From the NCBI GenBank assembly GCA_021295695.1, contig JAGWBW010000006.1, positions 4,483 through 68,482 on the forward strand: a DNA stretch of 64,000 nt, given 5' to 3'. Source of the DNA: Candidatus Latescibacterota bacterium (GTDB taxonomy: Bacteria; Latescibacterota; UBA2968). Both the position numbers and the translations under genes were made by a program. Under the pieces are notes generated by a model. It was not told the DNA's origin. It made no database searches and saw nothing but the letters and a program-made list of their open reading frames with translations. Shown here in pieces: positions 1-64,000 of the stretch; the stretch's first letter is position 1; each line of letters begins with the position of its first letter.

Positions 1-2
1 GG

Positions 3-242
3 TTCAAAGCCAATCGGGTGACGGTATTTTCCGACAGCGAACTCGTTGTTCGCCAGATGAATGGGACGTACAAAGTCAAAAGCGGGGGACTTTTGCCGCT
101 TTATCAAACTGCCCAAACGCAGAGTAGAACTTTTGACGGCTTTCAGATCAAACATGTGCGCCGAGAAAAAAATAAAGAAGCCGACCGATTGGCAAATTTG
201 GGCATTGCGGAAAAAGATAGTGCCGACACATCTGAAAAATAA
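3..242 (+). CDS. RNase HI-family protein, C-terminal part (5' end outside window)
   Basis: The reading frame is open from the first bases of the window, so only the last 79 residues are visible. They contain two RNase H landmarks: SDSELVVRQMNG, whose first Asp corresponds to the third catalytic carboxylate, and HVRREKNKEADRLAN, whose Asp is the fourth. The family hydrolyses RNA in RNA-DNA hybrids in the cytoplasm. The spacing and motif style fit the short YpdQ/RNase HI-like group better than classical E. coli RnhA, which is inference. The stop codon lies nine bases before rnpB, so the two may be co-transcribed or the rnpB promoter may lie inside this gene. Confidence 0.85.
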   Translation, partial: FKANRVTVFSDSELVVRQMNGTYKVKSGGLLPLYQTAQTQSRTFDGFQIKHVRREKNKEADRLANLGIAEKDSADTSEK

Positions 243-250
243 AAATATTA

Positions 251-618
251 CAAGCGGGCCGGGTGGTCGCGTCCCTTTTGGGATGAGGAAAGTCCGAGCT
301 CCACAGGGCAAAATGCTGGGTAACACCCAGGCGGGGAGACCCGATGGAAAGTGCCACAGAGAACAGACCGCCAGCGGGCGTGATGTTTTGCGCAGCGAGC
401 AAGGGTGAAACGGTGGGGTAAGAGCCCACCGCGCGACTCGGCGACGAGCGCGGCACGGTAAACCCCATTTGGAGCAAGGCCGAATAGGAGCGGAGAGATG
501 GCCCGTCTCGCTATTACGCTCGGGTAGGCTGCAAGAGGCGTCGGGTAACTGGCGTCCCAGATAAATGACCATCCGTTTGGGATACCAAACGACAGAACTC
601 GGCTTACAGGCCCGCTTG
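251..618 (+). ncRNA. rnpB: RNase P RNA, bacterial type A
   Basis: This is the catalytic RNA of RNase P, which matures tRNA 5' ends. Universally conserved blocks are visible in order: GAGGAAAGTCCGAGCTCC near 286, GGGTGAAACGGTGGGGTAAG near 404, GGCACGGTAAACCCC near 452, AGATAAATGACCATC near 560 and ACAGAACTCGGCTTACAG near 592. The ends are set by a 10-bp P1 helix: CAAGCGGGCC at 251-260 pairs with GGCCCGCTTG at 609-618. The 368-nt length and arrangement fit the ancestral A class. ORFs across this stretch are spurious. No rpoD-like promoter was clear upstream. Confidence 0.97.
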
Positions 619-702
619 TTTCAAAGCATGTGCTGAAGTGGTGTTATTCAGTAACGGCGGATTCCCACAAGGGGTCCGCCATTTGCTTAATGGAGATATT
701 GA

Positions 703-1521
703 ATGTCTTTTTTAGAAAAATACAGCGATACAGTACAACGCAACGATAGTTTTGTGTGTGTGGGGCTTGATCCCGATTCGACAAAGCTTCCCGGACATCT
801 CAAAGGAAGATCCAATCCCACGCTCGCTTTTCTCAAGGAAATTATAGCCTCCACACGGGATATTGCATGTGCCTATAAACCCAATTTTGCATTTTTTGGC
901 GCGCAGGGCATAGCGGGTTGGGAGGCACTTCGAGGCGCGATCCAATCTATTCCCAACGACATGCCAATTGTACTCGATTTCAAAGCTGGCGACATTGGTA
1001 ATACAGCAGAACACTATGCATACATGGCGTATTGCCAACTCGGCGTTGATGCAGTGACAGTCAACCCTCTGATGGGAACAGATGCTATTGATCCCTTTTT
1101 GACTTATCAAAACGGCTGTGCCTTCCTTTTGTGTCTTACATCCAATCCCGGATCGGCCGATATTTTACGCCTCAATACAGACCACGGCGTGCTTTATGAG
1201 GTCCTCGCGCAAAAAGCAGTGGAATGGTCACGAAAAGGACCCTGCGGTCTCGTTGTGGGCGCGACACATCCCAACGACTTAAAAACCATTCGCGCGATTG
1301 CCACCGATCTCCCCATCCTTTTGCCCGGTGTGGGGACGCAAGGCGGTCAGACTAATGCAATTGTCCAGAATGGTCTGAACAATAAAGGCAGTGGTATTCT
1401 CGTCAACTCGTCGCGCAGCATCCTCTACGCTTCCAGTGGTACCGACTTTGCAGACGCCGCTCGACAATCTGCGGAAGATCTGCGCCAGGTGCTCAATAGC
1501 GCGAAAGACGGTAAAAGGTGA
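703..1521 (+). CDS. pyrF: Orotidine 5'-phosphate decarboxylase (type 2)
   Basis: This enzyme decarboxylates OMP to UMP, the last step of de novo pyrimidine synthesis, in the cytoplasm. The 272-residue protein has the core motif LDFKAGDIGNTAEHY, with the catalytic Asp-Lys-Asp network at D92, K94 and D97. The phosphate-binding end includes LLPGVGTQGGQ. Its length (about 270 against 230 residues) and the FKAGDI form match the type 2 family, as in mycobacteria and many deep-branching phyla. The start is ATG with GGAG eight bases upstream. The ABC-F gene begins one base after the stop, so the two form an operon. Confidence 0.95.
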   Translation: MSFLEKYSDTVQRNDSFVCVGLDPDSTKLPGHLKGRSNPTLAFLKEIIASTRDIACAYKPNFAFFGAQGIAGWEALRGAIQSIPNDMPIVLDFKAGDIGNTAEHYAYMAYCQLGVDAVTVNPLMGTDAIDPFLTYQNGCAFLLCLTSNPGSADILRLNTDHGVLYEVLAQKAVEWSRKGPCGLVVGATHPNDLKTIRAIATDLPILLPGVGTQGGQTNAIVQNGLNNKGSGILVNSSRSILYASSGTDFADAARQSAEDLRQVLNSAKDGKR

Positions 1522-1522
1522 C

Positions 1523-3397
1523 ATGGCACTTATTCAACTCGAAGATATCTGGAAATCTTTCGGCGCGTACGATGTGCTCACTGGTATTTATTGGCAAATT
1601 GATCCGGGTGAGCGCATTGGGCTTGTCGGCCCCAATGGGTGTGGTAAAACCACGTTGCTTCGGATCATAACCGAAGAAAGTCTGCCCGACCGCGGACAGC
1701 TGCACCGACAGCGTGGCCTCAACATTGGATTTCTGACACAAGAACCCATATTTGATCCAGAATGCACAGTCATGGATGCAGCACTCGATGCTTTTGCCGA
1801 TATTCTGGCACTGCAACATCGCCTTCAGAATTTGGAAAAAGCCATGGCTGAGGGTGAAAATTCCGATGCTGTGCTCAATGATTACGGGCATCTCCGCGAC
1901 CAGTATGAGCACATGGGTGGGTATGCGACAGAAGCCCGTACCAAAGCCATTCTCTTTGGCCTCGGGTTTTGCGAAACCGATCTGAAATTGCCGACTCAAG
2001 TGCTCAGTGGCGGACAGAAAAATCGTCTGGCTCTTGCCCAATTGCTCGCACGAGAACCCGATCTGTTGCTCCTGGACGAGCCGACTAACCATCTCGATCT
2101 GCAAGCTATAGAATGGCTCGAGTACTTTCTCTCGGATTATGCCAATGCCTTTGTCATCATTTCTCACGACCGCACTTTTCTCGAGCGCACTGTGACCAAA
2201 ATTGTAGATTTGGAGCGCGGCGTGATCGAGCAGTATTCGGGAACCTATTCCTTTTATATTCAGGAAAAAGAGCAACGCCGCGCACAGCAGCAAAAAGCCT
2301 ATCGGGCGCAGCAAGCGCATATCGAGCGCACCGAAGAGTATATCCGCCGCAATATCGCCGGGCAAAAGACCAAACAAGCGCAGAGCCGACGCAGGGCACT
2401 CGAAAAACTCGACCGCGTAGAAAGCGTTGTGCAACAACGCGATATTGCGCTCAAATTTAACGCCACTACACGTGGTGGAGATCGCGTCCTGCAGGTTGAA
2501 AATCTCACCAAAGCCTATCCTGGCCGTCCTCTATTTGCCGATCTCAGCTTCACATTGTGGCGGGGCGAGCGCCTTGGCATTATAGGTCCCAATGGTTCGG
2601 GCAAATCCGTACTCTTGCAAATTTTTATGGAACAACTCGCATCGGACTCGGGGCGCATTATCCCGGGAAAAGGTCTCGAGATCGGTTATTACGCGCAAAC
2701 CCGTCAGGACCTGAATCCCAATTTGAGCGTTCTCGAAGAAATCTGGTCGCTCACGCCCAATGTCCCAGAAGTTGAGATTAGAAACTTTCTGGGTGCTTTT
2801 CTTTTTTCTGGAGACGATGTGGAGCGCGAGACGGGTTCGCTCAGTGGTGGAGAACAAAGTCGCGTTGCCCTGGCAAAACTCATGCGTTCACCTCTCAATC
2901 TGCTGGTGCTCGACGAGCCTACCAACCATCTGGATATCGCCGCCCGCCATGTGCTTGAAAGCGCGCTTGATGCTTTTGAGGGGACTGTGATCGCGGTTTC
3001 ACATGACCGGTATTTTCTCAACCGTCTGGTCAGTCGCCTGCTCGTGCTTGGCAACGGAAAGTGGCAACTGGTAGATGGCAATTACGATAGTTACCAGCGT
3101 CAGATGCAGGATGCAGAAATACCGACTGTAAAGAACACACCCAAAACGCAAACCGACTATAAAAGCCGAAAGCGTGTCATGCGGCAGCAGCAAAGACGAG
3201 AGCTCCGCCTGGCTGAAATAGAAGATGCGATTGCAGCACTCGAGGGCCAGGCCGATCAGATAGCTGAAGAAATGGCGCGAGAAGACCTCGCTACCGACTG
3301 GCACCGCCTGAAAGAACTGGCGGAAGAAAAGGAAGAGGTTCAAAATAAAATGAATCGCTTATTTGAGGAATGGGAAGTTTTGGAAAGAGAAAAATGA
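1523..3397 (+). CDS. ABC-F family ATPase (Uup/EttA-like)
   Basis: A soluble protein of 624 residues with two ABC nucleotide-binding domains and no membrane segment. Domain 1 has Walker A GPNGCGKTT (residues 36-44), signature LSGGQKNRL (about 160) and LLLDEPTNHLDL. A charged interdomain linker at about 255-320 corresponds to the P-site tolerance element. Domain 2 has GPNGSGKS (about 354), LSGGEQSRV (about 440) and a second DEPTNHLD. A C-terminal coiled coil (about 560-624) resembles that of Uup. Known members act on stalled ribosomes. The frame is open further upstream inside pyrF, but the ATG at 1523 has an AAAGGTGA ribosome site and removes a non-homologous extension. Confidence 0.92.
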   Translation: MALIQLEDIWKSFGAYDVLTGIYWQIDPGERIGLVGPNGCGKTTLLRIITEESLPDRGQLHRQRGLNIGFLTQEPIFDPECTVMDAALDAFADILALQHRLQNLEKAMAEGENSDAVLNDYGHLRDQYEHMGGYATEARTKAILFGLGFCETDLKLPTQVLSGGQKNRLALAQLLAREPDLLLLDEPTNHLDLQAIEWLEYFLSDYANAFVIISHDRTFLERTVTKIVDLERGVIEQYSGTYSFYIQEKEQRRAQQQKAYRAQQAHIERTEEYIRRNIAGQKTKQAQSRRRALEKLDRVESVVQQRDIALKFNATTRGGDRVLQVENLTKAYPGRPLFADLSFTLWRGERLGIIGPNGSGKSVLLQIFMEQLASDSGRIIPGKGLEIGYYAQTRQDLNPNLSVLEEIWSLTPNVPEVEIRNFLGAFLFSGDDVERETGSLSGGEQSRVALAKLMRSPLNLLVLDEPTNHLDIAARHVLESALDAFEGTVIAVSHDRYFLNRLVSRLLVLGNGKWQLVDGNYDSYQRQMQDAEIPTVKNTPKTQTDYKSRKRVMRQQQRRELRLAEIEDAIAALEGQADQIAEEMAREDLATDWHRLKELAEEKEEVQNKMNRLFEEWEVLEREK

Positions 3398-3421
3398 GCG
3401 GTGTGCGGATAAAAACCGTTA

Positions 3422-3469
3422 TAAAAGAAAAAACTCGGCTTTTATAGTAGTGCCGAGTTTTTTCTTTTA
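3422..3469. terminator. Bidirectional intrinsic terminator between ABC-F gene and fabZ
   Basis: A perfect 18-bp inverted repeat, with arms at 3422-3439 and 3452-3469, has a 12-nt loop. It has GC-rich inner pairs (ACTCGGC/GCCGAGT) and A/T runs on both outer sides, so it would end transcription of the plus-strand ABC-F gene and of the converging minus-strand fabZ operon. Confidence 0.93.
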
Positions 3470-3486
3470 GGCCAGGCGAATTGGGA

Positions 3487-3936
3487 CTACAAATCCTCGC
3501 GTTTTGCAAACATCGCCATCAATTCGGCCTGTGCAGCGACTTCGCCATCCACTGTGGCTTCACCAAGCCCTTTGCACACATTGCGGCGTTTTTGGCCTAC
3601 TTCGACTTTTAGCTGAAGTTGATCGCCGGGCACAACTTGTCTTCGGAAACGGGCCTTGTCAATGCCCATGAACAATGGGATCAAATCGCTTTCCTGTCCA
3701 TCACTCATCAAAATTGCAGCAGCCTGAGCCAGTGCTTCAATAATGAGCACGCCCGGCATTACGGGATTACCGGGGAAATGCCCCTGAAAAAATGGCTCAT
3801 TAGCCGACACATTTTTGTACGCGATCAATCGTTCGCCAGGCACCAACTCGGTTACGCGATCCACGAGAAGAAAAGGGTAACGATGCGGTAGAATTTTTTC
3901 AATATCTCTAATATCCAGAGTCACGGCATCCTCCAA
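3487..3936 (-). CDS. fabZ: 3-hydroxyacyl-[acyl-carrier-protein] dehydratase
   Basis: FabZ dehydrates 3-hydroxyacyl-ACP in type II fatty acid synthesis. The 149-residue hot-dog-fold protein carries [11 protein letters not shown] near residues 18-28, the catalytic His in [11 protein letters not shown] (H53) and the catalytic Glu in LIIEALAQ (E67). Length is normal. It lies downstream of skp and bamA, the usual proteobacterial context, except that lpxD, normally between skp and fabZ, is absent. A terminator-like hairpin separates it from skp, so it may have its own promoter in the short gap. Confidence 0.96.
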
Positions 3937-3947
3937 TGTTCACATTA

Positions 3948-3988
3948 AAAAGTCTCCGGTCACCCCGCGGGGTAAATCAGAGACTTTT
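3948..3988 (-). terminator. Intrinsic terminator after the skp-like gene
   Basis: On the minus strand a 9-bp stem (AAAAGTCTC with GAGACTTTT; plus-strand arms 3948-3956 and 3980-3988) is followed by TTTTTAATG. A second 12-base palindrome, ACCCCGCGGGGT at 3962-3973, sits in the loop. It lies between skp and fabZ and would uncouple them. Confidence 0.7.
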
Positions 3989-4014
3989 AAAAAACAACAT
4001 ATACAGATGATTTG

Positions 4015-4563
4015 CTATGGTCCCTCGGTTTTCGCTTTGGTCTCGAGATCTTTGGCAAGTGCTTCGAGGACCTTGTCGGTCAAATCGTGTGCCTCTTTCG
4101 CATAGGCCAGGGCAGTCGAATTGAGCACAAAATCAAAACCTTCGTCCTCTGCCACTTGTTTGATAACCGCATTCACTGTTTGAATAATGGGTTCGGACAA
4201 TTCCGCGGTTTTGCGCGCGAGACGGCCTTGCGGGGAGGTGGCGTCTTGCACAAACCGCTGTAGTTCCTGCTGTTTTTTCATAATGGCCTGCTGCTCTTCT
4301 TTTTTGCGTTTGTCACTCAAAAGGAGAGATTGACGTTCGTAGGTATCCTGCATCTTGGCCAGATCGTTTTGCATGGTGCTCATCTCTCGCTCGATTTCAT
4401 CTTCGTAACGGTTAAATTCTCTCAAAGCATCTTGATAGGGTTTGTACTGATCCAAAATTTTTTGCGAATCAATATACCCCAGCTTTAGCTCCGCGCCAGC
4501 AGTACTGGCTATGCCAGTTAGTGCCAGAGATAGCGCGACATAAAATAGGCGACAGCGTGTCAT
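4015..4563 (-). CDS. skp: OmpH/Skp-family periplasmic chaperone
   Basis: A 182-residue protein of the OmpH/Skp family, periplasmic chaperones that hold unfolded outer-membrane proteins for the BAM complex. An N-terminal signal peptide ends near the Ala-rich STAGA (residues 20-24). The mature start, LKLGYIDSQKILDQYKPYQ, is typical of the family and is followed by a long Lys/Glu/Gln-rich coiled-coil hairpin (about 45-130). The chosen ATG at 4563 has a strong GGAGGGAG ribosome site; a 15-residue longer frame would put a non-signal extension before the signal peptide. It follows bamA by about 70 bases. Confidence 0.92.
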   Translation of the reverse strand: MTRCRLFYVALSLALTGIASTAGAELKLGYIDSQKILDQYKPYQDALREFNRYEDEIEREMSTMQNDLAKMQDTYERQSLLLSDKRKKEEQQAIMKKQQELQRFVQDATSPQGRLARKTAELSEPIIQTVNAVIKQVAEDEGFDFVLNSTALAYAKEAHDLTDKVLEALAKDLETKAKTEGP

Positions 4564-4634
4564 CAAAAACTCCCTCCGTGAATAAAACTTTTGGCCCTCC
4601 CTTCCCATCCAGGGGTATGGGAGGAGCCTGACCG

Positions 4635-6926
4635 CTAATAAAATTGCGGACCGAATTGGAAATGCGTCATCATCTGTACAGATTGACCATCGACACGCCG
4701 ACGGTCAAATCCCCATGCAAAATCAAATCCCATAATACCTACCACAGGCGCCACAATCCGAATGCCAAAACCGGCCGAACGACGCATATCCGTCAGGCTG
4801 ATCCGATCCAGACTTCCCCAGGCATTGCCCGCATCGGCAAAAATGAGACCATAAAACTGATTGGGCACAATGGGAATACTGATTTCTGCGTTAAATAACA
4901 ACTGCGCGACGCCCCCAATTGGTTCACCCCTGTTTTGTGGTCCCACTGAGCGGTCGGGATAACCGCGCAACATGGTGCCTTCAAAAATATCGACGCCGCC
5001 TGGCTGATACAACTCCTGGTAAGGAACGCTCTCGGGGCCATAACTGGCGACAAAGCCCAATTGCGACCGCACATTTAAGGCCAATCGCCAGAATATAGGA
5101 AAGTAAAAACTCGTGACAATATCGTGCTTGTGAAAATCTCTATTACCGCCCAAAAATCCGCCAGCCAATGCGGGCGAATAGGAAATGACGCCTCCAGATG
5201 TGGGAAAAATCGGCAAATCGCGGCTGTCGCGGGTCAAGTTCGCGCTGATGCTGCTGGTTATATTGTCCTGATAAAAGGGATTGCTTACATCTGTACTGTC
5301 GGAAAAATTGATAAAGGCAACCTTCTCGAGGCGATATCCTCCAGAAATACGCGAATAATCGGGCCAGCGCAGCCTGCGTCCGAGGCGAAATGCGCCGCCC
5401 TCTGTGCGCTGATCGAAGTCAGCCACGCCATAAGTTGCCAGTCGTATGGTGCTTCGGAACAGCGATGCTGATATACTCGTGGGGGTGTTGCGGAACCACG
5501 GTTCGGTAAACCCAATGCTAAAGGTTTCGCGGCGCGACCCAAACTCCCACTGGAAATCGAGTTGTTGTCCATTGCCTCTAAAATTGGGAATTTGCAACCC
5601 AATGGTGCCAATGAGCTTGTCGCGTTCGCTATATCCCGCCCCGATAGACGCCGTACCTGTTGATTTTTCTTCTATGGTGAACGCGAGGTCGATCTCCGAT
5701 GTTTCTTCTACCGCGATAGGCTCGGGTAACACATTGGTGAAAAAGTTGAGTTGCATGACTTCGCGCACGCTGCGCTCCAAAAGTGCGCGGCTAAACGTAT
5801 CGCCTGGCCGCACGCGCAACTCGCGTCGAATCACGCGATCTTTGGTTTTGGTATTGCCCGTAATCAGAATTTTGCGAATTGTCCATGGATCTTTTTCGAC
5901 CACGTCAAAATGCACATTGACCACGTGACCTTCAATAGGTTTTTGTTGCGGAAAAACCTGCGCGCCTATATGCCCGATGTCCATATAGGCATTTTGCAAC
6001 TGCTCCCGCGATTTTAAGACGCGCTCCTCGTTGTAAACCGCGCCGGAATCGACCACAATAAAGTGAGAAAAGCCCGCATCCGTGATTTTCTCATTGCCCG
6101 ACCAACTCACTGCACCAAAGCGATAAAGTGGTCCTTCTTCGATAGTGATATCGAGATACATATCTTTTTTTACAGGGCCGTAGGACAGACTATCAGATAC
6201 AATTGCCGCTTCTCGATATCCGTTTTGTCGGTAAAAGGCCAAAACCAATTCTTTATCGTCGGGATAAGTTTCCTCGCTGTATTTGCCCCCCCCAAACCAC
6301 CAGCCGTCTTGTTTGGTCTCCTTCATCTGCTTGCGCAGTTGCTTTTCGGTCAATGCCGTATTGCCGTGGAAACGGATTTTTTTTAGATTGACCTTTTCGC
6401 CCTCTTGCATTTCAAAGGTCAATGGCAATCGTCCATCTTCATCAACTGCCTCTTCTTTCACATCCACTGAGGCGAGCAAATAGCCTTTTTTGCGGTAGAG
6501 AGCGACCAATTTGTTGACCGATCTCTTTTTTTCTCGCGGCCGTATCAACTGGCCTTCAATCAATGCCAGTTCGCGTTTTAGTGTCTTATCCTTTATAGCG
6601 CGATTGCCCGTCAAAACCACCTCACCCAAACGCGGTACGGCTTTCAAATCAATAATAACAGCCACACCATCTGGCACTTGATCTATAGAAATTTTGATGT
6701 CAGAAAACAGACCGCTTTTGTAAAGATTGCGAATCACCCGCGCGGCTTCGCCTTCTACCAGATTCTGCCCTTTGAATAAACCGCTTTGGGATTCGATAAA
6801 AGAAGTCTCAACCCAATCATTGCCCTGAATGCGGATCTCCTGAATCACTGGACCTTCTTGGGCATCCGTGTGACCGCCCAATAGTACCATAATGACCAAA
6901 ATACTGTACGTACAAAATTTTTTCAC
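4635..6926 (-). CDS. bamA: Outer membrane protein assembly factor BamA
   Basis: The core insertase of the BAM complex, which folds beta-barrel proteins into the outer membrane. The 763-residue protein has a signal peptide (1-22, ending HTDA), five successive POTRA-like repeats (about 25-420, each with the G-N/V-I pattern, e.g. IRIQGNDWVETSFI and ILITGNTKTKDRVI), and an Omp85 16-strand barrel (about 420-763). The barrel includes the conserved loop around TMLRGYPDRSVGP, the VRGF-motif equivalent. The chain ends in an aromatic residue (FGPQFY), the usual barrel-recognition signal. It is first in the bamA-skp unit. Confidence 0.96.
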   Translation of the reverse strand: MKKFCTYSILVIMVLLGGHTDAQEGPVIQEIRIQGNDWVETSFIESQSGLFKGQNLVEGEAARVIRNLYKSGLFSDIKISIDQVPDGVAVIIDLKAVPRLGEVVLTGNRAIKDKTLKRELALIEGQLIRPREKKRSVNKLVALYRKKGYLLASVDVKEEAVDEDGRLPLTFEMQEGEKVNLKKIRFHGNTALTEKQLRKQMKETKQDGWWFGGGKYSEETYPDDKELVLAFYRQNGYREAAIVSDSLSYGPVKKDMYLDITIEEGPLYRFGAVSWSGNEKITDAGFSHFIVVDSGAVYNEERVLKSREQLQNAYMDIGHIGAQVFPQQKPIEGHVVNVHFDVVEKDPWTIRKILITGNTKTKDRVIRRELRVRPGDTFSRALLERSVREVMQLNFFTNVLPEPIAVEETSEIDLAFTIEEKSTGTASIGAGYSERDKLIGTIGLQIPNFRGNGQQLDFQWEFGSRRETFSIGFTEPWFRNTPTSISASLFRSTIRLATYGVADFDQRTEGGAFRLGRRLRWPDYSRISGGYRLEKVAFINFSDSTDVSNPFYQDNITSSISANLTRDSRDLPIFPTSGGVISYSPALAGGFLGGNRDFHKHDIVTSFYFPIFWRLALNVRSQLGFVASYGPESVPYQELYQPGGVDIFEGTMLRGYPDRSVGPQNRGEPIGGVAQLLFNAEISIPIVPNQFYGLIFADAGNAWGSLDRISLTDMRRSAGFGIRIVAPVVGIMGFDFAWGFDRRRVDGQSVQMMTHFQFGPQFY

Positions 6927-7022
6927 GTTGCGAAGTACCTATCTAAAAACAGACATGCGTTCCTTTTTTCGGATTTGTAAGCCTCAAACGCCCAACATAG
7001 AAAAATGTTCCGACTGTACGAC

Positions 7023-7052
7023 AAACAGCCCGGACTGCTGCCCGGGCCGTTT
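7023..7052 (-). terminator. Hairpin downstream of clpC, possible terminator
   Basis: Arms AAACAGCCCGG (7023-7033) and CCGGGCCGTTT (7042-7052) form an 11-bp stem with one wobble pair between clpC and bamA. There is no T-run on the minus-strand side, so factor-independent termination is uncertain. Confidence 0.4.
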
Positions 7053-7075
7053 GGGTATTGACCGCACCTTCACGA

Positions 7076-9667
7076 TCATGCTTTGTTCCTGTTTACCACT
7101 TCCTCTTCACCGATGGGATCTCCCGATTTGCCCTGGTCTTCAACTTTTTCATCAAGATCATCCGCCTCGCTTTCATCGGCGAAGTTGAGCGTATTGTCTT
7201 TTTTACTCATCTGAACCTCGGTCGTGTCTTTCGATTCTTTTTTCGCGATAGAATCTCCTTCAAAGTTGAGCGTATCGCCTTTTTTGCTCACCCGAACCTT
7301 GCAGCCATCCACAAAGTGGCCCAGAATGATCTCTTCGGCCAGGGGATCTTCAATCATCTTTTGAATGGTGCGCCGCAGATGCCGCGCGCCATACGTCGGA
7401 TCATAGCCCCTCTCGGCGATCAAACTCTTGGCTCCCTGTGTGAGGCGTACTTCAATATCGCGTTCTGCAACGCGAGCGAGAATTTTTTCAAGCTCGATAT
7501 CGACGATCTGAATAATTTCTTTTCGATCCAACGGATTGAAAATCACCGTTTCATCCAGGCGATTGATAAATTCGGGATTAAATGTCTTTTTGACTTCTTC
7601 ATTGATGCGCTCTTCCATTTTTTCCCGGATTGATTTTTTGTCTGACCGGCCAAATCCCAAACCCCCTGCCTTTTGCAGATCTCTGGTTCCCAGATTGGAT
7701 GTCATGATCAGAATGGTATTTTTGAAATTTACCTTGCGCCCAAAGCTATCTGTCAAGCGTCCTTCATCCAATACCTGCAAGAGAATATTAAACACATCGG
7801 GATGGGCTTTTTCAATTTCATCGAGTAAAACCACCGAATAGGGACGCCGGCGCACTTTCTCCGTCAGTTGTCCGCCCTCGTCGTATCCCACATAACCAGG
7901 CGGTGCACCAACGAGTCGAGACACCGCGAATTTTTCCATATATTCCGACATATCTACGGTTATGAGTGCATCTTCATCGTCAAATAGGTACTGCGCCAGT
8001 GCTTGCGCCAAGTACGTTTTGCCAATACCCGTGGGGCCGAGGAATAAAAATGTGCCGATTGGGCGATTGGGGTCTTTGAGGCCCGCGCGCGTGCGCCGAA
8101 TGGAGCGACATACCGTGGAAACCGCTTCTTCTTGACCGATCACTCGTTTTTGCAACTCGGACGCCATGTTGATCAGTCTTTCGGATTCGGCTTGTGCCAG
8201 CCGAAACACAGGAATGCCGGTCATGCTCGAAATTACTTCGGCAATGTGTTCTTCTGTCACTTCGACCACATCATCTGTCACCTGCACTTCCCAGGCCTGG
8301 CGCATATTTTCGAGTTCGCTTTTGAGTTCCCGCTCGCGATCGCGCAATCTGGCCGCCTCTTCAAATTGTTGATTTTCGGCAGCTTTATCTTTTTTTCGCG
8401 TAATCTCGCCAATAGCCATCTCGATTTCCTTGATCTCTTCGGGGGGATTGAGGCGGGACAATCGCACCCGCGCTCCCGTTTCATCGATTACATCGATGGC
8501 CTTGTCGGGCAAGTGCCTATCGCTGATGTAGCGGTCGGCCATTTGTGCAGCTGCTTCGATAGCTTCGGGTAAAAAAGACACTTTGTGATGTGTCTCATAA
8601 CTGTCTTTCAGGCCCTTGAGAATTTCAATGGTCTCATCCACTGAAGGGGCATCGACCACAATCGTCTGGAAACGCCGCTCGAGTGCGCCATCCTTTTCAA
8701 TATATTTTCGATATTCGTCTAAGGTCGTTGCACCAATGCATTGCAACTCGCCGCGGGAGAGAGAGGGTTTAAACATATTGGACGCATCCAGCGTACCCTC
8801 GGCACTACCGGCACCGACAATGGTGTGCAACTCATCGATAAAAATAATTACATTCTGGCTTTGCTGGAGTTCATTCATCACGGCTTTCAGACGCTCTTCA
8901 AACTGCCCGCGGTATTTTGTGCCGGCGACAATGCCGCCCATATCGAGTGTGACCACGCGCTTATCCAGCAAAATTTGTGGGACCCGTCGTCCTACAATGC
9001 GCTGCGCCAATCCTTCAATGATCTGCGTTTTACCCACGCCGGGTTCGCCCACCAGCACCGGGTTATTTTTTTTGCGTCTGGCCAGCACCTGTGACACCCG
9101 TTCGATTTCGCGATCACGACCAATGGTCGGATCCAATTTGCCTTGCCGCGCCAGATCGGTTAAATCGCGTCCGAAATGATCGAGGAAAGGCGTTTTGCTT
9201 TTTCTTTTTTCGCGCCTACCCGACGAAGATTTTCCTTGCAAAACGGCAATCACCTCCTCCTTGGCGGTTCTGTGATCTACGCCGAATGTGACCAAAATCT
9301 GTGCGGCAACCCCGTCTTTATCTTTCAACAGAGCCAACAGAAGATGGCTGGTTCTCACGACTCGGCTCTTCATTTCTTTGGCTTCATTGGCTGCAATTTC
9401 GAGAATTTGCTTTGCGCGGGGCGTAAAAGGCACTTCGCCCATCGTCATTGAACTGCCAGAAGAGGCGACAAAATCGTCGATGGATTGCTTGATACTTTCG
9501 AGATTTAGGTTCAGATTTGTCAGTACCTGGACGGCCGTACTTTTGCCCCCGCGTATGATGCCCAGTAGCAAATGCTCGGTTCCTATGTAATTGTGTCCCA
9601 GGCGCGCTGCTTCTTCGCGAGCGAGTTGCATGACCTGCTTCACCTGGTCTGAAAACATACTGTTCAT
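7076..9667 (-). CDS. clpC: ATP-dependent Clp protease ATP-binding subunit ClpC
   Basis: An HSP100/AAA+ unfoldase that feeds substrates to ClpP. The 863-residue protein has a double Clp-N domain (1-150), AAA+ domain 1 with GEPGVGKT (207-214), a UVR/middle region around [19 protein letters not shown] (about 424-450), AAA+ domain 2 with GPTGIGKT (about 541-548), and a ClpB-D2-small domain. The last 75 residues are unusual: charged and low-complexity, with a duplicated [13 protein letters not shown] / [13 protein letters not shown] element. The ATG at 9667 is preferred because AGAGGAG lies seven bases upstream; a longer frame reaches 9727. No clpP or ctsR is visible nearby. Confidence 0.95.
7158..7306 (-). 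repeat. Two-copy tandem repeat in the clpC 3' end
   Basis: A unit of 81 bp (27 codons) occurs twice, anchored by AAGTTGAGCGTAT at 7182 and 7263, and encodes the repeated SKK-x2-TLNF element of the ClpC tail. Being a multiple of three, the duplication keeps the frame. Confidence 0.75.
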
Positions 9668-9788
9668 CGAATACTCCTCTCGCCTGACCGCTTGAGAAAT
9701 CTGGCGAAGCGTGATTTTGATTCCCATATATAACAGTTTATAAAGAAAAACTCAACACTGTTTCGTTTGGTCCCACACGCTTTGTTAT

Positions 9789-10463
9789 TCAAACGACGAG
9801 ACGACCATCTTCCATTTCGACCACCCGATCAGCGCGAGCGGCCAGATGCTGGTCGTGTGTTACAATAATACACGTTTGCTGCCGGGTTCTGGAAAGCTCC
9901 CAAATTAATGCGTGAAGCTCTGCACTGCGCGCTACATCGAGATTACCAGAAGGTTCGTCAGCCAGAACAATAGCGGGTTTTGTCACCAATGCCCGCGCAA
10001 CAGCAACGCGCTGTGCTTCCCCGCCAGAAAGTTCGGAAGGCAAATGTGCAAGCCGCTTTTCCAGACCGACATCACGGAGCAGTTTTTGTGCGGGTAGCCG
10101 CGCTTCATCGGACGAAATACCGGCAATCATCAGGGGCATCATCACGTTTTCAAGCGCGGTAAAATCACGCAATAAGTGGTGAAACTGAAAAACAAACCCA
10201 ATCTGGCGGTTGCGAAATTTGGCGCGATCAGTATCTGAAAGGGCAAATAAATCAACGTCATCGATAACAACCGTCCCCGAAGCCGGATGGTCTAACCCGC
10301 CCATAATGTGCAACAAAGTACTCTTTCCAACCCCCGAAGCGCCAACCACTGCCACAATTTCGCCGCGAACAACGCCGAGGTCAACTCCTTTGAGCACCTC
10401 AATACAGGTGTCCCCCAAGACATAGTGCTTGCAAACACCTGTTGCGCGAAGCAACTCATCCAT
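9789..10463 (-). CDS. lolD: ABC transporter ATP-binding protein, LolD-like
   Basis: A 224-residue ABC ATPase of the MacB/LolD group, which powers release of lipoproteins from the inner membrane to LolA. Walker A is GASGVGKST (41-49), the signature is LSGGEAQRVAVARAL and Walker B runs into LADEPSGNLD. The start is the ATG at 10463, giving the family-standard N-terminus MDELLRATGV; it overlaps the end of lysS by eight bases, showing translational coupling. Many bacteria have lysS-lolC/E-lolD, but here no LolC/E permease separates them, so the partner must be elsewhere. It could instead serve another FtsX-type permease. Confidence 0.85.
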   Translation of the reverse strand: MDELLRATGVCKHYVLGDTCIEVLKGVDLGVVRGEIVAVVGASGVGKSTLLHIMGGLDHPASGTVVIDDVDLFALSDTDRAKFRNRQIGFVFQFHHLLRDFTALENVMMPLMIAGISSDEARLPAQKLLRDVGLEKRLAHLPSELSGGEAQRVAVARALVTKPAIVLADEPSGNLDVARSAELHALIWELSRTRQQTCIIVTHDQHLAARADRVVEMEDGRLVV

Positions 10464-11988
10464 GGTCGTCAAGGCCCTCTTTAGGGCGCATGTGAGGAAA
10501 CAGAATCGCGTCTCGAATCGAAGGCGCGTCTGCGAGCAACATGACCATCCGGTCAACACCAATGCCCAATCCACCCGTCGGCGGCATCCCGTGTTCCAGG
10601 GCCATTAAAAAATCTTCGTCGAGAACTTGTGCCTCGTCGTCGCCTTGATCGCGCAGGGTTTTTTGATGGGCGAACCGCTGCCGCTGATCAATCGGATCGT
10701 TTAACTCCGAAAATGCATTGGCCGCTTCCCAACCATTGATAAAAATTTCAAACCGCTCGGTGAGATCTTTTTGGGTCCGATGGCGTTTGGCCAGGGGTGA
10801 CACCGCAATGGGATAGTCGGTAATAAAGGTTGGCTGAATCAATTCTGGCTCGACACACGCTTCAAACAACGCATTGATCAACAATCCGCGCTCTGCACCT
10901 GGCTCAATATCAGAATCAAAACGCTTGCACGCTGTACTCAGGTCGGCATCTGAGGAACGCGCCACATCAATACCGCCGTATCTTTCGATGGCGTCGAGCA
11001 TGGGAATGCGCGGCCAGGGAGGTGAAAGATCAATTTCTCTCCCCTGGTATTCGAGCGTTGTCGAGCCATTCACCTTTTCGGCCACAAAGGCGTAGAGTTC
11101 CTCGGCTATTGCCATCATATCTGAATAATCGGCGTAAGCCTGGTACAATTCGAGCATCGAAAACTCGGGATTATGAGTTCGGTCGATGCCCTCATTGCGA
11201 AAATTTTTGCCGATTTCATACACCTTTTCAAGCCCGCCCACGATCAAACGCTTGAGATACAGTTCATCGGATATTCGCAGATATAGCGGCATGTCCAGCA
11301 CGTTGTGATGTGTGACAAAAGGACGGGCCGAAGCCCCGCCATAGAGCGGCTGCAACACCGGAGTTTCGACTTCGAGAAAACCGCGTGCATCTAAAAATTC
11401 GCGCATTGCAGATACGACTGCGCTGCGCTTGCGAAACACCGCCTGCACATCGGGATTGAGTGCCAGGTCCAGATAACGACGGCGATATCTCAGTTCTTTG
11501 TCGCTAAATTGATCGTGTACAACGCGCTCGCCATCGCGTATTTCTTCTTTCGGAACGGGCAGCGGACGAATGGCTTTGGTCAACAATACGAGCGTTTGAA
11601 CCTGAACGGATATTTGACCGGTGCGCGTCTTGAAAACTTGACCAGATACGCCGATAAGATCGCCGATATCCAGCAATTTCCACAGTGCGAAAGCATCATC
11701 GCCAACATTGTCGAGCCGCACATAAATTTGAAGGCGGCCCTTGGCATCCCGCAAATCGGCAAAGGCCGCTTTTCCATGACCGCGTGTAACAATCAATCGA
11801 CCGGCAACCCGCACCTCGTCGCCCGATGCGTTCAGCGCATCAAAAGACGTGACAATATCCACAGAATAGTGCGTGGGCTCAAAGCGATACGGATAAGGCT
11901 CAATGCCCAAATCTCGAATGGCGTCGAGTTTTTGCAAGCGCTGTTCAATCAATTGAGATTCTGGCGTTTGTCCCACAATCCGAGTCAA
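10456..11988 (-). CDS. lysS: Lysyl-tRNA synthetase, class II
   Basis: Charges tRNA-Lys with lysine. The 510-residue protein has an N-terminal OB-fold anticodon-binding domain (about 55-150, RVAGRLIVTRGHGKAAF) and a class II catalytic core with motif 2 FRNEGIDRTHNPEFSMLE and motif 3 GLGIGVDRMVMLL. Length is typical of bacterial LysS. The proposed start is TTG with GGAGG eight bases upstream; a GTG five codons in is an alternative. It follows prfB, an arrangement seen in many bacteria, and overlaps lolD. Confidence 0.95.
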   Translation of the reverse strand: MTRIVGQTPESQLIEQRLQKLDAIRDLGIEPYPYRFEPTHYSVDIVTSFDALNASGDEVRVAGRLIVTRGHGKAAFADLRDAKGRLQIYVRLDNVGDDAFALWKLLDIGDLIGVSGQVFKTRTGQISVQVQTLVLLTKAIRPLPVPKEEIRDGERVVHDQFSDKELRYRRRYLDLALNPDVQAVFRKRSAVVSAMREFLDARGFLEVETPVLQPLYGGASARPFVTHHNVLDMPLYLRISDELYLKRLIVGGLEKVYEIGKNFRNEGIDRTHNPEFSMLELYQAYADYSDMMAIAEELYAFVAEKVNGSTTLEYQGREIDLSPPWPRIPMLDAIERYGGIDVARSSDADLSTACKRFDSDIEPGAERGLLINALFEACVEPELIQPTFITDYPIAVSPLAKRHRTQKDLTERFEIFINGWEAANAFSELNDPIDQRQRFAHQKTLRDQGDDEAQVLDEDFLMALEHGMPPTGGLGIGVDRMVMLLADAPSIRDAILFPHMRPKEGLDDHG

Positions 11989-12115
11989 AACCGGAGCCTC
12001 CCAACCCCTTTAAATACCTATAAGATCAAACATTGTGAAAGTCGTTAAACTATAACCAATATATATATTCAAGTCAAGCGCGTTGCCCGTCTGCAAGCAC
12101 CGCTTAAAACTCAGT

Positions 12116-13232
12116 TCACGCGGAGTGCGACGACAGTAAATATGCGCGGATAAACGGGTCAAGATCACCATCTATAACCCCCGAAACATCCGATGTCTCA
12201 AAGCCCGTTCGCGCGTCTTTTACCATCTGATAGGGTTGAAAAACGTAATTGCGGATTTGACTACCCCATTCAATGCGCTTTTTTGTGCTTTCGAGTTTTG
12301 CGCGTTTTTTGTCTTCTTCTTCCCGCATGTGTTGATACAATCGCGCCTTGAGAATTTTCATGGCCGTATTGCGATTCTTGTGCTGAGAACGCTCGTTCTG
12401 GCATTGCACCACAATCCCCGTGGGTTCGTGGGTGATACGCACCGCGGAATCGGTCTTGTTCACGTGTTGTCCGCCGGCACCCCCAGCGCGATAGGTATCC
12501 ACTTTTAAATCATTGGGATTGATCTCTACTTCGATATCGCCTTCGGCGTCGGGATAAACGAAAACGGACGCAAACGACGTATGGCGCCGGTTGTTGGAAT
12601 CATAAGGCGAAATCCGCACCAGTCTGTGTACGCCTGATTCGGATTTAAGATAGCCAAAAGCGTAATCGCCTTTCACTTCAATTGTCGCACTCTTTATCCC
12701 GGCTGTTTCGCCGGGAAGCGTATCCAGGACATTGGTGTGAAACCCGCGCCGCTCTGCCCATCGCATGTACATACGCATCAACATTTGCGCCCAGTCTGCG
12801 GCTTCGGTACCCCCAGCACCTGGATGGATGGTCAATATCGCGTCGTTGCGATCTTCTCGATTGCCTAACATGTGCTGCAATTCAAGTGCGTCTAAAGCTG
12901 CGCCAACCTCGGGCAATTCGGCGGCGACCTCCGATAGAGATTCGGCATCGCCCTCTTCGCAGGCCAATTGAAAAAATACGTCTAAATCGCCCGTTTGCTC
13001 ATTTAAATTTTCCCAATTTTCAACCCAGTATTTTTCCGCATTACAGGCGTCGATAATCTGCTGTGCATAGCCGCGGTCGTTCCAGAAATCTGGTGCTTCC
13101 ATGAGTTTTTCAAATTCGGCAATTTTTGCTCGTCTTTGACCGAGGTCAAAGATACCTCCCGAGTTTATCTACGCGCGCGCTATAATCGGATAGCGCGTCT
13201 TGTATTTCACGCACCTGAATTTCCACAGCCAT
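12116..13232 (-). CDS. prfB: Peptide chain release factor 2 (programmed +1 frameshift)
   Basis: RF2 releases peptides at UGA and UAA. Translation starts at ATG 13232 (AAAGGA upstream), reads 28 codons to an in-frame TGA at 13148-13146, then shifts +1 and continues in the frame ending at 12116, giving 371 residues. The GGQ loop (RAGGAGGQHVNK) that enters the peptidyl-transferase centre is intact. The codon-recognition tripeptide is SPY (RISPYDSNNRRHTSF) where most RF2 proteins have SPF. The downstream reading frame alone has a plausible ATG at 13102 but lacks the N-terminal helix. The frameshift makes RF2 synthesis self-limiting. Confidence 0.96.
13145..13160 (-). promoter_or_regulatory. RF2 +1 recoding site
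   Basis: Minus strand GGGAGGTATCTTTGAC contains a Shine-Dalgarno-like GGGAGG three bases before the slippery CTT, then the TGA stop followed by C. This matches the classical E. coli prfB site almost base for base. Low RF2 stalls the ribosome at TGA and favours slipping from CTT to TTT. Confidence 0.97.
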
Positions 13233-13269
13233 TATTTGTTCCTTTCGGTTAGCTATCAGCGGTCAGCAG

Positions 13270-13962
13270 TCAACGCACATCGATCAATTCCACTCCGCTG
13301 GGTACGTGAAATGTAAATTGATCGGGCTTGGCTTTTTTATTTACTTTCAAGTCCGACAACACAAATGTTGTCACATCCTCGTGGATATTGCGATATTCTA
13401 CCTGCCGCACCAGATATAGGCGTTTGTCTATCCACAGGCGAATTTTATGGATATACGTATCTTCCTTTTTTGCCAATAGATCAACGGCGTAACACGTCTT
13501 GCGATGTATCTTTTCTTCGCCCACATAAACGGGCACATAATTTTTGTCGTACCCGCCCCAAAAAATCAGATCAAATAACAATTTCTCATAGTTGCGATCA
13601 TTTTCCATCGCGGTGTAATCGCTCACCAGGACCTGGGCATTAGCAGGCGCGTAATGCCACACGGTTTTGCCATCGCTCACCACCACCTGTACATCCGAAT
13701 CCATTCGAAACTGGTCGGGGCGCTGAACCAATAATTTGCCTTTGATTTCTTGATGCTGGTCCATCACGCGCCAGTAGTGTTGCTTGACAAAGTGGGCGGA
13801 AAGCGTCTCGAGATCCGCAAATTTTTTTTGTAATTTCGCAATCATTTCTGAACCGCGCCTATCGGCCTGCACAGTTCCCGCGAAAAATAAAATACCGAGA
13901 ATAGCGAGAAACTTATACAAGCTGTGCTTGTGGAACGCTGCATTTTGCACTTTGCATATCAT
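13270..13962 (-). CDS. lolA: Outer membrane lipoprotein carrier protein LolA
   Basis: Periplasmic shuttle that takes lipoproteins from the Lol ABC transporter to the outer membrane. The 230-residue protein has a signal peptide ending near GTVQA (about residue 33), then the LolA pattern LQKKFADLETLSAHFVKQ, GKLLVQRPDQFRMD and VVSDGKTVWHYAPANAQV. The ATG overlaps the ftsK stop (ATGA), so the two are coupled. There is no lolB nearby, as in most non-gammaproteobacteria. Confidence 0.93.
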   Translation of the reverse strand: MICKVQNAAFHKHSLYKFLAILGILFFAGTVQADRRGSEMIAKLQKKFADLETLSAHFVKQHYWRVMDQHQEIKGKLLVQRPDQFRMDSDVQVVVSDGKTVWHYAPANAQVLVSDYTAMENDRNYEKLLFDLIFWGGYDKNYVPVYVGEEKIHRKTCYAVDLLAKKEDTYIHKIRLWIDKRLYLVRQVEYRNIHEDVTTFVLSDLKVNKKAKPDQFTFHVPSGVELIDVR

Positions 13963-16451
13963 ACATCCAACTCCTCGAGTTCCTCTAAATAATTTTCGTC
14001 AACGAGGACTTCGCGCCCCTTGCTCGATCCATTGGGCGGGCCAACAATGCCTGCGGCTTCGAGTTCATCAACAAGGCGAGCAGCCCGCGAGTATCCCACC
14101 TTCATTCGACGCTGCAGGAGCGATGCAGAACCCTGCTGATGGATAACCACCAATCGCAATGCTTCATCAAACCGAGCATCGCGCTCGTTCTCTGCTACAG
14201 AAAGATCGCTATTTTCGCCCTCAAATTCAACGCTATCGAGTTCGACACCCTGATCGCGCACCCAGGCCACTAATTGTTCGGTTTCTTCGGTATCGATCCA
14301 GGCACCGTGAAGACGAATGGGTTCTGGTTGTCCAGGGGGCAAGAATAGCATATCACCTCGACCCAGGAGTTTTTCACCGCCATTGGCGTCAATAATCGTG
14401 CGCGAATCGACCTTGGATGCCACGCGAAATGCAATACGCGTTGGGAAATTGGCTTTGATTGTACCAGTAATCACATTCACTGAAGGGCGCTGGGTTGCGA
14501 TAATGAGATGGATGCCCACAGCGCGGGCCATTTGTGCCAATCGCGCCAGTGAGTTTTCAATATCGCTCGGTGCAGTCATCATCAAATCGGCCAATTCATC
14601 GATCACCACGACAATATAGGGCAAGGCATCGGGAATCTCGTCGCGGTCTTCCTCGGTGGGTGCTTCCTGTCGCAGCCGCGCCATCTTGGCATTAAAATCA
14701 GTAATATTGCGTGCTGTAAACTGCGCCATTGTGCGATATCGGTTCTCCATTTCCGATACTGCCCACTTGAGCGCACCCGACGCCATTTTGGGATCGACGA
14801 CAACAGGAGATAGGAGATGGGGAATATCGTTGTAAATTGACAATTCCAGCATTTTGGGATCCACCATAATAAAACGCACTTCTTCTGGTGTGCAGCGGAA
14901 CAATATACTGGAAATCAACGCATTGATACATCCCGACTTGCCAGCTCCGGTCGCGCCGGCAATTAACAAATGCGGCATTTTTGCCAGATCGGCACAATAG
15001 GGGTCACCCGAAGCTGTTTTGCCGAACCCGAGCATCAATTTTGAATCGGACTGCTCAAATGCACGCGATTCCAAAATTTCTTTTAAGAAGACCGTATAAG
15101 GTTCTGGATTGGGCACTTCAATGCCAACCGCAGCTTTGCCGGGAATAGGCGCCTGAATGCGAATGCTTTGCGCTTTCATCACGAGGGCGAGATCATCTGC
15201 AAGTCCGACGATTTTGCTGACTTTCACACCCGGGGGTGGTGCAACCTCGTATGTCGTAATAACAGGTCCAGGGTTGACCTGTACTACTTTGCCCTGAACG
15301 CCAAAATTGCTCAAGCTTTGCTCCAACACCTGCGCCCCCTTAAACAGGGTTTCTCGGTCTATAATCCCATCACCCGGAGGTGGATCTTCCAGCAACTTCA
15401 AATTGGGCAGCAAATATGTCGAAGACCGCTTGCGCACAATTTTCTTTTTGGGTTTTGACGGAACAGGTTCTGGCTCAGGCTCAGGCGTTTTATCTACTAT
15501 TTCAAATTCCACCTCAGACAATTCGTCTTCTTCTGTCTCAACCCGTGACACATCTTTTTCTGATTTGTCAACAGCGTCTTCGGCGGTCTCAGATTTGGGC
15601 ACTTCGGCCAGTTGGTCTTCTTTCCAATCAACTTGAGCCATATCTGGAATGGGGTCAGCAATAGGCTCTTTTTTTGTAGTGTGCTTCTCCAACAATTCAT
15701 CAATGTCTTCTTCATCAATATCATCGGCGATCTCAGGTTCAGGTACCGCGGTCAATTCGTCCTTTTTCCAATTGACCTGTGCTATATCTAAAATAGGATC
15801 GGTGATAATCTCTTCTTCAGTTGTATTTTTTTTTTGATCGATGTCTTCAACTTCGGTCGATGTCCCATTATTGTCAGATTTCTCTGCGCGCTTTCTAAAA
15901 AAAGACCTCCTGGGGCTTCGGTTAAATGGAATGTCGGTGGTAACCATCAACACCACTACAAATAGCGTCGCCAAAGAAATATAAGAACCAACAGTACCCA
16001 AATAGGGCACCAGCAGGAAGGACGATAGCATAAAGCCCAGCCCACCGCCCAATTTCCAGGCCATTGTGGGCCGCTCCCAAAAAAGCACGCCCGTCGCGCT
16101 GCAATAAATCACTACCAGTGAAAACAGGATGATACTGTGCGTCACAAGTGATCTGACGCTTGACATCCTGAGGCGGTTCCACCCCCACACAAATACCAAA
16201 ACGATCAGTGCGTAAGCACCATAGCCCACGCCAAATAGCAAGTGGTAGGATACGTGTGCGCCGAGCCATCCGACCAGATTTTGTGCCAACTCGTTAGGAC
16301 GCGTCGAATTGGGCGGATCCTCTGGCGAGTGCGATAGCAAGCTCAAAGCCATCAATAGCGCGAGTGCGATCAAGCACACGCCCAAAATTTGAAAGGGTAA
16401 TGTTAGCTGATCTTTTTGCGTCTCAGGTAATGCCTTCGATGACTGTTCCAT
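13959..16451 (-). CDS. ftsK: DNA translocase FtsK/SpoIIIE
   Basis: A septal DNA pump for chromosome segregation. The 830-residue protein has four or five membrane helices (about 20-190), a long acidic linker (about 200-345), the alpha/beta RecA-like motor with Walker A GATGAGKSG (about 496-504) and Walker B YIVVVIDELADLMM, and a C-terminal winged-helix gamma domain (about 765-830) with LVVIHQQGSASLLQRRMKVGYS-type sequence that reads KOPS/SRS sites. The linker holds an imperfect duplication around DIAQVNWKKDEL / DMAQVDWKEDQL. It is first in an ftsK-lolA unit. Confidence 0.96.
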   Translation of the reverse strand: MEQSSKALPETQKDQLTLPFQILGVCLIALALLMALSLLSHSPEDPPNSTRPNELAQNLVGWLGAHVSYHLLFGVGYGAYALIVLVFVWGWNRLRMSSVRSLVTHSIILFSLVVIYCSATGVLFWERPTMAWKLGGGLGFMLSSFLLVPYLGTVGSYISLATLFVVVLMVTTDIPFNRSPRRSFFRKRAEKSDNNGTSTEVEDIDQKKNTTEEEIITDPILDIAQVNWKKDELTAVPEPEIADDIDEEDIDELLEKHTTKKEPIADPIPDMAQVDWKEDQLAEVPKSETAEDAVDKSEKDVSRVETEEDELSEVEFEIVDKTPEPEPEPVPSKPKKKIVRKRSSTYLLPNLKLLEDPPPGDGIIDRETLFKGAQVLEQSLSNFGVQGKVVQVNPGPVITTYEVAPPPGVKVSKIVGLADDLALVMKAQSIRIQAPIPGKAAVGIEVPNPEPYTVFLKEILESRAFEQSDSKLMLGFGKTASGDPYCADLAKMPHLLIAGATGAGKSGCINALISSILFRCTPEEVRFIMVDPKMLELSIYNDIPHLLSPVVVDPKMASGALKWAVSEMENRYRTMAQFTARNITDFNAKMARLRQEAPTEEDRDEIPDALPYIVVVIDELADLMMTAPSDIENSLARLAQMARAVGIHLIIATQRPSVNVITGTIKANFPTRIAFRVASKVDSRTIIDANGGEKLLGRGDMLFLPPGQPEPIRLHGAWIDTEETEQLVAWVRDQGVELDSVEFEGENSDLSVAENERDARFDEALRLVVIHQQGSASLLQRRMKVGYSRAARLVDELEAAGIVGPPNGSSKGREVLVDENYLEELEELDV
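15600..15810 (-). repeat. Imperfect duplication in the FtsK linker
   Basis: Two copies of about 20 codons, separated by about 49 codons, encode DPI-[LP]-D-[IM]-AQV-[ND]-WK-[KE]-D-[EQ]-L in the acidic linker. Copies are near 15602-15661 and 15749-15806. Confidence 0.6.
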
Positions 16452-16486
16452 ATCTGTTCCTCACAGCATCAAAGGGGAGAATAGGT

Positions 16487-16504
16487 CCGATGTGGGGACA
16501 TCGG
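16487..16504. other. Perfect hairpin in ftsK 5' leader
   Basis: CCGATGT at 16487-16493 and ACATCGG at 16498-16504 form a 7-bp stem with a GGGG loop in the 117-bp gap between ftsK and the lamin-tail gene. A second small hairpin, AAGGC/GCCTT at 16533-16546, could be a weak terminator for the upstream gene. The roles are unproven. Confidence 0.4.
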
Positions 16505-16568
16505 TAAATAATTAATGATAAAACCCCGCCCCAAGGCTGGTGCCTTATCACACTTCAACCTTCACACT

Positions 16569-17423
16569 TCATTGGCTTATTCCTTTTGCCAGCACAACAG
16601 GCTTTCGGACGCGGAATAATTTGCCTTCTGGTGTACCGGCTTCCAGGTAGATAACATAAATACCGGGCTTCAAAATTTGTCCATTATCGTTGTTCCCATT
16701 CCAATTTATAACGCGCTGACTACCACCTTCAATACCTTCGAGCAAGGATGCCACGCGCCTGCCCGTGCGATCAAATACCCACAGATTTGCATGGAGTCTG
16801 GGGGTGGGCACCCGATATGTAATGGTGACTTGATCGACAAAGGGATTGGGGGCAGCCACCACGGATACTTCCGCTATGTCGTTAAACAGAACGCTATTTG
16901 CTGCTCCAGGAGTCGCACCCCGCGGATCCTGGCTACCGAGCCAATTGTTCTGATTTCCCGCCATAGTGAGATCAATGCGCTCCAGACTTATAGCAGTGTG
17001 TTGCGCTGGATAAAAGATGCTATCGACAAGTGTCGCGGTCGCATCGCGCAAAATGAGGCCATCGCCTCCATTATTTAGCCGAGGCCAGCGGGAAAGCAAT
17101 AATATGGGAATATTGAGGCCGGGAAATTGCAGGCCAATAGCATCTGCGTCTTCTGTGACGATCACATATCCTCCGCCATCAATGACTGCCCCCGCTTCAA
17201 ATTGTCCTGTTGTTCGCAAATCGGATAGCGTCCATCCGGATAGGTGAACCGCGTCTGGCGAACGGTTGTACAATTCAACCCACTCTGACCCATCGGCAGG
17301 CCGTGCCATCACCTCGTTGATCACCACCTGTGCGGAGACATCCACAGTCAGCAATGCGGTGCAACAAAACAGCGTACAGACTAATGAGTCTATTTGATTT
17401 TTTAAATTCCGTATTCTATCCAT
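16569..17423 (-). CDS. Secreted lamin-tail-domain protein with FlgD-type C-terminal sorting module
   Basis: A 284-residue exported protein. A signal peptide (1-32, ending VSAQ) precedes a lamin tail domain (about 33-160, starting VVINEVMARPADGSEWVELYN), an Ig-like fold common in bacterial surface proteins and thought to bind surfaces or nucleic acids. The last 90 residues, with ITYRVPTP, LWVFDRTGRRV and NWNGNNDNGQILKPGIYV, match the FlgD-Ig / type 9-like C-terminal module. The start is in a TAATG overlap with the upstream VWA gene, so they are translationally coupled. The specific function is unknown. Confidence 0.8.
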   Translation of the reverse strand: MDRIRNLKNQIDSLVCTLFCCTALLTVDVSAQVVINEVMARPADGSEWVELYNRSPDAVHLSGWTLSDLRTTGQFEAGAVIDGGGYVIVTEDADAIGLQFPGLNIPILLLSRWPRLNNGGDGLILRDATATLVDSIFYPAQHTAISLERIDLTMAGNQNNWLGSQDPRGATPGAANSVLFNDIAEVSVVAAPNPFVDQVTITYRVPTPRLHANLWVFDRTGRRVASLLEGIEGGSQRVINWNGNNDNGQILKPGIYVIYLEAGTPEGKLFRVRKPVVLAKGISQ

Positions 17424-19567
17424 TATACCATCCCCAATCTTCGTCGAATAGTCCATTCAAGTACCAGCAGTCCCACCAGCACAAATATTGGCCACTCATG
17501 CCCCCACAACCCGACCCGGTGATGGGTGACAAGAGGCTCAGGGGTCAGAACAAGCGAATCGAGCGCGGCCTTCAGATCACCTGGTCTTACATATTGCCCA
17601 CCACTGCGCGTGGCAATATCGCCGAGCAGTTCGGCACGCATGCGCACGGTTTCGTATTCCAGGCTGTATCTTCCCACAGTAAAACGTCCCATGCCCGTGC
17701 CCAGATCACCATCATTGGCCCGTGCCTGCACCTGAAGCTCGTAATCTCCCTGTGGGAAACGTCCCAAATTACCAGCATACCGCCCACCGCCCAAATCGCG
17801 CAGGACGACTTCTCGTACACCTGAACCATCGCCGACTCGCGCGAGAACCCGTGCGCCTGAACGCGGCTGCAACAGGTGATCAAAAACACTTGCGTGTACC
17901 GCGACTGCCTCACCGCTTCGATACGCGGGCTTTTCGGTCATAATTCTTAGACGGGAGACCTCGTCGCGCGTGACCAGCCAGCGCACCATATTTTTCCAAA
18001 ATGCGCGTGCCACGACATCGCTCTTGCCGTCGCCCCACATCATCAGCCCGTGACGCCAAAATGTTTGATAGGTTACAATCGCGGTTTTGCCTGCGCCCAC
18101 GCGGCGAATTGCCAGCACTGGCATAGGTTTGCCATCAATGCGCTCTGTGGGATGATACGCCAACACAGTTGCGTTGGAAATAGCAGCCCCCACGCGATTA
18201 TAAGACAGAAGCGGCGGCAATGCCTCCCAGGCATCGCGGTCACCTAATGGATCGTCTGATACGCGCAAAATGGGGTGGCGCGAATCGGGAAACGAAAGGG
18301 CAAAAGCGCGTTCTTGAAATGTGTCTGACGATCCCAAAAACTGCACGGGCAAAACATCGGCCAATGCCGAGCGCGCATACCCGTCATCAAAAGCGGCATC
18401 GCCCCCCAGGGCCAACAGCCCTCCGCCCTTTTGCACAAAGGCGACAAGTGTCTGCTCTGGCATATCTGCAAGTGCTTCGTAGGGCGCGTTGATCAACACA
18501 ACAATATCGCGCTCGTCCAATGAGCGCAGCGCGCGATGCACATCTCTTTGCCACCCGGCCGTCAATGTGCGTACCAGCACTTCAACTTCAAAATTGGCAT
18601 CTTCTTGTAGCACGCGCCGCATATAGCCCAAATCGGCACCTGGGCTACCCGCAAGTATTAAAATTCGCACGCGGCTTTCGAGCACATCTGTCGAGACCAC
18701 TACGCGGTTGTTTCCCACTGTGCGCTCGCCTGCCTGTGCCGCAATCTGTACTGAAAATGCATGTCGCCCAGACCGCTCGGGTCTGATCTCAAATTCAAGA
18801 GCCTGCTCACCATCTGCCAGCGCAATGGTTTGAGCACTCACTTCCCGATCATTCAAGAGCACGCGCACCTGCTCGCGCACCCGTTCAAATCCGGAAGAAA
18901 GCACGCGCACTTGCATCACGAGCGATCTGCCCACATAGCCCAGAGGATCGATAACCGCCGATACAATAGATACATCTTTCGGTATAACCGGGTTACCTGT
19001 TCCCACCGCGAGCACTGGCGCGCCCAGATTGACCGCTGCCTGCCCGGGGCGCCCACCCAAATTTTGCCCACCATCTGAAATGAGTACCACAGCGGCAAGC
19101 CCATCACCCATTGTGCGTTCGCGCACCCCATCTAATGCGCCTGCCAGATCGGTCGCTCGCCCCGCCCAGGTAAGTTCTTCTCCCTCGCGTATGGGTGCCA
19201 AGACATCGGAAAACCGAAACTGCCTCACCCGTGCATGATCGCGCAAATTTTTGAATGTGGGATCGGCCAGCACGGCTTCTGCAACTTCATAACGCGCGGT
19301 ATCGCCATCTGCAATTTTCATGCTTTCGCTGTCGTCGATGAGCACGGCGACTAAGGGCAAACGCTGCGTATGCAATGTCAGCGCGAGAATCGGCTCCATC
19401 AAAAGGCCAATTAGCAAAATGAGTGCTGTAATGCGTAGCCCCAACAACAATTGATGTATGCCCGTAAGACGCGGGCGATACATTAGAAAAGCGAGATAAA
19501 ATCCAGCGCAACCAACGAGTAATAGCAGCCATCCATCAGAGGCAGAAAACCCAATATCGCGCAGCAT
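17423..19567 (-). CDS. VWA-domain membrane protein with glutamine-amidotransferase-like fold
   Basis: A 714-residue protein with two N-terminal membrane helices (about 15-70), a von Willebrand A-like domain with a degenerate MIDAS (VLIDDSESMK, then VVLISDGGQNLGG), an Ig-like segment, a GATase1-like region (about 370-540, VRILILAGSPGADLGYM and GGGLLALGGDAAF), and a C-terminal membrane helix ending RRRLGMV. The architecture resembles BatA-like and DUF4159/GATase proteins of Planctomycetes and Bacteroidetes. The start at 19567, two bases after tsaD, drops a non-homologous 44-residue extension. It probably acts at the cytoplasmic membrane; the substrate is unknown. Confidence 0.75.
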   Translation of the reverse strand: MLRDIGFSASDGWLLLLVGCAGFYLAFLMYRPRLTGIHQLLLGLRITALILLIGLLMEPILALTLHTQRLPLVAVLIDDSESMKIADGDTARYEVAEAVLADPTFKNLRDHARVRQFRFSDVLAPIREGEELTWAGRATDLAGALDGVRERTMGDGLAAVVLISDGGQNLGGRPGQAAVNLGAPVLAVGTGNPVIPKDVSIVSAVIDPLGYVGRSLVMQVRVLSSGFERVREQVRVLLNDREVSAQTIALADGEQALEFEIRPERSGRHAFSVQIAAQAGERTVGNNRVVVSTDVLESRVRILILAGSPGADLGYMRRVLQEDANFEVEVLVRTLTAGWQRDVHRALRSLDERDIVVLINAPYEALADMPEQTLVAFVQKGGGLLALGGDAAFDDGYARSALADVLPVQFLGSSDTFQERAFALSFPDSRHPILRVSDDPLGDRDAWEALPPLLSYNRVGAAISNATVLAYHPTERIDGKPMPVLAIRRVGAGKTAIVTYQTFWRHGLMMWGDGKSDVVARAFWKNMVRWLVTRDEVSRLRIMTEKPAYRSGEAVAVHASVFDHLLQPRSGARVLARVGDGSGVREVVLRDLGGGRYAGNLGRFPQGDYELQVQARANDGDLGTGMGRFTVGRYSLEYETVRMRAELLGDIATRSGGQYVRPGDLKAALDSLVLTPEPLVTHHRVGLWGHEWPIFVLVGLLVLEWTIRRRLGMV

Positions 19568-19569
19568 TT

Positions 19570-20619
19570 TTATACCTGCCGCTCGCGCAACCCGGGCAGC
19601 GGTAACCGTGGGGCTGCATTCAAATTGCCCCCGGCAACTTCGCCTCGGGACAAGCGAAAAGCACCTGCGCCAGCAATCATCGCCGCATTGTCTGTACACA
19701 GAGGCGTAGGCGGATAAAACACACCCATCCCGAGTTTGGAAGCACCATCATCGAGTTGTGCCCGCAGCGCACGATTGGCGGCTACACCACCCGAAAGCAA
19801 TATCTGCTTTGCGCCTACTTCCCGCGCCGCTCTGAGTGTCTTATTCACCAGCACATCGACCACAGCCGCCTGGAAACTCGCCGCAATATTTGCTCGGATA
19901 GCTTCGAGGTTTTCTACGGCGAGATCGCGAATTCGATAGAGTACAGATGTTTTTAACCCACTAAAACTAAAATCAAATCCCGGATCGTTTATTAACGCAC
20001 GCGGAAAATCAAAGGCATTGGGATTCCCTTCTTCGGCAAGCATCGAAATGCGCGGTCCGCCCATGGTGACCTCGCCCTCGCGCAATAGCCCAAGTATTTT
20101 AGCCACTTTATCAAATGCTTCACCTGCTGCATCGTCGCGCGTGCGCCCCCAGCGCTCGTAATTGCCCCACGCACAGACATAAATCAATTCCGTATGTCCT
20201 CCTGAAGCCACCAGCGCCATAAAAGGCGGCACCAGGTCGGGATGCGCCATACTACCTGCAAATAAATGTCCTTCGATGTGATGCACGCCCACAAGGGGCA
20301 ACCCCGAACCCAGTGCAAGCCCTTTGCTCACAGAAATGCCTACCAGCAGACAGCCCACCAGACCGGGGCCCTGTGTCACAGCAATACCACCTAAATCGCC
20401 CAGTTCTAAATCGGCTTCTGAAAGTGCCTGATCAACGACGGGCAGGAGTGTCCGTATGTGGTTGCGAGATGCCAACTCGGGTACCACGCCGCCGTAGAGG
20501 CTGTGTTCTGTTTGGGAAAAAATTGTGTTGGAATAGATATGCCCATCAGCTACCACAGCAGCGGCAGTTTCGTCGCAGGATGTTTCAATACCTAAAATGG
20601 GCCGATCAAAAATGCTCAT
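19570..20619 (-). CDS. tsaD: tRNA N6-threonylcarbamoyladenosine transferase TsaD
   Basis: The Kae1/TsaD subunit that transfers threonylcarbamoyl to A37 of ANN-decoding tRNAs. The 349-residue ASKHA-fold protein starts with LGIETSCDETAAAVV (9-23) and carries the metal-binding HIEGH (114-118), the glycine loops VASGGHTELIY and LSGGVAANRALR, and CTDNAAMIAGAG at the C-terminal end. Length is normal. It heads a three-gene cluster with the VWA and lamin-tail proteins. That linkage has no obvious functional meaning. Confidence 0.97.
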   Translation of the reverse strand: MSIFDRPILGIETSCDETAAAVVADGHIYSNTIFSQTEHSLYGGVVPELASRNHIRTLLPVVDQALSEADLELGDLGGIAVTQGPGLVGCLLVGISVSKGLALGSGLPLVGVHHIEGHLFAGSMAHPDLVPPFMALVASGGHTELIYVCAWGNYERWGRTRDDAAGEAFDKVAKILGLLREGEVTMGGPRISMLAEEGNPNAFDFPRALINDPGFDFSFSGLKTSVLYRIRDLAVENLEAIRANIAASFQAAVVDVLVNKTLRAAREVGAKQILLSGGVAANRALRAQLDDGASKLGMGVFYPPTPLCTDNAAMIAGAGAFRLSRGEVAGGNLNAAPRLPLPGLRERQV

Positions 20620-20742
20620 AAGTATGTATTAGCTGTTGGGAAAATGAGGGGAGTGAATCAACAGGCAAAGGGGAATAATAAAGAAACCGGTGCCACCCTT
20701 TTGGGAGAAGGAGAAAACGGCAAACCGGTAAGGGGAAAACAA

Positions 20743-20774
20743 CCATTTCGGCGAGGTATTTCCCACCGAAATGG
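20743..20774 (-). terminator. Intrinsic terminator of the zinc-ribbon gene
   Basis: A perfect 9-bp stem (CCATTTCGG 20743-20751 with CCGAAATGG 20766-20774) is followed on the minus strand by TTGTTTTCCCC. It lies just past the stop codon of the small zinc-ribbon gene and before tsaD. Confidence 0.7.
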
Positions 20775-20779
20775 CAGCG

Positions 20780-20971
20780 CTACTTGTAGGACTCGGTAAT
20801 ATTCCGACCCGTGCTAATTTCACCGTTGTCAATCCGCAAATTAAACCCGCAGCTGGGATTGTTGCATACCCATGCTTTGTACATGATAGATGCCCCCTCG
20901 CGCCCATAATCCGACAGCGGTAGCAAAATACCCGAGTTGCACTTCAAACACTGTGGAAACGCTTGCTCCAT
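20780..20971 (-). CDS. Small zinc-ribbon protein, uncharacterised
   Basis: A 63-residue protein with two Cys pairs, CLKC near residue 8 and CNNPSC near residue 36, spaced as in a zinc ribbon; the stretch SIMYKAWVCNNPSCGFN looks like a small DNA/RNA- or protein-binding knuckle. No named family is recognised. A very strong ribosome site (AGGAGGGTG) precedes the ATG, and the gene has its own promoter, a structured leader and a terminator. It is therefore likely to be real and separately expressed despite its size. Confidence 0.75.
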   Translation of the reverse strand: MEQAFPQCLKCNSGILLPLSDYGREGASIMYKAWVCNNPSCGFNLRIDNGEISTGRNITESYK

Positions 20972-21001
20972 AACACCCTCCTCTTATCCACCGGCGTCGT
21001 T

Positions 21002-21056
21002 AAAAAACCCCGCCATGCACACAACCCTTTCGGCCACAAACAGGGCTGATCATGGC
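21002..21056 (-). promoter_or_regulatory. Structured leader with terminator-like hairpin upstream of the zinc-ribbon gene
   Basis: On the minus strand GCCATG (21056-21051) pairs with CATGGC (21017-21012), enclosing a second stem AGCCCT/AGGGTT (21047-21042 with 21028-21023). The structure is followed directly by GGGGTTTTTT. This is the layout of an attenuator about 40 bases before the start codon. No known riboswitch consensus was recognised. Confidence 0.5.
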
Positions 21057-21076
21057 CAAGGGATAAATTTGAAGGT

Positions 21077-21104
21077 AATGTAACAAACTTATGTACAAAG
21101 TCAA
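21077..21104 (-). promoter_or_regulatory. Putative sigma-70 promoter for the zinc-ribbon gene
   Basis: On the minus strand -35 TTGACT (21104-21099), a 16-bp spacer and -10 TACATT (21082-21077) sit about 105 bases before the start codon and ahead of the structured leader. Confidence 0.5.
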
Positions 21105-21148
21105 CTTGTTTTATCCTATTTCCCCGTAATTATCCCGCGCCAAAGCAA

Positions 21149-21177
21149 TTGACAAGTGCATTTTTTCGGTTTATTTT
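21149..21177 (+). promoter_or_regulatory. Putative sigma-70 promoter for the NhaC-type antiporter
   Basis: A consensus -35 TTGACA (21149-21154), a 17-bp spacer and -10 TATTTT (21172-21177) lie 48 bases upstream of the start codon. Confidence 0.7.
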
Positions 21178-21225
21178 AGTGCGCCTTCTCCCCGTGTTTT
21201 TCACCTCTTATTCCGGAGGAAGTAT

Positions 21226-22950
21226 ATGCCCACAGGTATTCGCAACTTTGTCATTTTTGCTATCGCCATAATCGTATCGTGGATCGTGGGGTCAAGTGTG
21301 CCTCCCACCTGGACCGTTGAGCAGATCACCTTACACGCGCTCACGGACGACAGCGGCAATTTGTATTACACCTACAGAGGTAAACCCGCCTATTTCGATG
21401 CGGTGCCGATTGAACAAGCGGAACTCAATCCCTCAAGAATACACGGCTCGAATGAAACGCCTCCCATCAAAGAAGAATTTGTCTCATTCGTGGAAAATGG
21501 AGAAACAAAATATAAACAACTCCTTGCAAAACACCACTGGGGCTACTGGTCATTGCTGCCCGCGATAGTGGCCGTGCTCTTGTGCTGGATTACCAAAGAA
21601 CCCGTCACAGCTCTGTTGGGCGGTATTATTTCGGGCGCGCTTATTTTAACGCGATATGACTTTACAGGCGAGGTCTTAATCCCATCATTGGCGACTTCAA
21701 ATGCCGCGAGTATCTTATTGCTCTATTTGTGGCTCCTGGGCGGGCTTATGGGGATATGGTCGCGCACGGGTGCAGCGCAAGCTTTTGCCGAATTTATGAC
21801 TGTGCGTTTTGTGCGCGGTCCCAAGAGTGCCAAGCTCGTCGCCTGGATGCTCGGTGTCATTTTCTTTCAGGGTGGTACCGTCAGTACGGTGCTGGTCGGC
21901 ACAACTGTCAAACCCATTGCCGATAAGGAAAAAATCAGCCACGAGGAACTTGCGTACATCGTCGATTCGACCGCTTCACCAATTGCTTCACAACTCGCTT
22001 TCAACGCCTGGCCCGGCTATGTTCAGGCTTTTATCTTTGTCGCTGGCGTCAGCTTTTTAGCTACCGAAGCAGACCGCCTTCTTTTCTTCTTCAAAAGTGT
22101 CCCTTTCTGTTTTTACGCGATTTTCGCCGTGCTGGGCACATTCCTGCTCAGTATTGAAAAACCCCTCTTTTTGGGCAAGCAGCTCAAGGATGCTATGAAT
22201 CGCTCTCGGGAGACGGGACAACTCGACGCCGAAGATGCCGATCCTTTGAGTGCCAAAGAACTGCAGGGAAGCAATGTGCCCGAAGGTTACACGCCGCATG
22301 TCCTCGAATTCTTCCTGCCTCTGGGCGCGCTCATCGCTATTGCTATCGGGACTTTTATCACCAGCGGATCCCCCAATGTACAATGGGCTTTTGGCATCGC
22401 GCTGCTATTAGCCGTGGGTATGGCTTTGGCCAAGGGTATGTCGCTCAAAGATATTGTCGCGGGCTTTCACGATGGTCTCAAAGGCGTGGTACTCGGCTCG
22501 GTTATTCTCTTGCTCGCCATCACTATTGGTGGGATCAGCAAGGAAACGGGTGGCGGCATCTTTTTGGTTGAGCAACTCGGGGATAGCATCCCCTACTTCA
22601 TTTTGCCGGTTTTGCTCCAAATTCTCACGATGGCGATTGCCTTTTCCACAGGTACGAGTTGGGGCACGTATGCGGTGGCTTTCCCGCTGGCTATGCCACT
22701 GGCCTGGGCGGTTGCCACGGCAAATGGTCTTTCACACCCCGAACTTTTTATGACGCTGTGTTTTGCCGCTGTTATAGATGGTAGCGTTTACGGCGATCAG
22801 TGCTCGCCCATTTCAGATACTACGGTGCTCAGTTCTATGTGTACGGGTTGCGATCTGATGGATCACGTCAAAACGCAAATTCCACAAGCCTCTATCGCCG
22901 CTGGTCTGGCTGCAATCTGCTGGACTGCCGTCGCTTTCTTCACAGCGTAA
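21226..22950 (+). CDS. NhaC-family Na+/H+ antiporter
   Basis: A polytopic inner-membrane transporter of 574 residues in the NhaC (ion transporter superfamily) fold, which exchanges Na+ for H+ or a substrate for Na+. About 11-12 hydrophobic segments are seen. Helix 1 (7-27) is followed by an extracytoplasmic insert of about 80 residues (30-105) before the canonical core, which begins [19 protein letters not shown]. Conserved family sequence includes [17 protein letters not shown] and [21 protein letters not shown] near the C-terminus. The start has GGAGGAAG seven bases upstream. A 30-codon membrane peptide follows at 41 bases. Substrate specificity is not readable. Confidence 0.9.
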
Positions 22951-22991
22951 TGGGATTCTCTATAATACATTAAGCCAAAAGGAGGCACACA

Positions 22992-23084
22992 ATGCCTGTT
23001 GGAATGATTCTGTTTTTGACATTTATAGTGACTCTGTTCATCATTGGTTTCATCGTTATTTCTTCTGAGCACAAATCGAACTGA
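22992..23084 (+). CDS. 30-residue single-span membrane peptide
   Basis: A 30-codon ORF begins with ATG nine bases after AAAGGAGG, one of the strongest ribosome sites in the window. The peptide is almost one hydrophobic helix (GMILFLTFIVTLFIIGFIV) with a short polar C-terminal tail (SSEHKSN). It lies 41 bases after the antiporter and before their shared terminator, so it is probably co-transcribed. By analogy with MetS and other small transporter subunits it may be an accessory subunit of the antiporter. This is inference; no family is recognised. Confidence 0.7.
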   Translation: MPVGMILFLTFIVTLFIIGFIVISSEHKSN

Positions 23085-23136
23085 CAATTCCAGTGATGAA
23101 TCGCCTTTTTCACGCCGCATTGCAAAAAGCATAAAA

Positions 23137-23165
23137 AAACCGCAGGACTTAAAATGTCCTGCGGT
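23137..23165. terminator. Bidirectional intrinsic terminator between the antiporter unit and moaE
   Basis: An 11-bp perfect stem (AACCGCAGGAC 23137-23147 with GTCCTGCGGTT 23155-23165), a 7-nt loop, an A-run on the left and a T-rich right flank serve the converging transcripts from both sides. Confidence 0.9.
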
Positions 23166-23180
23166 TCGCGTTTGTATTTT

Positions 23181-23624
23181 TTAGCGCGAAGCCAGAGCAG
23201 ATGGATCACCCTCGATCCAGGCTTCACCCCCGTCTGTCCACACTTCTTTTTTCCAAATAGGCACGGTCTGTTTTAACCGATCAATCGCGTAGTGACACGC
23301 TTCTAGAGACGCTTTGCGATGCGGAGAAGAAATTGCGATTAGGACGCTGATTTCCCCAATTTCCAACCGGCCTACGCGGTGCAATATCCCCACGCAATCC
23401 ACCTCCCACTTTTCTTTTATCTCATCTCCAATTTCACGCATTTTCTTTTTGGCCATGTCTCTATACGCATCATAGACCAGATAGGAGGTTCCGCGCCCTT
23501 TTGTATTGTCTCGCACCACGCCTGCAAATGTGGTTACTGCGCCGTCCGAATCTGCCAGTACCGCATTGTACAACGCATCTGGTGTTATTTTTTTCTCCTG
23601 GATTTTATACACATCGTCAGCCAT
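23181..23624 (-). CDS. moaE: Molybdopterin synthase catalytic subunit MoaE
   Basis: The large subunit of molybdopterin synthase, which inserts two sulfurs from MoaD thiocarboxylate into precursor Z. The 147-residue protein contains GAVTTFAGVVRDNTKGR, the conserved HRVGRLEIGEISVLIAISSPHR and the catalytic lysine region VPIWKKEVW. It is the last gene of a minus-strand operon, 33 bases after moaD. No moaA, moaC or mogA is visible, so the rest of the pathway must lie elsewhere. Confidence 0.95.
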   Translation of the reverse strand: MADDVYKIQEKKITPDALYNAVLADSDGAVTTFAGVVRDNTKGRGTSYLVYDAYRDMAKKKMREIGDEIKEKWEVDCVGILHRVGRLEIGEISVLIAISSPHRKASLEACHYAIDRLKQTVPIWKKEVWTDGGEAWIEGDPSALASR

Positions 23625-23657
23625 AATAATTTCCCCTAAAGACGAATGGACAGGTCC

Positions 23658-23903
23658 CTATCCACCACTCACAGGCGGGATAAATGCCACCTCGTCGCCA
23701 TCTTGAAGTACCGCATCCCGTTCCACATACGCCTGATTGACCGATACCATCAAACTCGGTGCCATGTCTGTAAATCGCGCCTGTTCCGATGCGAGCTTTG
23801 ATATCAAAGCTGTTATTGTCGCGCCGTCTGGTAGTGTCATTTCCCGCTCACCGGTGCCAATCAAATCGCGACAAGATGCAAAAAAGAGTACTTTGATATT
23901 CAA
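23658..23903 (-). CDS. moaD: Molybdopterin synthase sulfur-carrier subunit MoaD
   Basis: An 81-residue ubiquitin-fold sulfur carrier. The C-terminus ends in the required Gly-Gly (IPPVSGG), which is adenylated and converted to a thiocarboxylate. The N-terminus IKVLFFASCRDLIG and the internal DGDEVAFIPPVSGG are textbook MoaD. It sits directly upstream of moaE with short spacing, as in most genomes. Confidence 0.94.
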   Translation of the reverse strand: MNIKVLFFASCRDLIGTGEREMTLPDGATITALISKLASEQARFTDMAPSLMVSVNQAYVERDAVLQDGDEVAFIPPVSGG

Positions 23904-23929
23904 TTTTCACTCCACAAGAGACGATTTTT

Positions 23930-24876
23930 TTAATTTTTTCTAAGTCTTGGATTGTCTTGAATACCCACTTTACGACCGCGTTTGGCGATGGGTGTGCCAT
24001 TGATTTCTTTAATATCTGCCGTAAAATCAATTGGCGATGCGCCGCTGATCGCGCTGCCCACGCCAAAACCGGCAATTGGACACTCCAACCGCACAAATTC
24101 TGAAATCCGCTCGGGCGTTAACCCACCACTTACAAAAATACCTACCTGGTCAAAGCCCGCGCTATCCAATGCTCTGCGCACGCGCCAGACCAGATCGGGT
24201 GTGACCCCACCCAATTCCGAGGGTGTATCCAGGCGGACGCCCCACAATCGCCCGGCCATTGCACGCGCGACGCGTACGCTTTCTTCGGCTTCGTCGCGAA
24301 ATGTATCCACCAGTACAATACGCCGCACGGAATCGGGCATGTGGGTATCAAAAGCCAGGGCAGCGGTTACTGTATCGCCGTAAATCAACATCAAAGTGTG
24401 TGGCATGGTGCCCGATGCTTTTTGATCGGATAGGGCAGCGCCTGCCGGTGTTGCACAGCCAGCACATCCCCCGATCAATGCGGCGTATTCCATGCGGTCT
24501 GATATGGCGGGATGGACATGCCGCGCGCCAAAACTGATCACGGGAATCTCTCCCGCTGCCTCCACACAGGCGCGCGCCGCAGTGGCCCAACCGCTGCCAT
24601 GTGCGAGCGTACCCAGCAATGCCGTTTCAAAAATTCCGATAGCGCAATAATCTGCGTGAAGACGCAATACCACTTCTTTGCGCGCCATTGGTGATCCTTC
24701 ATCCAGCGACCAAATCTCTGTTTCAGGACCTCGCGGATGCCGCACAAGAGGCCATCGGCATTGGAAAATACCTCCATAACTACCGATGGGTTGCGGTTCT
24801 CGGCTTTAAGTACTTCGAGGGTATTTAGAAAATACTGATCTGCCCGGTGTCTGTCCAGGAATGGAATGTCGTTCAT
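23930..24876 (-). pseudogene. Nicotinate phosphoribosyltransferase, disrupted by a -1 frameshift
   Basis: The enzyme joins nicotinate (or nicotinamide) to PRPP to give the mononucleotide for NAD synthesis. The first ~50 codons (24876 to about 24727: FLNTLEVLKAENRNPSVVMEV ... GIREVLK) are in one frame. The rest (TEIWSLDEGSPMARKEVVLR onward to 23930) is in another. Adding one A to the AAA run at 24721-24723 joins them as LKTEIWSLDEG, the expected family sequence. So either one base is missing in the assembly or the gene is newly broken. The catalytic half, including GTLAHGSGWATAA and FVSGGLTPERI, is otherwise well kept. At about 315 residues it is also shorter than PncB. Confidence 0.82.
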
Positions 24877-24903
24877 ATCGAGAAATATTGAGGAAGTGAA
24901 CTT

Positions 24904-25737
24904 CTACAACAATGGATGGGCACCCACACTTTCTTTTATCGCATCCAAAAATGTCGAAGGCACCGGAACAGTCCCTATCACGGCTTGCCCACGACCATCG
25001 CCGTGGCAATCTGATCCGCCCGTTGTGAGCAAGCCGTAGCGTTTTGCCATATCTGAATAGCGACGCACATCCGAGCGGTCGTGTTTGATATGCATCACTT
25101 CTATACCGTCCAATCCCTGTTTGATCAGGTCGGGAATCAGAGCGTCGCGGCGGTATAAGACGGGATGTGCCAGACTTGCCAGCCCACCAGCCGCGTGAAT
25201 GATTTCTACCGCTTCGCGCGGCGTCAATACAAATTTGGGTTGATACGCAGGTTTGCCATATCCAAGATATTTTTGGAATGCGTGGTCGTGTGAAAAGACA
25301 AATCCCTCTTCGACCAGTACGTCCGCTACATGGGGGCGTCCGATAGCAGCGTCGCCCGCTTTGTGTAACACATGTGCCATTGTGATTCGCACACCCAGGC
25401 GATTGAGTCGGGCCACTATTTTTTCAGCGCGATTGCGCCGTGCATCTTGAAATTTCTGCAGATACGCCAGCAAATCCGAATTTGCAGGGTCGATAAAATA
25501 GCCCAAAATGTGGATGTCCATGCCGGCTTCATGCGCACTCAACTCGGTGCCGGGAATTACTTCTACACCAATATCCCGACCGATATTCTGAGCCTCTTGC
25601 ACGCCAGCAACCGAATCGTGATCCGTCAGACTGATGGCTGATAGTCCCAGTTTGGCTGCTCGCTGAACAACCTGTGTTGGAGAGAAAGAGCCATCCGATT
25701 GTGTCGAATGCAGGTGTAAATCAATATAAGATGCCAT
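24904..25737 (-). CDS. PHP-domain phosphoesterase (YciV/RNase AM-like)
   Basis: A 277-residue polymerase-and-histidinol-phosphatase fold hydrolase. Metal ligands are visible in IDLHLHSTQSDGS (5-17), LTDHDSVAG (37-45), PGTELSAHEAG and the C-terminal TTGGSDCHGDG. Relatives are 3',5'-nucleoside bisphosphate phosphatases and 5'-to-3' exoribonucleases (RNase AM), cytoplasmic and Mn-dependent. It lies 13 bases after def in the minus-strand operon. Confidence 0.88.
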   Translation of the reverse strand: MASYIDLHLHSTQSDGSFSPTQVVQRAAKLGLSAISLTDHDSVAGVQEAQNIGRDIGVEVIPGTELSAHEAGMDIHILGYFIDPANSDLLAYLQKFQDARRNRAEKIVARLNRLGVRITMAHVLHKAGDAAIGRPHVADVLVEEGFVFSHDHAFQKYLGYGKPAYQPKFVLTPREAVEIIHAAGGLASLAHPVLYRRDALIPDLIKQGLDGIEVMHIKHDRSDVRRYSDMAKRYGLLTTGGSDCHGDGRGQAVIGTVPVPSTFLDAIKESVGAHPLL

Positions 25738-25750
25738 AGGAAAGTCAGTG

Positions 25751-26287
25751 CTATACGTATGTCAATCCCGGTGCTTGTATTTTGCCTTCGCGCTGTAGTT
25801 TGCGCAATTGACTGCGCAACAAATTGCGCTTGATCGCGTTGAAATGTTCGAGGATGAGTACGCCATCAAGGTGATCAATTTCGTGCTGAAGTGCTTTGGC
25901 GGCAATGCCATCCAGTGTCATCTCAAATACACTACCATTCTCATTGAGCGCCCGCACCTGCACCTGTGCCGGGCGTTTGACATCTCCAACAATTTCCGGC
26001 AGGCTCAGACAACCTTCTTCGCCAACACATTCACCCTCTGCCCATAAAATTTCCGGGTTGATAAATGCCAGAGGTTCCGACATGGGATCGCGCGGTCTCA
26101 CATCCAGTACCAGAAGTCGCTCTGTAAAGCCCACCTGCTGCGCAGCAAGGCCAACGCCTTCTGCCTCATACATTGTTTCGAACATGTCCTCAACAAGTTG
26201 CCGTACTTCATCGGTTACATCTTGAACGGGCGTTGCTTTTTTTCGCAGCGTTGGACAACCAAATTTTTTTATTTCGAGTAAGGCCAT
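25751..26287 (-). CDS. def: Peptide deformylase
   Basis: Removes the formyl group from nascent N-terminal fMet. All three signature motifs are present in this 178-residue protein: GVGLAAQQVG (44-53), EGCLSLP (91-97, metal ligand C93) and QHEIDHLDG (134-142, ligands H135 and H139, catalytic E136). It is not next to fmt, the usual partner, but between larE and a PHP gene. Confidence 0.96.
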   Translation of the reverse strand: MALLEIKKFGCPTLRKKATPVQDVTDEVRQLVEDMFETMYEAEGVGLAAQQVGFTERLLVLDVRPRDPMSEPLAFINPEILWAEGECVGEEGCLSLPEIVGDVKRPAQVQVRALNENGSVFEMTLDGIAAKALQHEIDHLDGVLILEHFNAIKRNLLRSQLRKLQREGKIQAPGLTYV

Positions 26288-26296
26288 ATTATCTGT

Positions 26297-27127
26297 TTAG
26301 CCCTTCGTCTCTATTTTTAATAACGCTTCATTCAAGCTACCCGTGCGATAGCCCTGAAGATCGAGGGTGACATAGCGATATCCGATATTTTTGAGTTCCT
26401 GAGCCACTGCCTCGTTTGTACCATCTTGAAAAAACCGCGCCAGATCCTGAGGTGGAACTTCTATTCGGGCAATGTCTTCGTGATGCCGAACGCGCACTTG
26501 CGCAAATCCCCGCGCTTTCAAAAATTGTTCAGCGCGATCAATTTTGTGCAATGCTTCCTCTGTGACGGCTGTGCCATAGGGGATTCGAGAAGACAAACAC
26601 GCCGATGCGGGCATGTCCCATGTGGGCAGGTGCCATTGCTTTGACAATGCTCTGACGTCGTCTTTGGTGAATCCCAATTCGACCATTGGCGCGCGAATAC
26701 CCCGGGATTCAGCAGCAGCCATACCTGGACGATAGTCGCCAACATCATCGGCTATCGCGCCGTAAAGTAAATACTCAAACCGTCCTGCATAGTGTTTGAT
26801 TACCTCATCCAGCTTGTCGGCCAACGCACTTTTGCAGTGAAAACACCGATTGGGATCGTTTTTTACGTAATCGGGATTTTCCATCTCTCGGGTATAGACG
26901 ATGTCGAGTTGAATGCCAATTTGATCGGCCAGTACTTGCGCTTTTTCGAGTTCGCCAGATGCATAACTCGCGGAGACCGCAGTTACTGCCAGCGCGTGAT
27001 TCCCCAGAACCCGATGAGCCGCTGCGGCCAAAAACGCGCTATCAACCCCACCCGAAAATGCCACAACCACACTGCTCATTTCTTTGAGCAAAGCATTCAG
27101 TCGTGTGAGTTTTTCATCAAGTGTCAT
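26297..27127 (-). CDS. larE: ATP-dependent sacrificial sulfur transferase LarE
   Basis: A PP-loop enzyme that donates the sulfur of its own cysteine to the nickel-pincer nucleotide of lactate racemase-type enzymes. Of about 276 residues, the PP-loop is AFSGGVDSAFLA (about 24-35). The sacrificial Cys context NRCFHCKSALADKL and the second conserved stretch MPASACLSSRIPYGT are present. The ATG at 27127 has GAGAGG nine bases upstream; the ATG three codons earlier directly abuts that site and is less likely. larB, larC and larA are not seen in the window. Confidence 0.92.
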   Translation of the reverse strand: MTLDEKLTRLNALLKEMSSVVVAFSGGVDSAFLAAAAHRVLGNHALAVTAVSASYASGELEKAQVLADQIGIQLDIVYTREMENPDYVKNDPNRCFHCKSALADKLDEVIKHYAGRFEYLLYGAIADDVGDYRPGMAAAESRGIRAPMVELGFTKDDVRALSKQWHLPTWDMPASACLSSRIPYGTAVTEEALHKIDRAEQFLKARGFAQVRVRHHEDIARIEVPPQDLARFFQDGTNEAVAQELKNIGYRYVTLDLQGYRTGSLNEALLKIETKG

Positions 27128-27142
27128 GTTTTTCATCCTCTC

Positions 27143-28585
27143 TCACTTTTTAACCGCGCCAGGTACTACTACTGCATCCACCATTCCGTGCAATATTTTT
27201 TTGTCTGCTGGACAGACTGTCGCCTGTAAACCCGAAAGTACTGCTTTGTCTTTAATGACAAAATAATAGGGCTGCAATCGCACACGACCTCTGAATGTTT
27301 CGATTTTATTGGTTTCGTAATTATAGTACGACACAGAAAAAGTCGCGCCGTTGTGAAATTCCTGCATGATGTGGGGCGTTTGCTCAAAAGCTCGTAATGC
27401 CTCGTCAATCACGCCTTGCCAATCTTGTTCGGCCATGTCGTGTCCAATGGCCACGCCGCGACTGCCCCAGGCCATTTCAGAATATCCCGAGGGTTTGATA
27501 ACCAGTTGTCGGTGTTTTTGCCCCAGGTGCCCCAGCGCATGCCAATCGGAAAAGGATTGACCGGCGATCTCCAATCCCGCAATAACGCCATGGGGCGGCA
27601 AAGGCGTGGGGTCTAAGATCCAGGTTTTGGGAAAGGTTTGCTGCAAAAAGGCCACGGATTTTTTGCCCAGGTGTTGGTGCCAGAAATTCGATAGCAGGGG
27701 ATGGTGGAATAGTGCCATCATCATCTTTTCTTCGTGATACGCTTTTACAGGGGGCGTGATTTTGACGAGGCCTTTGCGTACTGCGTATAAAATTAAATCG
27801 ATTTGGGGCAGGTTCCGCAAATCGAATAGCTCAAAAAATCTGTATATCACGTCTAAGCGCCGGCGACCATGCGTCCCATTGACAAATAGTCCGTCTTCGA
27901 CAAAAGACAGTTCTTCGGGTCCAATGACATACGTTTCCAGACCAGCGGCATTCAACTGGTCGCCCAGGTACGCCATTTCGGGACGATAAGCCGATGCTTC
28001 TTCCGAGATCACCACGCCCAAAACCGGCGCATCTGTGCCGGCAACGCCGCGGATCATCTGTGCAAATCCAGTGACCATCCCGGTCGCACCACCTACAATT
28101 TGATCGCCGAGTTTGGCATATCGCTCGGCCAGGCTTGCCGTAAATCCAATTCCACCGGGTACGGAATCCAATTCTGTCGCGATCATTCCCGCTCGCGTGG
28201 GTATCACATCGGGCCGAATTACGAAGGGTACATGGCTTTTGAATCGGCTCATCTGCCCAAATTTGATCACTTCTTCCGATTTGCCCTGGTCCAGATACTG
28301 CGCGACCCATGTGGGTTGAATCCCTCTTATACTCTGCGAATACAACAGATTCAGTGCTTTGTAAAACTGATAGAGATGTTGCCCCAATGCCTCAAGGTGT
28401 GATAGGACCGGGGGTGGCAGCCACCACGGGTCGGGCGATACGCGCCACGAACTGTTCGACTGCGGATGTACCTCGCGCTGCACTTCGGTATATAAACCAC
28501 CCCTGGGCGTCAGGTCGTCAATATATCTTGCCCGTTCTCGGGCGTCCATCTCGCCAACGGATTTCTCCGTGTCACACATGCTCAT
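27143..28585 (-). CDS. Uncharacterised ATP-grasp-like protein
   Basis: A 480-residue cytoplasmic protein with no signal or membrane helix. The segments PFVIRPDVIPTRAGMIATEL and ELDSVPGGIGFT, and the later LVIKPSGYSEMAWGSRGVAIG, resemble circularly permuted ATP-grasp ligases (glutathionylspermidine-synthase-like). A C-terminal part with GRVRLQPYYFVIKDKAVLSG looks like a closing beta region. ATG 28585 is chosen because GAAGGA lies six bases upstream; the longer frame starts with TTG. It is the first gene of the larE-def operon. The substrate is unknown. Confidence 0.6.
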   Translation of the reverse strand: MSMCDTEKSVGEMDARERARYIDDLTPRGGLYTEVQREVHPQSNSSWRVSPDPWWLPPPVLSHLEALGQHLYQFYKALNLLYSQSIRGIQPTWVAQYLDQGKSEEVIKFGQMSRFKSHVPFVIRPDVIPTRAGMIATELDSVPGGIGFTASLAERYAKLGDQIVGGATGMVTGFAQMIRGVAGTDAPVLGVVISEEASAYRPEMAYLGDQLNAAGLETYVIGPEELSFVEDGLFVNGTHGRRRLDVIYRFFELFDLRNLPQIDLILYAVRKGLVKITPPVKAYHEEKMMMALFHHPLLSNFWHQHLGKKSVAFLQQTFPKTWILDPTPLPPHGVIAGLEIAGQSFSDWHALGHLGQKHRQLVIKPSGYSEMAWGSRGVAIGHDMAEQDWQGVIDEALRAFEQTPHIMQEFHNGATFSVSYYNYETNKIETFRGRVRLQPYYFVIKDKAVLSGLQATVCPADKKILHGMVDAVVVPGAVKK

Positions 28586-28642
28586 AAAAATTCCTTCGAT
28601 TGGCGTGTTTGCATTTTCTAAAAGCCATTCCCTAAAATACAA

Positions 28643-28679
28643 AGAACAGGGATTTCTGCAAGATGCGAAGCCCTGTTCT
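28643..28679 (-). terminator. Intrinsic terminator after the coiled-coil gene
   Basis: A 9-bp stem (AGAACAGGG 28643-28651 with CCCTGTTCT 28671-28679) is followed on the minus strand by TTGTATTTT. It separates the transporter operon upstream from the larE operon. Confidence 0.7.
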
Positions 28680-28702
28680 GTTAATGATAGGTATATGGGT
28701 AC

Positions 28703-29116
28703 TTATCCTTTGCGTTTTGATCGCAGATGCTCACTGATAAGCGCGCTCTCAGCCTCAGAGAGCACTGGCGTATCCTCTTGTTCGGATGGGGATTCTGCCT
28801 CATCGTCTGCCACGGGTTCTTCTGGTTCGGGAGGCTCAGATGGTGGCAGGGGTTCTGACTCTACTTTGGGTGGTTCAACAGGCGGTAGATTGGGTAGGGT
28901 TCCCAGTTGTATTTCTTCGGCGAGTTCATCTTCCAGGTTCAATCTCGCGGTAACGGCGTTATAAATCGATTTGGCGGCTTCGACCCGGGCTTCTATCTGA
29001 CGAATCGATTGACGCAATTCGTCCATCATAGCCAGTGCGTCTTCAATTTCACGACGCGCATAATCGAGAACTTGCTCATAAAGTATGTCTGTGGAATCAC
29101 CATCTGGAGTTGTCAT
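28703..29116 (-). CDS. Coiled-coil protein with Pro/Glu-rich tail, unknown
   Basis: 137 residues. Residues 10-75 form an amphipathic coiled coil (YEQVLDYARREIEDALAMM, then RQSIRQIEARVEAAKSIYN). The second half is rich in Pro, Glu and Ser (PPVEPPKVESEPLPPSEPPE) and ends in a basic patch, RSKRKG. ATG 29116 has AAGGA seven bases upstream; the frame extends 39 codons further with a hydrophobic stretch, but without a comparable ribosome site. No family is recognised. Confidence 0.6.
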   Translation of the reverse strand: MTTPDGDSTDILYEQVLDYARREIEDALAMMDELRQSIRQIEARVEAAKSIYNAVTARLNLEDELAEEIQLGTLPNLPPVEPPKVESEPLPPSEPPEPEEPVADDEAESPSEQEDTPVLSEAESALISEHLRSKRKG

Positions 29117-29233
29117 AAAAATATCCTTACTGTTTGTGAGAATCCGATGTACAAACTCTGTAATTATAAGGCACACAATATAAGATAGCAAGATAAAATA
29201 GAGTTTGAGATGCGGATTAGCTATCTGGCTCAC

Positions 29234-30385
29234 TCAAAGATGATTCACTCCGTACCAAACCCCCGGAATCGGCAGGCAGGTGCGTAAGACCTCACCTGCA
29301 TGTCCGCCGGCATCCAACAGCGCATTCTCAGTTTCTTCATGGGTTCCAAAAATCAGTTGTGCCGCTACACCGCGGCTTTCGGACACTACGCGGTCGCCGC
29401 CGTAGTAGATGTGGTATTCGTCACCGACTTCCCTAAATACCAGCCCACGGGCGGCGTGTTCTCCTGCGCGCTCGACAAAATAGGGACGCATTTTTTCGAG
29501 CAATTGTTCGAAATGAATGATCATCGTCGTACCGGGTAGATTGGCAGGCTCACCTGTTAAACCGCGCGCCTCAAGCAGGCCGCGCAATACGGTGTCGAAT
29601 CCCTTGACGTGCAATGATAGCCGATTCAAATGCTGATTTTTGATAAACTTGCCCAATGCGCCGATGATTGCAGACCGCTCACCTGCGTAATCGAGCAAAT
29701 ATACTTGCCCTGCATCTCTCTCTCTCGCTTGCTGCATGACCCCAAAAGCAACGGGTTGATCGCCCCGATGGATCAGATAGGTTTTTGCCGGGCGGTTCTG
29801 GACCCATCCCTCTATGCCAAAGACGATGTCCGAAGGCGGGCGCAACCAGCGTACGGGTTCGCGCCGGTAGATGGCTCCAATCGTTTCGACATCTGCCTTT
29901 GATGCCTGCGTTATCGTCCAGGATGTGTCGTCAAAATCTTCTGCCCGCTCCCGCGCGATGTGAAATATCCAGTCTCGCCCCACATATCGACATCCATATC
30001 GGTGGTACATGTTGCGATAGCCCGATACCATGATATAATCCACGCCATCTTTGCGGCAGTGGCGCATGGTATCTCGCAAGAGCGCTGTCGCATGACCCTT
30101 GCCCCGATGCGATTCGTAAGTTGCCACCCCTCCCAAAGACGCCACGCGAAGTGTACATCCCATAATGGATATGTTCCGCCGAATTGTGCCGATATGCGAT
30201 ACGACGTCGCCGTTTTCCACGACCACGCGCAAATTGTGCATATTATCGTCATTGAACGCGTGTGGCTGCATATCTGACAGCCCCTCGAAAAATACGTTGT
30301 CGAGTAGCTGGCACAAACGTCCCATTTCATCGCGGCGTACGCTGCGAATCCCATTTTCCCACGATGCTTCTGGCTCTCTGGGCAT
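29234..30385 (-). CDS. Tandem GNAT acetyltransferase (Eis-like)
   Basis: 383 residues. The first GNAT domain (about 10-150) has the acetyl-CoA loop in ATYESHRGKGHATALLRDTM and ends MVSGYRNMYHRYGCRYVG, typical of Eis-type enzymes. A second, degenerate GNAT-like domain follows, then a C-terminal region resembling the SCP2-type end of Eis. Known relatives acetylate amines such as aminoglycosides, but many are uncharacterised. It lies ten bases after the Nramp-like gene in the same operon. Confidence 0.75.
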   Translation of the reverse strand: MPREPEASWENGIRSVRRDEMGRLCQLLDNVFFEGLSDMQPHAFNDDNMHNLRVVVENGDVVSHIGTIRRNISIMGCTLRVASLGGVATYESHRGKGHATALLRDTMRHCRKDGVDYIMVSGYRNMYHRYGCRYVGRDWIFHIARERAEDFDDTSWTITQASKADVETIGAIYRREPVRWLRPPSDIVFGIEGWVQNRPAKTYLIHRGDQPVAFGVMQQARERDAGQVYLLDYAGERSAIIGALGKFIKNQHLNRLSLHVKGFDTVLRGLLEARGLTGEPANLPGTTMIIHFEQLLEKMRPYFVERAGEHAARGLVFREVGDEYHIYYGGDRVVSESRGVAAQLIFGTHEETENALLDAGGHAGEVLRTCLPIPGVWYGVNHL

Positions 30386-30394
30386 AAAGATCTC

Positions 30395-31807
30395 CTATAC
30401 AATGCCTACTTCCCAAAGAATACAGGCTATGGCAAATATTATATAGACCAGCGATGCAATCACCATCATCGCGGTGCATCCTTTGCCCGGTCGGGCAGTT
30501 TTTGGCAAGTAGCGATAATTGATGTACAGCATGAGCGGTACGTAAATTGCCATGGCAAATCCGCCCATATAGGCCGCATTAAACACAAAGCCCAATTCAC
30601 TCACACCGTATTGTTCCATCACAAAAGTGATCACACATCCAGCCACAATCCATATTCCCGCGACGAGGAGATACCACCAGCTCAGTTCTCGCTTTTGCGC
30701 GCCCTTAAAATTGGTATATACAATGTCTGCGATTGACCGCGAGACCCCATCTACGAGGGCGAGTTGTGTGCCAAATAGCGTTGCCAGCCCCACCAGGAGA
30801 AAAATCACGCGGCCTATGTCGCCCCAAATTTCGCCCAAAATAGCGGCCTCGTCCCAAATTAGCGTGCCTTGCGCGGGAACAATGCCCTGGGGGTGCAGGA
30901 CTGCGAGCGATCCAAAGATGAACAACATCATTGTAACGGAGTTTAATCCCCAGAAAAACAACATCTGATCTTTTTTTATATAATCCCACCAGGCCTTGAA
31001 CCTTGTCGCGTTTTCTTCTGTTTCTTCAAATACAAATCCGGTTGATGGAATGGCTTCTGCGCGGCTCCGCAATGGATTTTGCATGATTGGCACATGTGCA
31101 CCCATGCCAATGTGCTTGTCGCGCAAATAAAAGGTGTAAAACAAATTTGCCGTTCCACCAGCACCGGCAAATACGATGGCGATGAATAGCGCCTTTACCG
31201 ACATATTTGGGTCTTTGTAACCGATGTTCGCGACTCCTTTGCCCAGGTCGATCCACGTTTCCGCCGTGCCCACGGCAAAAGCCACCATGATTAATCCTAT
31301 GGTGACAATCGCGACCATCAGTTCAACGGCTTTTTCCATTGAATTGTAAATGAGTTTGGGACCAAACAAAATGAGTGCGACGCCGATAAATGTAATCACG
31401 GTCCAAAATGTATCCGATCCCCAACCCTGGGGACCGACCAACAGAGCTTTGAGAGCCAATCCCGAGGCGCGCCCCCATCCCGGGGCAATCCAGGAGAATA
31501 ATGTGATTAGAATAAATAGGGGTGCAAAACCGCGCCACACACGCGCGAATCCCGTATATACTGTTTCACCTGTGGCAATTGTCCATCGCCCGACTTCAAA
31601 GTTGATCCACATTTGCAAAAACACACCGAGTACCGCAGCCCAGATCATGCTCGCCCCGTATTCGGCGACGACGAGGGGCCACACAATGATCTCGCCCGCA
31701 CCGATGGATAACCCGACCAGGATGGCACCCGGTCCCGCCATTTGCCAAAATCCAAATTTGCGTTCGGGCAGAACGGCTGTTTTGAAGTCGTCCAATTTTT
31801 TTAGCAT
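30395..31807 (-). CDS. Divergent Nramp-superfamily transporter
   Basis: An inner-membrane protein of 470 residues with about 11 hydrophobic segments in the LeuT-like Nramp fold. The first helix reads GPGAILVGLSIGAGEIIVWP, so the metal-binding DPGN of classical MntH is replaced by GAGE. The sixth-helix region AGAGGTANLFYTFYLRD also lacks the canonical Met-containing motif. The metal specificity of classical Nramp should therefore not be assumed. It follows the glycerol-3-phosphate dehydrogenase-like gene by 12 bases. Confidence 0.8.
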   Translation of the reverse strand: MLKKLDDFKTAVLPERKFGFWQMAGPGAILVGLSIGAGEIIVWPLVVAEYGASMIWAAVLGVFLQMWINFEVGRWTIATGETVYTGFARVWRGFAPLFILITLFSWIAPGWGRASGLALKALLVGPQGWGSDTFWTVITFIGVALILFGPKLIYNSMEKAVELMVAIVTIGLIMVAFAVGTAETWIDLGKGVANIGYKDPNMSVKALFIAIVFAGAGGTANLFYTFYLRDKHIGMGAHVPIMQNPLRSRAEAIPSTGFVFEETEENATRFKAWWDYIKKDQMLFFWGLNSVTMMLFIFGSLAVLHPQGIVPAQGTLIWDEAAILGEIWGDIGRVIFLLVGLATLFGTQLALVDGVSRSIADIVYTNFKGAQKRELSWWYLLVAGIWIVAGCVITFVMEQYGVSELGFVFNAAYMGGFAMAIYVPLMLYINYRYLPKTARPGKGCTAMMVIASLVYIIFAIACILWEVGIV

Positions 31808-31819
31808 CTATTCCTCCGG

Positions 31820-32959
31820 TTAAGCCCGCAGTGCTATCGACACAATTTTTTTGATGCCGAGTGTTTTGGCGACGCGACGCGATAGCGATAAGTACGTCGT
31901 CAGTTTTCCACCGAATATATTGAGAAATTGGGTTTGCCCGCGCGTGTGCAAATCCAGTTCGTATTCTCGAGAGAGATCGGTTGCATCGCCTTTTTGTTCT
32001 ACGAGGGGACGGATGCCCACTGTGGCACTTGTTATATCTGTGCGTTGAAGGCGATGGTCTGGCACCAGATACGCATTCACTTCTCGGATCAAATAATCGA
32101 TATCTTTCTCTTGAACCACCACATCATCTACCCGTCCAGGCTCTTCGCGCTCGGTCGTGCCGATCATTGTCTGATCGCGTTCTGGTTCGGGTATGACAAA
32201 AAAGACGCGTTTGCCTTCGGTTTGCAAAAACATGGGGTGGGGGGTGAGTAGTCCATCTACAAAAATGTGAATGCCGCTCACTTTGCGGATATGAAACCGC
32301 GATGGCAAGTGATAACGCGCTGTGACTTCATCAATCCACGGTCCCGTTGCATTGATCAGGATGTGACTGCTGTATTTTTTTTTGCCTACTGATACCTCAA
32401 ATCCGGTTTCATCCCAGGCCATGTGTTGCACGTCAACCCCTTCGCGAAATACGCATCCCAGTTCCTGCGCGTCTTCTGCCACACGCTTTGTGAGTGCCAG
32501 ATCGTTTGTCTTGCCGTCGTAATATCGCAGTACAGCCCGAATTCCTTCTCGCTTTAATGCGGGAAATTCGCGTGCAAATCGCTTTCGGGCTACCTTGCGA
32601 GACCGATATATATTGTGCTGCCCAGCCAGGGCGTCGTAGAGCTTGATACCCGTCCACAACCGCCAGGCGGGACGCGGACTCGTGCGATAAATGGGCAGAT
32701 AAAACGGTCGCATTGAGACCAGTTCGGGATAGCGTCCCAAAAGCTCCAGTCGATCAGCCAAAGCTTCTCGCACCAGTCCAAATTGTCGCGTTTCCAAATA
32801 GCGCAATCCACCGTGGATCAATCGCGATGATCTGGACGATGTGCCCCCACCAATCGCGCCTTTGTCCAACACCAGCACCCGTTGCCCGCGCTCGGCGAGT
32901 TCACGCGCAATGCCGCATCCATTGATCCCGGCCCCTAATATGATTGCATCATAAGTCAT
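31820..32959 (-). CDS. FAD-dependent glycerol-3-phosphate dehydrogenase-like protein
   Basis: 379 residues. The N-terminal FAD dinucleotide motif is AIILGAGINGCGIARELAERG (5-25), followed by the GlpD hallmark SSRSSRLIHGGLRYLE. The substrate-domain stretch VSGIHIFVDG and the closing IFGGKLTTYLSLS are also kept. Aerobic GlpD is about 500-540 residues with a helical C-terminal DAO_C domain; that domain is absent here. The protein oxidises glycerol-3-phosphate or a related hydroxyacid at the membrane face; the true substrate is uncertain. It is three bases after the decarboxylase gene. Confidence 0.85.
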   Translation of the reverse strand: MTYDAIILGAGINGCGIARELAERGQRVLVLDKGAIGGGTSSRSSRLIHGGLRYLETRQFGLVREALADRLELLGRYPELVSMRPFYLPIYRTSPRPAWRLWTGIKLYDALAGQHNIYRSRKVARKRFAREFPALKREGIRAVLRYYDGKTNDLALTKRVAEDAQELGCVFREGVDVQHMAWDETGFEVSVGKKKYSSHILINATGPWIDEVTARYHLPSRFHIRKVSGIHIFVDGLLTPHPMFLQTEGKRVFFVIPEPERDQTMIGTTEREEPGRVDDVVVQEKDIDYLIREVNAYLVPDHRLQRTDITSATVGIRPLVEQKGDATDLSREYELDLHTRGQTQFLNIFGGKLTTYLSLSRRVAKTLGIKKIVSIALRA

Positions 32960-32962
32960 AGA

Positions 32963-34234
32963 TTAGTTATTAGTGGTCAAAAAATTTGGCACAATTTCAT
33001 TTTCCAGGACCTGATCCAGGGTCTGACGTTTCCGAATTAAGTGCAATGCGCCATCTCTGTCCAATAATACTTCGGCTGCTTCGGGAAAGGAATTGTAATT
33101 TTTAGAGGACATACCCGCACAATACGCGCCCGTTCCGCCAATGACCACGGCGTCTCCCACTTTTGTTTTTGTCAATATCCGGGGCAGTAATCCTTCGGGA
33201 TCGTCGGGCGCAGGGGTTAATACGTCGCCGCTTTCACAACAATGTCCCACGACAATATATTCGTCAAACCCGCGTTCTTCTTCCTCGGCGGACACCACGG
33301 CAATGGGATGTTGCGCCCCGTACATGCTCGGTCTGATGACTTCGGTCATCCCGGTATCGGTTTTGATAAATTTGTACCCGTCATTTCCGGTATCTACCAC
33401 ATCTATCGCCGTTGCCACAATAGCACCGGCGTTTGCGACGAGATATGTGCCGGGTTCCACTTCCAAACGCAACGCGCGTCCGGTTTGTTTCGCGGTCATT
33501 TCAAAGGCTTCGACCACATGTTGCCCGATCACCTGCAAATCCGTCGATACCTCGCCCGGCAGGCGTCCGACTTTGTATCCACCCCCCAAACTCAATGTGG
33601 TCGCGTTTTCAAATCCAACGCAAATTTTCAATGACATCAACGCGACGCGCTCCCACACTTCGGGATCGCTGCCCGATCCAATATGCGTGTGCATGGTCGT
33701 TATTGTCAAATCGCGCTGTTTGCAAATTTTGTGTACGTCGGAGATATATTCATGCCAGATACCAAAACTCGCCGCAGGTCCCCCCACATTGGTGCGCTTG
33801 CTGTGCCCAGATCCCATGCCGGGATTGATACGCACGGAAAGAGATCGCCCGGGGAACAGGTCGCCATAAGTTCGCAATTGATTCAGGGAACACGCATTAA
33901 AGATCACGCCCTGCTCGATCAGGTGTTTCAGATTTTTTGGTATCTGCTGTGTCGTAAGCATGATGTGGGGACCAGGTACACCGGCCCGCATGGCGCGCTC
34001 GGCCTCGTATCCACTGCTCGCGTCGATGTGCAAGCCCTTTTGCGTTAAGATGCGGATTACGGTGCTGTTGGGCAATGCCTTCATCGCATAGCGCGCGGTT
34101 AGTCCAAAGGCATTGGGAAAATTCAACACGGTCTCAGCTTGTGTTTCCAGCGTGCGCTGGTCGTAAACATAAACAGGGGAGCCAAATTCCGTTCGAATTG
34201 TTCGCACTTGATCGCCATTCAAAAATGCTGCCAC
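32963..34234 (-). CDS. Diaminopimelate/ornithine decarboxylase-family PLP enzyme
   Basis: A fold-type III PLP enzyme of 423 residues. The Schiff-base lysine is in RYAMKALPN (K52). HTHIGSGSDPEVW and SLGGGYKVGR form the phosphate-binding face, and GHCCESGDVLTPA and YCAGMSSKNYNSFP carry the C-terminal active-site Cys and Tyr. This combination matches LysA (meso-diaminopimelate to lysine), but the Ser/Lys-rich substrate loops differ, so a specialised decarboxylase is possible. It is first in a five-gene operon with glpD-like, Nramp-like and GNAT genes. Confidence 0.8.
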   Translation of the reverse strand: MAAFLNGDQVRTIRTEFGSPVYVYDQRTLETQAETVLNFPNAFGLTARYAMKALPNSTVIRILTQKGLHIDASSGYEAERAMRAGVPGPHIMLTTQQIPKNLKHLIEQGVIFNACSLNQLRTYGDLFPGRSLSVRINPGMGSGHSKRTNVGGPAASFGIWHEYISDVHKICKQRDLTITTMHTHIGSGSDPEVWERVALMSLKICVGFENATTLSLGGGYKVGRLPGEVSTDLQVIGQHVVEAFEMTAKQTGRALRLEVEPGTYLVANAGAIVATAIDVVDTGNDGYKFIKTDTGMTEVIRPSMYGAQHPIAVVSAEEEERGFDEYIVVGHCCESGDVLTPAPDDPEGLLPRILTKTKVGDAVVIGGTGAYCAGMSSKNYNSFPEAAEVLLDRDGALHLIRKRQTLDQVLENEIVPNFLTTNN

Positions 34235-34284
34235 AGATTCCTCGCTTTCACGTTGTTTTTTTAAATTTGTTGAAAAAATAAAAA

Positions 34285-34302
34285 AGCTCCCAAAAGGGAG
34301 TT
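34285..34302 (-). terminator. Intrinsic terminator of tRNA-Leu
   Basis: On the minus strand AACTCCC, a TTTT loop and GGGAGCT are followed by TTTTTA. The 5-bp GC-rich core extends by a wobble pair. It lies about 50 bases after the tRNA. Confidence 0.75.
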
Positions 34303-34350
34303 CTTGCGCCAGCGATTCGGGGCGTGACCTCAGATCGTCTGGCTATTTTA

Positions 34351-34437
34351 TGGTGCGGACGGGGGGACTCGAACCCCCACGGGTTTTACCCCACCAGATC
34401 CTAAATCTGGCGTGTCTGCCAATTCCACCACGTCCGC
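34351..34437 (-). tRNA. tRNA-Leu (anticodon TAG)
   Basis: An 87-nt class II tRNA. The acceptor stem GCGGACG pairs with CGTCCGC, and CCA is encoded at the 3' end. The anticodon stem CCAGA/TCTGG encloses the loop TTTAGGA, giving anticodon TAG (CUA codons). A long variable arm precedes the T arm GGGGG-TTCGAGT-CCCCC. It has its own promoter and terminator. Confidence 0.97.
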
Positions 34438-34456
34438 ATATTTGCAGCGAAAAATA

Positions 34457-34485
34457 AAGATACAGGTTCCGCTGAAATATATCAA
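34457..34485 (-). promoter_or_regulatory. Putative promoter of tRNA-Leu
   Basis: On the minus strand -35 TTGATA (34485-34480), a 17-bp spacer and -10 TATCTT (34462-34457) lie about 20 bases upstream of the mature tRNA 5' end. Confidence 0.6.
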
Positions 34486-34636
34486 TAAAAACGGAACAAC
34501 TGGGACATTCCCTTGTTTGTACAGGGCATGAAGCAAAACATTGACCTGCGGATTTCGCTGAGGAACCCCTTGTTGACTTTTCCTAATCCCGAATTTACGT
34601 TTGTACTCTACAAAATCCACAACACACTTTAAAATT

Positions 34637-36988
34637 ATGAATACTTGTAATAAAACACAAGCCGTGTGGCTCGTTTTGTTCTTGTTATTTGCGATTACGC
34701 CGGGATGGTGCCAACCCGTTTTGCCGCAAAAAGCCGCTGGCGATTCCATAGTATTTGATGCCGACGAGGTCGTTTATCATGTGCAGACCAGGCGTGTCGA
34801 ATTGATTGGCAATGCGACCTTGCGCTATCGCGATTTGCAGCTCAAAGCCGGTCATATTACGTACGATCAAAATTCCCGACATGTCACAGCACGGGCATTG
34901 CCCGATTCCACCGGGGCAAAAACCGTGGAACCGCCCCAATTTACCCGCGGCAGCGAAAAAATATCGGGTGAGTACATGGTCTATGATCTCGATACAGAAC
35001 GCGGTAACGTGCGAGATGGACGCGCGTCACATCAGCGCAAACACTATCGCGGTGCTCGTATTGCACTCGATGGGCAAAAAGCGATGAATGCTTTAGATCT
35101 CTCTTTGAGCACCTGTGATCGCGACCATGTACACTACGATTTTTTGTGCAAAAACGTGCGTATTTTGCAAAATGACAAAGCGATTGGACGGTCTGTTACT
35201 TTTCGCATTGGTCCGATTCCCGTTTTCTGGGTTCCTTTTTTTGTTTTTCCAGTCAAGCGCGGGCGGCAATCGGGTTTGCTCACGCCGGGCGTGGGTAGCA
35301 ACAGCCGCGATGGCATTTTTGTTCACAATTTGGGATATTATTTTGCGCCGAGTGAATATTGGGATGCCACGGTTAAGAGTACTTTGCGCGAGCGTGGCGG
35401 TTTCTTGCTCGAATCGCGATTTGCCTATGCCAGGCGCAATCGGTTCAGTGGCTCAATGGACATCGGGTATGACCACGATACTTCAGGCGATGGTACGGCC
35501 CACAATTGGCGCTTTAATTTGCAACACCAGCAACGCATCAACGCCACGACCAATATCAGGGGGAACGGACAGTTTTCCACCAGTACCAATTTTGACCGAC
35601 GCAATAGCAATAATCTCTATCGCTATCTCAATCGGCAATTGAGATCCAGTTTTTCTTTTGATAAACGCTGGATAGAATCCGGGCGCAGCATTGACGGCAG
35701 CCTGACGTATTACCGCGACCTGAGAACAAAAAACAATAGCTTTCAAGGCTTTCCCCGCCTCAGCTTTCGGCAAAACAGACGCCGCATATTTGGAGGTAAT
35801 GAACCCACATCTGTTACGGGACCGTGGTATCGCGCCTTTTATTACGGTTTTTCGAGTACTCTGTCTAATAGTTTTGCGCGCAACCCCGACCCGGCGCCTA
35901 ATACAGAGCGCGTATCTCTTCAAAACCGTGTCACCGTCAACAGCCAACACCGTCCCATGGGCTGGCTCGATCTCACGCCGGGTTTTAATTTTAACGAAGA
36001 ATTTATATATAGCGATACCGATTCGACAACTCGACGCACGTCTTATAATGCGGTGCTGTCTTCGGGTACGACATTATACGGCATATTCCAACCGCAAATC
36101 GGCCGGTTGCGCGGCATTCGGCATCGCTTTCAGCCCCGGATGAATTTCAATTACAACCAATCGGGAAGCATCTTTCAGGGGACCATGGGTTTTGGGGGCA
36201 ATCGCAATTGGGATGACGCCAGACGCAGCATAAATTTTAATATCGGCAATACTTTTGAACTCAAGACCCAACGCGGCGACGATGTGCGCCGCTTTACTCT
36301 GGCGACTCTCAATTTGTCAATGGGGTACGATTTTGACGCGCCGAGACAAAAATGGCGTCCACTTCGCACCAGCGCGTCTCTCAAACCCGATCGCCGTGTG
36401 GATGTTCGCATTGCGATGACTCATACGCTCTATGATAGTACAGGCCAGCGGGCGCTTTTGCGTCCGCGCATGCAAAACCTGACTATTACCTCCAATTTTC
36501 GTTTTTCTGGCGGTCAAGGTGAACGAGGCAATATGGTTATCCAATCCGCTCTACCTGATGGATACGACCCTGGGTATGATGCTGGGTATGGTGGTGGATA
36601 CGGCGGTGGATATGGCACAGATTTTGGCTTTGAACGCGATCTGTACAGCGATTTCGGCGGCACCAGCCAGCCGTGGCGATTCAATCTCTCTCATTATATT
36701 GCGATGCGGCGGTTCGGCAATACAACGAGCAAAACATCCTGGGTCAAAGCAGATGTTGGCATCAATCCTCGCCAATTTATAAGAATTGACTATTCGATCA
36801 ATATCGATGTTCTGCCCGATGCCAAAATCTCGGCGCAAAGCCTATCGCTTTACCGCAATCTCCACTGTTGGGAAGCGCGATTTTCGTGGTATCCCGCTGG
36901 TTTTAATAAGGGTTTCTTTTTTAAGATCAATATAAAAGACATCCCGCAAATAAAGTTTGAACACCGCCGTGGGGGATTTGGGATATAA
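34637..36988 (+). CDS. lptD: LPS-assembly protein LptD
   Basis: The outer-membrane barrel that inserts lipopolysaccharide. The 783-residue protein has a signal peptide (1-26, ending GWCQP), an N-terminal OstA/LptA-like beta-jellyroll (about 35-150, IVFDADEVVYHVQTRRVELIG) and then the LptD barrel, whose conserved start includes IPVFWVPFFVFPVKRGRQSGLLTPG. Cysteines at the jellyroll-barrel boundary (LSTCDRDHVHYDFLCKNV) may make a disulfide. A Gly/Tyr-rich insertion (about 642-665) sits in a late loop. The ATG at 34637 sets the signal peptide; a longer TTG frame does not. It is the main evidence that the organism makes LPS. Confidence 0.88.
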   Translation: MNTCNKTQAVWLVLFLLFAITPGWCQPVLPQKAAGDSIVFDADEVVYHVQTRRVELIGNATLRYRDLQLKAGHITYDQNSRHVTARALPDSTGAKTVEPPQFTRGSEKISGEYMVYDLDTERGNVRDGRASHQRKHYRGARIALDGQKAMNALDLSLSTCDRDHVHYDFLCKNVRILQNDKAIGRSVTFRIGPIPVFWVPFFVFPVKRGRQSGLLTPGVGSNSRDGIFVHNLGYYFAPSEYWDATVKSTLRERGGFLLESRFAYARRNRFSGSMDIGYDHDTSGDGTAHNWRFNLQHQQRINATTNIRGNGQFSTSTNFDRRNSNNLYRYLNRQLRSSFSFDKRWIESGRSIDGSLTYYRDLRTKNNSFQGFPRLSFRQNRRRIFGGNEPTSVTGPWYRAFYYGFSSTLSNSFARNPDPAPNTERVSLQNRVTVNSQHRPMGWLDLTPGFNFNEEFIYSDTDSTTRRTSYNAVLSSGTTLYGIFQPQIGRLRGIRHRFQPRMNFNYNQSGSIFQGTMGFGGNRNWDDARRSINFNIGNTFELKTQRGDDVRRFTLATLNLSMGYDFDAPRQKWRPLRTSASLKPDRRVDVRIAMTHTLYDSTGQRALLRPRMQNLTITSNFRFSGGQGERGNMVIQSALPDGYDPGYDAGYGGGYGGGYGTDFGFERDLYSDFGGTSQPWRFNLSHYIAMRRFGNTTSKTSWVKADVGINPRQFIRIDYSINIDVLPDAKISAQSLSLYRNLHCWEARFSWYPAGFNKGFFFKINIKDIPQIKFEHRRGGFGI

Positions 36989-36992
36989 AATT

Positions 36993-37029
36993 TTTCACCT
37001 TGCCCACCTGCCGTAAATAGCTTATAGAT
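36993..37029 (+). repeat. Left copy of a 37-bp promoter-bearing direct repeat
   Basis: Starts TTTCACCTTGC and matches 38426-38462 at 33 of 37 positions. It lies directly after lptD and upstream of the Rieske fragment. The two copies bracket the G+C-rich Rieske/P450 segment. Confidence 0.85.
37000..37028 (+). promoter_or_regulatory. Putative promoter in the left repeat
   Basis: -35 TTGCCC (37000-37005), a 17-bp spacer and -10 TATAGA (37023-37028) are placed exactly as in the right repeat copy. It would drive the Rieske-domain fragment, whose start is 84 bases downstream. Confidence 0.55.
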
Positions 37030-37111
37030 TTTGGTGATTTTATATGGGAATATCTCGTGAAATCGGCACTATTCAGGGCGCCTTTGGGAAACTCCTGAGG
37101 ATGAGACCTTT

Positions 37112-37714
37112 ATGTCTTTGACAAAATCTGTAGACTTACGAACCAGTGATACTAATCGACCATTCATGAATGGTGCTGAAGAGCTACCGCCGTTCCCCGA
37201 GGGGTGGTATTTCGTCGCAAGTCGCGAATCCATACTGCGAGAGAAACTGATCGAGAAGACGTGGCTGGGCGAAGAAATCGTCGTGTGGTGCGACGATGCA
37301 GGCCGTGTCTGCGTGGCCGACGCGGTATGCCCACATCTGGGTTCGCACCTGGGGCCGGAGGTCGGTGGCCAAATATGCAATGGTCGCCTCGTGTGTCCGT
37401 TTCACGGATTTGAGTACGATACGACCGGCCAATGCGTTGCGACTCCGAATGCCCCGGCACCGAGAGCCGCGAAACTGAAAGTATATGAGACCAGAGAGAT
37501 TCTCGGCATGGTCTTCGCCTGGTTCGGGAGCGGCGGCCGGCCGTCGCAGTGGGACCTGCCAACCGAGCCAACCAATGGACAAGAGGGGACTCAATCGCCG
37601 ATTAGGCGACCGACGGCTCTTCATTCGGGCAGTTCGCGCTTCTGCTCGGCGATGTGGAACTTCAGCTTCTTGCTCGGTTTCATTGACGGAAGCGGGCTGA
37701 ACCGGAGCTTATAG
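37112..37714 (+). CDS. Rieske [2Fe-2S] domain fragment of a ring-hydroxylating-type oxygenase
   Basis: 200 codons, of which about 155 are recognisable Rieske domain. The [2Fe-2S] ligands are C73, H75, C95 and H98, in CPHLGSHLG and CNGRLVCPFHGFEYD. This is the form found in KshA/VanA-like oxygenases, which run on for another 200-250 residues with a mononuclear iron site. Here the recognisable sequence stops near 37570 and the frame continues into the antisense of the P450 fragment, so the catalytic domain is lost. G+C is clearly higher than in neighbouring genes. It is probably a non-functional remnant. Confidence 0.8.
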   Translation: MSLTKSVDLRTSDTNRPFMNGAEELPPFPEGWYFVASRESILREKLIEKTWLGEEIVVWCDDAGRVCVADAVCPHLGSHLGPEVGGQICNGRLVCPFHGFEYDTTGQCVATPNAPAPRAAKLKVYETREILGMVFAWFGSGGRPSQWDLPTEPTNGQEGTQSPIRRPTALHSGSSRFCSAMWNFSFLLGFIDGSGLNRSL

Positions 37715-38337
37715 TTCTCGGGGGACACCTCGAGTGTAAAGTAATGCGCGATCATCAACACATTGACAGCCAGTTGCAGTTCCATCCACCGGGAGCCGAG
37801 ACACCTATGCGTGCCCAGGCCGTAAGGCGCGTACCCGGAACTGCGGTGCTCATTGCGTGGCGGCAGATAGCGGTCAATATCGAATGAGAAGGGATCTGGG
37901 AAGACGTCGTCCATGTAATGCGAAGCCGTCTGGGCAATGAAGATTCGTGCTCCCACCGGTATTTCGTAGCCCTCGACCACACACGAATTTATCACGTCTC
38001 GCATAGACATCGGGACAATCGGGTACATGCGCAGGCACTCCGTGAGGAAGCGGTGCGTGACGTCGATCGAGGATAGGGTGAAGTCCTCGCCATCCGGATC
38101 GCCGTTGTCAAACAGGGCATCGGCTTCACTCCGGATTCTGTCGTAGAGCGCAGGCTGTGACGCCATGGCGTAAACCGCAAAGCTAAGCGCATCGCCAAGG
38201 TACACGCTGGCAATCAGCGCTGCTGATAGAGCGAAACGCAGATTCGCCTCCGGCACCAACTGCGGATCGCTCGCATGCAGGCTTAGCCTACAACTCTGCG
38301 GTGGGTGTACAACTGACCATTCCCGAGGCCAGTTCAC
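37621..38337 (-). CDS. Cytochrome P450, C-terminal half only
   Basis: 238 codons, about half a P450. The I-helix region is about 36-60, ExxR is TECLR (E100, R103), and the heme-thiolate loop is YAPYGLGTHRCLG with ligand C179. In that loop the first Phe of FGxGxHxC is replaced by Tyr. The N-terminal half, including substrate-recognition regions, is missing. A short upstream out-of-frame stretch (around 38340-38385, HRGIMLSRDPVEVLGGVTQ then stop) may be a remnant of the true N-terminus, suggesting an internal deletion. It converges with the Rieske fragment and has the same high G+C. Confidence 0.8.
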   Translation of the reverse strand: MNWPREWSVVHPPQSCRLSLHASDPQLVPEANLRFALSAALIASVYLGDALSFAVYAMASQPALYDRIRSEADALFDNGDPDGEDFTLSSIDVTHRFLTECLRMYPIVPMSMRDVINSCVVEGYEIPVGARIFIAQTASHYMDDVFPDPFSFDIDRYLPPRNEHRSSGYAPYGLGTHRCLGSRWMELQLAVNVLMIAHYFTLEVSPENYKLRFSPLPSMKPSKKLKFHIAEQKRELPE

Positions 38338-38425
38338 TGAGTAACACCACCCAACACCTCCACTGGATCGCGGCTCAACATGATGCCGCGATGACTTTTG
38401 TTTTTCACTTTACACTCCTTACATC

Positions 38426-38462
38426 TTTCACCTTGCACACATGCCGTAAATAGGTTATAAAT
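38426..38462 (+). repeat. Right copy of the 37-bp promoter-bearing direct repeat
   Basis: Same orientation as the left copy, with four mismatches in 37. It directly precedes dtd, so this copy is probably the original dtd promoter region or one product of a duplication. Confidence 0.85.
38433..38461 (+). promoter_or_regulatory. Putative promoter of the dtd-maf-priA cluster
   Basis: -35 TTGCAC (38433-38438), a 17-bp spacer and -10 TATAAA (38456-38461), 32 bases before the GTG start of dtd. Confidence 0.65.
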
Positions 38463-38493
38463 GATGTAGGCGTTTTTAGTATTGGAGGGTAGT

Positions 38494-38937
38494 GTGCGGG
38501 CATTGATTCAGCGGGTATGCAGGGCAACAGTTCGCGTTGAAGAGCAAATTGTTGGGCAAGTTGATCGCGGTCTTTTGATTCTGCTGGGTATTAGCGATAC
38601 CGATGGTCTTTCAGATATGGAATATGTTGCCGAGAAATGTGTAAATTTGAGAATTTTTGAAGACAATCAGGGCAAAATGAACAGATCTCTGCTCGACACG
38701 GGTGGGCAGGTGCTGGTGGTTTCGCAATTTACCCTGCACGCCGACACCCGGAAAGGCCGCCGTCCGAGTTTTAATCGGGCTGCGCCACCAGATATTGCCA
38801 AATCCATGTACGAGCAATTTGTCCAGTGCCTCCGCACCTTTGGCATTCACACTGAAACCGGCGTTTTTGGCGCATATATGCAGGTTGAAATTCATAACAC
38901 TGGCCCCGTTACATTGATGGTTGACTCAGAGATATGA
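38494..38937 (+). CDS. dtd: D-aminoacyl-tRNA deacylase
   Basis: Removes D-amino acids (and Gly from tRNA-Ala) mis-charged onto tRNA. The 147-residue protein has the conserved N-terminus [15 protein letters not shown], the active-site [17 protein letters not shown] and the cross-subunit NTGPVTL motif. The GTG at 38494 has GGAGG five bases upstream and gives the family-standard start; a TTG four codons earlier would destroy that spacing. It overlaps maf by four bases. Confidence 0.95.
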
Positions 38938-39548
38938 AGAAACTGATTCTCGCTTCTGCCTCACCCAGGCGTGCGAGTTTATTGCGCTTGTTAGATATTC
39001 CGTTTGAGATCGAGCCGAGCAATGCCAATGAGGCTCTGGATACCATCTTGCCACCTGCCGAACATGTGCGGGAAATCGCACAGCGCAAAACAAAGGCTGT
39101 TGCCCATCGTTTTGACCACGCGCTTGTTTTGGGAGCCGATACAGTTGTGGCACTGGAAGATGCGATTTTCGAAAAACCGAATGACGCCAAACACGCTGCA
39201 GACATGCTGGCGCAACTTTCGGGAAAAACCCATCAGGTCTATACAGGGCTGGCTCTCACAGATACAGAAACCGGACAGACCCTCACAGAAGTTGCAACTA
39301 CTCATGTTACCATGCGCGTGCTCTCATCGGAGGATATCTCGCGCTATGTCGCTACTGGGGATTCTATGGACAAAGCCGGTGCTTACGGCGCGCAGGGGCG
39401 CGCCTCTGTATTTATACAATCTATATCCGGTTGCTTCTACAATGTGGTGGGTTTGCCGCTTGCGTGCTTTTGGAGCCTTTATCACCGTCTGGTCGGGCAA
39501 TCGCTCTGGGCGATCATACCCGAAAATAGGGACGCGACAAACATTTAA
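38934..39548 (+). CDS. maf: Maf-like nucleoside triphosphate pyrophosphatase
   Basis: Hydrolyses non-canonical or modified (d)NTPs, chiefly dTTP/UTP or m7GTP depending on subgroup. The 204-residue protein has [12 protein letters not shown] (8-19), [11 protein letters not shown] with the metal-binding Asp, and the dimer/nucleotide residues in [17 protein letters not shown]. The GAYGAQG form fits the YhdE (dTTP/UTP) subgroup better than YceF, which is inference. It is translationally coupled to dtd (ATGA). Confidence 0.94.
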
Positions 39549-39574
39549 CAATACACCGGGAAATACAACCATCC

Positions 39575-40543
39575 ATGTCAGATCAAAAACAAGAAATTGC
39601 TGAGTTACTCAAAATGCAGCGCGAGAATTTGGGTCTGAGTATCGACGATATTTACGAACACACGCGGATCAATCCCGAGTTTATCAAGGTGCTTGAAGCG
39701 GGCCAATTCGATTTATTGCCCGTAGCCTATGCGCGTTTATTTCTCAAAACTTATGCACAAGCACTCAACCTCAATGTTCGGGACATCCTTATTCTTTTTG
39801 AAAGAAGCGTTGCGTTGTCGCGTGATCGGGTTATAGTACAGCCTCCTCCAGAACGCGGGATAAACCGCAGCGCAATATTTATCTCATTGCTCGTATTCGC
39901 GGTGATTGTCGTGGGGATCATTATTTTTAACTCGCTTGAAGAAGCACCGCTCACAGCGCCGCTTGATACAACCACATCGCCTCTTACAATACCAGATAGC
40001 ACGGAAACGGTTATCCCACCCGAACAAATAAGCATTTCCGAAAAGGAGATGCTGCCTGAAATGCAGGACAGCGCGAAATCCGTGCAAGAGATGCAACTGC
40101 GAGACAGCACAGGATCTGTTATGCCTTCCTCCCTGGCCACTCGCACTTCGGGAGACACGGACATTGTGGCGGAGACGCCAACTTTCCAAACAGCACCCGC
40201 TGTGCTCTCTACATATAATTTGCCTATTCCCGGCGGCATTGCCGAAGGAGAAATGATGACCCTTTCTGGCGTTGCAAGAGAAACAGTGCATCTATCCATT
40301 ACTGCCGATGGTCGCGGGGTTTTTGCTGGTGTGCTTCCTGTGGGACAGCAGCAGCGCTGGCTGGCAAATGACCGCTTTCAAGTAGAGATACCGCGTGCTG
40401 GCTCGACTTCGCTTTCACTGCAGAACCAACCTCTCGAATTTTCCAGCCCACCCGATCGCGGCCTTCGCCTGACTATTTTTCGCACCCTCATCAAAGTTGA
40501 AGAACTCGGCGACACGCCTTCTGTCCCGCAGATAGGCCGATAG
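39575..40543 (+). CDS. RodZ-like helix-turn-helix membrane protein
   Basis: 322 residues. A cytoplasmic HTH_25 domain (about 5-75: LKMQRENLGLSIDDIYEHTR, PVAYARLFLKTYAQALNL) precedes a single membrane helix (about 98-117). A Ser/Thr/Pro-rich periplasmic linker of about 120 residues leads to a C-terminal DUF4115-like beta domain (about 225-310). This is the architecture of RodZ, which links MreB to the cell-wall elongation machinery. The HTH in RodZ binds MreB rather than DNA. It lies between maf and priA with short gaps. Confidence 0.85.
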   Translation: MSDQKQEIAELLKMQRENLGLSIDDIYEHTRINPEFIKVLEAGQFDLLPVAYARLFLKTYAQALNLNVRDILILFERSVALSRDRVIVQPPPERGINRSAIFISLLVFAVIVVGIIIFNSLEEAPLTAPLDTTTSPLTIPDSTETVIPPEQISISEKEMLPEMQDSAKSVQEMQLRDSTGSVMPSSLATRTSGDTDIVAETPTFQTAPAVLSTYNLPIPGGIAEGEMMTLSGVARETVHLSITADGRGVFAGVLPVGQQQRWLANDRFQVEIPRAGSTSLSLQNQPLEFSSPPDRGLRLTIFRTLIKVEELGDTPSVPQIGR

Positions 40544-40548
40544 TTTCT

Positions 40549-42993
40549 ATGGCGCATCCTTTCGCACAAATCGTTCCCCTGGGCACATCCCTCGATACAT
40601 TCACCTACCGCGTTCCCGACGATCTCCAGGACGATCTGCAAACGGGCTGCCGCGTTCTCGTTCCTTTTGGAGAACGCTGGGTCACGGGCATTGTTGTCGG
40701 TTTTTGCGAAACGTGCGATCTGCCCTCCAATCGCGTCAAGACCATTGCCCAAATCCTGGATTCTTATCCGCTTGTGATACCGCCGATGCTCGAATTGTGC
40801 AAGTGGATGGCCTGGTATTATCTGTGCAGTCTCTCGGACGTGCTTTCTGCGGCTCTTCCATCGGGTATTCACCTGGACAGTGGGCAGCATTTTACCCTTA
40901 AAAAAAATTTTAATGCCGCGATCAGTCGCCTGCTTTCCCCACGCCAGCGCGAGATCATCACCGCTTTGGACGAACTCGGTTCGGCATCGATGCGCCAACT
41001 TCAAAAACGACTTGGAAAACAGGGCGTACAGCCCGCGATATACGGCCTGTTGAGGCGGGGTGTCCTGGTCGCGTTTCAAAAGATGTCAGCACCAAAAGTA
41101 AAAACCAAAACCCAGCGCGCGGTGGCTCTTGTGCCCAATGACCCGCGCTGGTTTGATCTGGAATTGCCCATACTGGAAAAACGCGCCCCTCGCCAGGCTC
41201 AGTGTATTCACCGTTTGCGTTCGGCAAATCACCCCCTGTTGGTCGCACAACTGTCTGCAGAAGGTATTTCATCGGGCGTACTGAGAGAAATGGGCAAGCG
41301 CAATTTGATCTGTTTTATTGACCGCGAAGTGGTGCGCGACCCATACGCCGATACCGATCTCCCTCCGCCAGAGGATGTAACGCTTACGCCCCATCAAGCG
41401 CGGGCTATTCAGGCGATTAGACAGAGCATTGATGAAAATGCTTTTCAGGTTCACCTTTTGCGTGGCGTGACGGGTAGCGGTAAAACACTGGTTTATATTC
41501 GGGCGGTTGCACACGCGCTCGCATCGGGAAAAGGCGCGATCGTTCTCGTGCCGGAGATTACCCTGACGCCACAAACCGTTCGCCGCTTTCGCGTCCATTT
41601 TGGAGATCGCGTCGCGGTTTTGCACAGTGCATTGTCCGCCGGAGAACGCTACGATGCCTGGCGCGAGGTTCGCAGGGGAAAACGCTCAGTTGTTATTGGC
41701 GCGCGCTCAGCTATTTTTGCGCCTGTCGAGAATCTGGGTCTTATCATTATCGACGAAGAGCACGATGGTTCGTATAAACAAGACGACCCCGCACCTCGAT
41801 ACAATGCTCGCGATGTCGCTGTGATGCGCGCCCATCTGCAAAAGTTGCCCATTGTGCTGGGGTCGGCAACTCCTTCTCTCGAATCGCATCACAATGCACA
41901 GACGCAAAAATTCAGTTCTCTCATATTGCCAGAGCGCATCGACAATCGCCCAATGCCCACTGTCACACTTGTGGATATGCGGGATGAAGGCGGTAGCTTG
42001 TTTTCTCGTCCATTGAGGGAAAAAATGCGCGAGCGCATTGAAAAAGGTCAACGCACCATTTTGCTTCAAAACCGGCGCGGGTACGCGCCTGCGGTCCAAT
42101 GCGCCGATTGCGGGGAAAGTATCCAGTGCGATCACTGTCATGTTACCCTGACCTATCACGCGGCTCGGCGCCTGATGCTCTGTCATTACTGCGGTTATAT
42201 TGAGCCATCGCCCTCGGCGTGCCCGTCGTGTCACAGCAGCAATTTTCATTTTCTCGGCGTGGGGACACAGCGCGTTGAAGAGACTCTTGAAGCTCAATTT
42301 CCCGGTGTGCGCGTTTTGCGAATGGATGTGGATACCACGAGCCGCAAGGGCGCGCATGACCGCATACTCGATCGCTTTTCTCGAGGCGAGGCCGATATTT
42401 TGCTCGGCACGCAGATGATTGCCAAAGGACTTGATTTTCCCGGCGTGACACTCGTAGGCGTCATTTCTGCGGATACGAGTATTCACCTGCCGGATTTTCG
42501 CGCTAGCGAACGCACATTTCAATTGCTGACTCAGGTTAGTGGACGCGCCGGGAGAGGCGAGATTCCGGGGGAAGTCGTTATTCAAACTTATATGCCCGAT
42601 GGCGAAGCCGTGCAATGCACGCAGTGCCACGATTTTGAAACTTTTGCACAGCGCGAACTCAATGCGCGTCAGAGCCTCGGTTATCCGCCCTTTGGACGCG
42701 TGGTGCTCCTGGTTTTTAAGGGCAAAGATGAACACGAAGTCACACGTGCGGCTGGCATAATTGCGCAGACTTTGCGCGAACGAACACCTCCTGATGTCGA
42801 AATTCTGGGTCCCGTACAGGCCCCTCTCGCGCGTATCCAGGGCACCTATCGCTGGCAGGTTTTGCTCAAGTCCGATTCGCACAGCCATCTCAATGCCGCC
42901 GCTCGTGAAGCCGCCTCGCAATTTGCCCCTAACAAACGCCGATCGCGTGGTGTCACCCTGGCGATCAATGTCGATCCAATGTCGATGCTTTGA
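40549..42993 (+). CDS. priA: Primosomal protein N' (PriA helicase)
   Basis: A superfamily 2 helicase that restarts stalled replication forks. The 814-residue protein has an N-terminal 3'-DNA-binding domain (FTYRVPDDL, VPFGERWVTGIVV), Walker A RGVTGSGKT, the DEEH box (IIDEEHDGSYKQDD), and zinc-binding cysteines in CADCGESIQCDHC and CHYCGYIEPSPSACPSC. Motif V/VI (DILLGTQMIAKG, QVSGRAGRG) is intact. Length is slightly above E. coli PriA (732), mostly in the winged-helix linker. It starts five bases after the RodZ-like gene. Confidence 0.96.
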   Translation: MAHPFAQIVPLGTSLDTFTYRVPDDLQDDLQTGCRVLVPFGERWVTGIVVGFCETCDLPSNRVKTIAQILDSYPLVIPPMLELCKWMAWYYLCSLSDVLSAALPSGIHLDSGQHFTLKKNFNAAISRLLSPRQREIITALDELGSASMRQLQKRLGKQGVQPAIYGLLRRGVLVAFQKMSAPKVKTKTQRAVALVPNDPRWFDLELPILEKRAPRQAQCIHRLRSANHPLLVAQLSAEGISSGVLREMGKRNLICFIDREVVRDPYADTDLPPPEDVTLTPHQARAIQAIRQSIDENAFQVHLLRGVTGSGKTLVYIRAVAHALASGKGAIVLVPEITLTPQTVRRFRVHFGDRVAVLHSALSAGERYDAWREVRRGKRSVVIGARSAIFAPVENLGLIIIDEEHDGSYKQDDPAPRYNARDVAVMRAHLQKLPIVLGSATPSLESHHNAQTQKFSSLILPERIDNRPMPTVTLVDMRDEGGSLFSRPLREKMRERIEKGQRTILLQNRRGYAPAVQCADCGESIQCDHCHVTLTYHAARRLMLCHYCGYIEPSPSACPSCHSSNFHFLGVGTQRVEETLEAQFPGVRVLRMDVDTTSRKGAHDRILDRFSRGEADILLGTQMIAKGLDFPGVTLVGVISADTSIHLPDFRASERTFQLLTQVSGRAGRGEIPGEVVIQTYMPDGEAVQCTQCHDFETFAQRELNARQSLGYPPFGRVVLLVFKGKDEHEVTRAAGIIAQTLRERTPPDVEILGPVQAPLARIQGTYRWQVLLKSDSHSHLNAAAREAASQFAPNKRRSRGVTLAINVDPMSML

Positions 42994-43003
42994 GCGGTCA
43001 ACT

Positions 43004-44449
43004 ATGTTCTCTCGAATTAAATCCCTCGCACAACACACGGCGGTCTATGGCACGGGCGACCTGCTCGGTCGCGCTGTGTCCATTTTGCTCGTACCCGTCT
43101 ATGCCAGACATCTCACGCCTGCTGACAATGGCATTTTGTCTCTGGCATTTGCATTTATCGGATTTAGCGCGGTTTTTTATTCTCTTGGTCTCAATCCCGC
43201 GCTGATCAGACTCTTATCTGGCAAGACCGATCTCGGCAAATATCGCGCTGCATTTAGCTCTGTATTTTGGGCACTGTTCGCCACAGGTGTTATTCTGTCG
43301 AGTTTGGTCTGGATCAATGCCGAGAGTCTCGCGCGTTATCTATTGGGCAGCGCGGATTATAGCGCGGTATTCGAACTTATTGCCGCCGTTGTCCTTTTGG
43401 ATGCGCTGTCAGAACCCCTTTTCACACTTTGTCGCGCCCGACAGCGGTCTTTTCACTATGCGATTGTGCGGGTGATTCAACACACGCTACAACTTGGCCT
43501 TACCGCTTATTTTATCGCAAGTCTCGGACGCGGTCCTATCGCGGTTTTTGAAGCCAATCTCATCAGTTCTCTTTTTGCTCTTATTGTCATGTTTCCCGTT
43601 GGTCTGCGCTTGATTCGTCCAACTTTTGATATGCACGCGTTTCGCGAACTTCTGCGTTTTGGTTTCCCTTTTTTGCCATCGACCCTTTTGGTTCTCATCA
43701 TCAATTTGTCTGATCGCTTCCTGATCCGTTTTTTTTTAGATCTCGACGATCTGGGTATTTACGGCATTACCTACAAACTCGGCATGCCCCTCTTTTTTAT
43801 AGTTAAAGCGTTTCGCACAGCCTGGGCACCTGCCGTGCTCGATGAAACCGAGGAAGACGAAACGAGGCAGATGTGCGCGCGCGTCACCACGTATTTCACA
43901 TTGTTCGGCATTTTTGGCTGTCTAATTTTAGCCACTTTTGCACGCGAAATTATCGTTTTGATTGCTGGCGATAATGCACAGATCTATCTCGAGGGCATAC
44001 GGGTTGCCCCTCTGGTGGGGCTGGCATTTTTCTTTTACGGTCTTTATATCATTCTCACTGCTGGCGTATATGCCAAAGGTCGCGCGGGATCTTTGCCGTT
44101 TATTGTGGGCGCTGGTGCGTGTGTGAATATCGTTATCAATATTCTCCTTTTGCCCAAAATCGGATTTATTGCCGCTGCTTATAGCACGCTCATCGCACAT
44201 GTTTTGATGGTTATTTTGCTTTATCTTATCGTGCGTCGGTTTTATCCAGTGCCCTATGAGTATGGGCGTTTGGGCAAAATATGCGTTGCGGGGACGATTG
44301 TGTTTGTCGTGTTGTCTCCTCATCTTCACGATACGTCAATACAGGGTATTATTGCACGTATCATCTTTATCGCGGGCTATCCCCTTATTTTGTGGGGCTG
44401 GCGTTTTTTTACGCCCCGTGAATGGCGGCGGTTGCGTGAGTTATTTTAG
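43004..44449 (+). CDS. Polysaccharide flippase (Wzx/MATE-like)
   Basis: 481 residues with about 12-14 membrane helices, beginning MFSRIKSLAQHTAVYGTGDLLGRAVSILLVP-type sequence typical of the polysaccharide_synt/MOP family. It probably flips lipid-linked oligosaccharide units across the inner membrane. The ATG at 43004, 11 bases after the priA stop, is chosen; the longer open frame is priA read out of frame. No glycosyltransferases surround it, so the substrate (O-antigen, exopolysaccharide or lipid II-like) is open. Confidence 0.85.
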   Translation: MFSRIKSLAQHTAVYGTGDLLGRAVSILLVPVYARHLTPADNGILSLAFAFIGFSAVFYSLGLNPALIRLLSGKTDLGKYRAAFSSVFWALFATGVILSSLVWINAESLARYLLGSADYSAVFELIAAVVLLDALSEPLFTLCRARQRSFHYAIVRVIQHTLQLGLTAYFIASLGRGPIAVFEANLISSLFALIVMFPVGLRLIRPTFDMHAFRELLRFGFPFLPSTLLVLIINLSDRFLIRFFLDLDDLGIYGITYKLGMPLFFIVKAFRTAWAPAVLDETEEDETRQMCARVTTYFTLFGIFGCLILATFAREIIVLIAGDNAQIYLEGIRVAPLVGLAFFFYGLYIILTAGVYAKGRAGSLPFIVGAGACVNIVINILLLPKIGFIAAAYSTLIAHVLMVILLYLIVRRFYPVPYEYGRLGKICVAGTIVFVVLSPHLHDTSIQGIIARIIFIAGYPLILWGWRFFTPREWRRLRELF

Positions 44450-44471
44450 TAGGGCTTGTTGCAACAAACCG

Positions 44472-44499
44472 TTGACTTTGGTCTGCAATTCTGTATATT
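44472..44499 (+). promoter_or_regulatory. Putative promoter of the riboswitch-glyA transcript
   Basis: -35 TTGACT (44472-44477), a 16-bp spacer and -10 TATATT (44494-44499). The expected start point is a few bases before the riboswitch aptamer. Confidence 0.75.
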
Positions 44500-44510
44500 G
44501 ATTTTCGACA

Positions 44511-44601
44511 AGGGTCTGCGTGACTGGCGAATGAACGTGGAATCGACCACGGGGAAGCGCAGTGCTCTTTATCTGATAGCCGATCGCCTGGGCTTATGAA
44601 A
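44511..44601 (+). promoter_or_regulatory. ZTP (pfl-type) riboswitch upstream of glyA
   Basis: The aptamer binds ZTP/ZMP, the purine intermediate that accumulates when folate one-carbon units are short. Conserved elements are seen in order: GCGTGACTGGCGA (44518-44530), GTGGAATCGACCACGGGGAA with its hairpin (about 44537-44556), and GCCGATCGCCTGGGC (44579-44593). These match the pfl RNA consensus, and glyA is a known target gene of this class. A competing terminator overlaps its 3' end. Confidence 0.92.
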
Positions 44602-44627
44602 ATCCACACACAGCCCGGGCTATTTTT
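44586..44627 (+). terminator. Riboswitch-controlled terminator before glyA
   Basis: GCCTGGGCT (44586-44594), the conserved 3' strand of the ZTP aptamer, can pair with AGCCCGGGC (44612-44620; nine pairs, one wobble) ahead of TATTTTT. Ligand binding would hold the first strand in the aptamer and let transcription reach glyA: an ON switch. The glyA ribosome site (GAGGAGAA) lies further downstream. Confidence 0.88.
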
Positions 44628-44657
44628 GTATTCGGGCCAAACACGAGGAGAATAGCC

Positions 44658-46163
44658 ATGTCCAGTCCTCTTGCCGACTATCTGTCTCAAAATCCCACCC
44701 CAAATCCCGGATTTGTCGCCTATTTGGCCTCGCTGGAACAGGTGGCTGCTGTATCGCCCGATGTGGCGAAAAATATTGTGCGCGAATTGGCCGACCAGCG
44801 TTCGAATCTCAAAATGATTGCGAGCGAGAATTATTGTTCTTTGCCCACGCAACTGGCTATGGGCAATTTGCTTACCGATAAATACGCCGAGGGCATTCCC
44901 GATCACCGCTTTTACGCTGGTTGTGATAATGTAGATGCGATTGAGAGCCTGGCCTCAAAACTGGCGTGCGATCTGTTTGGTGCAGATCACGCTTATGTGC
45001 AACCCCATTCGGGCGCAGATGCCAATATGGTCGCTTTTTGGGCGATTCTCTCGGGGCGTGTTCAAGATGTCGCGCTCGAAAAAATGGGTCAGAAATCGCC
45101 ATTTGATCTTTCGGCCAAAGCATGGGATGCGCTTCGCACACAATTGGGCAATCAAAAGCTCCTGGGGCTGGATCTTTCATCCGGGGGACATCTCACGCAT
45201 GGCTATCGCATCAATGTGTCTGGGCGCATGTTTGAGGCGCATGCATACACGGTGAATAAAAAATCTGGCCTGATTGACTACGATGAAATCCGCGACCAGG
45301 CCAGATCTGTCAAACCTTTGATTCTTTTAGCGGGTTATAGTGCTTATCCTCGTAAGATTAATTTCCGCATTTTTCGGGAAATCGCCGATGAAGTGGGGGC
45401 TGTTTTTATGGTCGATATGGCGCATTTTGCCGGGTTGGTTGCCGGCGTGGTTTTTGCGGGCGATTTTGATCCGGTTGCCCATGCCCATGTCGTTACGACG
45501 ACCACACATAAAACTCTGCGCGGTCCCAGAGGGGGGATGGTTTTGTGTACGGAAGAATTTGCCGAGCAGGTCGATAAAGGTTGCCCGATGGTGCTCGGGG
45601 GTCCTTTGCCCCATGTGATGGCTGCCAAAGCTGTCGCGTTTCAGGAAGCGAGTAAGCCCGAGTTTCAAGCGTATGCCGCCAGAATTGTCGATAATGCCCA
45701 GGTGCTCGCACAGGCGTGTATGGACGCGGGGCTTACGGTTCTCACAGGGGGAACGGACAATCATTTGCTACAGATTGATGTTACGCCTTTTAATCTCACG
45801 GGTCGTCAGGCCGAGACTCTGCTCCGCGATGCCGGGATTACGCTAAATAAGAATACTATTCCCTTTGATCCCAATGGGCCATGGTACACCAGTGGTCTCA
45901 GGGTGGGGACACCGGCGCTTACGACGCTTGGTATGGGGGCAGAGGAGATGCAGGAGATCGGCGCGGTCATGGGCAATGTACTTACCCAGGCACGGCCATT
46001 GAAGTTCACGAGGGGCAGAAGCGCGGGGCAATTTAGCAAGGTCCAGTACAGAATCCAGGATGGTGTGCTCGAATACGCCCAACAGAGGATCGGTAATCTC
46101 CTCGCGCGATTCCCGGTTTATCCCGAACTCGATCTGGCATATCTGCAAAAGACGTTTGGTTAG
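44658..46163 (+). CDS. glyA: Serine hydroxymethyltransferase, long form
   Basis: A PLP enzyme converting serine and tetrahydrofolate to glycine and methylene-THF. The PLP lysine is in [14 protein letters not shown] (K284); [31 protein letters not shown] and [13 protein letters not shown] are the usual cofactor and substrate motifs. At 501 residues it is about 80 longer than typical bacterial GlyA. Extra sequence lies at the N-terminus (about 1-45) and in an insertion after the WAIL segment (about 135-190). This long form is known in some Chlamydiae and Bacteroidetes relatives, by memory. It is regulated by the ZTP riboswitch upstream. Confidence 0.93.
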
Positions 46164-46235
46164 AGATGGTCGGCAGGGGCGATGCCCTGTATAAACTTCT
46201 GCTTAATGCAGGGGTAGGTGTTCTTCCTGGCTTGT

Positions 46236-47477
46236 TTAACTAAATAACAATTTCAGATAAAATAGCGGATTGGTGAGTTGTTTTTTTGGGACGGCATTGG
46301 CCATCATGCCGCAGATTAGATCGCGCACTTTGTCGTTGTGTGCGGCTTTGTGGATGGTAAAATTGAGGAGGGGACGCCATTGTCCCATTTTTTGCATTCG
46401 CGTGCTGGTCGCCAATTCATCGCCTATTGCATCCCATAATCGGTCTTCGTATCGCTTAAAAAAAGTCTCTGAATAGTCATCTGCGACAATGGCTTCTTGC
46501 ACGGCATCCACGGCAAAACGCGCGGAATACAACGCATTGCCAATTCCCTCGCCCGTAAAGGGGTCGATCAATCCCGCGGCATCGCCCAAAAGCAATACGC
46601 CATTCCCATAACTTTTTCGACGGGTACTTCCCACTGGCAAATTCCATCCCACCGGGTCTTCTGTTGGACGCGCATTTTTGAACCGATGGGCATAAGGCGA
46701 GCGGTTGATTACTTCGTTCAATGCCACCTTCAAATCCACACGCCGCTTTTTTAATACATCGTGACGCATGCCAATGCCCACATTTGCCGTCCCATTTTCC
46801 AGTGGAAAAATCCAGAAATAACCCGGCAAGACTTCATCTACAAAATGCAACTCGATTTGATCCCCCAATCCCGCCACATTTTCGTAATAACGCCGAATTG
46901 CCACGACCCAATGCACGGATTCATGGGCGTACAATCCCGCTTTGCGCGCGACCATGGAATTAAAACCATCGCAGCCGAGCACGACGCGGCTGCGTATTTC
47001 TCGTTCTTTTCCATCTACCACGCCGCGCACACCTACAATTTGCTCGTTTTTCCGTATCAGATCTTTAACGGCAAATTCCTCATAACAGGTGTTCGCAACT
47101 TTTTTCGCTTCTTGAAAAAGAAAATTATCCAGTACTTCGCGCCGGATCACAAACCCTTCCATGGGCAGTATTTTACCCGTGGCTTGATCTTTATGATCAT
47201 ACCGTCGCAAATCCACACGCGCATCCACGTGATTCGGGCTGCCAAATACGACTTCTCGAATGGTCGCGCCGGGCAATCGCGCGATCTGATCGAATAAGTC
47301 GAGTTCGTGCAAAATCGATACGACTTTGCCCGATAGCGCGTCGCCACAGATTTTATCCCGCGGAAATCGCGCCTTATCTACCAAACAGACATTGAGTCCC
47401 GCGCGATGGGCATATAACGCCGCTGTCGCGCCTGCTGGTCCAGTGCCAACAATGACCATGTCGTATAGCTCAGTCAT
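46236..47477 (-). CDS. Geranylgeranyl reductase-family FAD oxidoreductase
   Basis: 413 residues. It has the FAD GxGxxG motif VIVGTGPAGATAALYAHRAG, the family stretch FPRDKICGDALSGK and the second FAD motif GVLLLGDAAGLIDPFTGEGIG. Members reduce isoprenoid double bonds (menaquinone, archaeal-type lipids, chlorophyll side chains) or hydroxylate aromatics; nothing here decides which. ATG 47477, with GAGGGATG upstream, is preferred over an eight-codon longer start. It is convergent with glyA and shares no clear terminator with it. Confidence 0.85.
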   Translation of the reverse strand: MTELYDMVIVGTGPAGATAALYAHRAGLNVCLVDKARFPRDKICGDALSGKVVSILHELDLFDQIARLPGATIREVVFGSPNHVDARVDLRRYDHKDQATGKILPMEGFVIRREVLDNFLFQEAKKVANTCYEEFAVKDLIRKNEQIVGVRGVVDGKEREIRSRVVLGCDGFNSMVARKAGLYAHESVHWVVAIRRYYENVAGLGDQIELHFVDEVLPGYFWIFPLENGTANVGIGMRHDVLKKRRVDLKVALNEVINRSPYAHRFKNARPTEDPVGWNLPVGSTRRKSYGNGVLLLGDAAGLIDPFTGEGIGNALYSARFAVDAVQEAIVADDYSETFFKRYEDRLWDAIGDELATSTRMQKMGQWRPLLNFTIHKAAHNDKVRDLICGMMANAVPKKQLTNPLFYLKLLFS

Positions 47478-47510
47478 ACATCCCTCACATCTGAATAGCA
47501 ATTGAAAGTA

Positions 47511-48857
47511 TTATATATTACGGACAAGGCTTCGACACTCCATATAATAGCGTTTTTCGTCGGCGTGTCCAATGGATATGGATTTTCGGGGATAGGCCCC
47601 ATAGCGGACAATGGACTCGAATACGCTGTCTTTTGAAATGGGTGGCATGTAAAAACCGAGTGCGTCGGGTTTGTTGCCCAGGTCGTCAATCACGTCTTCG
47701 CCGTGGATGAATCCGACTTCGGCTTCGGTATTTTCTCGCGTGAACAGGTCGAGCGCGGCTTCCATTGTTTCGGGTATGGTTCTTTGAGATGGATTTTCAA
47801 TTACGATTATGCCCAGGTCTCCCGCGGCGCGATGGGGGAGGCAATGGGTGGATGCAGATGATAGGGCTTTGGTGCGACGATGTTGCGCGTCGGGTGATGT
47901 GACTTTTTCCAGACGGGCCTGGGAGCCTGATGTATTGAGCAATGCGACGAAGGTGTTGCATGCGGTGTGTGGATCAACGCGGGTGATCAGTCTGTGGATA
48001 GGCTCTATATCTATCGCGTCGTCGTGCAGATTGATCAGTTCGACCATGGCGTGTCTGGCTGGATGTTGCGCTGTGCGTTGTGTATCATTGAGTGTTGATT
48101 TGATTTTTTTCCATGCTTTTTGCGCGGCGGCAAATGAGTGGTTGCCATCGCCCATGGCGTAGAGGAGTGTTTCGTTTTTTACGCCGTATTTTTGATGGAT
48201 ATAATCGGGTTCAATGCGTTTGGCGAGTTTTTGGGCAATGCGTGCGATGTCTTTTTTATTTTCAATTAAGTGATATTTGAGTTGTCCTCCGTTCATCATG
48301 AGTTCGAAATCGACGATCTTGGGATGGCCTTCGTCAAAGAGGGGTTCGATAATTTCTTTTTTGGGATCGTCGATGAGTACTAAAATATGCGGCGATTCGA
48401 GGGAGGCGTTGCCACGAACTTCAAAACGCGCTTCGAGGTTTTTGGGATAGGTGCCCTCGGTCGTGCGGATGAGGGTTTTGGACTGGCTGCGACTGTCGTA
48501 ATGTTCGAGGTCGAGGGTGACAACGAGGCCTTTGCGCGATTTTCCCGAGGGCAGCATGCGATCGACGAGCAAAAAGCCTTCGGTTTCATCGCGGAAGATG
48601 CCATCAGTGACAAAGCGTTTCATGTTGCTGTGGACACGGGCAATGCGTTCTTCGTGTTCGTCGTCGTAGAGATAGACTTCGGGATAGATGAGGTCCAGAG
48701 TTGAGGGCGTGTCTTCCACGAGACTTTTGACTTCTTCCCAATACGATATGTCGTGTACATACTGGTCACAGGCAATGACTGCCCATTTGCTACAGTCGAT
48801 TTCGGGATTTGGGAGCAAAATTCTGGGTACGCCGAGCGCGATGTTGTCAAAAAACAT
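47511..48857 (-). CDS. DUF1015 family protein
   Basis: A 448-residue cytoplasmic protein. The pattern GVPRILLPNPEIDCSKWAVIA-type start, YLYDDEHEERIARV and the highly conserved LYAMGDGNHSFAAAQKAW identify the DUF1015 family, which in related genomes is sometimes near serine or PLP metabolism genes. The catalytic role is unknown. The ATG at 48857 has AGGAA eight bases upstream; the six-codon longer start is TTG. It is divergent from the sulfatase across an 104-base gap with no clear promoter pair. Confidence 0.85.
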   Translation of the reverse strand: MFFDNIALGVPRILLPNPEIDCSKWAVIACDQYVHDISYWEEVKSLVEDTPSTLDLIYPEVYLYDDEHEERIARVHSNMKRFVTDGIFRDETEGFLLVDRMLPSGKSRKGLVVTLDLEHYDSRSQSKTLIRTTEGTYPKNLEARFEVRGNASLESPHILVLIDDPKKEIIEPLFDEGHPKIVDFELMMNGGQLKYHLIENKKDIARIAQKLAKRIEPDYIHQKYGVKNETLLYAMGDGNHSFAAAQKAWKKIKSTLNDTQRTAQHPARHAMVELINLHDDAIDIEPIHRLITRVDPHTACNTFVALLNTSGSQARLEKVTSPDAQHRRTKALSSASTHCLPHRAAGDLGIIVIENPSQRTIPETMEAALDLFTRENTEAEVGFIHGEDVIDDLGNKPDALGFYMPPISKDSVFESIVRYGAYPRKSISIGHADEKRYYMECRSLVRNI

Positions 48858-48961
48858 GGTGTTTTTCCTATGCAAGAGATCGATTTATTTTCATCAAACA
48901 GAGACAATTTAACGCTTTATCTCATAGTCTGCAAACACATACATTTTGAAAGGAGAAATTT

Positions 48962-50485
48962 ATGGCGCGAAGGCCCAATGTGTTGTGGTTGATGTCGGAT
49001 CAGCACAATGCCAATTGCGTGGGATTTGCCGAGCACCCAAATGTCCAGACCCCCAATATGGACCGCATTGCGGATGAGGGCGTGGTGTTTACACGAGCTT
49101 TTTGCAATAACCCAATTTGTTCACCGTCTCGGATCTGTTTTATGACCGGGCAGTATTGCCACACGCATCGGATGTTTGGCAATGATCATTCGGAGATTCC
49201 CGAAGCGAATCCCAATACGCTGGCGTGTCAGTTTCGGAGATACGGGTACCAAACGGCTGTGATTGGTAAGGCGCACATGGTTCGGCGCTGGGATGAAGAT
49301 GGTTTTGAGCGCATCCGATATACGGATTTGTGCGATGCGACGCACCTGGATCCAACCGAGACGCACTATTTCAAGTATCTGGAAGATCTGGGGTTATCGG
49401 ATTTTTACGAAGAAGGCTCGGCCAGACCCGGGCAGGAATATACGATGGATGGCAGTGCACCGGCCAAACTGCCATATCAGCATTCGATTGAGCATTATAC
49501 GGGCAATGAGTCGCTGGCGTTTTTGAAGGAGCGAGACGATGATCGGCCGTTTTTTTTGCAGATGAGTTTTCAAAGGCCCCATGCGCCGATTGCGCCTGCG
49601 GCAGAGCATTTTGATATGTACGATCCCGATGAGATAGTGTTGCCAGATAGTGCGGTTGATTATTTTGAGCACCGTTTTGCCGGCAAGCCCGAGTTTATGC
49701 AAAAGCGTTTGGCCGATGGGTGTGGATATCCGCTGGCCGATCCCAATCCCGATCGCTTGAAGCGCTGTTTGGCGAGTTATTACACGCTGATTTCGGCGAT
49801 TGATTCCGAGATTGGTCGGGTTCTGGATTATCTGGATGAGGTGGGGGAGTTGGAGAATACCGTGGTATTGTATTGCGCGGATCATGGTGATTTTGCAGGT
49901 GATCACGGGTTGTTTCACAAGAATTTTGGGATTTACGATTCGATTCACCGCATTCCTTTTGTACTGCGTTATCCAGGTGGACCCTCGGGCGCGACATGTG
50001 ATGCGATTGTCGAATCGGTTGATTGGTATCCCACATTGTGTCGGCTCTGCGATATTCCTGTTCCCGATGGGCGCGATGGGCGCGATTTGGTTCCGGTTGT
50101 GAATAGCAAGGCAGATGGTAAAGAAGCGGCATTTTGCGAGTGGGATTGGGGTAATCCCGGAGGCAAGGTGTCGGCGATTCGCACGCGCGATTTTCGGCTG
50201 GTGTTTTACGGGAGCCTGGATGAGGGAGAATTGTACGATCACCGCAATGATCCGGGTGAGATCGCAAATGTTTGGGCAGATCCAGAATATGCAGATGTGC
50301 GGTTTGATTTGCTCGCACAATTGATGCGGTTCACGTTGCAATATCGAACTGATACGGGGCGGTCGAGTCACGAGAGGGGTTTGAACAAGCGGTTTGCGCC
50401 GACTAATCTGGTTCACAAGGGCAGGCGGTATTGGCGCGATTTGAAAGAGGCATATACCAAACAAACAGTTTGGCCGCCGGAGTAA
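48962..50485 (+). CDS. Type I sulfatase
   Basis: A 507-residue alkaline-phosphatase-fold sulfatase. The formylglycine motif is CSPSR (C53), metal ligands are in MSDQHN (11-16) and CADHGDFAGDHGLFHK, and FGNDH lies near residue 75. There is no signal peptide, so it is expected to be cytoplasmic, acting on imported sulfated sugars or small sulfate esters. A formylglycine-generating enzyme is required but not seen here. AAAGGAG precedes the start. Its stop codon abuts the stop of the converging MFS gene with no spacer. Confidence 0.94.
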   Translation: MARRPNVLWLMSDQHNANCVGFAEHPNVQTPNMDRIADEGVVFTRAFCNNPICSPSRICFMTGQYCHTHRMFGNDHSEIPEANPNTLACQFRRYGYQTAVIGKAHMVRRWDEDGFERIRYTDLCDATHLDPTETHYFKYLEDLGLSDFYEEGSARPGQEYTMDGSAPAKLPYQHSIEHYTGNESLAFLKERDDDRPFFLQMSFQRPHAPIAPAAEHFDMYDPDEIVLPDSAVDYFEHRFAGKPEFMQKRLADGCGYPLADPNPDRLKRCLASYYTLISAIDSEIGRVLDYLDEVGELENTVVLYCADHGDFAGDHGLFHKNFGIYDSIHRIPFVLRYPGGPSGATCDAIVESVDWYPTLCRLCDIPVPDGRDGRDLVPVVNSKADGKEAAFCEWDWGNPGGKVSAIRTRDFRLVFYGSLDEGELYDHRNDPGEIANVWADPEYADVRFDLLAQLMRFTLQYRTDTGRSSHERGLNKRFAPTNLVHKGRRYWRDLKEAYTKQTVWPPE

Positions 50486-51634
50486 TTAACGCCTTGTGAT
50501 GGCGAGAATAACGATCAGACCGATAAAGAGACCGGGGATGACTGCGAAGCCCGCTTTCAGGCCAGCACTGTCTCCGATGACGCCCATGATCCAGGGGATG
50601 AGGCCAAATCCGGCAATGCCAAAGCAGGCGAGTACGACAAAGAGCATGGTGGTGTCAAAGGACAGGTGTTCCGCTGCTTCGGCGAGTATGGTGGGCCAGA
50701 AACAGGCGGTTGCAAATCCGGCGAAAAGGAGCAGAATATAAAATCCGATCAGGTTTTCGGAGAAGGGAATGCCGCTGCTGACGACGACACCGAGGATAGC
50801 GGAACCGAGCATCAGGGTTTTCAGGCGGATCATCTGGGACAATTTTGCGGAAAGCAAGCGGCCCAGAGCCATTGTGATGGCAAAGACGACGACTGCGATT
50901 GCGCCAGCGCGGGGCATGTCTTGTAGATAGGTTTCCACATAGCTGCGGCTCCAGAATATGAATGCCGCTTCGACACCTGCGCCCAAAAATATGGCGATGG
51001 CAAAGAGCCAGAATTTGGGCGTTTTGAGAATTTGTGCAATCAGGTGTTTGGACGATTGCTGATCTGATACGGGGATGGGAAAACGCGATAGGTGGAATAT
51101 GATGCCCATGAAAAGCGCGCCTACTGCAGCAATGCGGAATACGAGCTGCCAGGAATATCCGAGGGTCAGGAGTTCGCCAAAGAGGAGCGCGGAGACCATG
51201 ACGCCGACGGGGTAAAAGGCGTTGGTGATGTTGAGGTATTTGCCCGAGTCTTTGGGGTGAATGTCGATGATCAGGGGATTGATGAGGGCTTCGGTGAATC
51301 CGCCGCCAATGCCAGTGACCATGAGGGACAGGATGAGCATGGGGTAGCTGTCGGCATAGCTGATCATGAGAAGGCCGATGGCGAGGAGATATTGTCCCCA
51401 GATCACAAACTGTTTTTTGCCCCATTTGCGCGCGAGGATGCCAGACAGGATTAAGACGACGAGCAAAAGACATGTCCGCGCGGTTTCCAGACCGCCGCTT
51501 TCAGAGAGGGAGATGGACAGGGTTCTGGATATTTCGGGCAGGCATATTGGGGTGACGACACCACTGGTGGCAAACATCATAAACCCGCCCCAGCAGGCCA
51601 AATCAAGTCTGGTGAGTTCGGTTTTTTTACTCAA
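50486..51634 (-). CDS. MFS transporter next to sulfatases
   Basis: An inner-membrane transporter with about 12 helices (382 residues from the TTG at 51634). The first helix is LACWGGFMMFATSGVVTPI. GIGGGFTEALINPLIID and ALGRLLSAKLSQMIRLK correspond to MFS loops, and the fold resembles fucose/sugar permease-type MFS proteins. The TTG lies inside the last codons of the upstream sulfatase (CTTGAGTAA), so translation is coupled. A longer frame to 51769 is antisense-like and rejected. Sugar or sulfated-sugar uptake is a context-based guess. Confidence 0.75.
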   Translation of the reverse strand: MSKKTELTRLDLACWGGFMMFATSGVVTPICLPEISRTLSISLSESGGLETARTCLLLVVLILSGILARKWGKKQFVIWGQYLLAIGLLMISYADSYPMLILSLMVTGIGGGFTEALINPLIIDIHPKDSGKYLNITNAFYPVGVMVSALLFGELLTLGYSWQLVFRIAAVGALFMGIIFHLSRFPIPVSDQQSSKHLIAQILKTPKFWLFAIAIFLGAGVEAAFIFWSRSYVETYLQDMPRAGAIAVVVFAITMALGRLLSAKLSQMIRLKTLMLGSAILGVVVSSGIPFSENLIGFYILLLFAGFATACFWPTILAEAAEHLSFDTTMLFVVLACFGIAGFGLIPWIMGVIGDSAGLKAGFAVIPGLFIGLIVILAITRR

Positions 51635-53114
51635 GATAATCCATTTCGGGGCGCAATTCCCAGCGGATCGTATCTGTGGGTTTGGTATGGCGCGCCCAGG
51701 CTGTGAGGATGCGGGTGTCTCTGTTTCGGGCAGCGATCTGAGATGCGATGGCGTCGGGATCCCAGCCATCGAGGATGCGGGCGGTGAAATTTTTGATCAG
51801 GCTTTGACAAGTGAGGTCATTTGCGCGGTCGTGCAATTCGTTGGGGTCTTCTTTCAGGTTGAAGAGTTGACAGGGCTGATTGTGGTAGTAATTGAATTTC
51901 CATTTGTCCTGCCGAATCATGCGCTGGTACACGCCTTCGGCTGAGAAGGGACCGCCACCGCCTGCTCTATCCTGACAAAATTCGGAGAAGGCGAGGTTGT
52001 CCCAGGATGTGTTTTCGCCGCGCATCAAGGGCAGGAGTGAGCGTCCGCGAGAGTGGGGGAGTTCGGGGCATTGCAGGGCGTCGATCATGGTGGCGTTGAG
52101 ATCGACAGAAGAGATGACGTTGTCAAAGTGTTTGCCTTCGGGCAGGTGACCGGGCCAGGAGAGGATGGCGGGTACTTTGGCGGAGTGTTCGTAGAAGGTT
52201 TGTTTCCACCACAGGCCGTGTTCGCCAGCTTGTTCGCCGTGGTCTGACATGTAAATGACGAGGGTGTTTTCGAGCAATTCGTTTTGACGGAGGGCTGTAA
52301 GGATCTGCCCGATCATGTAATCCATGCGATCAACGAGTGCCCAGTATGCCGTGCGCGCGCGGTGGATTTCGGCTTCTGTGACGGTTGCAATGCCGCAGCG
52401 TTCGCGCCAGTGTTTGATGTGGGGATGCAGGTCGTCGGAGAAAGGGACAGAGATGGCGGGGGGCGGTACGCGACCATCGTAGCGTTTGTAGTCGGCGCGG
52501 CGCGCGACAAATGGCTGGTGGGGCAGCATAAAGCCAACGCTTAGAGAGAAGGGTTCTGCGGGTTGTCCAGCGCGTTTTTTTACGCCCAGGCGGTCGAGGT
52601 ATGCGACGGTTGCTGCGGTTACGTCTTCGTCGTGTACCTGATACGCACTTTGCCCGATACCCGATTTCGTCAGGCTGACGCGAGCGGGACCTGCTGTGCC
52701 GGAGAGCATCCCGTGGTTGACGCCGCCGCCACCGGAATGATTGGGTCCGTGATCGCCTACAAGGCGCTGGGCATATCCGTGTAGCTGATCTGGCCCGTTG
52801 GAATGCATGCGTCCTACAAGAACGGGGTCATAGCCTCCCGCGCCCATGGCATGGGCAAATGTGGGAATGCTCGAGTTGAGTATGTGCCCGTTTGTCCACA
52901 CTTCGTTTTCAAAGGGATAGCGCCCCGATAACATGGACATGCGCGAGGGTACGCATATCGGTGAGGGGCAGTAGCAGTTTTCAAATACAACGCCATTTGC
53001 CGCGAGGCTGTCGAGATGGGGGGTTTGAACGATTTTGTCTCCATAACAGCCCGTCACATAAGGATCGTGCTGGTCGGAGTGGATGTAGAGCAGGTTGGGT
53101 TTTGAATGTGCCAT
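51627..53114 (-). CDS. Type I sulfatase (choline-sulfatase/arylsulfatase-like)
   Basis: 495 residues. The formylglycine motif is CVPSR (C54), metal-binding sequence is LYIHSDQHDP (9-18), and YMSDHGEQAGEHGLWWKQT contains the Asp-His pair of the active site. There is no signal peptide, so it is cytoplasmic. The sequence is distinct from the plus-strand sulfatase 1 kb away, so the pair probably acts on different esters of the same substrate class. It overlaps the MFS gene by eight bases. AAAGGACAC precedes the ATG. Confidence 0.94.
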   Translation of the reverse strand: MAHSKPNLLYIHSDQHDPYVTGCYGDKIVQTPHLDSLAANGVVFENCYCPSPICVPSRMSMLSGRYPFENEVWTNGHILNSSIPTFAHAMGAGGYDPVLVGRMHSNGPDQLHGYAQRLVGDHGPNHSGGGGVNHGMLSGTAGPARVSLTKSGIGQSAYQVHDEDVTAATVAYLDRLGVKKRAGQPAEPFSLSVGFMLPHQPFVARRADYKRYDGRVPPPAISVPFSDDLHPHIKHWRERCGIATVTEAEIHRARTAYWALVDRMDYMIGQILTALRQNELLENTLVIYMSDHGEQAGEHGLWWKQTFYEHSAKVPAILSWPGHLPEGKHFDNVISSVDLNATMIDALQCPELPHSRGRSLLPLMRGENTSWDNLAFSEFCQDRAGGGGPFSAEGVYQRMIRQDKWKFNYYHNQPCQLFNLKEDPNELHDRANDLTCQSLIKNFTARILDGWDPDAIASQIAARNRDTRILTAWARHTKPTDTIRWELRPEMDYLE

Positions 53115-53128
53115 TGTGTGTCCTTTTT

Positions 53129-54196
53129 TTATTGCCGACTACCCGAGACCGGATAAAGGGTTAGTCGCGCTCTCTTCCCCGCGCCTTCATCGGAAACGAT
53201 TAGCGTGCCGTCCGCCGCGAAGGTAATACCTTCAACCTGACGATGCCATTGGGCGAGAAACTCTCTGACTGCAACGACCTTGCCCCCTGGCGTGATCTCC
53301 GCGATAGCTCCCTGACGGGCAGCTACGATAAAGTAATTTCCCGATATTGGATGTCGCTCGATTCCCGAAGGTTGAAATTTTTTTCCTTTGATATGCTGAG
53401 AGAATTCAGCGACAGGTATTATGGTATGTGCATCTACACTTAGTTGTTTCTCGTCAATTGACCAATGATATATTGCCAACTGTCCTTCCATGTCTGCGCT
53501 GCGAGCGTCCTTGCACATCAGTAAGAGTACCCGCTTGCTCTCGTCATACGCCAGGCCCTCTATTTCGCAATCTCTGCCGACCCCAGTCGTATAAACATTG
53601 AAGAGAACGGACTCGCCAGCAGTTCCCTCGCGAGACTCATATAGTCGCCCTGAACTCGTGACCAAATAGATCTGGTCGTCAATTGTTGCAATGCCCTCAA
53701 AATCACTGGCAACCGGGTTCTTCATGTCCGATAGTTGGAATGATTTTGCGATTGACCCATTCTGATAATCGATCTCGAAAATGACCCCTCTTTCATCATT
53801 GTGCGATAGGAGTCGGTTGTCTCGGGTCATTGCCAAACCTGAGATCTCCTCGAGATGCTCGGGAAGTTTCCAGTGCGTCGCGGTATCTTCGTTTAGTGTA
53901 TAGCTTTCGAGAGATATATTCCTTTGTAATACTGCCATTGTATCCGCCGAAGGGGTGATGATGGAAGTATCTGAAGCGGTATCTTCGTTTAGTGTATAGT
54001 TTTCGGGAGATATTTCTTCTTCTAATACCGCCATTGTGTCCGCTAAAGGGCGGACGGTCAGAGTATCAGGATCTGCGTTTGACGAATTCCCACTAAAATC
54101 TGAAGATGGATCTTTGCCAATGCCCATCGACAACAGGTAGAGCAAAATGCCAAAACCAAGGAAGCCCAGTAAAAATTTGTCTGTGTGATTCTTCAT
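53129..54196 (-). CDS. SdiA-regulated-type beta-propeller protein, exported
   Basis: 355 residues with an N-terminal membrane anchor (about 7-26, FLLGFLGFGILLYLLSMGIG), a low-complexity linker holding a 32-residue tandem duplication, and a propeller domain (about 110-350). Recognisable strands include EEISGLAMTRDNRLLSHND, SDFEGIATIDDQIYLVTSS and EIEGLAYDESKRVLLLMCKD. This is the SdiA-regulated (YjiK-like) family, related in fold to phytase-like and esterase-like propellers. It probably faces the periplasm. It is last in a three-gene operon, 16 bases after the DUF4956 gene. Confidence 0.8.
   Translation of the reverse strand: MKNHTDKFLLGFLGFGILLYLLSMGIGKDPSSDFSGNSSNADPDTLTVRPLADTMAVLEEEISPENYTLNEDTASDTSIITPSADTMAVLQRNISLESYTLNEDTATHWKLPEHLEEISGLAMTRDNRLLSHNDERGVIFEIDYQNGSIAKSFQLSDMKNPVASDFEGIATIDDQIYLVTSSGRLYESREGTAGESVLFNVYTTGVGRDCEIEGLAYDESKRVLLLMCKDARSADMEGQLAIYHWSIDEKQLSVDAHTIIPVAEFSQHIKGKKFQPSGIERHPISGNYFIVAARQGAIAEITPGGKVVAVREFLAQWHRQVEGITFAADGTLIVSDEGAGKRARLTLYPVSGSRQ
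53880..54071 (-). repeat. Tandem duplication of 96 bp in the propeller-protein linker
   Basis: Two copies with a 96-bp period (GCGGTATCTTCG at 53880 and 53976; CCGCCGAAGGGG / CCGCTAAAGGGC at 53944 and 54040) encode repeated ADTMAVL-x8-YTLNEDTA segments. It is in frame and recent enough to be obvious at the DNA level. Confidence 0.85.
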
Positions 54197-54212
54197 TTTA
54201 CAACCTTCAATT

Positions 54213-55142
54213 TTAAACTTTAGTCAGCGTTGCGTTTTGATATGCTTTTAAAATCGACTTTTTGCTCTTTTCAATATCCTGGATGAGGGAAGGCAGATCG
54301 ACGGATTGTTTTAACGAAACATCATACACAATGATGGTCGTTCCATCCTCTTTCTCGATCACGTCTGCTACCTGCCACTGGTTGGTTCCGGATTTCAGGA
54401 TTTGAGCTGTTGCTTTTTGCGCTGCTTTGACCTTCGTTGTATGTACTTCTATCCGAGCATAATAGGGATTTCCGGTGGTAATGGCCTTTGATCCAGAGGT
54501 CTGGGCTGAGTGATCAGGTGAAACAATTCTCCAGCCGGATAGTACTGGTGGTTGCGCGCCATAATTGGTTTTCCACACGCCCAGTGTTATGGTGACGAAA
54601 GCCAGCGATGCGATGTAGGCCACAGTCGTAAGCTGGGTGCCGGCCGCCAGCCCTATCCCGATGACCATAAACATGTACACGCCCTCTATGGTCGATTTGA
54701 GTGAGAGCCGAAAGGTGACAGCGGCCACGATACCCGCCAGACTGAACGCAAGGGCGAGACTACCCTTCACCAAAAAAACAACCAGTGAGATGGCGACAGG
54801 TATCACGAGCAGAGTTTGTACAAAGGATTGGCTGTATTTTTTGGACGAATGCGTCCAGGCATATACCCAGGTAATTGGGAGGGTAACCGCGAAGGCGAGT
54901 ACCAAAGCGACCACAACTGGAATCGTGTGTTCCGGATCGGCGAGCCGGTTTACCCCTTCTTTGATGTTTCCAAGCGGAACGGCCGCATCGACCCCGGAAT
55001 CAAAGGATGTTCCTACAAAGATGCGTTCACGCTCCTGGGCGACGTAATGGAGAATTTCGGGGAATATGTGAAAAATTGCGTTGAGAATCAAAAGCCAGGT
55101 GATATAGTAGATGGCGAGACGTATGATGATGTTGTTGAGCAT
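54213..55142 (-). CDS. DUF4956 membrane protein
   Basis: 309 residues. Helix 1 is at 6-28, a short external loop follows, and four helices lie at about 72-190. The family core AGIVAAVTFRLSLKSTIEGVY and MVIGIGLAAGTQLTTVAYIA identifies DUF4956. A cytoplasmic C-terminal domain (about 205-309) ends the protein. In many bacteria DUF4956 genes sit next to CotH-type kinases and VTC-like polyphosphate polymerases, which suggests a role in phosphotransfer or polyphosphate handling at the membrane. A very strong AAAGGAGG site precedes it, 18 bases after the kinase-barrel gene. Confidence 0.82.
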   Translation of the reverse strand: MLNNIIIRLAIYYITWLLILNAIFHIFPEILHYVAQERERIFVGTSFDSGVDAAVPLGNIKEGVNRLADPEHTIPVVVALVLAFAVTLPITWVYAWTHSSKKYSQSFVQTLLVIPVAISLVVFLVKGSLALAFSLAGIVAAVTFRLSLKSTIEGVYMFMVIGIGLAAGTQLTTVAYIASLAFVTITLGVWKTNYGAQPPVLSGWRIVSPDHSAQTSGSKAITTGNPYYARIEVHTTKVKAAQKATAQILKSGTNQWQVADVIEKEDGTTIIVYDVSLKQSVDLPSLIQDIEKSKKSILKAYQNATLTKV

Positions 55143-55160
55143 CGCATCCTCCTTTATTAG

Positions 55161-57872
55161 CTAAAACATAAAGCCAGCGCGCAGATATACGCCCGCCAAG
55201 TCATCGCCTTTTACGATTGCCGCGCTCAAGGTCTGCTGGCGCTGGAGAAAAGACAGCCAGAATCCACCTCCGATACTGTTGTGCCATTTATCTGCATTGT
55301 CCGGATCTCCGTCATAAATCACCCGGCCAGCATCGGCCGCACCGAACACGCCCAACTCTCCCAACACCAGAAGCTTGATTTTTGTCAGAACCAGTCGCAG
55401 TTCGGAATTTCCATACAGCGCAGTCTCTCCAGCGAACCGGTTTTTCCGGAAACCGCGCAAATTGCCACTGGATATGCCACCGCCGACAAAACCAGATCCG
55501 CCCAGAAAGGCACTCTCGTGGAAGGGAAAGGTTCCCCACACCTTCTTGCCACCCGCTCTTAAGACAAGGGTCGGGGTGGTCGGAATAGGAGCAGTCAGGT
55601 AAGTACTGGCTGCCCCATCTATACTACCAAAGGTCGATTCTACATCCCAGACTCCTGGATAGATGTCTCCGGCAACCCTGACCCTGACCCCCTGAGTGGG
55701 ATACCCTAAACTGTTGCGCGTGTCGTACACGACTTCACCCAGTGCGCCTACCTGACCAAAGGAATCCGTACCGTACAGTGGGTGATCGCGCGAACCGATA
55801 TATTTTTCACTGTTGGAACTGAAGGGTGTGTTTGAATACTTGATAATCGGCCCAAAGTCAATGGTTAATTTCGAGCGAAGCGATCCCATACCAACATGAG
55901 GCATATCTCCTTTATAATCTCCCGCTCGAAATTCGAGGGCCGGTGCGAAAACGAAATGATTTTGTTCCACCTTATAAAAGGAAGACGGCTCAGGAATTTC
56001 TGTTTTGTTACCGAATCCGTTGAACCGGATTATCTGGATTCCGGAGTACTTTAAGTAGATTCTCGCGTCGAAGTCGCGCATGAATTCGCGAAAGTTTCCG
56101 GTATAGGAGGCAAAGAGCTTGATTCCCTCGAGATCATTGTCTTTCGCCAGTCCGATCTTAAAAAAGTGTTGCGAAGAAAAAGGGTCTTTTCGATAGCCGA
56201 AATACTGTCGATGGTAGGTCATACCCAAGAATACATCGAGATCCGGATTTACCCTGATAATCGGAGCAGTGGCAGTCTGTCCGCCCCAATCCAGTGCATA
56301 TCTCGCACGGAGAAGCCGCGCGGGAGGACGCTTGTAGGGTCGTTCGTCGATTTTCGCGCCCTTGCCTTTGGCGAACTGATTTTTTCTACGATAATCATAA
56401 AACCGGATCTTTGAACCAGCAGATGAGTTTGTAAGTGTGTCATCCCCACCGCCACCATCAATGCGAACGACAATCTGTCCCTTTGTCCCCGATATTTCCG
56501 CACGGTCATCCCCGCCCCGGAGATATATTCGGACTTCCCTGGTTTCCTGGGGATGGAAAGTTCTTTGGAAATAGGGTGTCTTCTTTTTTTCTCCAGTACC
56601 TTCCCTTAGACCGATACGGACCAGGAGATCGCCGCTCGGCAGGTGTTCACACTGGGCGTACTCGTCCTTATCGGTCGCCTGGATTTCGACCTGGTGGGTA
56701 ATCAATTCATAGTATCTGCTGGCAAAATCAGGCAATGCGTCCCGCCTCGATTTGAGGGCTTGTGTAAGCGTTTCTCCGATCATCTTGTAATACGGTGGTG
56801 GAAGCCTCCGCACGGCATCCTCGATAACCTGGTCGGGCAGGTCATTGCAAAACGCCGTTACTACTGAATCCCAGGTGCTCTTATTGAGTTCGGACAGAAA
56901 CTCGCGGTCCATCTCCCAACCAGTGGTCGATAGGCCTACCAGGCTCGGATATTCGTCTTCGAATTTGATTTGTCTGGGGAGTCTTTTGCGTGCCATTGCC
57001 ATAGCAAATCCCTTGAAGCCGATAAAAGCCTGGTCGCGGTCTTCGGGTATTGGAAGCCATGTATAACAATCGCCATCGGGGAATTGCGCCCACCTCCACT
57101 GGCCGTAATGGCGGTCCTTGTCGCCGATAAAAAGATCCATCAGTTTTGCTTTTAGATAGGCACGGGCATCGATGCGGTTGCAGGGACTTTCTTCAAGGTG
57201 TTCCCACAGCCTCTCCGTTCCGCTGACCCTCCGGGAACCCGCAAAGCCGGGTGTATCGTCCGGCCCTTCAGACGGGTGTTCTTGCAGCGTTCCGATAAGG
57301 CCGGCAAACTCTTTGCGGTACTCTCCCAGCCTTGGATCATCCGGAATGACTACGAGCGTATGTTTGGAATGGAGAATACCAGTGGCTTCCATAAGCGGAT
57401 CAGCCACGAGTGCCCCTGTTGGTAAAAGCGCGCTGATCAAGTCCTGAAGGACGTCATCTACAATGGAATCCTTGAGTTCATCCCATATTCTTTTGGTGGG
57501 ATCTTTATCCAGGGAACGAACCGTATAGCGGCGGCCGTCTTTCCCTGTAAAGTGAAGCGAGATGGACTGCCCGAATCCGCCGGTGCGAAGCGGTGTCAAG
57601 CCACCTCCTACTTTGTCGAGGTCGAGGACGGCAACCTCGATAGGGGTAGTCCAGAGGTCCCGGTTATTGCTGCCGTAGAACCAGCGTTTGAACCCGCCAG
57701 CCCGGAACCTTTCCCCTGGAACCACCATGTGGGTTCTGGCTCCCTGCGGAGGAATAGATCGGTGAATCCTGTGCCCTGGAGCAGGTGAATCCTCATCAGG
57801 TGTGGATTCTATCGGAACAGAAAAAGCGAGCACCAACAAGAATAAAATAGCGTTCTGTTTGGGAAATACCAT
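55161..57872 (-). CDS. Atypical-kinase-like domain fused to an outer-membrane beta-barrel
   Basis: 903 residues. A signal peptide (about 1-23) precedes a region of about 60-400 with GKDGRRYTVRSLDKDP (possible nucleotide-binding beta hairpin), LFIGDKDRHYGQWRW (D253-H255, catalytic-loop-like) and PIPEDRDQAF (278-283, metal-binding Asp pair). These resemble FAM20/CotH/HipA-type atypical kinases. A short Gly/Asp segment (IDGGGGDDTL, about 480) recalls calcium-binding rolls. The last 350 residues form an Omp85-like barrel with LRGFRKNRFAG and a terminal Phe (YLRAGFMF). First gene of the DUF4956 operon. Activity is inferred from motifs only. Confidence 0.75.
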   Translation of the reverse strand: MVFPKQNAILFLLVLAFSVPIESTPDEDSPAPGHRIHRSIPPQGARTHMVVPGERFRAGGFKRWFYGSNNRDLWTTPIEVAVLDLDKVGGGLTPLRTGGFGQSISLHFTGKDGRRYTVRSLDKDPTKRIWDELKDSIVDDVLQDLISALLPTGALVADPLMEATGILHSKHTLVVIPDDPRLGEYRKEFAGLIGTLQEHPSEGPDDTPGFAGSRRVSGTERLWEHLEESPCNRIDARAYLKAKLMDLFIGDKDRHYGQWRWAQFPDGDCYTWLPIPEDRDQAFIGFKGFAMAMARKRLPRQIKFEDEYPSLVGLSTTGWEMDREFLSELNKSTWDSVVTAFCNDLPDQVIEDAVRRLPPPYYKMIGETLTQALKSRRDALPDFASRYYELITHQVEIQATDKDEYAQCEHLPSGDLLVRIGLREGTGEKKKTPYFQRTFHPQETREVRIYLRGGDDRAEISGTKGQIVVRIDGGGGDDTLTNSSAGSKIRFYDYRRKNQFAKGKGAKIDERPYKRPPARLLRARYALDWGGQTATAPIIRVNPDLDVFLGMTYHRQYFGYRKDPFSSQHFFKIGLAKDNDLEGIKLFASYTGNFREFMRDFDARIYLKYSGIQIIRFNGFGNKTEIPEPSSFYKVEQNHFVFAPALEFRAGDYKGDMPHVGMGSLRSKLTIDFGPIIKYSNTPFSSNSEKYIGSRDHPLYGTDSFGQVGALGEVVYDTRNSLGYPTQGVRVRVAGDIYPGVWDVESTFGSIDGAASTYLTAPIPTTPTLVLRAGGKKVWGTFPFHESAFLGGSGFVGGGISSGNLRGFRKNRFAGETALYGNSELRLVLTKIKLLVLGELGVFGAADAGRVIYDGDPDNADKWHNSIGGGFWLSFLQRQQTLSAAIVKGDDLAGVYLRAGFMF

Positions 57873-57925
57873 TTTTATCCTTTCGTTTCATGGTGATTGG
57901 GATAACCCGAAGTTGGAATGACGCA

Positions 57926-60157
57926 TCAAAATGCATATCCGACTGCGGTATAAATCTCGATATCTTTTTTTTCTGTGCTCACAATATCAATGCGAATGGG
58001 GCCTAAAAACGTTGTGCTGATATAACCACCAATACCAAAGCCGTGAATACGGGTATTTGGCTGATCCGGATTGTTGTACAGACCGCCCTGATAAAAAATT
58101 CCGACAGCACTGAGCGGTATGGCTCCCCAAAATTTCTTGTGGCTCCAAATAGAAATGCCCGCCGATACGAACCTGGGAACTCTCAGTTCATCTCGTTGAA
58201 GACCGACAACGCGCAATGCTGCGTTACTAAAGTGTCCTGCACCACCTAATGCGAAGTGTTCATAAATCGGCGCGGACTGTGTCATATAGCCTCCGTGAGA
58301 CCAGAGGCCCACACTCAATTGCGGATGGGGGCTGGCGAAGTACGCGAGTTGTGTTTGCACCTGCTTATGTGAAAAAGTCCGATGAACCCATTTTGCTTGC
58401 GTTTGAAAATAGATGCCGTGTCTTGTCAAAAACGCGTCGTCTCGCGTGTCAATACCTGCGGATAACCACAAGGCGGGCAGATCTTTAGACGCATTGCCTA
58501 TTGAACTGTCCGCATCGCGAATGCGGACATGCTCGACTTGATACCCCACTTTGAAACCTCCCCAACTGTGGAACAAAACCTGCATGCCCAATCGCGCGCG
58601 AAAACGCTTCTCGTTATACGCGTCCTGGCGTTGCCCATTTTGAAAATACAACCGGTCTTGATTCCAACCTTGAATCTGCCCAAGGAAACCCAGGCGCTTG
58701 GATGAGCGAAAAATTAAATCCATTTCAGCAAAATTCAAATTGCCCAACAGACCGCGAAAATAAAACTCTGCTACGGGGCCATAAGCATTTTGATGTGCAA
58801 GCTCGGTCAGTGCCGAAACCCCAAAATCATTGTCGTAATGAAGTCCTATTTTCAGCTCACTGGGGGGGTTTTCAAGCACCTGAAAAACCAATTCGGTATA
58901 GTTTTCATGGTAGATGACTTCGTAATCTACCGTTTGAAATAATCCGGTCGCATAGAACCGGCCAGATTCGTTTTCCAGTTTCCGGAACGATATCGGCTTG
59001 TTCACAAACTTTTCCAATCGCGATGTAAATACCTCTTGTGAATAGCGCTCTAAACCCTCAATTCGCACCCGGTCAATTACAATATCCGATGGTATATCTA
59101 CCCAGGTTCTGAAATCAAAATCATCTGGTAATATTGACGGTCTCGACTTTTCAACGCGTTTTGAAATTCCGAGTGTTTGCAGGGCCTTCCAGATCGCATC
59201 TATATGTTTTTCGGCTTCTTTTTCGCCAATTGGGATTAAGGTATATGACAGATTAAAATCGCCACCATCAAATTTTTTTAAATCAGGGGTTATCAGCACA
59301 TGGGCACGTTTTCGATTTGCAATTTTTTTTTCTTCAATTCGAAAACTAACAGCTTGATCTATGACGTCGATGATATCTTCAATTTCGTGCTTTTGGGTGC
59401 GCAAAGGCGTGGCACAATCCACGGCAATAACAAAATCAGCACCAGCGTCTAATGCGACATCTACAGGCAGATTATTGACAATGCCGCCATCGACGAGATG
59501 GGTTTGTTCTGTGCTTATCGGCGCAAATACCCCGGGAACAGAAATACTCGCTCTGATTGCCGTGCCGAGCGAGCCATTTTTAATCACGACCTGTTCGCCA
59601 GATAAAATATCTGTTGCTATTGCGCGAAAAGGCGTTGAGAGCCGATCAAAATCGTTTCTCGCCCGATAAATTGCGCCAAGGGTCAATTGATTGAGAAAAT
59701 GCTGAATTTTTTGTCCGGCAAAAACCCCATAGGGCAATTTCAGGTTCAGTTTATCGAGGCGCAATGCAAGCATCTGGCGATCAGCTATTGGTTTGCGATT
59801 CAAATTCGACAGACGGCGGTTGGGGCTATTGTTGGTTATTTCCCACCAGTCTGTTCCCACAATAATGCGTTCGACATTATCAACAGAGTATCCGGCAGCG
59901 TACAGGCCGCCCACCAGAGCGCCATAACTCACGCCCACGACCAAATCAATGGGTATGCCTTCGCGCTCGAGCACGCGCAATACGCCGATATGTGCCCCTC
60001 CACGCGCGCCTCCTCCACTGAGCACGAGTGCGACTCGGGGCTTCTGTTGTGCAAAAGAAGGCAGCGTGATAGACAAGGCAAAACCGAAACAGAAGACAAA
60101 AACAAACAGGCTTTGAACTATTCTGCATTTGGTTGCATATAACTTTTTGTCCGTCAT
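57926..60157 (-). CDS. Patatin-like phospholipase with POTRA and outer-membrane barrel (PlpD-like)
   Basis: 743 residues. A signal peptide (about 15-36, ending SFAQ) precedes a patatin domain (40-260) with the oxyanion loop SGGGARGG (47-54), nucleophile GVSYG (S77) and the catalytic Asp in VDGGIVNNLP (about 221). A POTRA-like domain (about 310-385, VRIEGLERYSQEVFTSRLEKF) leads to a 16-strand Omp85 barrel (390-743) ending IYTAVGYAF. This is the type Vd secretion architecture of PlpD/FplA, in which the lipase is exposed or exported. Here it sits beside the kinase-barrel operon but 53 bases upstream of it. Confidence 0.88.
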   Translation of the reverse strand: MTDKKLYATKCRIVQSLFVFVFCFGFALSITLPSFAQQKPRVALVLSGGGARGGAHIGVLRVLEREGIPIDLVVGVSYGALVGGLYAAGYSVDNVERIIVGTDWWEITNNSPNRRLSNLNRKPIADRQMLALRLDKLNLKLPYGVFAGQKIQHFLNQLTLGAIYRARNDFDRLSTPFRAIATDILSGEQVVIKNGSLGTAIRASISVPGVFAPISTEQTHLVDGGIVNNLPVDVALDAGADFVIAVDCATPLRTQKHEIEDIIDVIDQAVSFRIEEKKIANRKRAHVLITPDLKKFDGGDFNLSYTLIPIGEKEAEKHIDAIWKALQTLGISKRVEKSRPSILPDDFDFRTWVDIPSDIVIDRVRIEGLERYSQEVFTSRLEKFVNKPISFRKLENESGRFYATGLFQTVDYEVIYHENYTELVFQVLENPPSELKIGLHYDNDFGVSALTELAHQNAYGPVAEFYFRGLLGNLNFAEMDLIFRSSKRLGFLGQIQGWNQDRLYFQNGQRQDAYNEKRFRARLGMQVLFHSWGGFKVGYQVEHVRIRDADSSIGNASKDLPALWLSAGIDTRDDAFLTRHGIYFQTQAKWVHRTFSHKQVQTQLAYFASPHPQLSVGLWSHGGYMTQSAPIYEHFALGGAGHFSNAALRVVGLQRDELRVPRFVSAGISIWSHKKFWGAIPLSAVGIFYQGGLYNNPDQPNTRIHGFGIGGYISTTFLGPIRIDIVSTEKKDIEIYTAVGYAF

Positions 60158-60255
60158 CTGGTTCTCGGCTTTGAAAGATCGATTCGCTCTCAGCCAACTT
60201 GTGGCAAGTCAAATCATTTTATGCACATATCTCAATAAATTACAGAATTTTAAAA

Positions 60256-60273
60256 AAAACGATATATCGTTTT
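60256..60273. promoter_or_regulatory. 18-bp perfect palindrome upstream of the patatin gene
   Basis: AAAACGATATATCGTTTT lies in the 215-bp gap between the patatin gene and the metalloprotease fragment. A third partial site ATATATCGTC follows at 60281-60290. On the minus strand it is followed by a run of T, so it could end the protease transcript. Alternatively it is an operator. No other gene is supported in this gap. Confidence 0.55.
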
Positions 60274-60372
60274 AAAGCCAATATATCGTCCTTATTAAAG
60301 AGGAACAAGTCTTATTCGGATTGCGTCTGTAGCATGGCAATCAGGCCATTGTCAGGCGTACTTCATGTTCGC

Positions 60373-61902
60373 TCATTGATCCTCACGCATATTCAAGCGT
60401 TTGGGTTTCAACTCGATCTGCTTGTACTCATCAATCTCGCCGGTGGGTTCTGTCAGGAGGCAGTTGATCGGGATCAGGTTCTCAGATGCTATCGCCAATT
60501 TAGCAGCGGTAGGAGAGGGCAGCGTGTATGCATCAGCCTGGCTGACATCGACGACGTAGCCCAGGTCGGACAGAGACTGGATTGTGATCGCGCTCAATGG
60601 TTGGCGCATCGCAGCACCGGGAGAAGCAAATCCCTCCATGAGTTCATGGGGGCCGAATACAGACTGCCGCCAATGACCGTCTCGTGTACCCGGTCCCCCT
60701 TTCTCATTCTCCACCGGCACCTTTCCATCTGCGTAGTTCGTTCCGCCTGCGTCATTGAACGCTCCAATCGCACTTGCACCCGCGAAATGCGTATCGGCAT
60801 CATCTACCTCTATAGGAACTATAAAAAAGATGTAGTCAATTGACGGATTTTTTAACAGGCCGAGGGGTTTCCACGCAGTACCGATTCCCAAACAATGACC
60901 CATCTCATGCAGATAGAGATCTTGCAGAGCTTCAAGTGTAAAATCGCCCAGGTCAGACGTGTCAAATTTCATTTGTGCTACAATCGGCAATTTTGATTGC
61001 CCGCGCGTTTCTCGAGGACCAGCACTCCCCAGAGTTTCACCCGGGCCATCAATATTAGTGAGGCGTGCGTAGATCCTCAGATCATCTACGAGACCGAAGA
61101 CCTTAACGCCGTCTATCTCTCCCCCCTCATCTGAACTAACAAAAACATCGGGGATATCGCTCGTGATAATGTTCTCCCAACGCGTAACCGCGGCATTGAA
61201 GGCTGCCTGGTGAGCTTCAGATGGCTCGCTGCCGACCCAAATGACTTCGATATTGAAGGCATTGGGATCGGGCGGGTCGGAAAACCGCCACTCTTGGGAT
61301 GAATCGTAGTTTTGTTCGCTACCACATTTGGCGCGTAAAGTACCTGTGGTTGTTGAGGAGAAGGTCATTTCGATTGTACAGGTACCACCCAAATGCCCCC
61401 CATCATAGTTTTGCGTAAGTATGCCAGTATTCGAGCCGGTATTTGAAAATGTATAGCTTCCCGGATATGCATTGTTTTCCTCAAAGCGGCCAGCAGACAA
61501 GAATTCGATATAATAGGATTCTACGGATAGGACTTTGTTGCTAATAAATGTATTGAATGCATTCTGATCTACCGGGGCAAAGCCGGGAGCGGGACGACTG
61601 GTTGTGCCATTACCCGATGGCGACCAGCTGCTCGTGCCTTCGTCATTGGTCGCCCGCACCTGTACCTCGTAAGTGGTCTCAGGCATCAAGCCCGTGATTG
61701 TCGTGCTCAGACCCGGCCCAATATGGGACCAATCGGTGAAGTTGCCACCTGCTGCTCTGTACTGTACGTCGTAGTCGCTGATAGCTGGACCGGTATTTCC
61801 CGGTGCTGTCCAGCGCACGCTCAGGGTATTAGATGAGGTTGTAACTGTGGGTGCAGCAGGTCTGCCCGGGGGTTCGTTCTCATCGGTGAGAGTGATGGTC
61901 AC
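60373..61902 (-). CDS. FN3 plus HExxH metalloprotease, severed C-terminal part of a large surface protein
   Basis: 509 codons. An FN3 module (about 5-103, PPGRPAAPTVTTSSNTLSVRW ... TNDEGTSSWSPSG) precedes a metalloprotease-like domain (about 200-470) with the zinc motif LHEMGHCLGIGTAW and a downstream HELMEGF that may supply the Met-turn. The form HExxHxxGxGxxW is leishmanolysin- or matrixin-like. There is no signal peptide and no ribosome site; the nominal GTG start overlaps the upstream TGA as GTGA. The frame is out of register with the preceding module because of a 25-nt deletion, so this piece is probably not translated as such. Confidence 0.8.
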   Translation of the reverse strand: MTITLTDENEPPGRPAAPTVTTSSNTLSVRWTAPGNTGPAISDYDVQYRAAGGNFTDWSHIGPGLSTTITGLMPETTYEVQVRATNDEGTSSWSPSGNGTTSRPAPGFAPVDQNAFNTFISNKVLSVESYYIEFLSAGRFEENNAYPGSYTFSNTGSNTGILTQNYDGGHLGGTCTIEMTFSSTTTGTLRAKCGSEQNYDSSQEWRFSDPPDPNAFNIEVIWVGSEPSEAHQAAFNAAVTRWENIITSDIPDVFVSSDEGGEIDGVKVFGLVDDLRIYARLTNIDGPGETLGSAGPRETRGQSKLPIVAQMKFDTSDLGDFTLEALQDLYLHEMGHCLGIGTAWKPLGLLKNPSIDYIFFIVPIEVDDADTHFAGASAIGAFNDAGGTNYADGKVPVENEKGGPGTRDGHWRQSVFGPHELMEGFASPGAAMRQPLSAITIQSLSDLGYVVDVSQADAYTLPSPTAAKLAIASENLIPINCLLTEPTGEIDEYKQIELKPKRLNMREDQ

Positions 61903-64000
61903 GGCGATGGTCGCACTGCCGCTACCGAATAGGTATCTTTCGTCTCGTAGTCATATGTCTCACCTGATTGGGTACTGAGTTGCCCACTGCCTGAGACTAT
62001 GGTAAATGCAGAGGCGTCCCTGCCTTCGAGGCTGTAGGTGAGCGGGTCACTGTCGCCATCTGTCGCGCTGACCGGATTTCCGATGTTCTGACCTGTGCCT
62101 GTGTTCTCGGCTATGCTGCGGGTTGTACTCGTTCCCTCGCTGAATACTGGAGATTGATTGGCTATGGTTGTCCCGGTAACCGATGGCGACCAGGAACTTT
62201 CGCCTTGGGCATTGCGTGCGCGCACCTGTACTTCGTAATTGGTGTTTGCGGTCAAGCCCGTAATTGTTGTCGTAGTGCCAGTCCCAGTATGGGGCCAGTC
62301 GGTGAAGCTACTTCCTGCTTCCTTGTATTGTACATCGTATTCGCTGATGGCAGGTCCAGGATTAGTTGGTGCTGTCCAGCGCAGGCTCAGGCTGTTCAAG
62401 GTCGAGGCTGTGACTACAGGTGCATCAGGTCTATCTGGTGGTTCATTCTCATCGGTGAGGGTGATCTCCACGCTAATGGTCGCACTGCCGCCTTCACCAT
62501 CCTGTACTCGCACGGTTACCGAATAGGTATCCTTTGTCTCATAGTCATACGTCACGCCTGATCGGGTCCTGAGCTGACCGCTGCCTGAGACTATGGTAAA
62601 TGCAGAGGCATCCCTGCCGCCGAGGCTGTAGGTGAGTCGGTCGTTGTCGCTATCTGTCGCGCTGACCGGGTTTCCGATGTTCTGCCCTGCGCCTGTGTTC
62701 TCGGCTATGCTGCGGGTCGTGTTCGTGCCCTCGCTGAATACTGGAGGCTGATTGGGTGCGGGAGGAGGAGGAGCGCTCCTTACGGTCACGATGACCGCAC
62801 TGGAGCAGTTGTTACCCGTGTCGGATTCGCCAGTGACTGCCTCGACACAGGCTCCGTAGTAATATCTGCCAGCACTTGACGGAGCTGACAAGAAATCCGA
62901 CTCATCACTGGTTTCAGAAGGATCAAGGGAGCTAACATAGTCCGTATCTATTTCTGTATCGCTCTGGTCAATCGTCTCGTCGGTTGACAGATAATAGCGC
63001 AATGTCGTAGAGGAAGATCGCCCGCCACCCTGATTGCGAACAGTTGCATGCAATGTGAAGGATGCACCTGGTCCCGGACTACTATTGCTGACCGAAGGCG
63101 ATTCGACGATTAAGTCAGAACCAAGAACAGTGACGGCGACAGCACTGGAGCAGTTGTTACCCGTATCGCTCTCCCCGCTGACGCTTTCGACACAGGCTCC
63201 GTAGTAATGTGTGCCCTCACTTGATGGAGCATTCAAACGAACAGACTCATCACTGGTCCTGGAAGCATCAAGGCGGCTCACGTAGTCCGTACCCACTTCT
63301 GTATCACTTGTCGTGATCGTATTGTCGGTTGACAGATAATAGCGCAATGTTGTGGAGGAAGACCGCTCCCCACCCCGATTGCGAACAGACGCACTGAGTC
63401 TGAAAGCTTGCTCGGGTGAAAGGGTGTTATTATCGACCGAAGGTGATTCGACAATCAGATCGGGATTATTAGCACCAACACTACTGGTCGTCCCACTGCC
63501 CGATGGCGACCAATCGCCCGTGCCTTCGTCATTGGTCGCTCGTGCCTGTACCTCGTAACTGGTATTAGCTGTCAATCCCGTGATTGTCGTGTTCGTATTC
63601 GTACCAGTATGGGGCCAGTCGGTGAAGTTGCCGCCTGTCGTCCTGTACTGCACATCGTAGTCGCTAATGGCAGGACCTGTATTCCCAGGTGCTGTCCAGC
63701 GCACGCTCAGACTATTTGATGAAGCCGTGACTGTGGGTGCAGCAGGTCTGCCCGGGGGTTCGTTCTCATCGGTACTGCCGCCTTTGCCGTCCTGCGCCCG
63801 CACGGTTACCGAATAGCTGTCCTTTGTCTCATAGTCATACGTCTGACCTGGTCTGGTTTTGAGTTGGCCGCTATTGGACTGGACAGTGAATGCAGAAGCA
63901 TCCCTGCCTTCGAGGCTGTAGGTAATCTGGTCATTGTCGCCATCTGTCGCACTGACCGGGTTTCCGATGTTCTGACCTGCGCCTGTGTTCTCGGCTATGC
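61590..64000 (-). repeat. DNA-level repeats of cadherin-FN3 modules
   Basis: Three cadherin-FN3 units keep long near-identical stretches at the DNA level, such as the segments around 61870, 62440 and 63750 (CGTTCTCATCGGT types) and 61985, 62580 and 63870 (module cores). The linkers differ by deletions of 25 and 27 nt, as expected from slippage or recombination between units. Confidence 0.8.
61899..64000 (-). CDS. Cadherin/FN3/CARDB multidomain surface protein (5' end outside window, 3' frameshifted)
   Basis: The frame is open to the window edge, giving at least 700 codons. Reading from the edge: a cadherin-like module (to about 63775), FN3 (to about 63470), two CARDB-like Ig modules (about 63465-62785, repeat period 115 residues, DLIVESPSV start, two conserved Cys each), cadherin (about 62755-62440), FN3 (about 62440-62165), and a third cadherin module cut short at DTYSVAAVRPSP. 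Cadherin modules share RSIAENTGAGQNIGNPVSAT and DASAFTIVSGSGQL. It is probably an adhesin. A 25-nt deletion near 61925 shifts the frame and separates it from its protease end. Confidence 0.82.
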   Translation of the reverse strand, partial: IAENTGAGQNIGNPVSATDGDNDQITYSLEGRDASAFTVQSNSGQLKTRPGQTYDYETKDSYSVTVRAQDGKGGSTDENEPPGRPAAPTVTASSNSLSVRWTAPGNTGPAISDYDVQYRTTGGNFTDWPHTGTNTNTTITGLTANTSYEVQARATNDEGTGDWSPSGSGTTSSVGANNPDLIVESPSVDNNTLSPEQAFRLSASVRNRGGERSSSTTLRYYLSTDNTITTSDTEVGTDYVSRLDASRTSDESVRLNAPSSEGTHYYGACVESVSGESDTGNNCSSAVAVTVLGSDLIVESPSVSNSSPGPGASFTLHATVRNQGGGRSSSTTLRYYLSTDETIDQSDTEIDTDYVSSLDPSETSDESDFLSAPSSAGRYYYGACVEAVTGESDTGNNCSSAVIVTVRSAPPPPAPNQPPVFSEGTNTTRSIAENTGAGQNIGNPVSATDSDNDRLTYSLGGRDASAFTIVSGSGQLRTRSGVTYDYETKDTYSVTVRVQDGEGGSATISVEITLTDENEPPDRPDAPVVTASTLNSLSLRWTAPTNPGPAISEYDVQYKEAGSSFTDWPHTGTGTTTTITGLTANTNYEVQVRARNAQGESSWSPSVTGTTIANQSPVFSEGTSTTRSIAENTGTGQNIGNPVSATDGDSDPLTYSLEGRDASAFTIVSGSGQLSTQSGETYDYETKDTYSVAAVRPSP

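Follow-up and report, generated by a model that had tools for sequence, protein, structure and literature searches.

Several kinase-fold proteins are known with which the locus analyzed here can be compared: HipA and CtkA (HipA_C, PF07804), the exported CotH proteins (PF08757), the eukaryotic Golgi casein kinase FAM20C, which works outside the cytosol, and the LPS heptose kinase WaaP, which is cytosolic and acts on an envelope substrate. To these must be added the Omp85 superfamily (BamA, TamA, PlpD-type), whose N-terminal domains face the periplasm, and the SdiA-regulated/YjiK propellers. Genes for CotH, a polyphosphate polymerase and DUF4956 proteins have been reported beside Pel clusters (PMC7112168).

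In the window, a stretch of 64,000 nucleotides from a Candidatus Latescibacterota bacterium, three close-packed minus-strand genes running from 57872 to 53129 encode KINB, a DUF4956 protein and a propeller protein. KINB has in common with two HipA_C proteins of the same genome the loop GxxDRHxx[NQ]W and, further along the chain, a putative DFG-type Asp, but KINB is exported, fused to an outer-membrane barrel and not part of a toxin-antitoxin pair. With CotH it shares the kinase fold, the export and a DUF4956 neighbour (PMC7112168), but it is barrel-anchored and found in a genome where VTC was not detected. FAM20C has the fold as well, but neither a barrel nor a fused phosphatase, and KINB gave no match to it at sequence level in Pfam or PDB; nor does it match WaaP in sequence, the likeness there lying in the fold and in an envelope substrate, which for KINB is putative. 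The C-terminal barrel of KINB matches Omp85 profiles, but the N-terminal position is taken by the kinase-like domain, and no POTRA domain was matched on KINB with Pfam. Finally, the propeller resembles YjiK, but it carries an N-terminal membrane anchor and shows a fixed linkage to KINB and DUF4956. Our preferred reading, to which we give a probability of roughly 55%, is that KINB is a probably active enzyme of kinase fold, held in the outer membrane and facing the periplasm, and that it belongs to a kinase/phosphatase module together with the propeller and the DUF4956 protein.

Layout of the locus

The three reading frames (Table 1) lie exactly where the initial annotation had placed them, and they are separated, as it also described, by gaps of 18 bases (KINB/DUF4956) and 16 bases (DUF4956/propeller). 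Its description of the ribosome sites as strong holds for the DUF4956 gene, while that of the propeller gene is only moderate; the KINB start is preceded by AAAGGA, likewise read as a ribosome site. The full length of KINB is conserved among its relatives. The co-directional run may extend beyond three genes, flanked as it is by the patatin-Omp85 and sulfatase genes. Most genomes across the genus have the patatin-POTRA-Omp85 gene next to KINB, as does another family within the order, and it is a possible member of the operon. Promoter and terminator scans performed no better than shuffles and thus mark no operon ends.

Table 1 Features of the KINB locus, with positions counted from the first letter of the window.
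Feature	Position	Strand	Remarks
Patatin-POTRA-Omp85 protein	57926..60157	(-)	53 bases upstream of KINB
KINB	55161..57872	(-)	903 aa; signal peptide, kinase-like domain, small beta linker, Omp85-type barrel
Kinase-like domain of KINB	56688..57737	(-)	about residues 46-395, boundaries approximate; predicted fold
D253, putative catalytic-loop Asp of IGDKDRHYGQW	57114..57116	(-)	D in 64/67 homologues
D278, putative DFG-type Asp of PEDRDQAF	57039..57041	(-)	D in 67/67 homologues; after two strands in the model
Beta-rich linker of KINB	56343..56687	(-)	about residues 396-510, boundaries approximate; strands in the model
Omp85-type barrel of KINB	55164..56300	(-)	about residues 525-903, boundary approximate
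Ribosome site AAAGGAGG of the DUF4956 gene, before its ATG	55148..55155	(-)	strong; read from sequence
DUF4956 membrane protein	54213..55142	(-)	309 aa; PF16316, 43.7 bits
Ribosome site GAAGG of the propeller gene, before its ATG	54204..54208	(-)	moderate; read from sequence
Propeller protein	53129..54196	(-)	355 aa; N-terminal hydrophobic anchor, then SdiA-regulated/Phytase-like propeller
Sulfatase gene	51627-53114	co-directional	14 bases downstream of the propeller gene

Fold, conserved residues and location of KINB

An AlphaFold2 model of KINB residues 35-520, based on an alignment of 63 homologues, reached a mean pLDDT of 91.8 and a pTM of 0.92 and predicts a two-lobed kinase fold for the N-terminal domain. 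The initial annotation had proposed a kinase-like region around the motifs DRH (D253) and DRDQAF (D278); both motifs are present, and the confident kinase-like fold predicted around them agrees with the proposal. When the model was compared with the PDB using Foldseek, 16 matches were obtained at E <= 1e-3, and the leading ones were all kinases: five CtkA chains came first (best match 3akk of the HipA group, E 4.6e-6, probability 1.00), followed by PI4KII-alpha, CotH (5jd9, E 7.7e-5), FAM20C (4kqb, E 1.9e-4) and WaaP (6dfl, E 6.4e-4). Because the TM-scores are modest (for CtkA 0.35 on the query and 0.54 on the target), the kinship must be regarded as remote. It is the fold alone that displays the likeness, as sequence searches against Pfam, NCBIfam and PDB returned zero kinase matches for the domain and no Pfam family was found within the region of residues 35-520 in any of the 63 relatives. 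HipA_C had no above-threshold match on KINB or on any of the 63 members (one was seen at E 0.24), and the CotH profile hit one of the 63 at E 0.005; a profile-profile comparison with CotH gave a probability of 0.2 percent.

In the model a helix is followed by DRH, two strands and EDRDQAF, an order that fits a catalytic loop and then a DFG-type Asp. The alignment of 67 homologues shows conservation of both Asp residues in the family, along with R254 (65/67), R119 (66/67) and K123 (66/67), and D144 is likewise kept; R119, K123 and D144 are candidates for the nucleotide-contacting residues that correspond to the beta3 Lys and the alphaC acidic residue of kinases. Two HipA_C proteins encoded in the same genome have the loops GNTDRHHENW and GNNDRHHYNW, compared with GDKDRHYGQW in KINB. 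The metal-binding Asn that usually follows the catalytic Asp is replaced by Gln in 64/67 homologues.

This replacement would agree with KINB being a pseudokinase, where a kinase-like domain devoid of transfer activity binds a ligand or acts as a scaffold and takes the place of POTRA on an Omp85-type barrel for assembly or transport. So would the lack of a known donor in the periplasm, and three Bacteroidota plasmid copies have indeed lost D253 while retaining the residues conserved throughout the fold, so that they look like natural pseudokinases. We find this explanation unlikely in view of the retention of D253 and D278 (counts in Table 1), the nearly invariant motifs that flank them over several phyla, and the recurrence of a phosphatase partner, even in fused form (see below).

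The fold could also serve another kind of transfer, such as adenylylation or glutamylation. SelO, a protein of kinase fold, AMPylates, and the sequence of the KINB domain is remote from all kinase families; in addition, a metallophosphoesterase could cleave phosphodiesters as well. SidJ is described as a pseudokinase that polyglutamylates (PMC6858067). Against such chemistry, which we hold to be very improbable for KINB, stand the catalytic loop, which matches that of the HipA_C proteins, a kinase family, and the leading Foldseek matches, which are ordinary kinases and not SelO or SidJ. We retain phosphate transfer by a probably active KINB as the preferred reading.

The linker that follows the domain holds one RTX-like GGGGDDTLT. 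Further downstream, PF01103 (Omp85) scored 23.8 bits on residues 710-851, just under its cut-off of 24, and the NCBIfam model Omp85_fam matched residues 714-903 with an E-value of 1e-18, which is below that model's cut-off. Relatives of KINB score above the Omp85 cut-off (36.8, 27.3 and 44.1 bits), and these profile matches bear out the Omp85-type barrel that had been assigned to the C-terminus. Since the kinase-like domain is N-terminal to the Omp85-type barrel, we infer, by analogy with the superfamily, that it resides in the periplasm rather than on the surface; the surface location first suggested for it is unlikely, as the domain occupies the position of the periplasmic domains of Omp85 proteins.

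Recurrence of the gene set and its phosphoesterase partner

The identity of the two remaining proteins, as initially annotated, was confirmed by Pfam matches above cut-off for both. DUF4956 exceeded its cut-off of 30.6 bits (Table 1), and the propeller did so for PF13449, PF22701 and PF06977, with scores of 40.5 for Phytase-like (cut-off 27.6), 40.6 for Mala_s_1-like (27.5) and 27.2 for SdiA-regulated (21); its profile matches YjiK (3qqz) at E 1e-6. At its N-terminus the propeller protein has a hydrophobic stretch in which no cleavage site is evident; the inner membrane probably serves as its anchor, with the propeller on the periplasmic side. The DUF4956 protein is of a long form that ends in a soluble domain. 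Its model, of low confidence (pLDDT 59.4), contains at least six long helices and, at the C-terminus, a domain of mixed alpha/beta structure; none of the solved structures matched the DUF4956 profile. An MgtC/ACT-like reading of DUF4956 was weighed and is not claimed, a weak MgtC match (E 0.0027) having appeared in a VTC-type relative.

The genome under study contains only two DUF4956 genes, both placed in the order KINB-DUF4956-propeller. Among 60 genomes searched, the kinase domain was found in 22, and DUF4956 was present in 22/22 genomes with the domain compared with 6/38 without it, counts that are not independent as many of the genomes are close relatives. Some of the DUF4956 proteins in these six genomes, as well as further copies, are shorter and encoded beside VTC, CotH or HlyD-like genes. 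A scan of species genomes gave 74 KINB loci, similarly non-independent, assigned by record titles to Latescibacterota, Poribacteria, KSB1, Acidobacteria, Gemmatimonadota, Calditrichia, Aminicenantes and one proteobacterial bin; the Bacteroidota were sampled through plasmid records only. DUF4956 is present at 44 of the 74 loci and the propeller at 40, and the three genes occur together across the first six of the groups named, in line with the co-occurrence that the initial annotation had proposed to look for. On the tree, the loci with DUF4956 or propeller fall in a clade of 46 rows. The outgroup clade of 17 rows has DUF4956 at no locus and a single propeller record (L146), on a contig that also bears a copy from the main clade. 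Because the order recurs across phyla and both DUF4956 genes of the studied genome are placed in it, the linkage of the three genes is not a matter of chance.

It had initially been suggested that the locus is linked to polyphosphate, which the DUF4956 and kinase-like proteins would make, export or use. The precedent behind this suggestion is real, as DUF4956 adjoins VTC polymerase and CotH elsewhere (PMC7112168) and also within the same phylum, and DUF4956 and VTC both give matches in the same 3/14 control genomes. However, neither VTC polymerase nor CotH was found in the genome carrying the locus, an absence that is not absolute at an assembly completeness of 94%; the DUF4956 protein is here of the long form, as opposed to the open frames of 227-255 aa beside VTC; and distant KINB relatives have no DUF4956 nearby. 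The link to polyphosphate is thus unsupported and in our opinion highly unlikely.

A partner that the initial annotation overlooked is a calcineurin-like phosphoesterase (PF00149), which lies near KINB in 23/74 loci. With 3-16 PF00149 matches per genome as the base rate, proximity at this frequency is unlikely to arise by chance. The gene may follow the propeller gene, lie in convergent orientation between KINB and the propeller, precede a solo KINB, come downstream of KINB, or be divergent, and its presence changes 7 times on the tree, so it must have been gained or lost repeatedly. In Persicobacter sp. JZB09 a single protein of 1214 residues comprises phosphoesterase, kinase domain and barrel, and a propeller reading frame (PF06977, profile E about 1e-25) is located directly upstream, slightly overlapping the fusion gene. 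The phosphoesterase-kinase-barrel fusion is seen again in Hymenobacter radiodurans, there with a degenerate catalytic loop. Such a fusion is the strongest sign that the phosphatase and the kinase-like domain act in one process. The separate metallophosphoesterase is the likely phosphatase partner; the phosphatase role first proposed for the propeller finds no support. At the locus in the window no phosphoesterase gene adjoins KINB. The genome has 16 other PF00149 matches away from the KINB locus, and a search of it with the phosphoesterase of locus L131, run with no positive control, gave no sequence match.

A candidate phosphate-transfer module of the cell envelope

Starting from the computed fold, the conserved Asp residues, the barrel, the repeated gene association and the phosphatase fusion, the preferred reading would operate as follows. 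The kinase domain of KINB would place phosphate onto a substrate in the envelope, either a protein or a glycan or lipid, the latter class (WaaP-like) being as open as protein. The metallophosphoesterase, which has a gene of its own in some relatives but forms part of the KINB protein in some Bacteroidota, would be the opposing phosphatase, the periplasm-facing propeller on the inner membrane would sense or recruit, and DUF4956 would act in the inner membrane as supplier or regulator. The periplasm contains little ATP, which counts against a kinase at this location. The clustering of DUF4956 with CotH, another kinase-fold protein, provides an independent precedent for the link between KINB and DUF4956 and suggests that DUF4956 is not confined to a single type of exported kinase but works with unrelated ones. 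Only tentatively do we extend the preferred reading to a system of reversible envelope phosphorylation, with an outer-membrane-tethered kinase, a dedicated and sometimes fused phosphatase, and DUF4956 as an inner-membrane donor provider shared with CotH systems, a combination that we consider possible but rather doubtful.

In the open-access literature we found no description of a barrel-linked kinase-like protein such as KINB, and nothing usable on published motif residues or on barrel-linked kinases; judged from that literature, the KINB family appears to be undescribed. Phosphorylation outside the cytosol is poorly understood in bacteria, above all with respect to the origin of the donor. 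The KINB family is widespread and combines outer-membrane tethering of a kinase-like domain with a phosphatase partner; it thereby offers concrete proteins and residues, with culturable relatives in Persicobacter and Hymenobacter. Its conserved gene set suggests an undescribed mechanism by which phosphate groups in the cell envelope would be added and removed.

Genes flanking the module

The window carries, beside the module formed by the genes for KINB (the protein with a kinase-like domain and an Omp85-type barrel), DUF4956 and the propeller, an MFS gene that accompanies two sulfatase genes. When the neighbourhoods of relatives were compared, the adjacency of the sulfatase and MFS genes to the module was kept only within the genus. 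The patatin-POTRA-Omp85 gene likewise adjoins KINB across most members of this genus, and the same pairing is seen in a second family within the order.

Features in the window and in records of relatives (L numbers)
Feature	Position	Strand	Remark
Sulfatase	window 48962-50485	+	beside module
Sulfatase	window 51627-53114	-	beside module
RTX-like nonapeptide GGGGDDTLT, single copy	window about 56400-56520		KINB residues about 452-490, between kinase-like domain and barrel
Patatin, weak POTRA, Omp85 barrel	window 57926-60157	-	53 bases upstream of KINB
Protein adjoining DUF4956 gene, phosphoesterase gene convergent	L131:13925-15223		SBP_bac_3 match just above cut-off
Protein adjoining DUF4956 gene, phosphoesterase gene convergent	L135:13915-15150		likened to L131 protein by position only
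Short DUF4956	L172:7698-8381	-	adjoins gene for 439-aa protein

The 439-aa neighbour in L172 is without a Pfam match, and no KINB match was found in the stretch retrieved around the short DUF4956 gene.

Variation of KINB

Two KINB genes, in tandem or flanking the module, occur in records from Poribacteria, Gemmatimonadota and KSB1 (L107, L111, L118, L119, L146). In the homologue alignment the catalytic Asp (D253) is replaced by Gly, Asn or Ser in copies carried on Hymenobacter and Parabacteroides plasmids (L178, L180, L181).

In the window's KINB, GGDDRAEI precedes the RTX-like nonapeptide in the same interdomain stretch, and the two may possibly constitute a calcium site.
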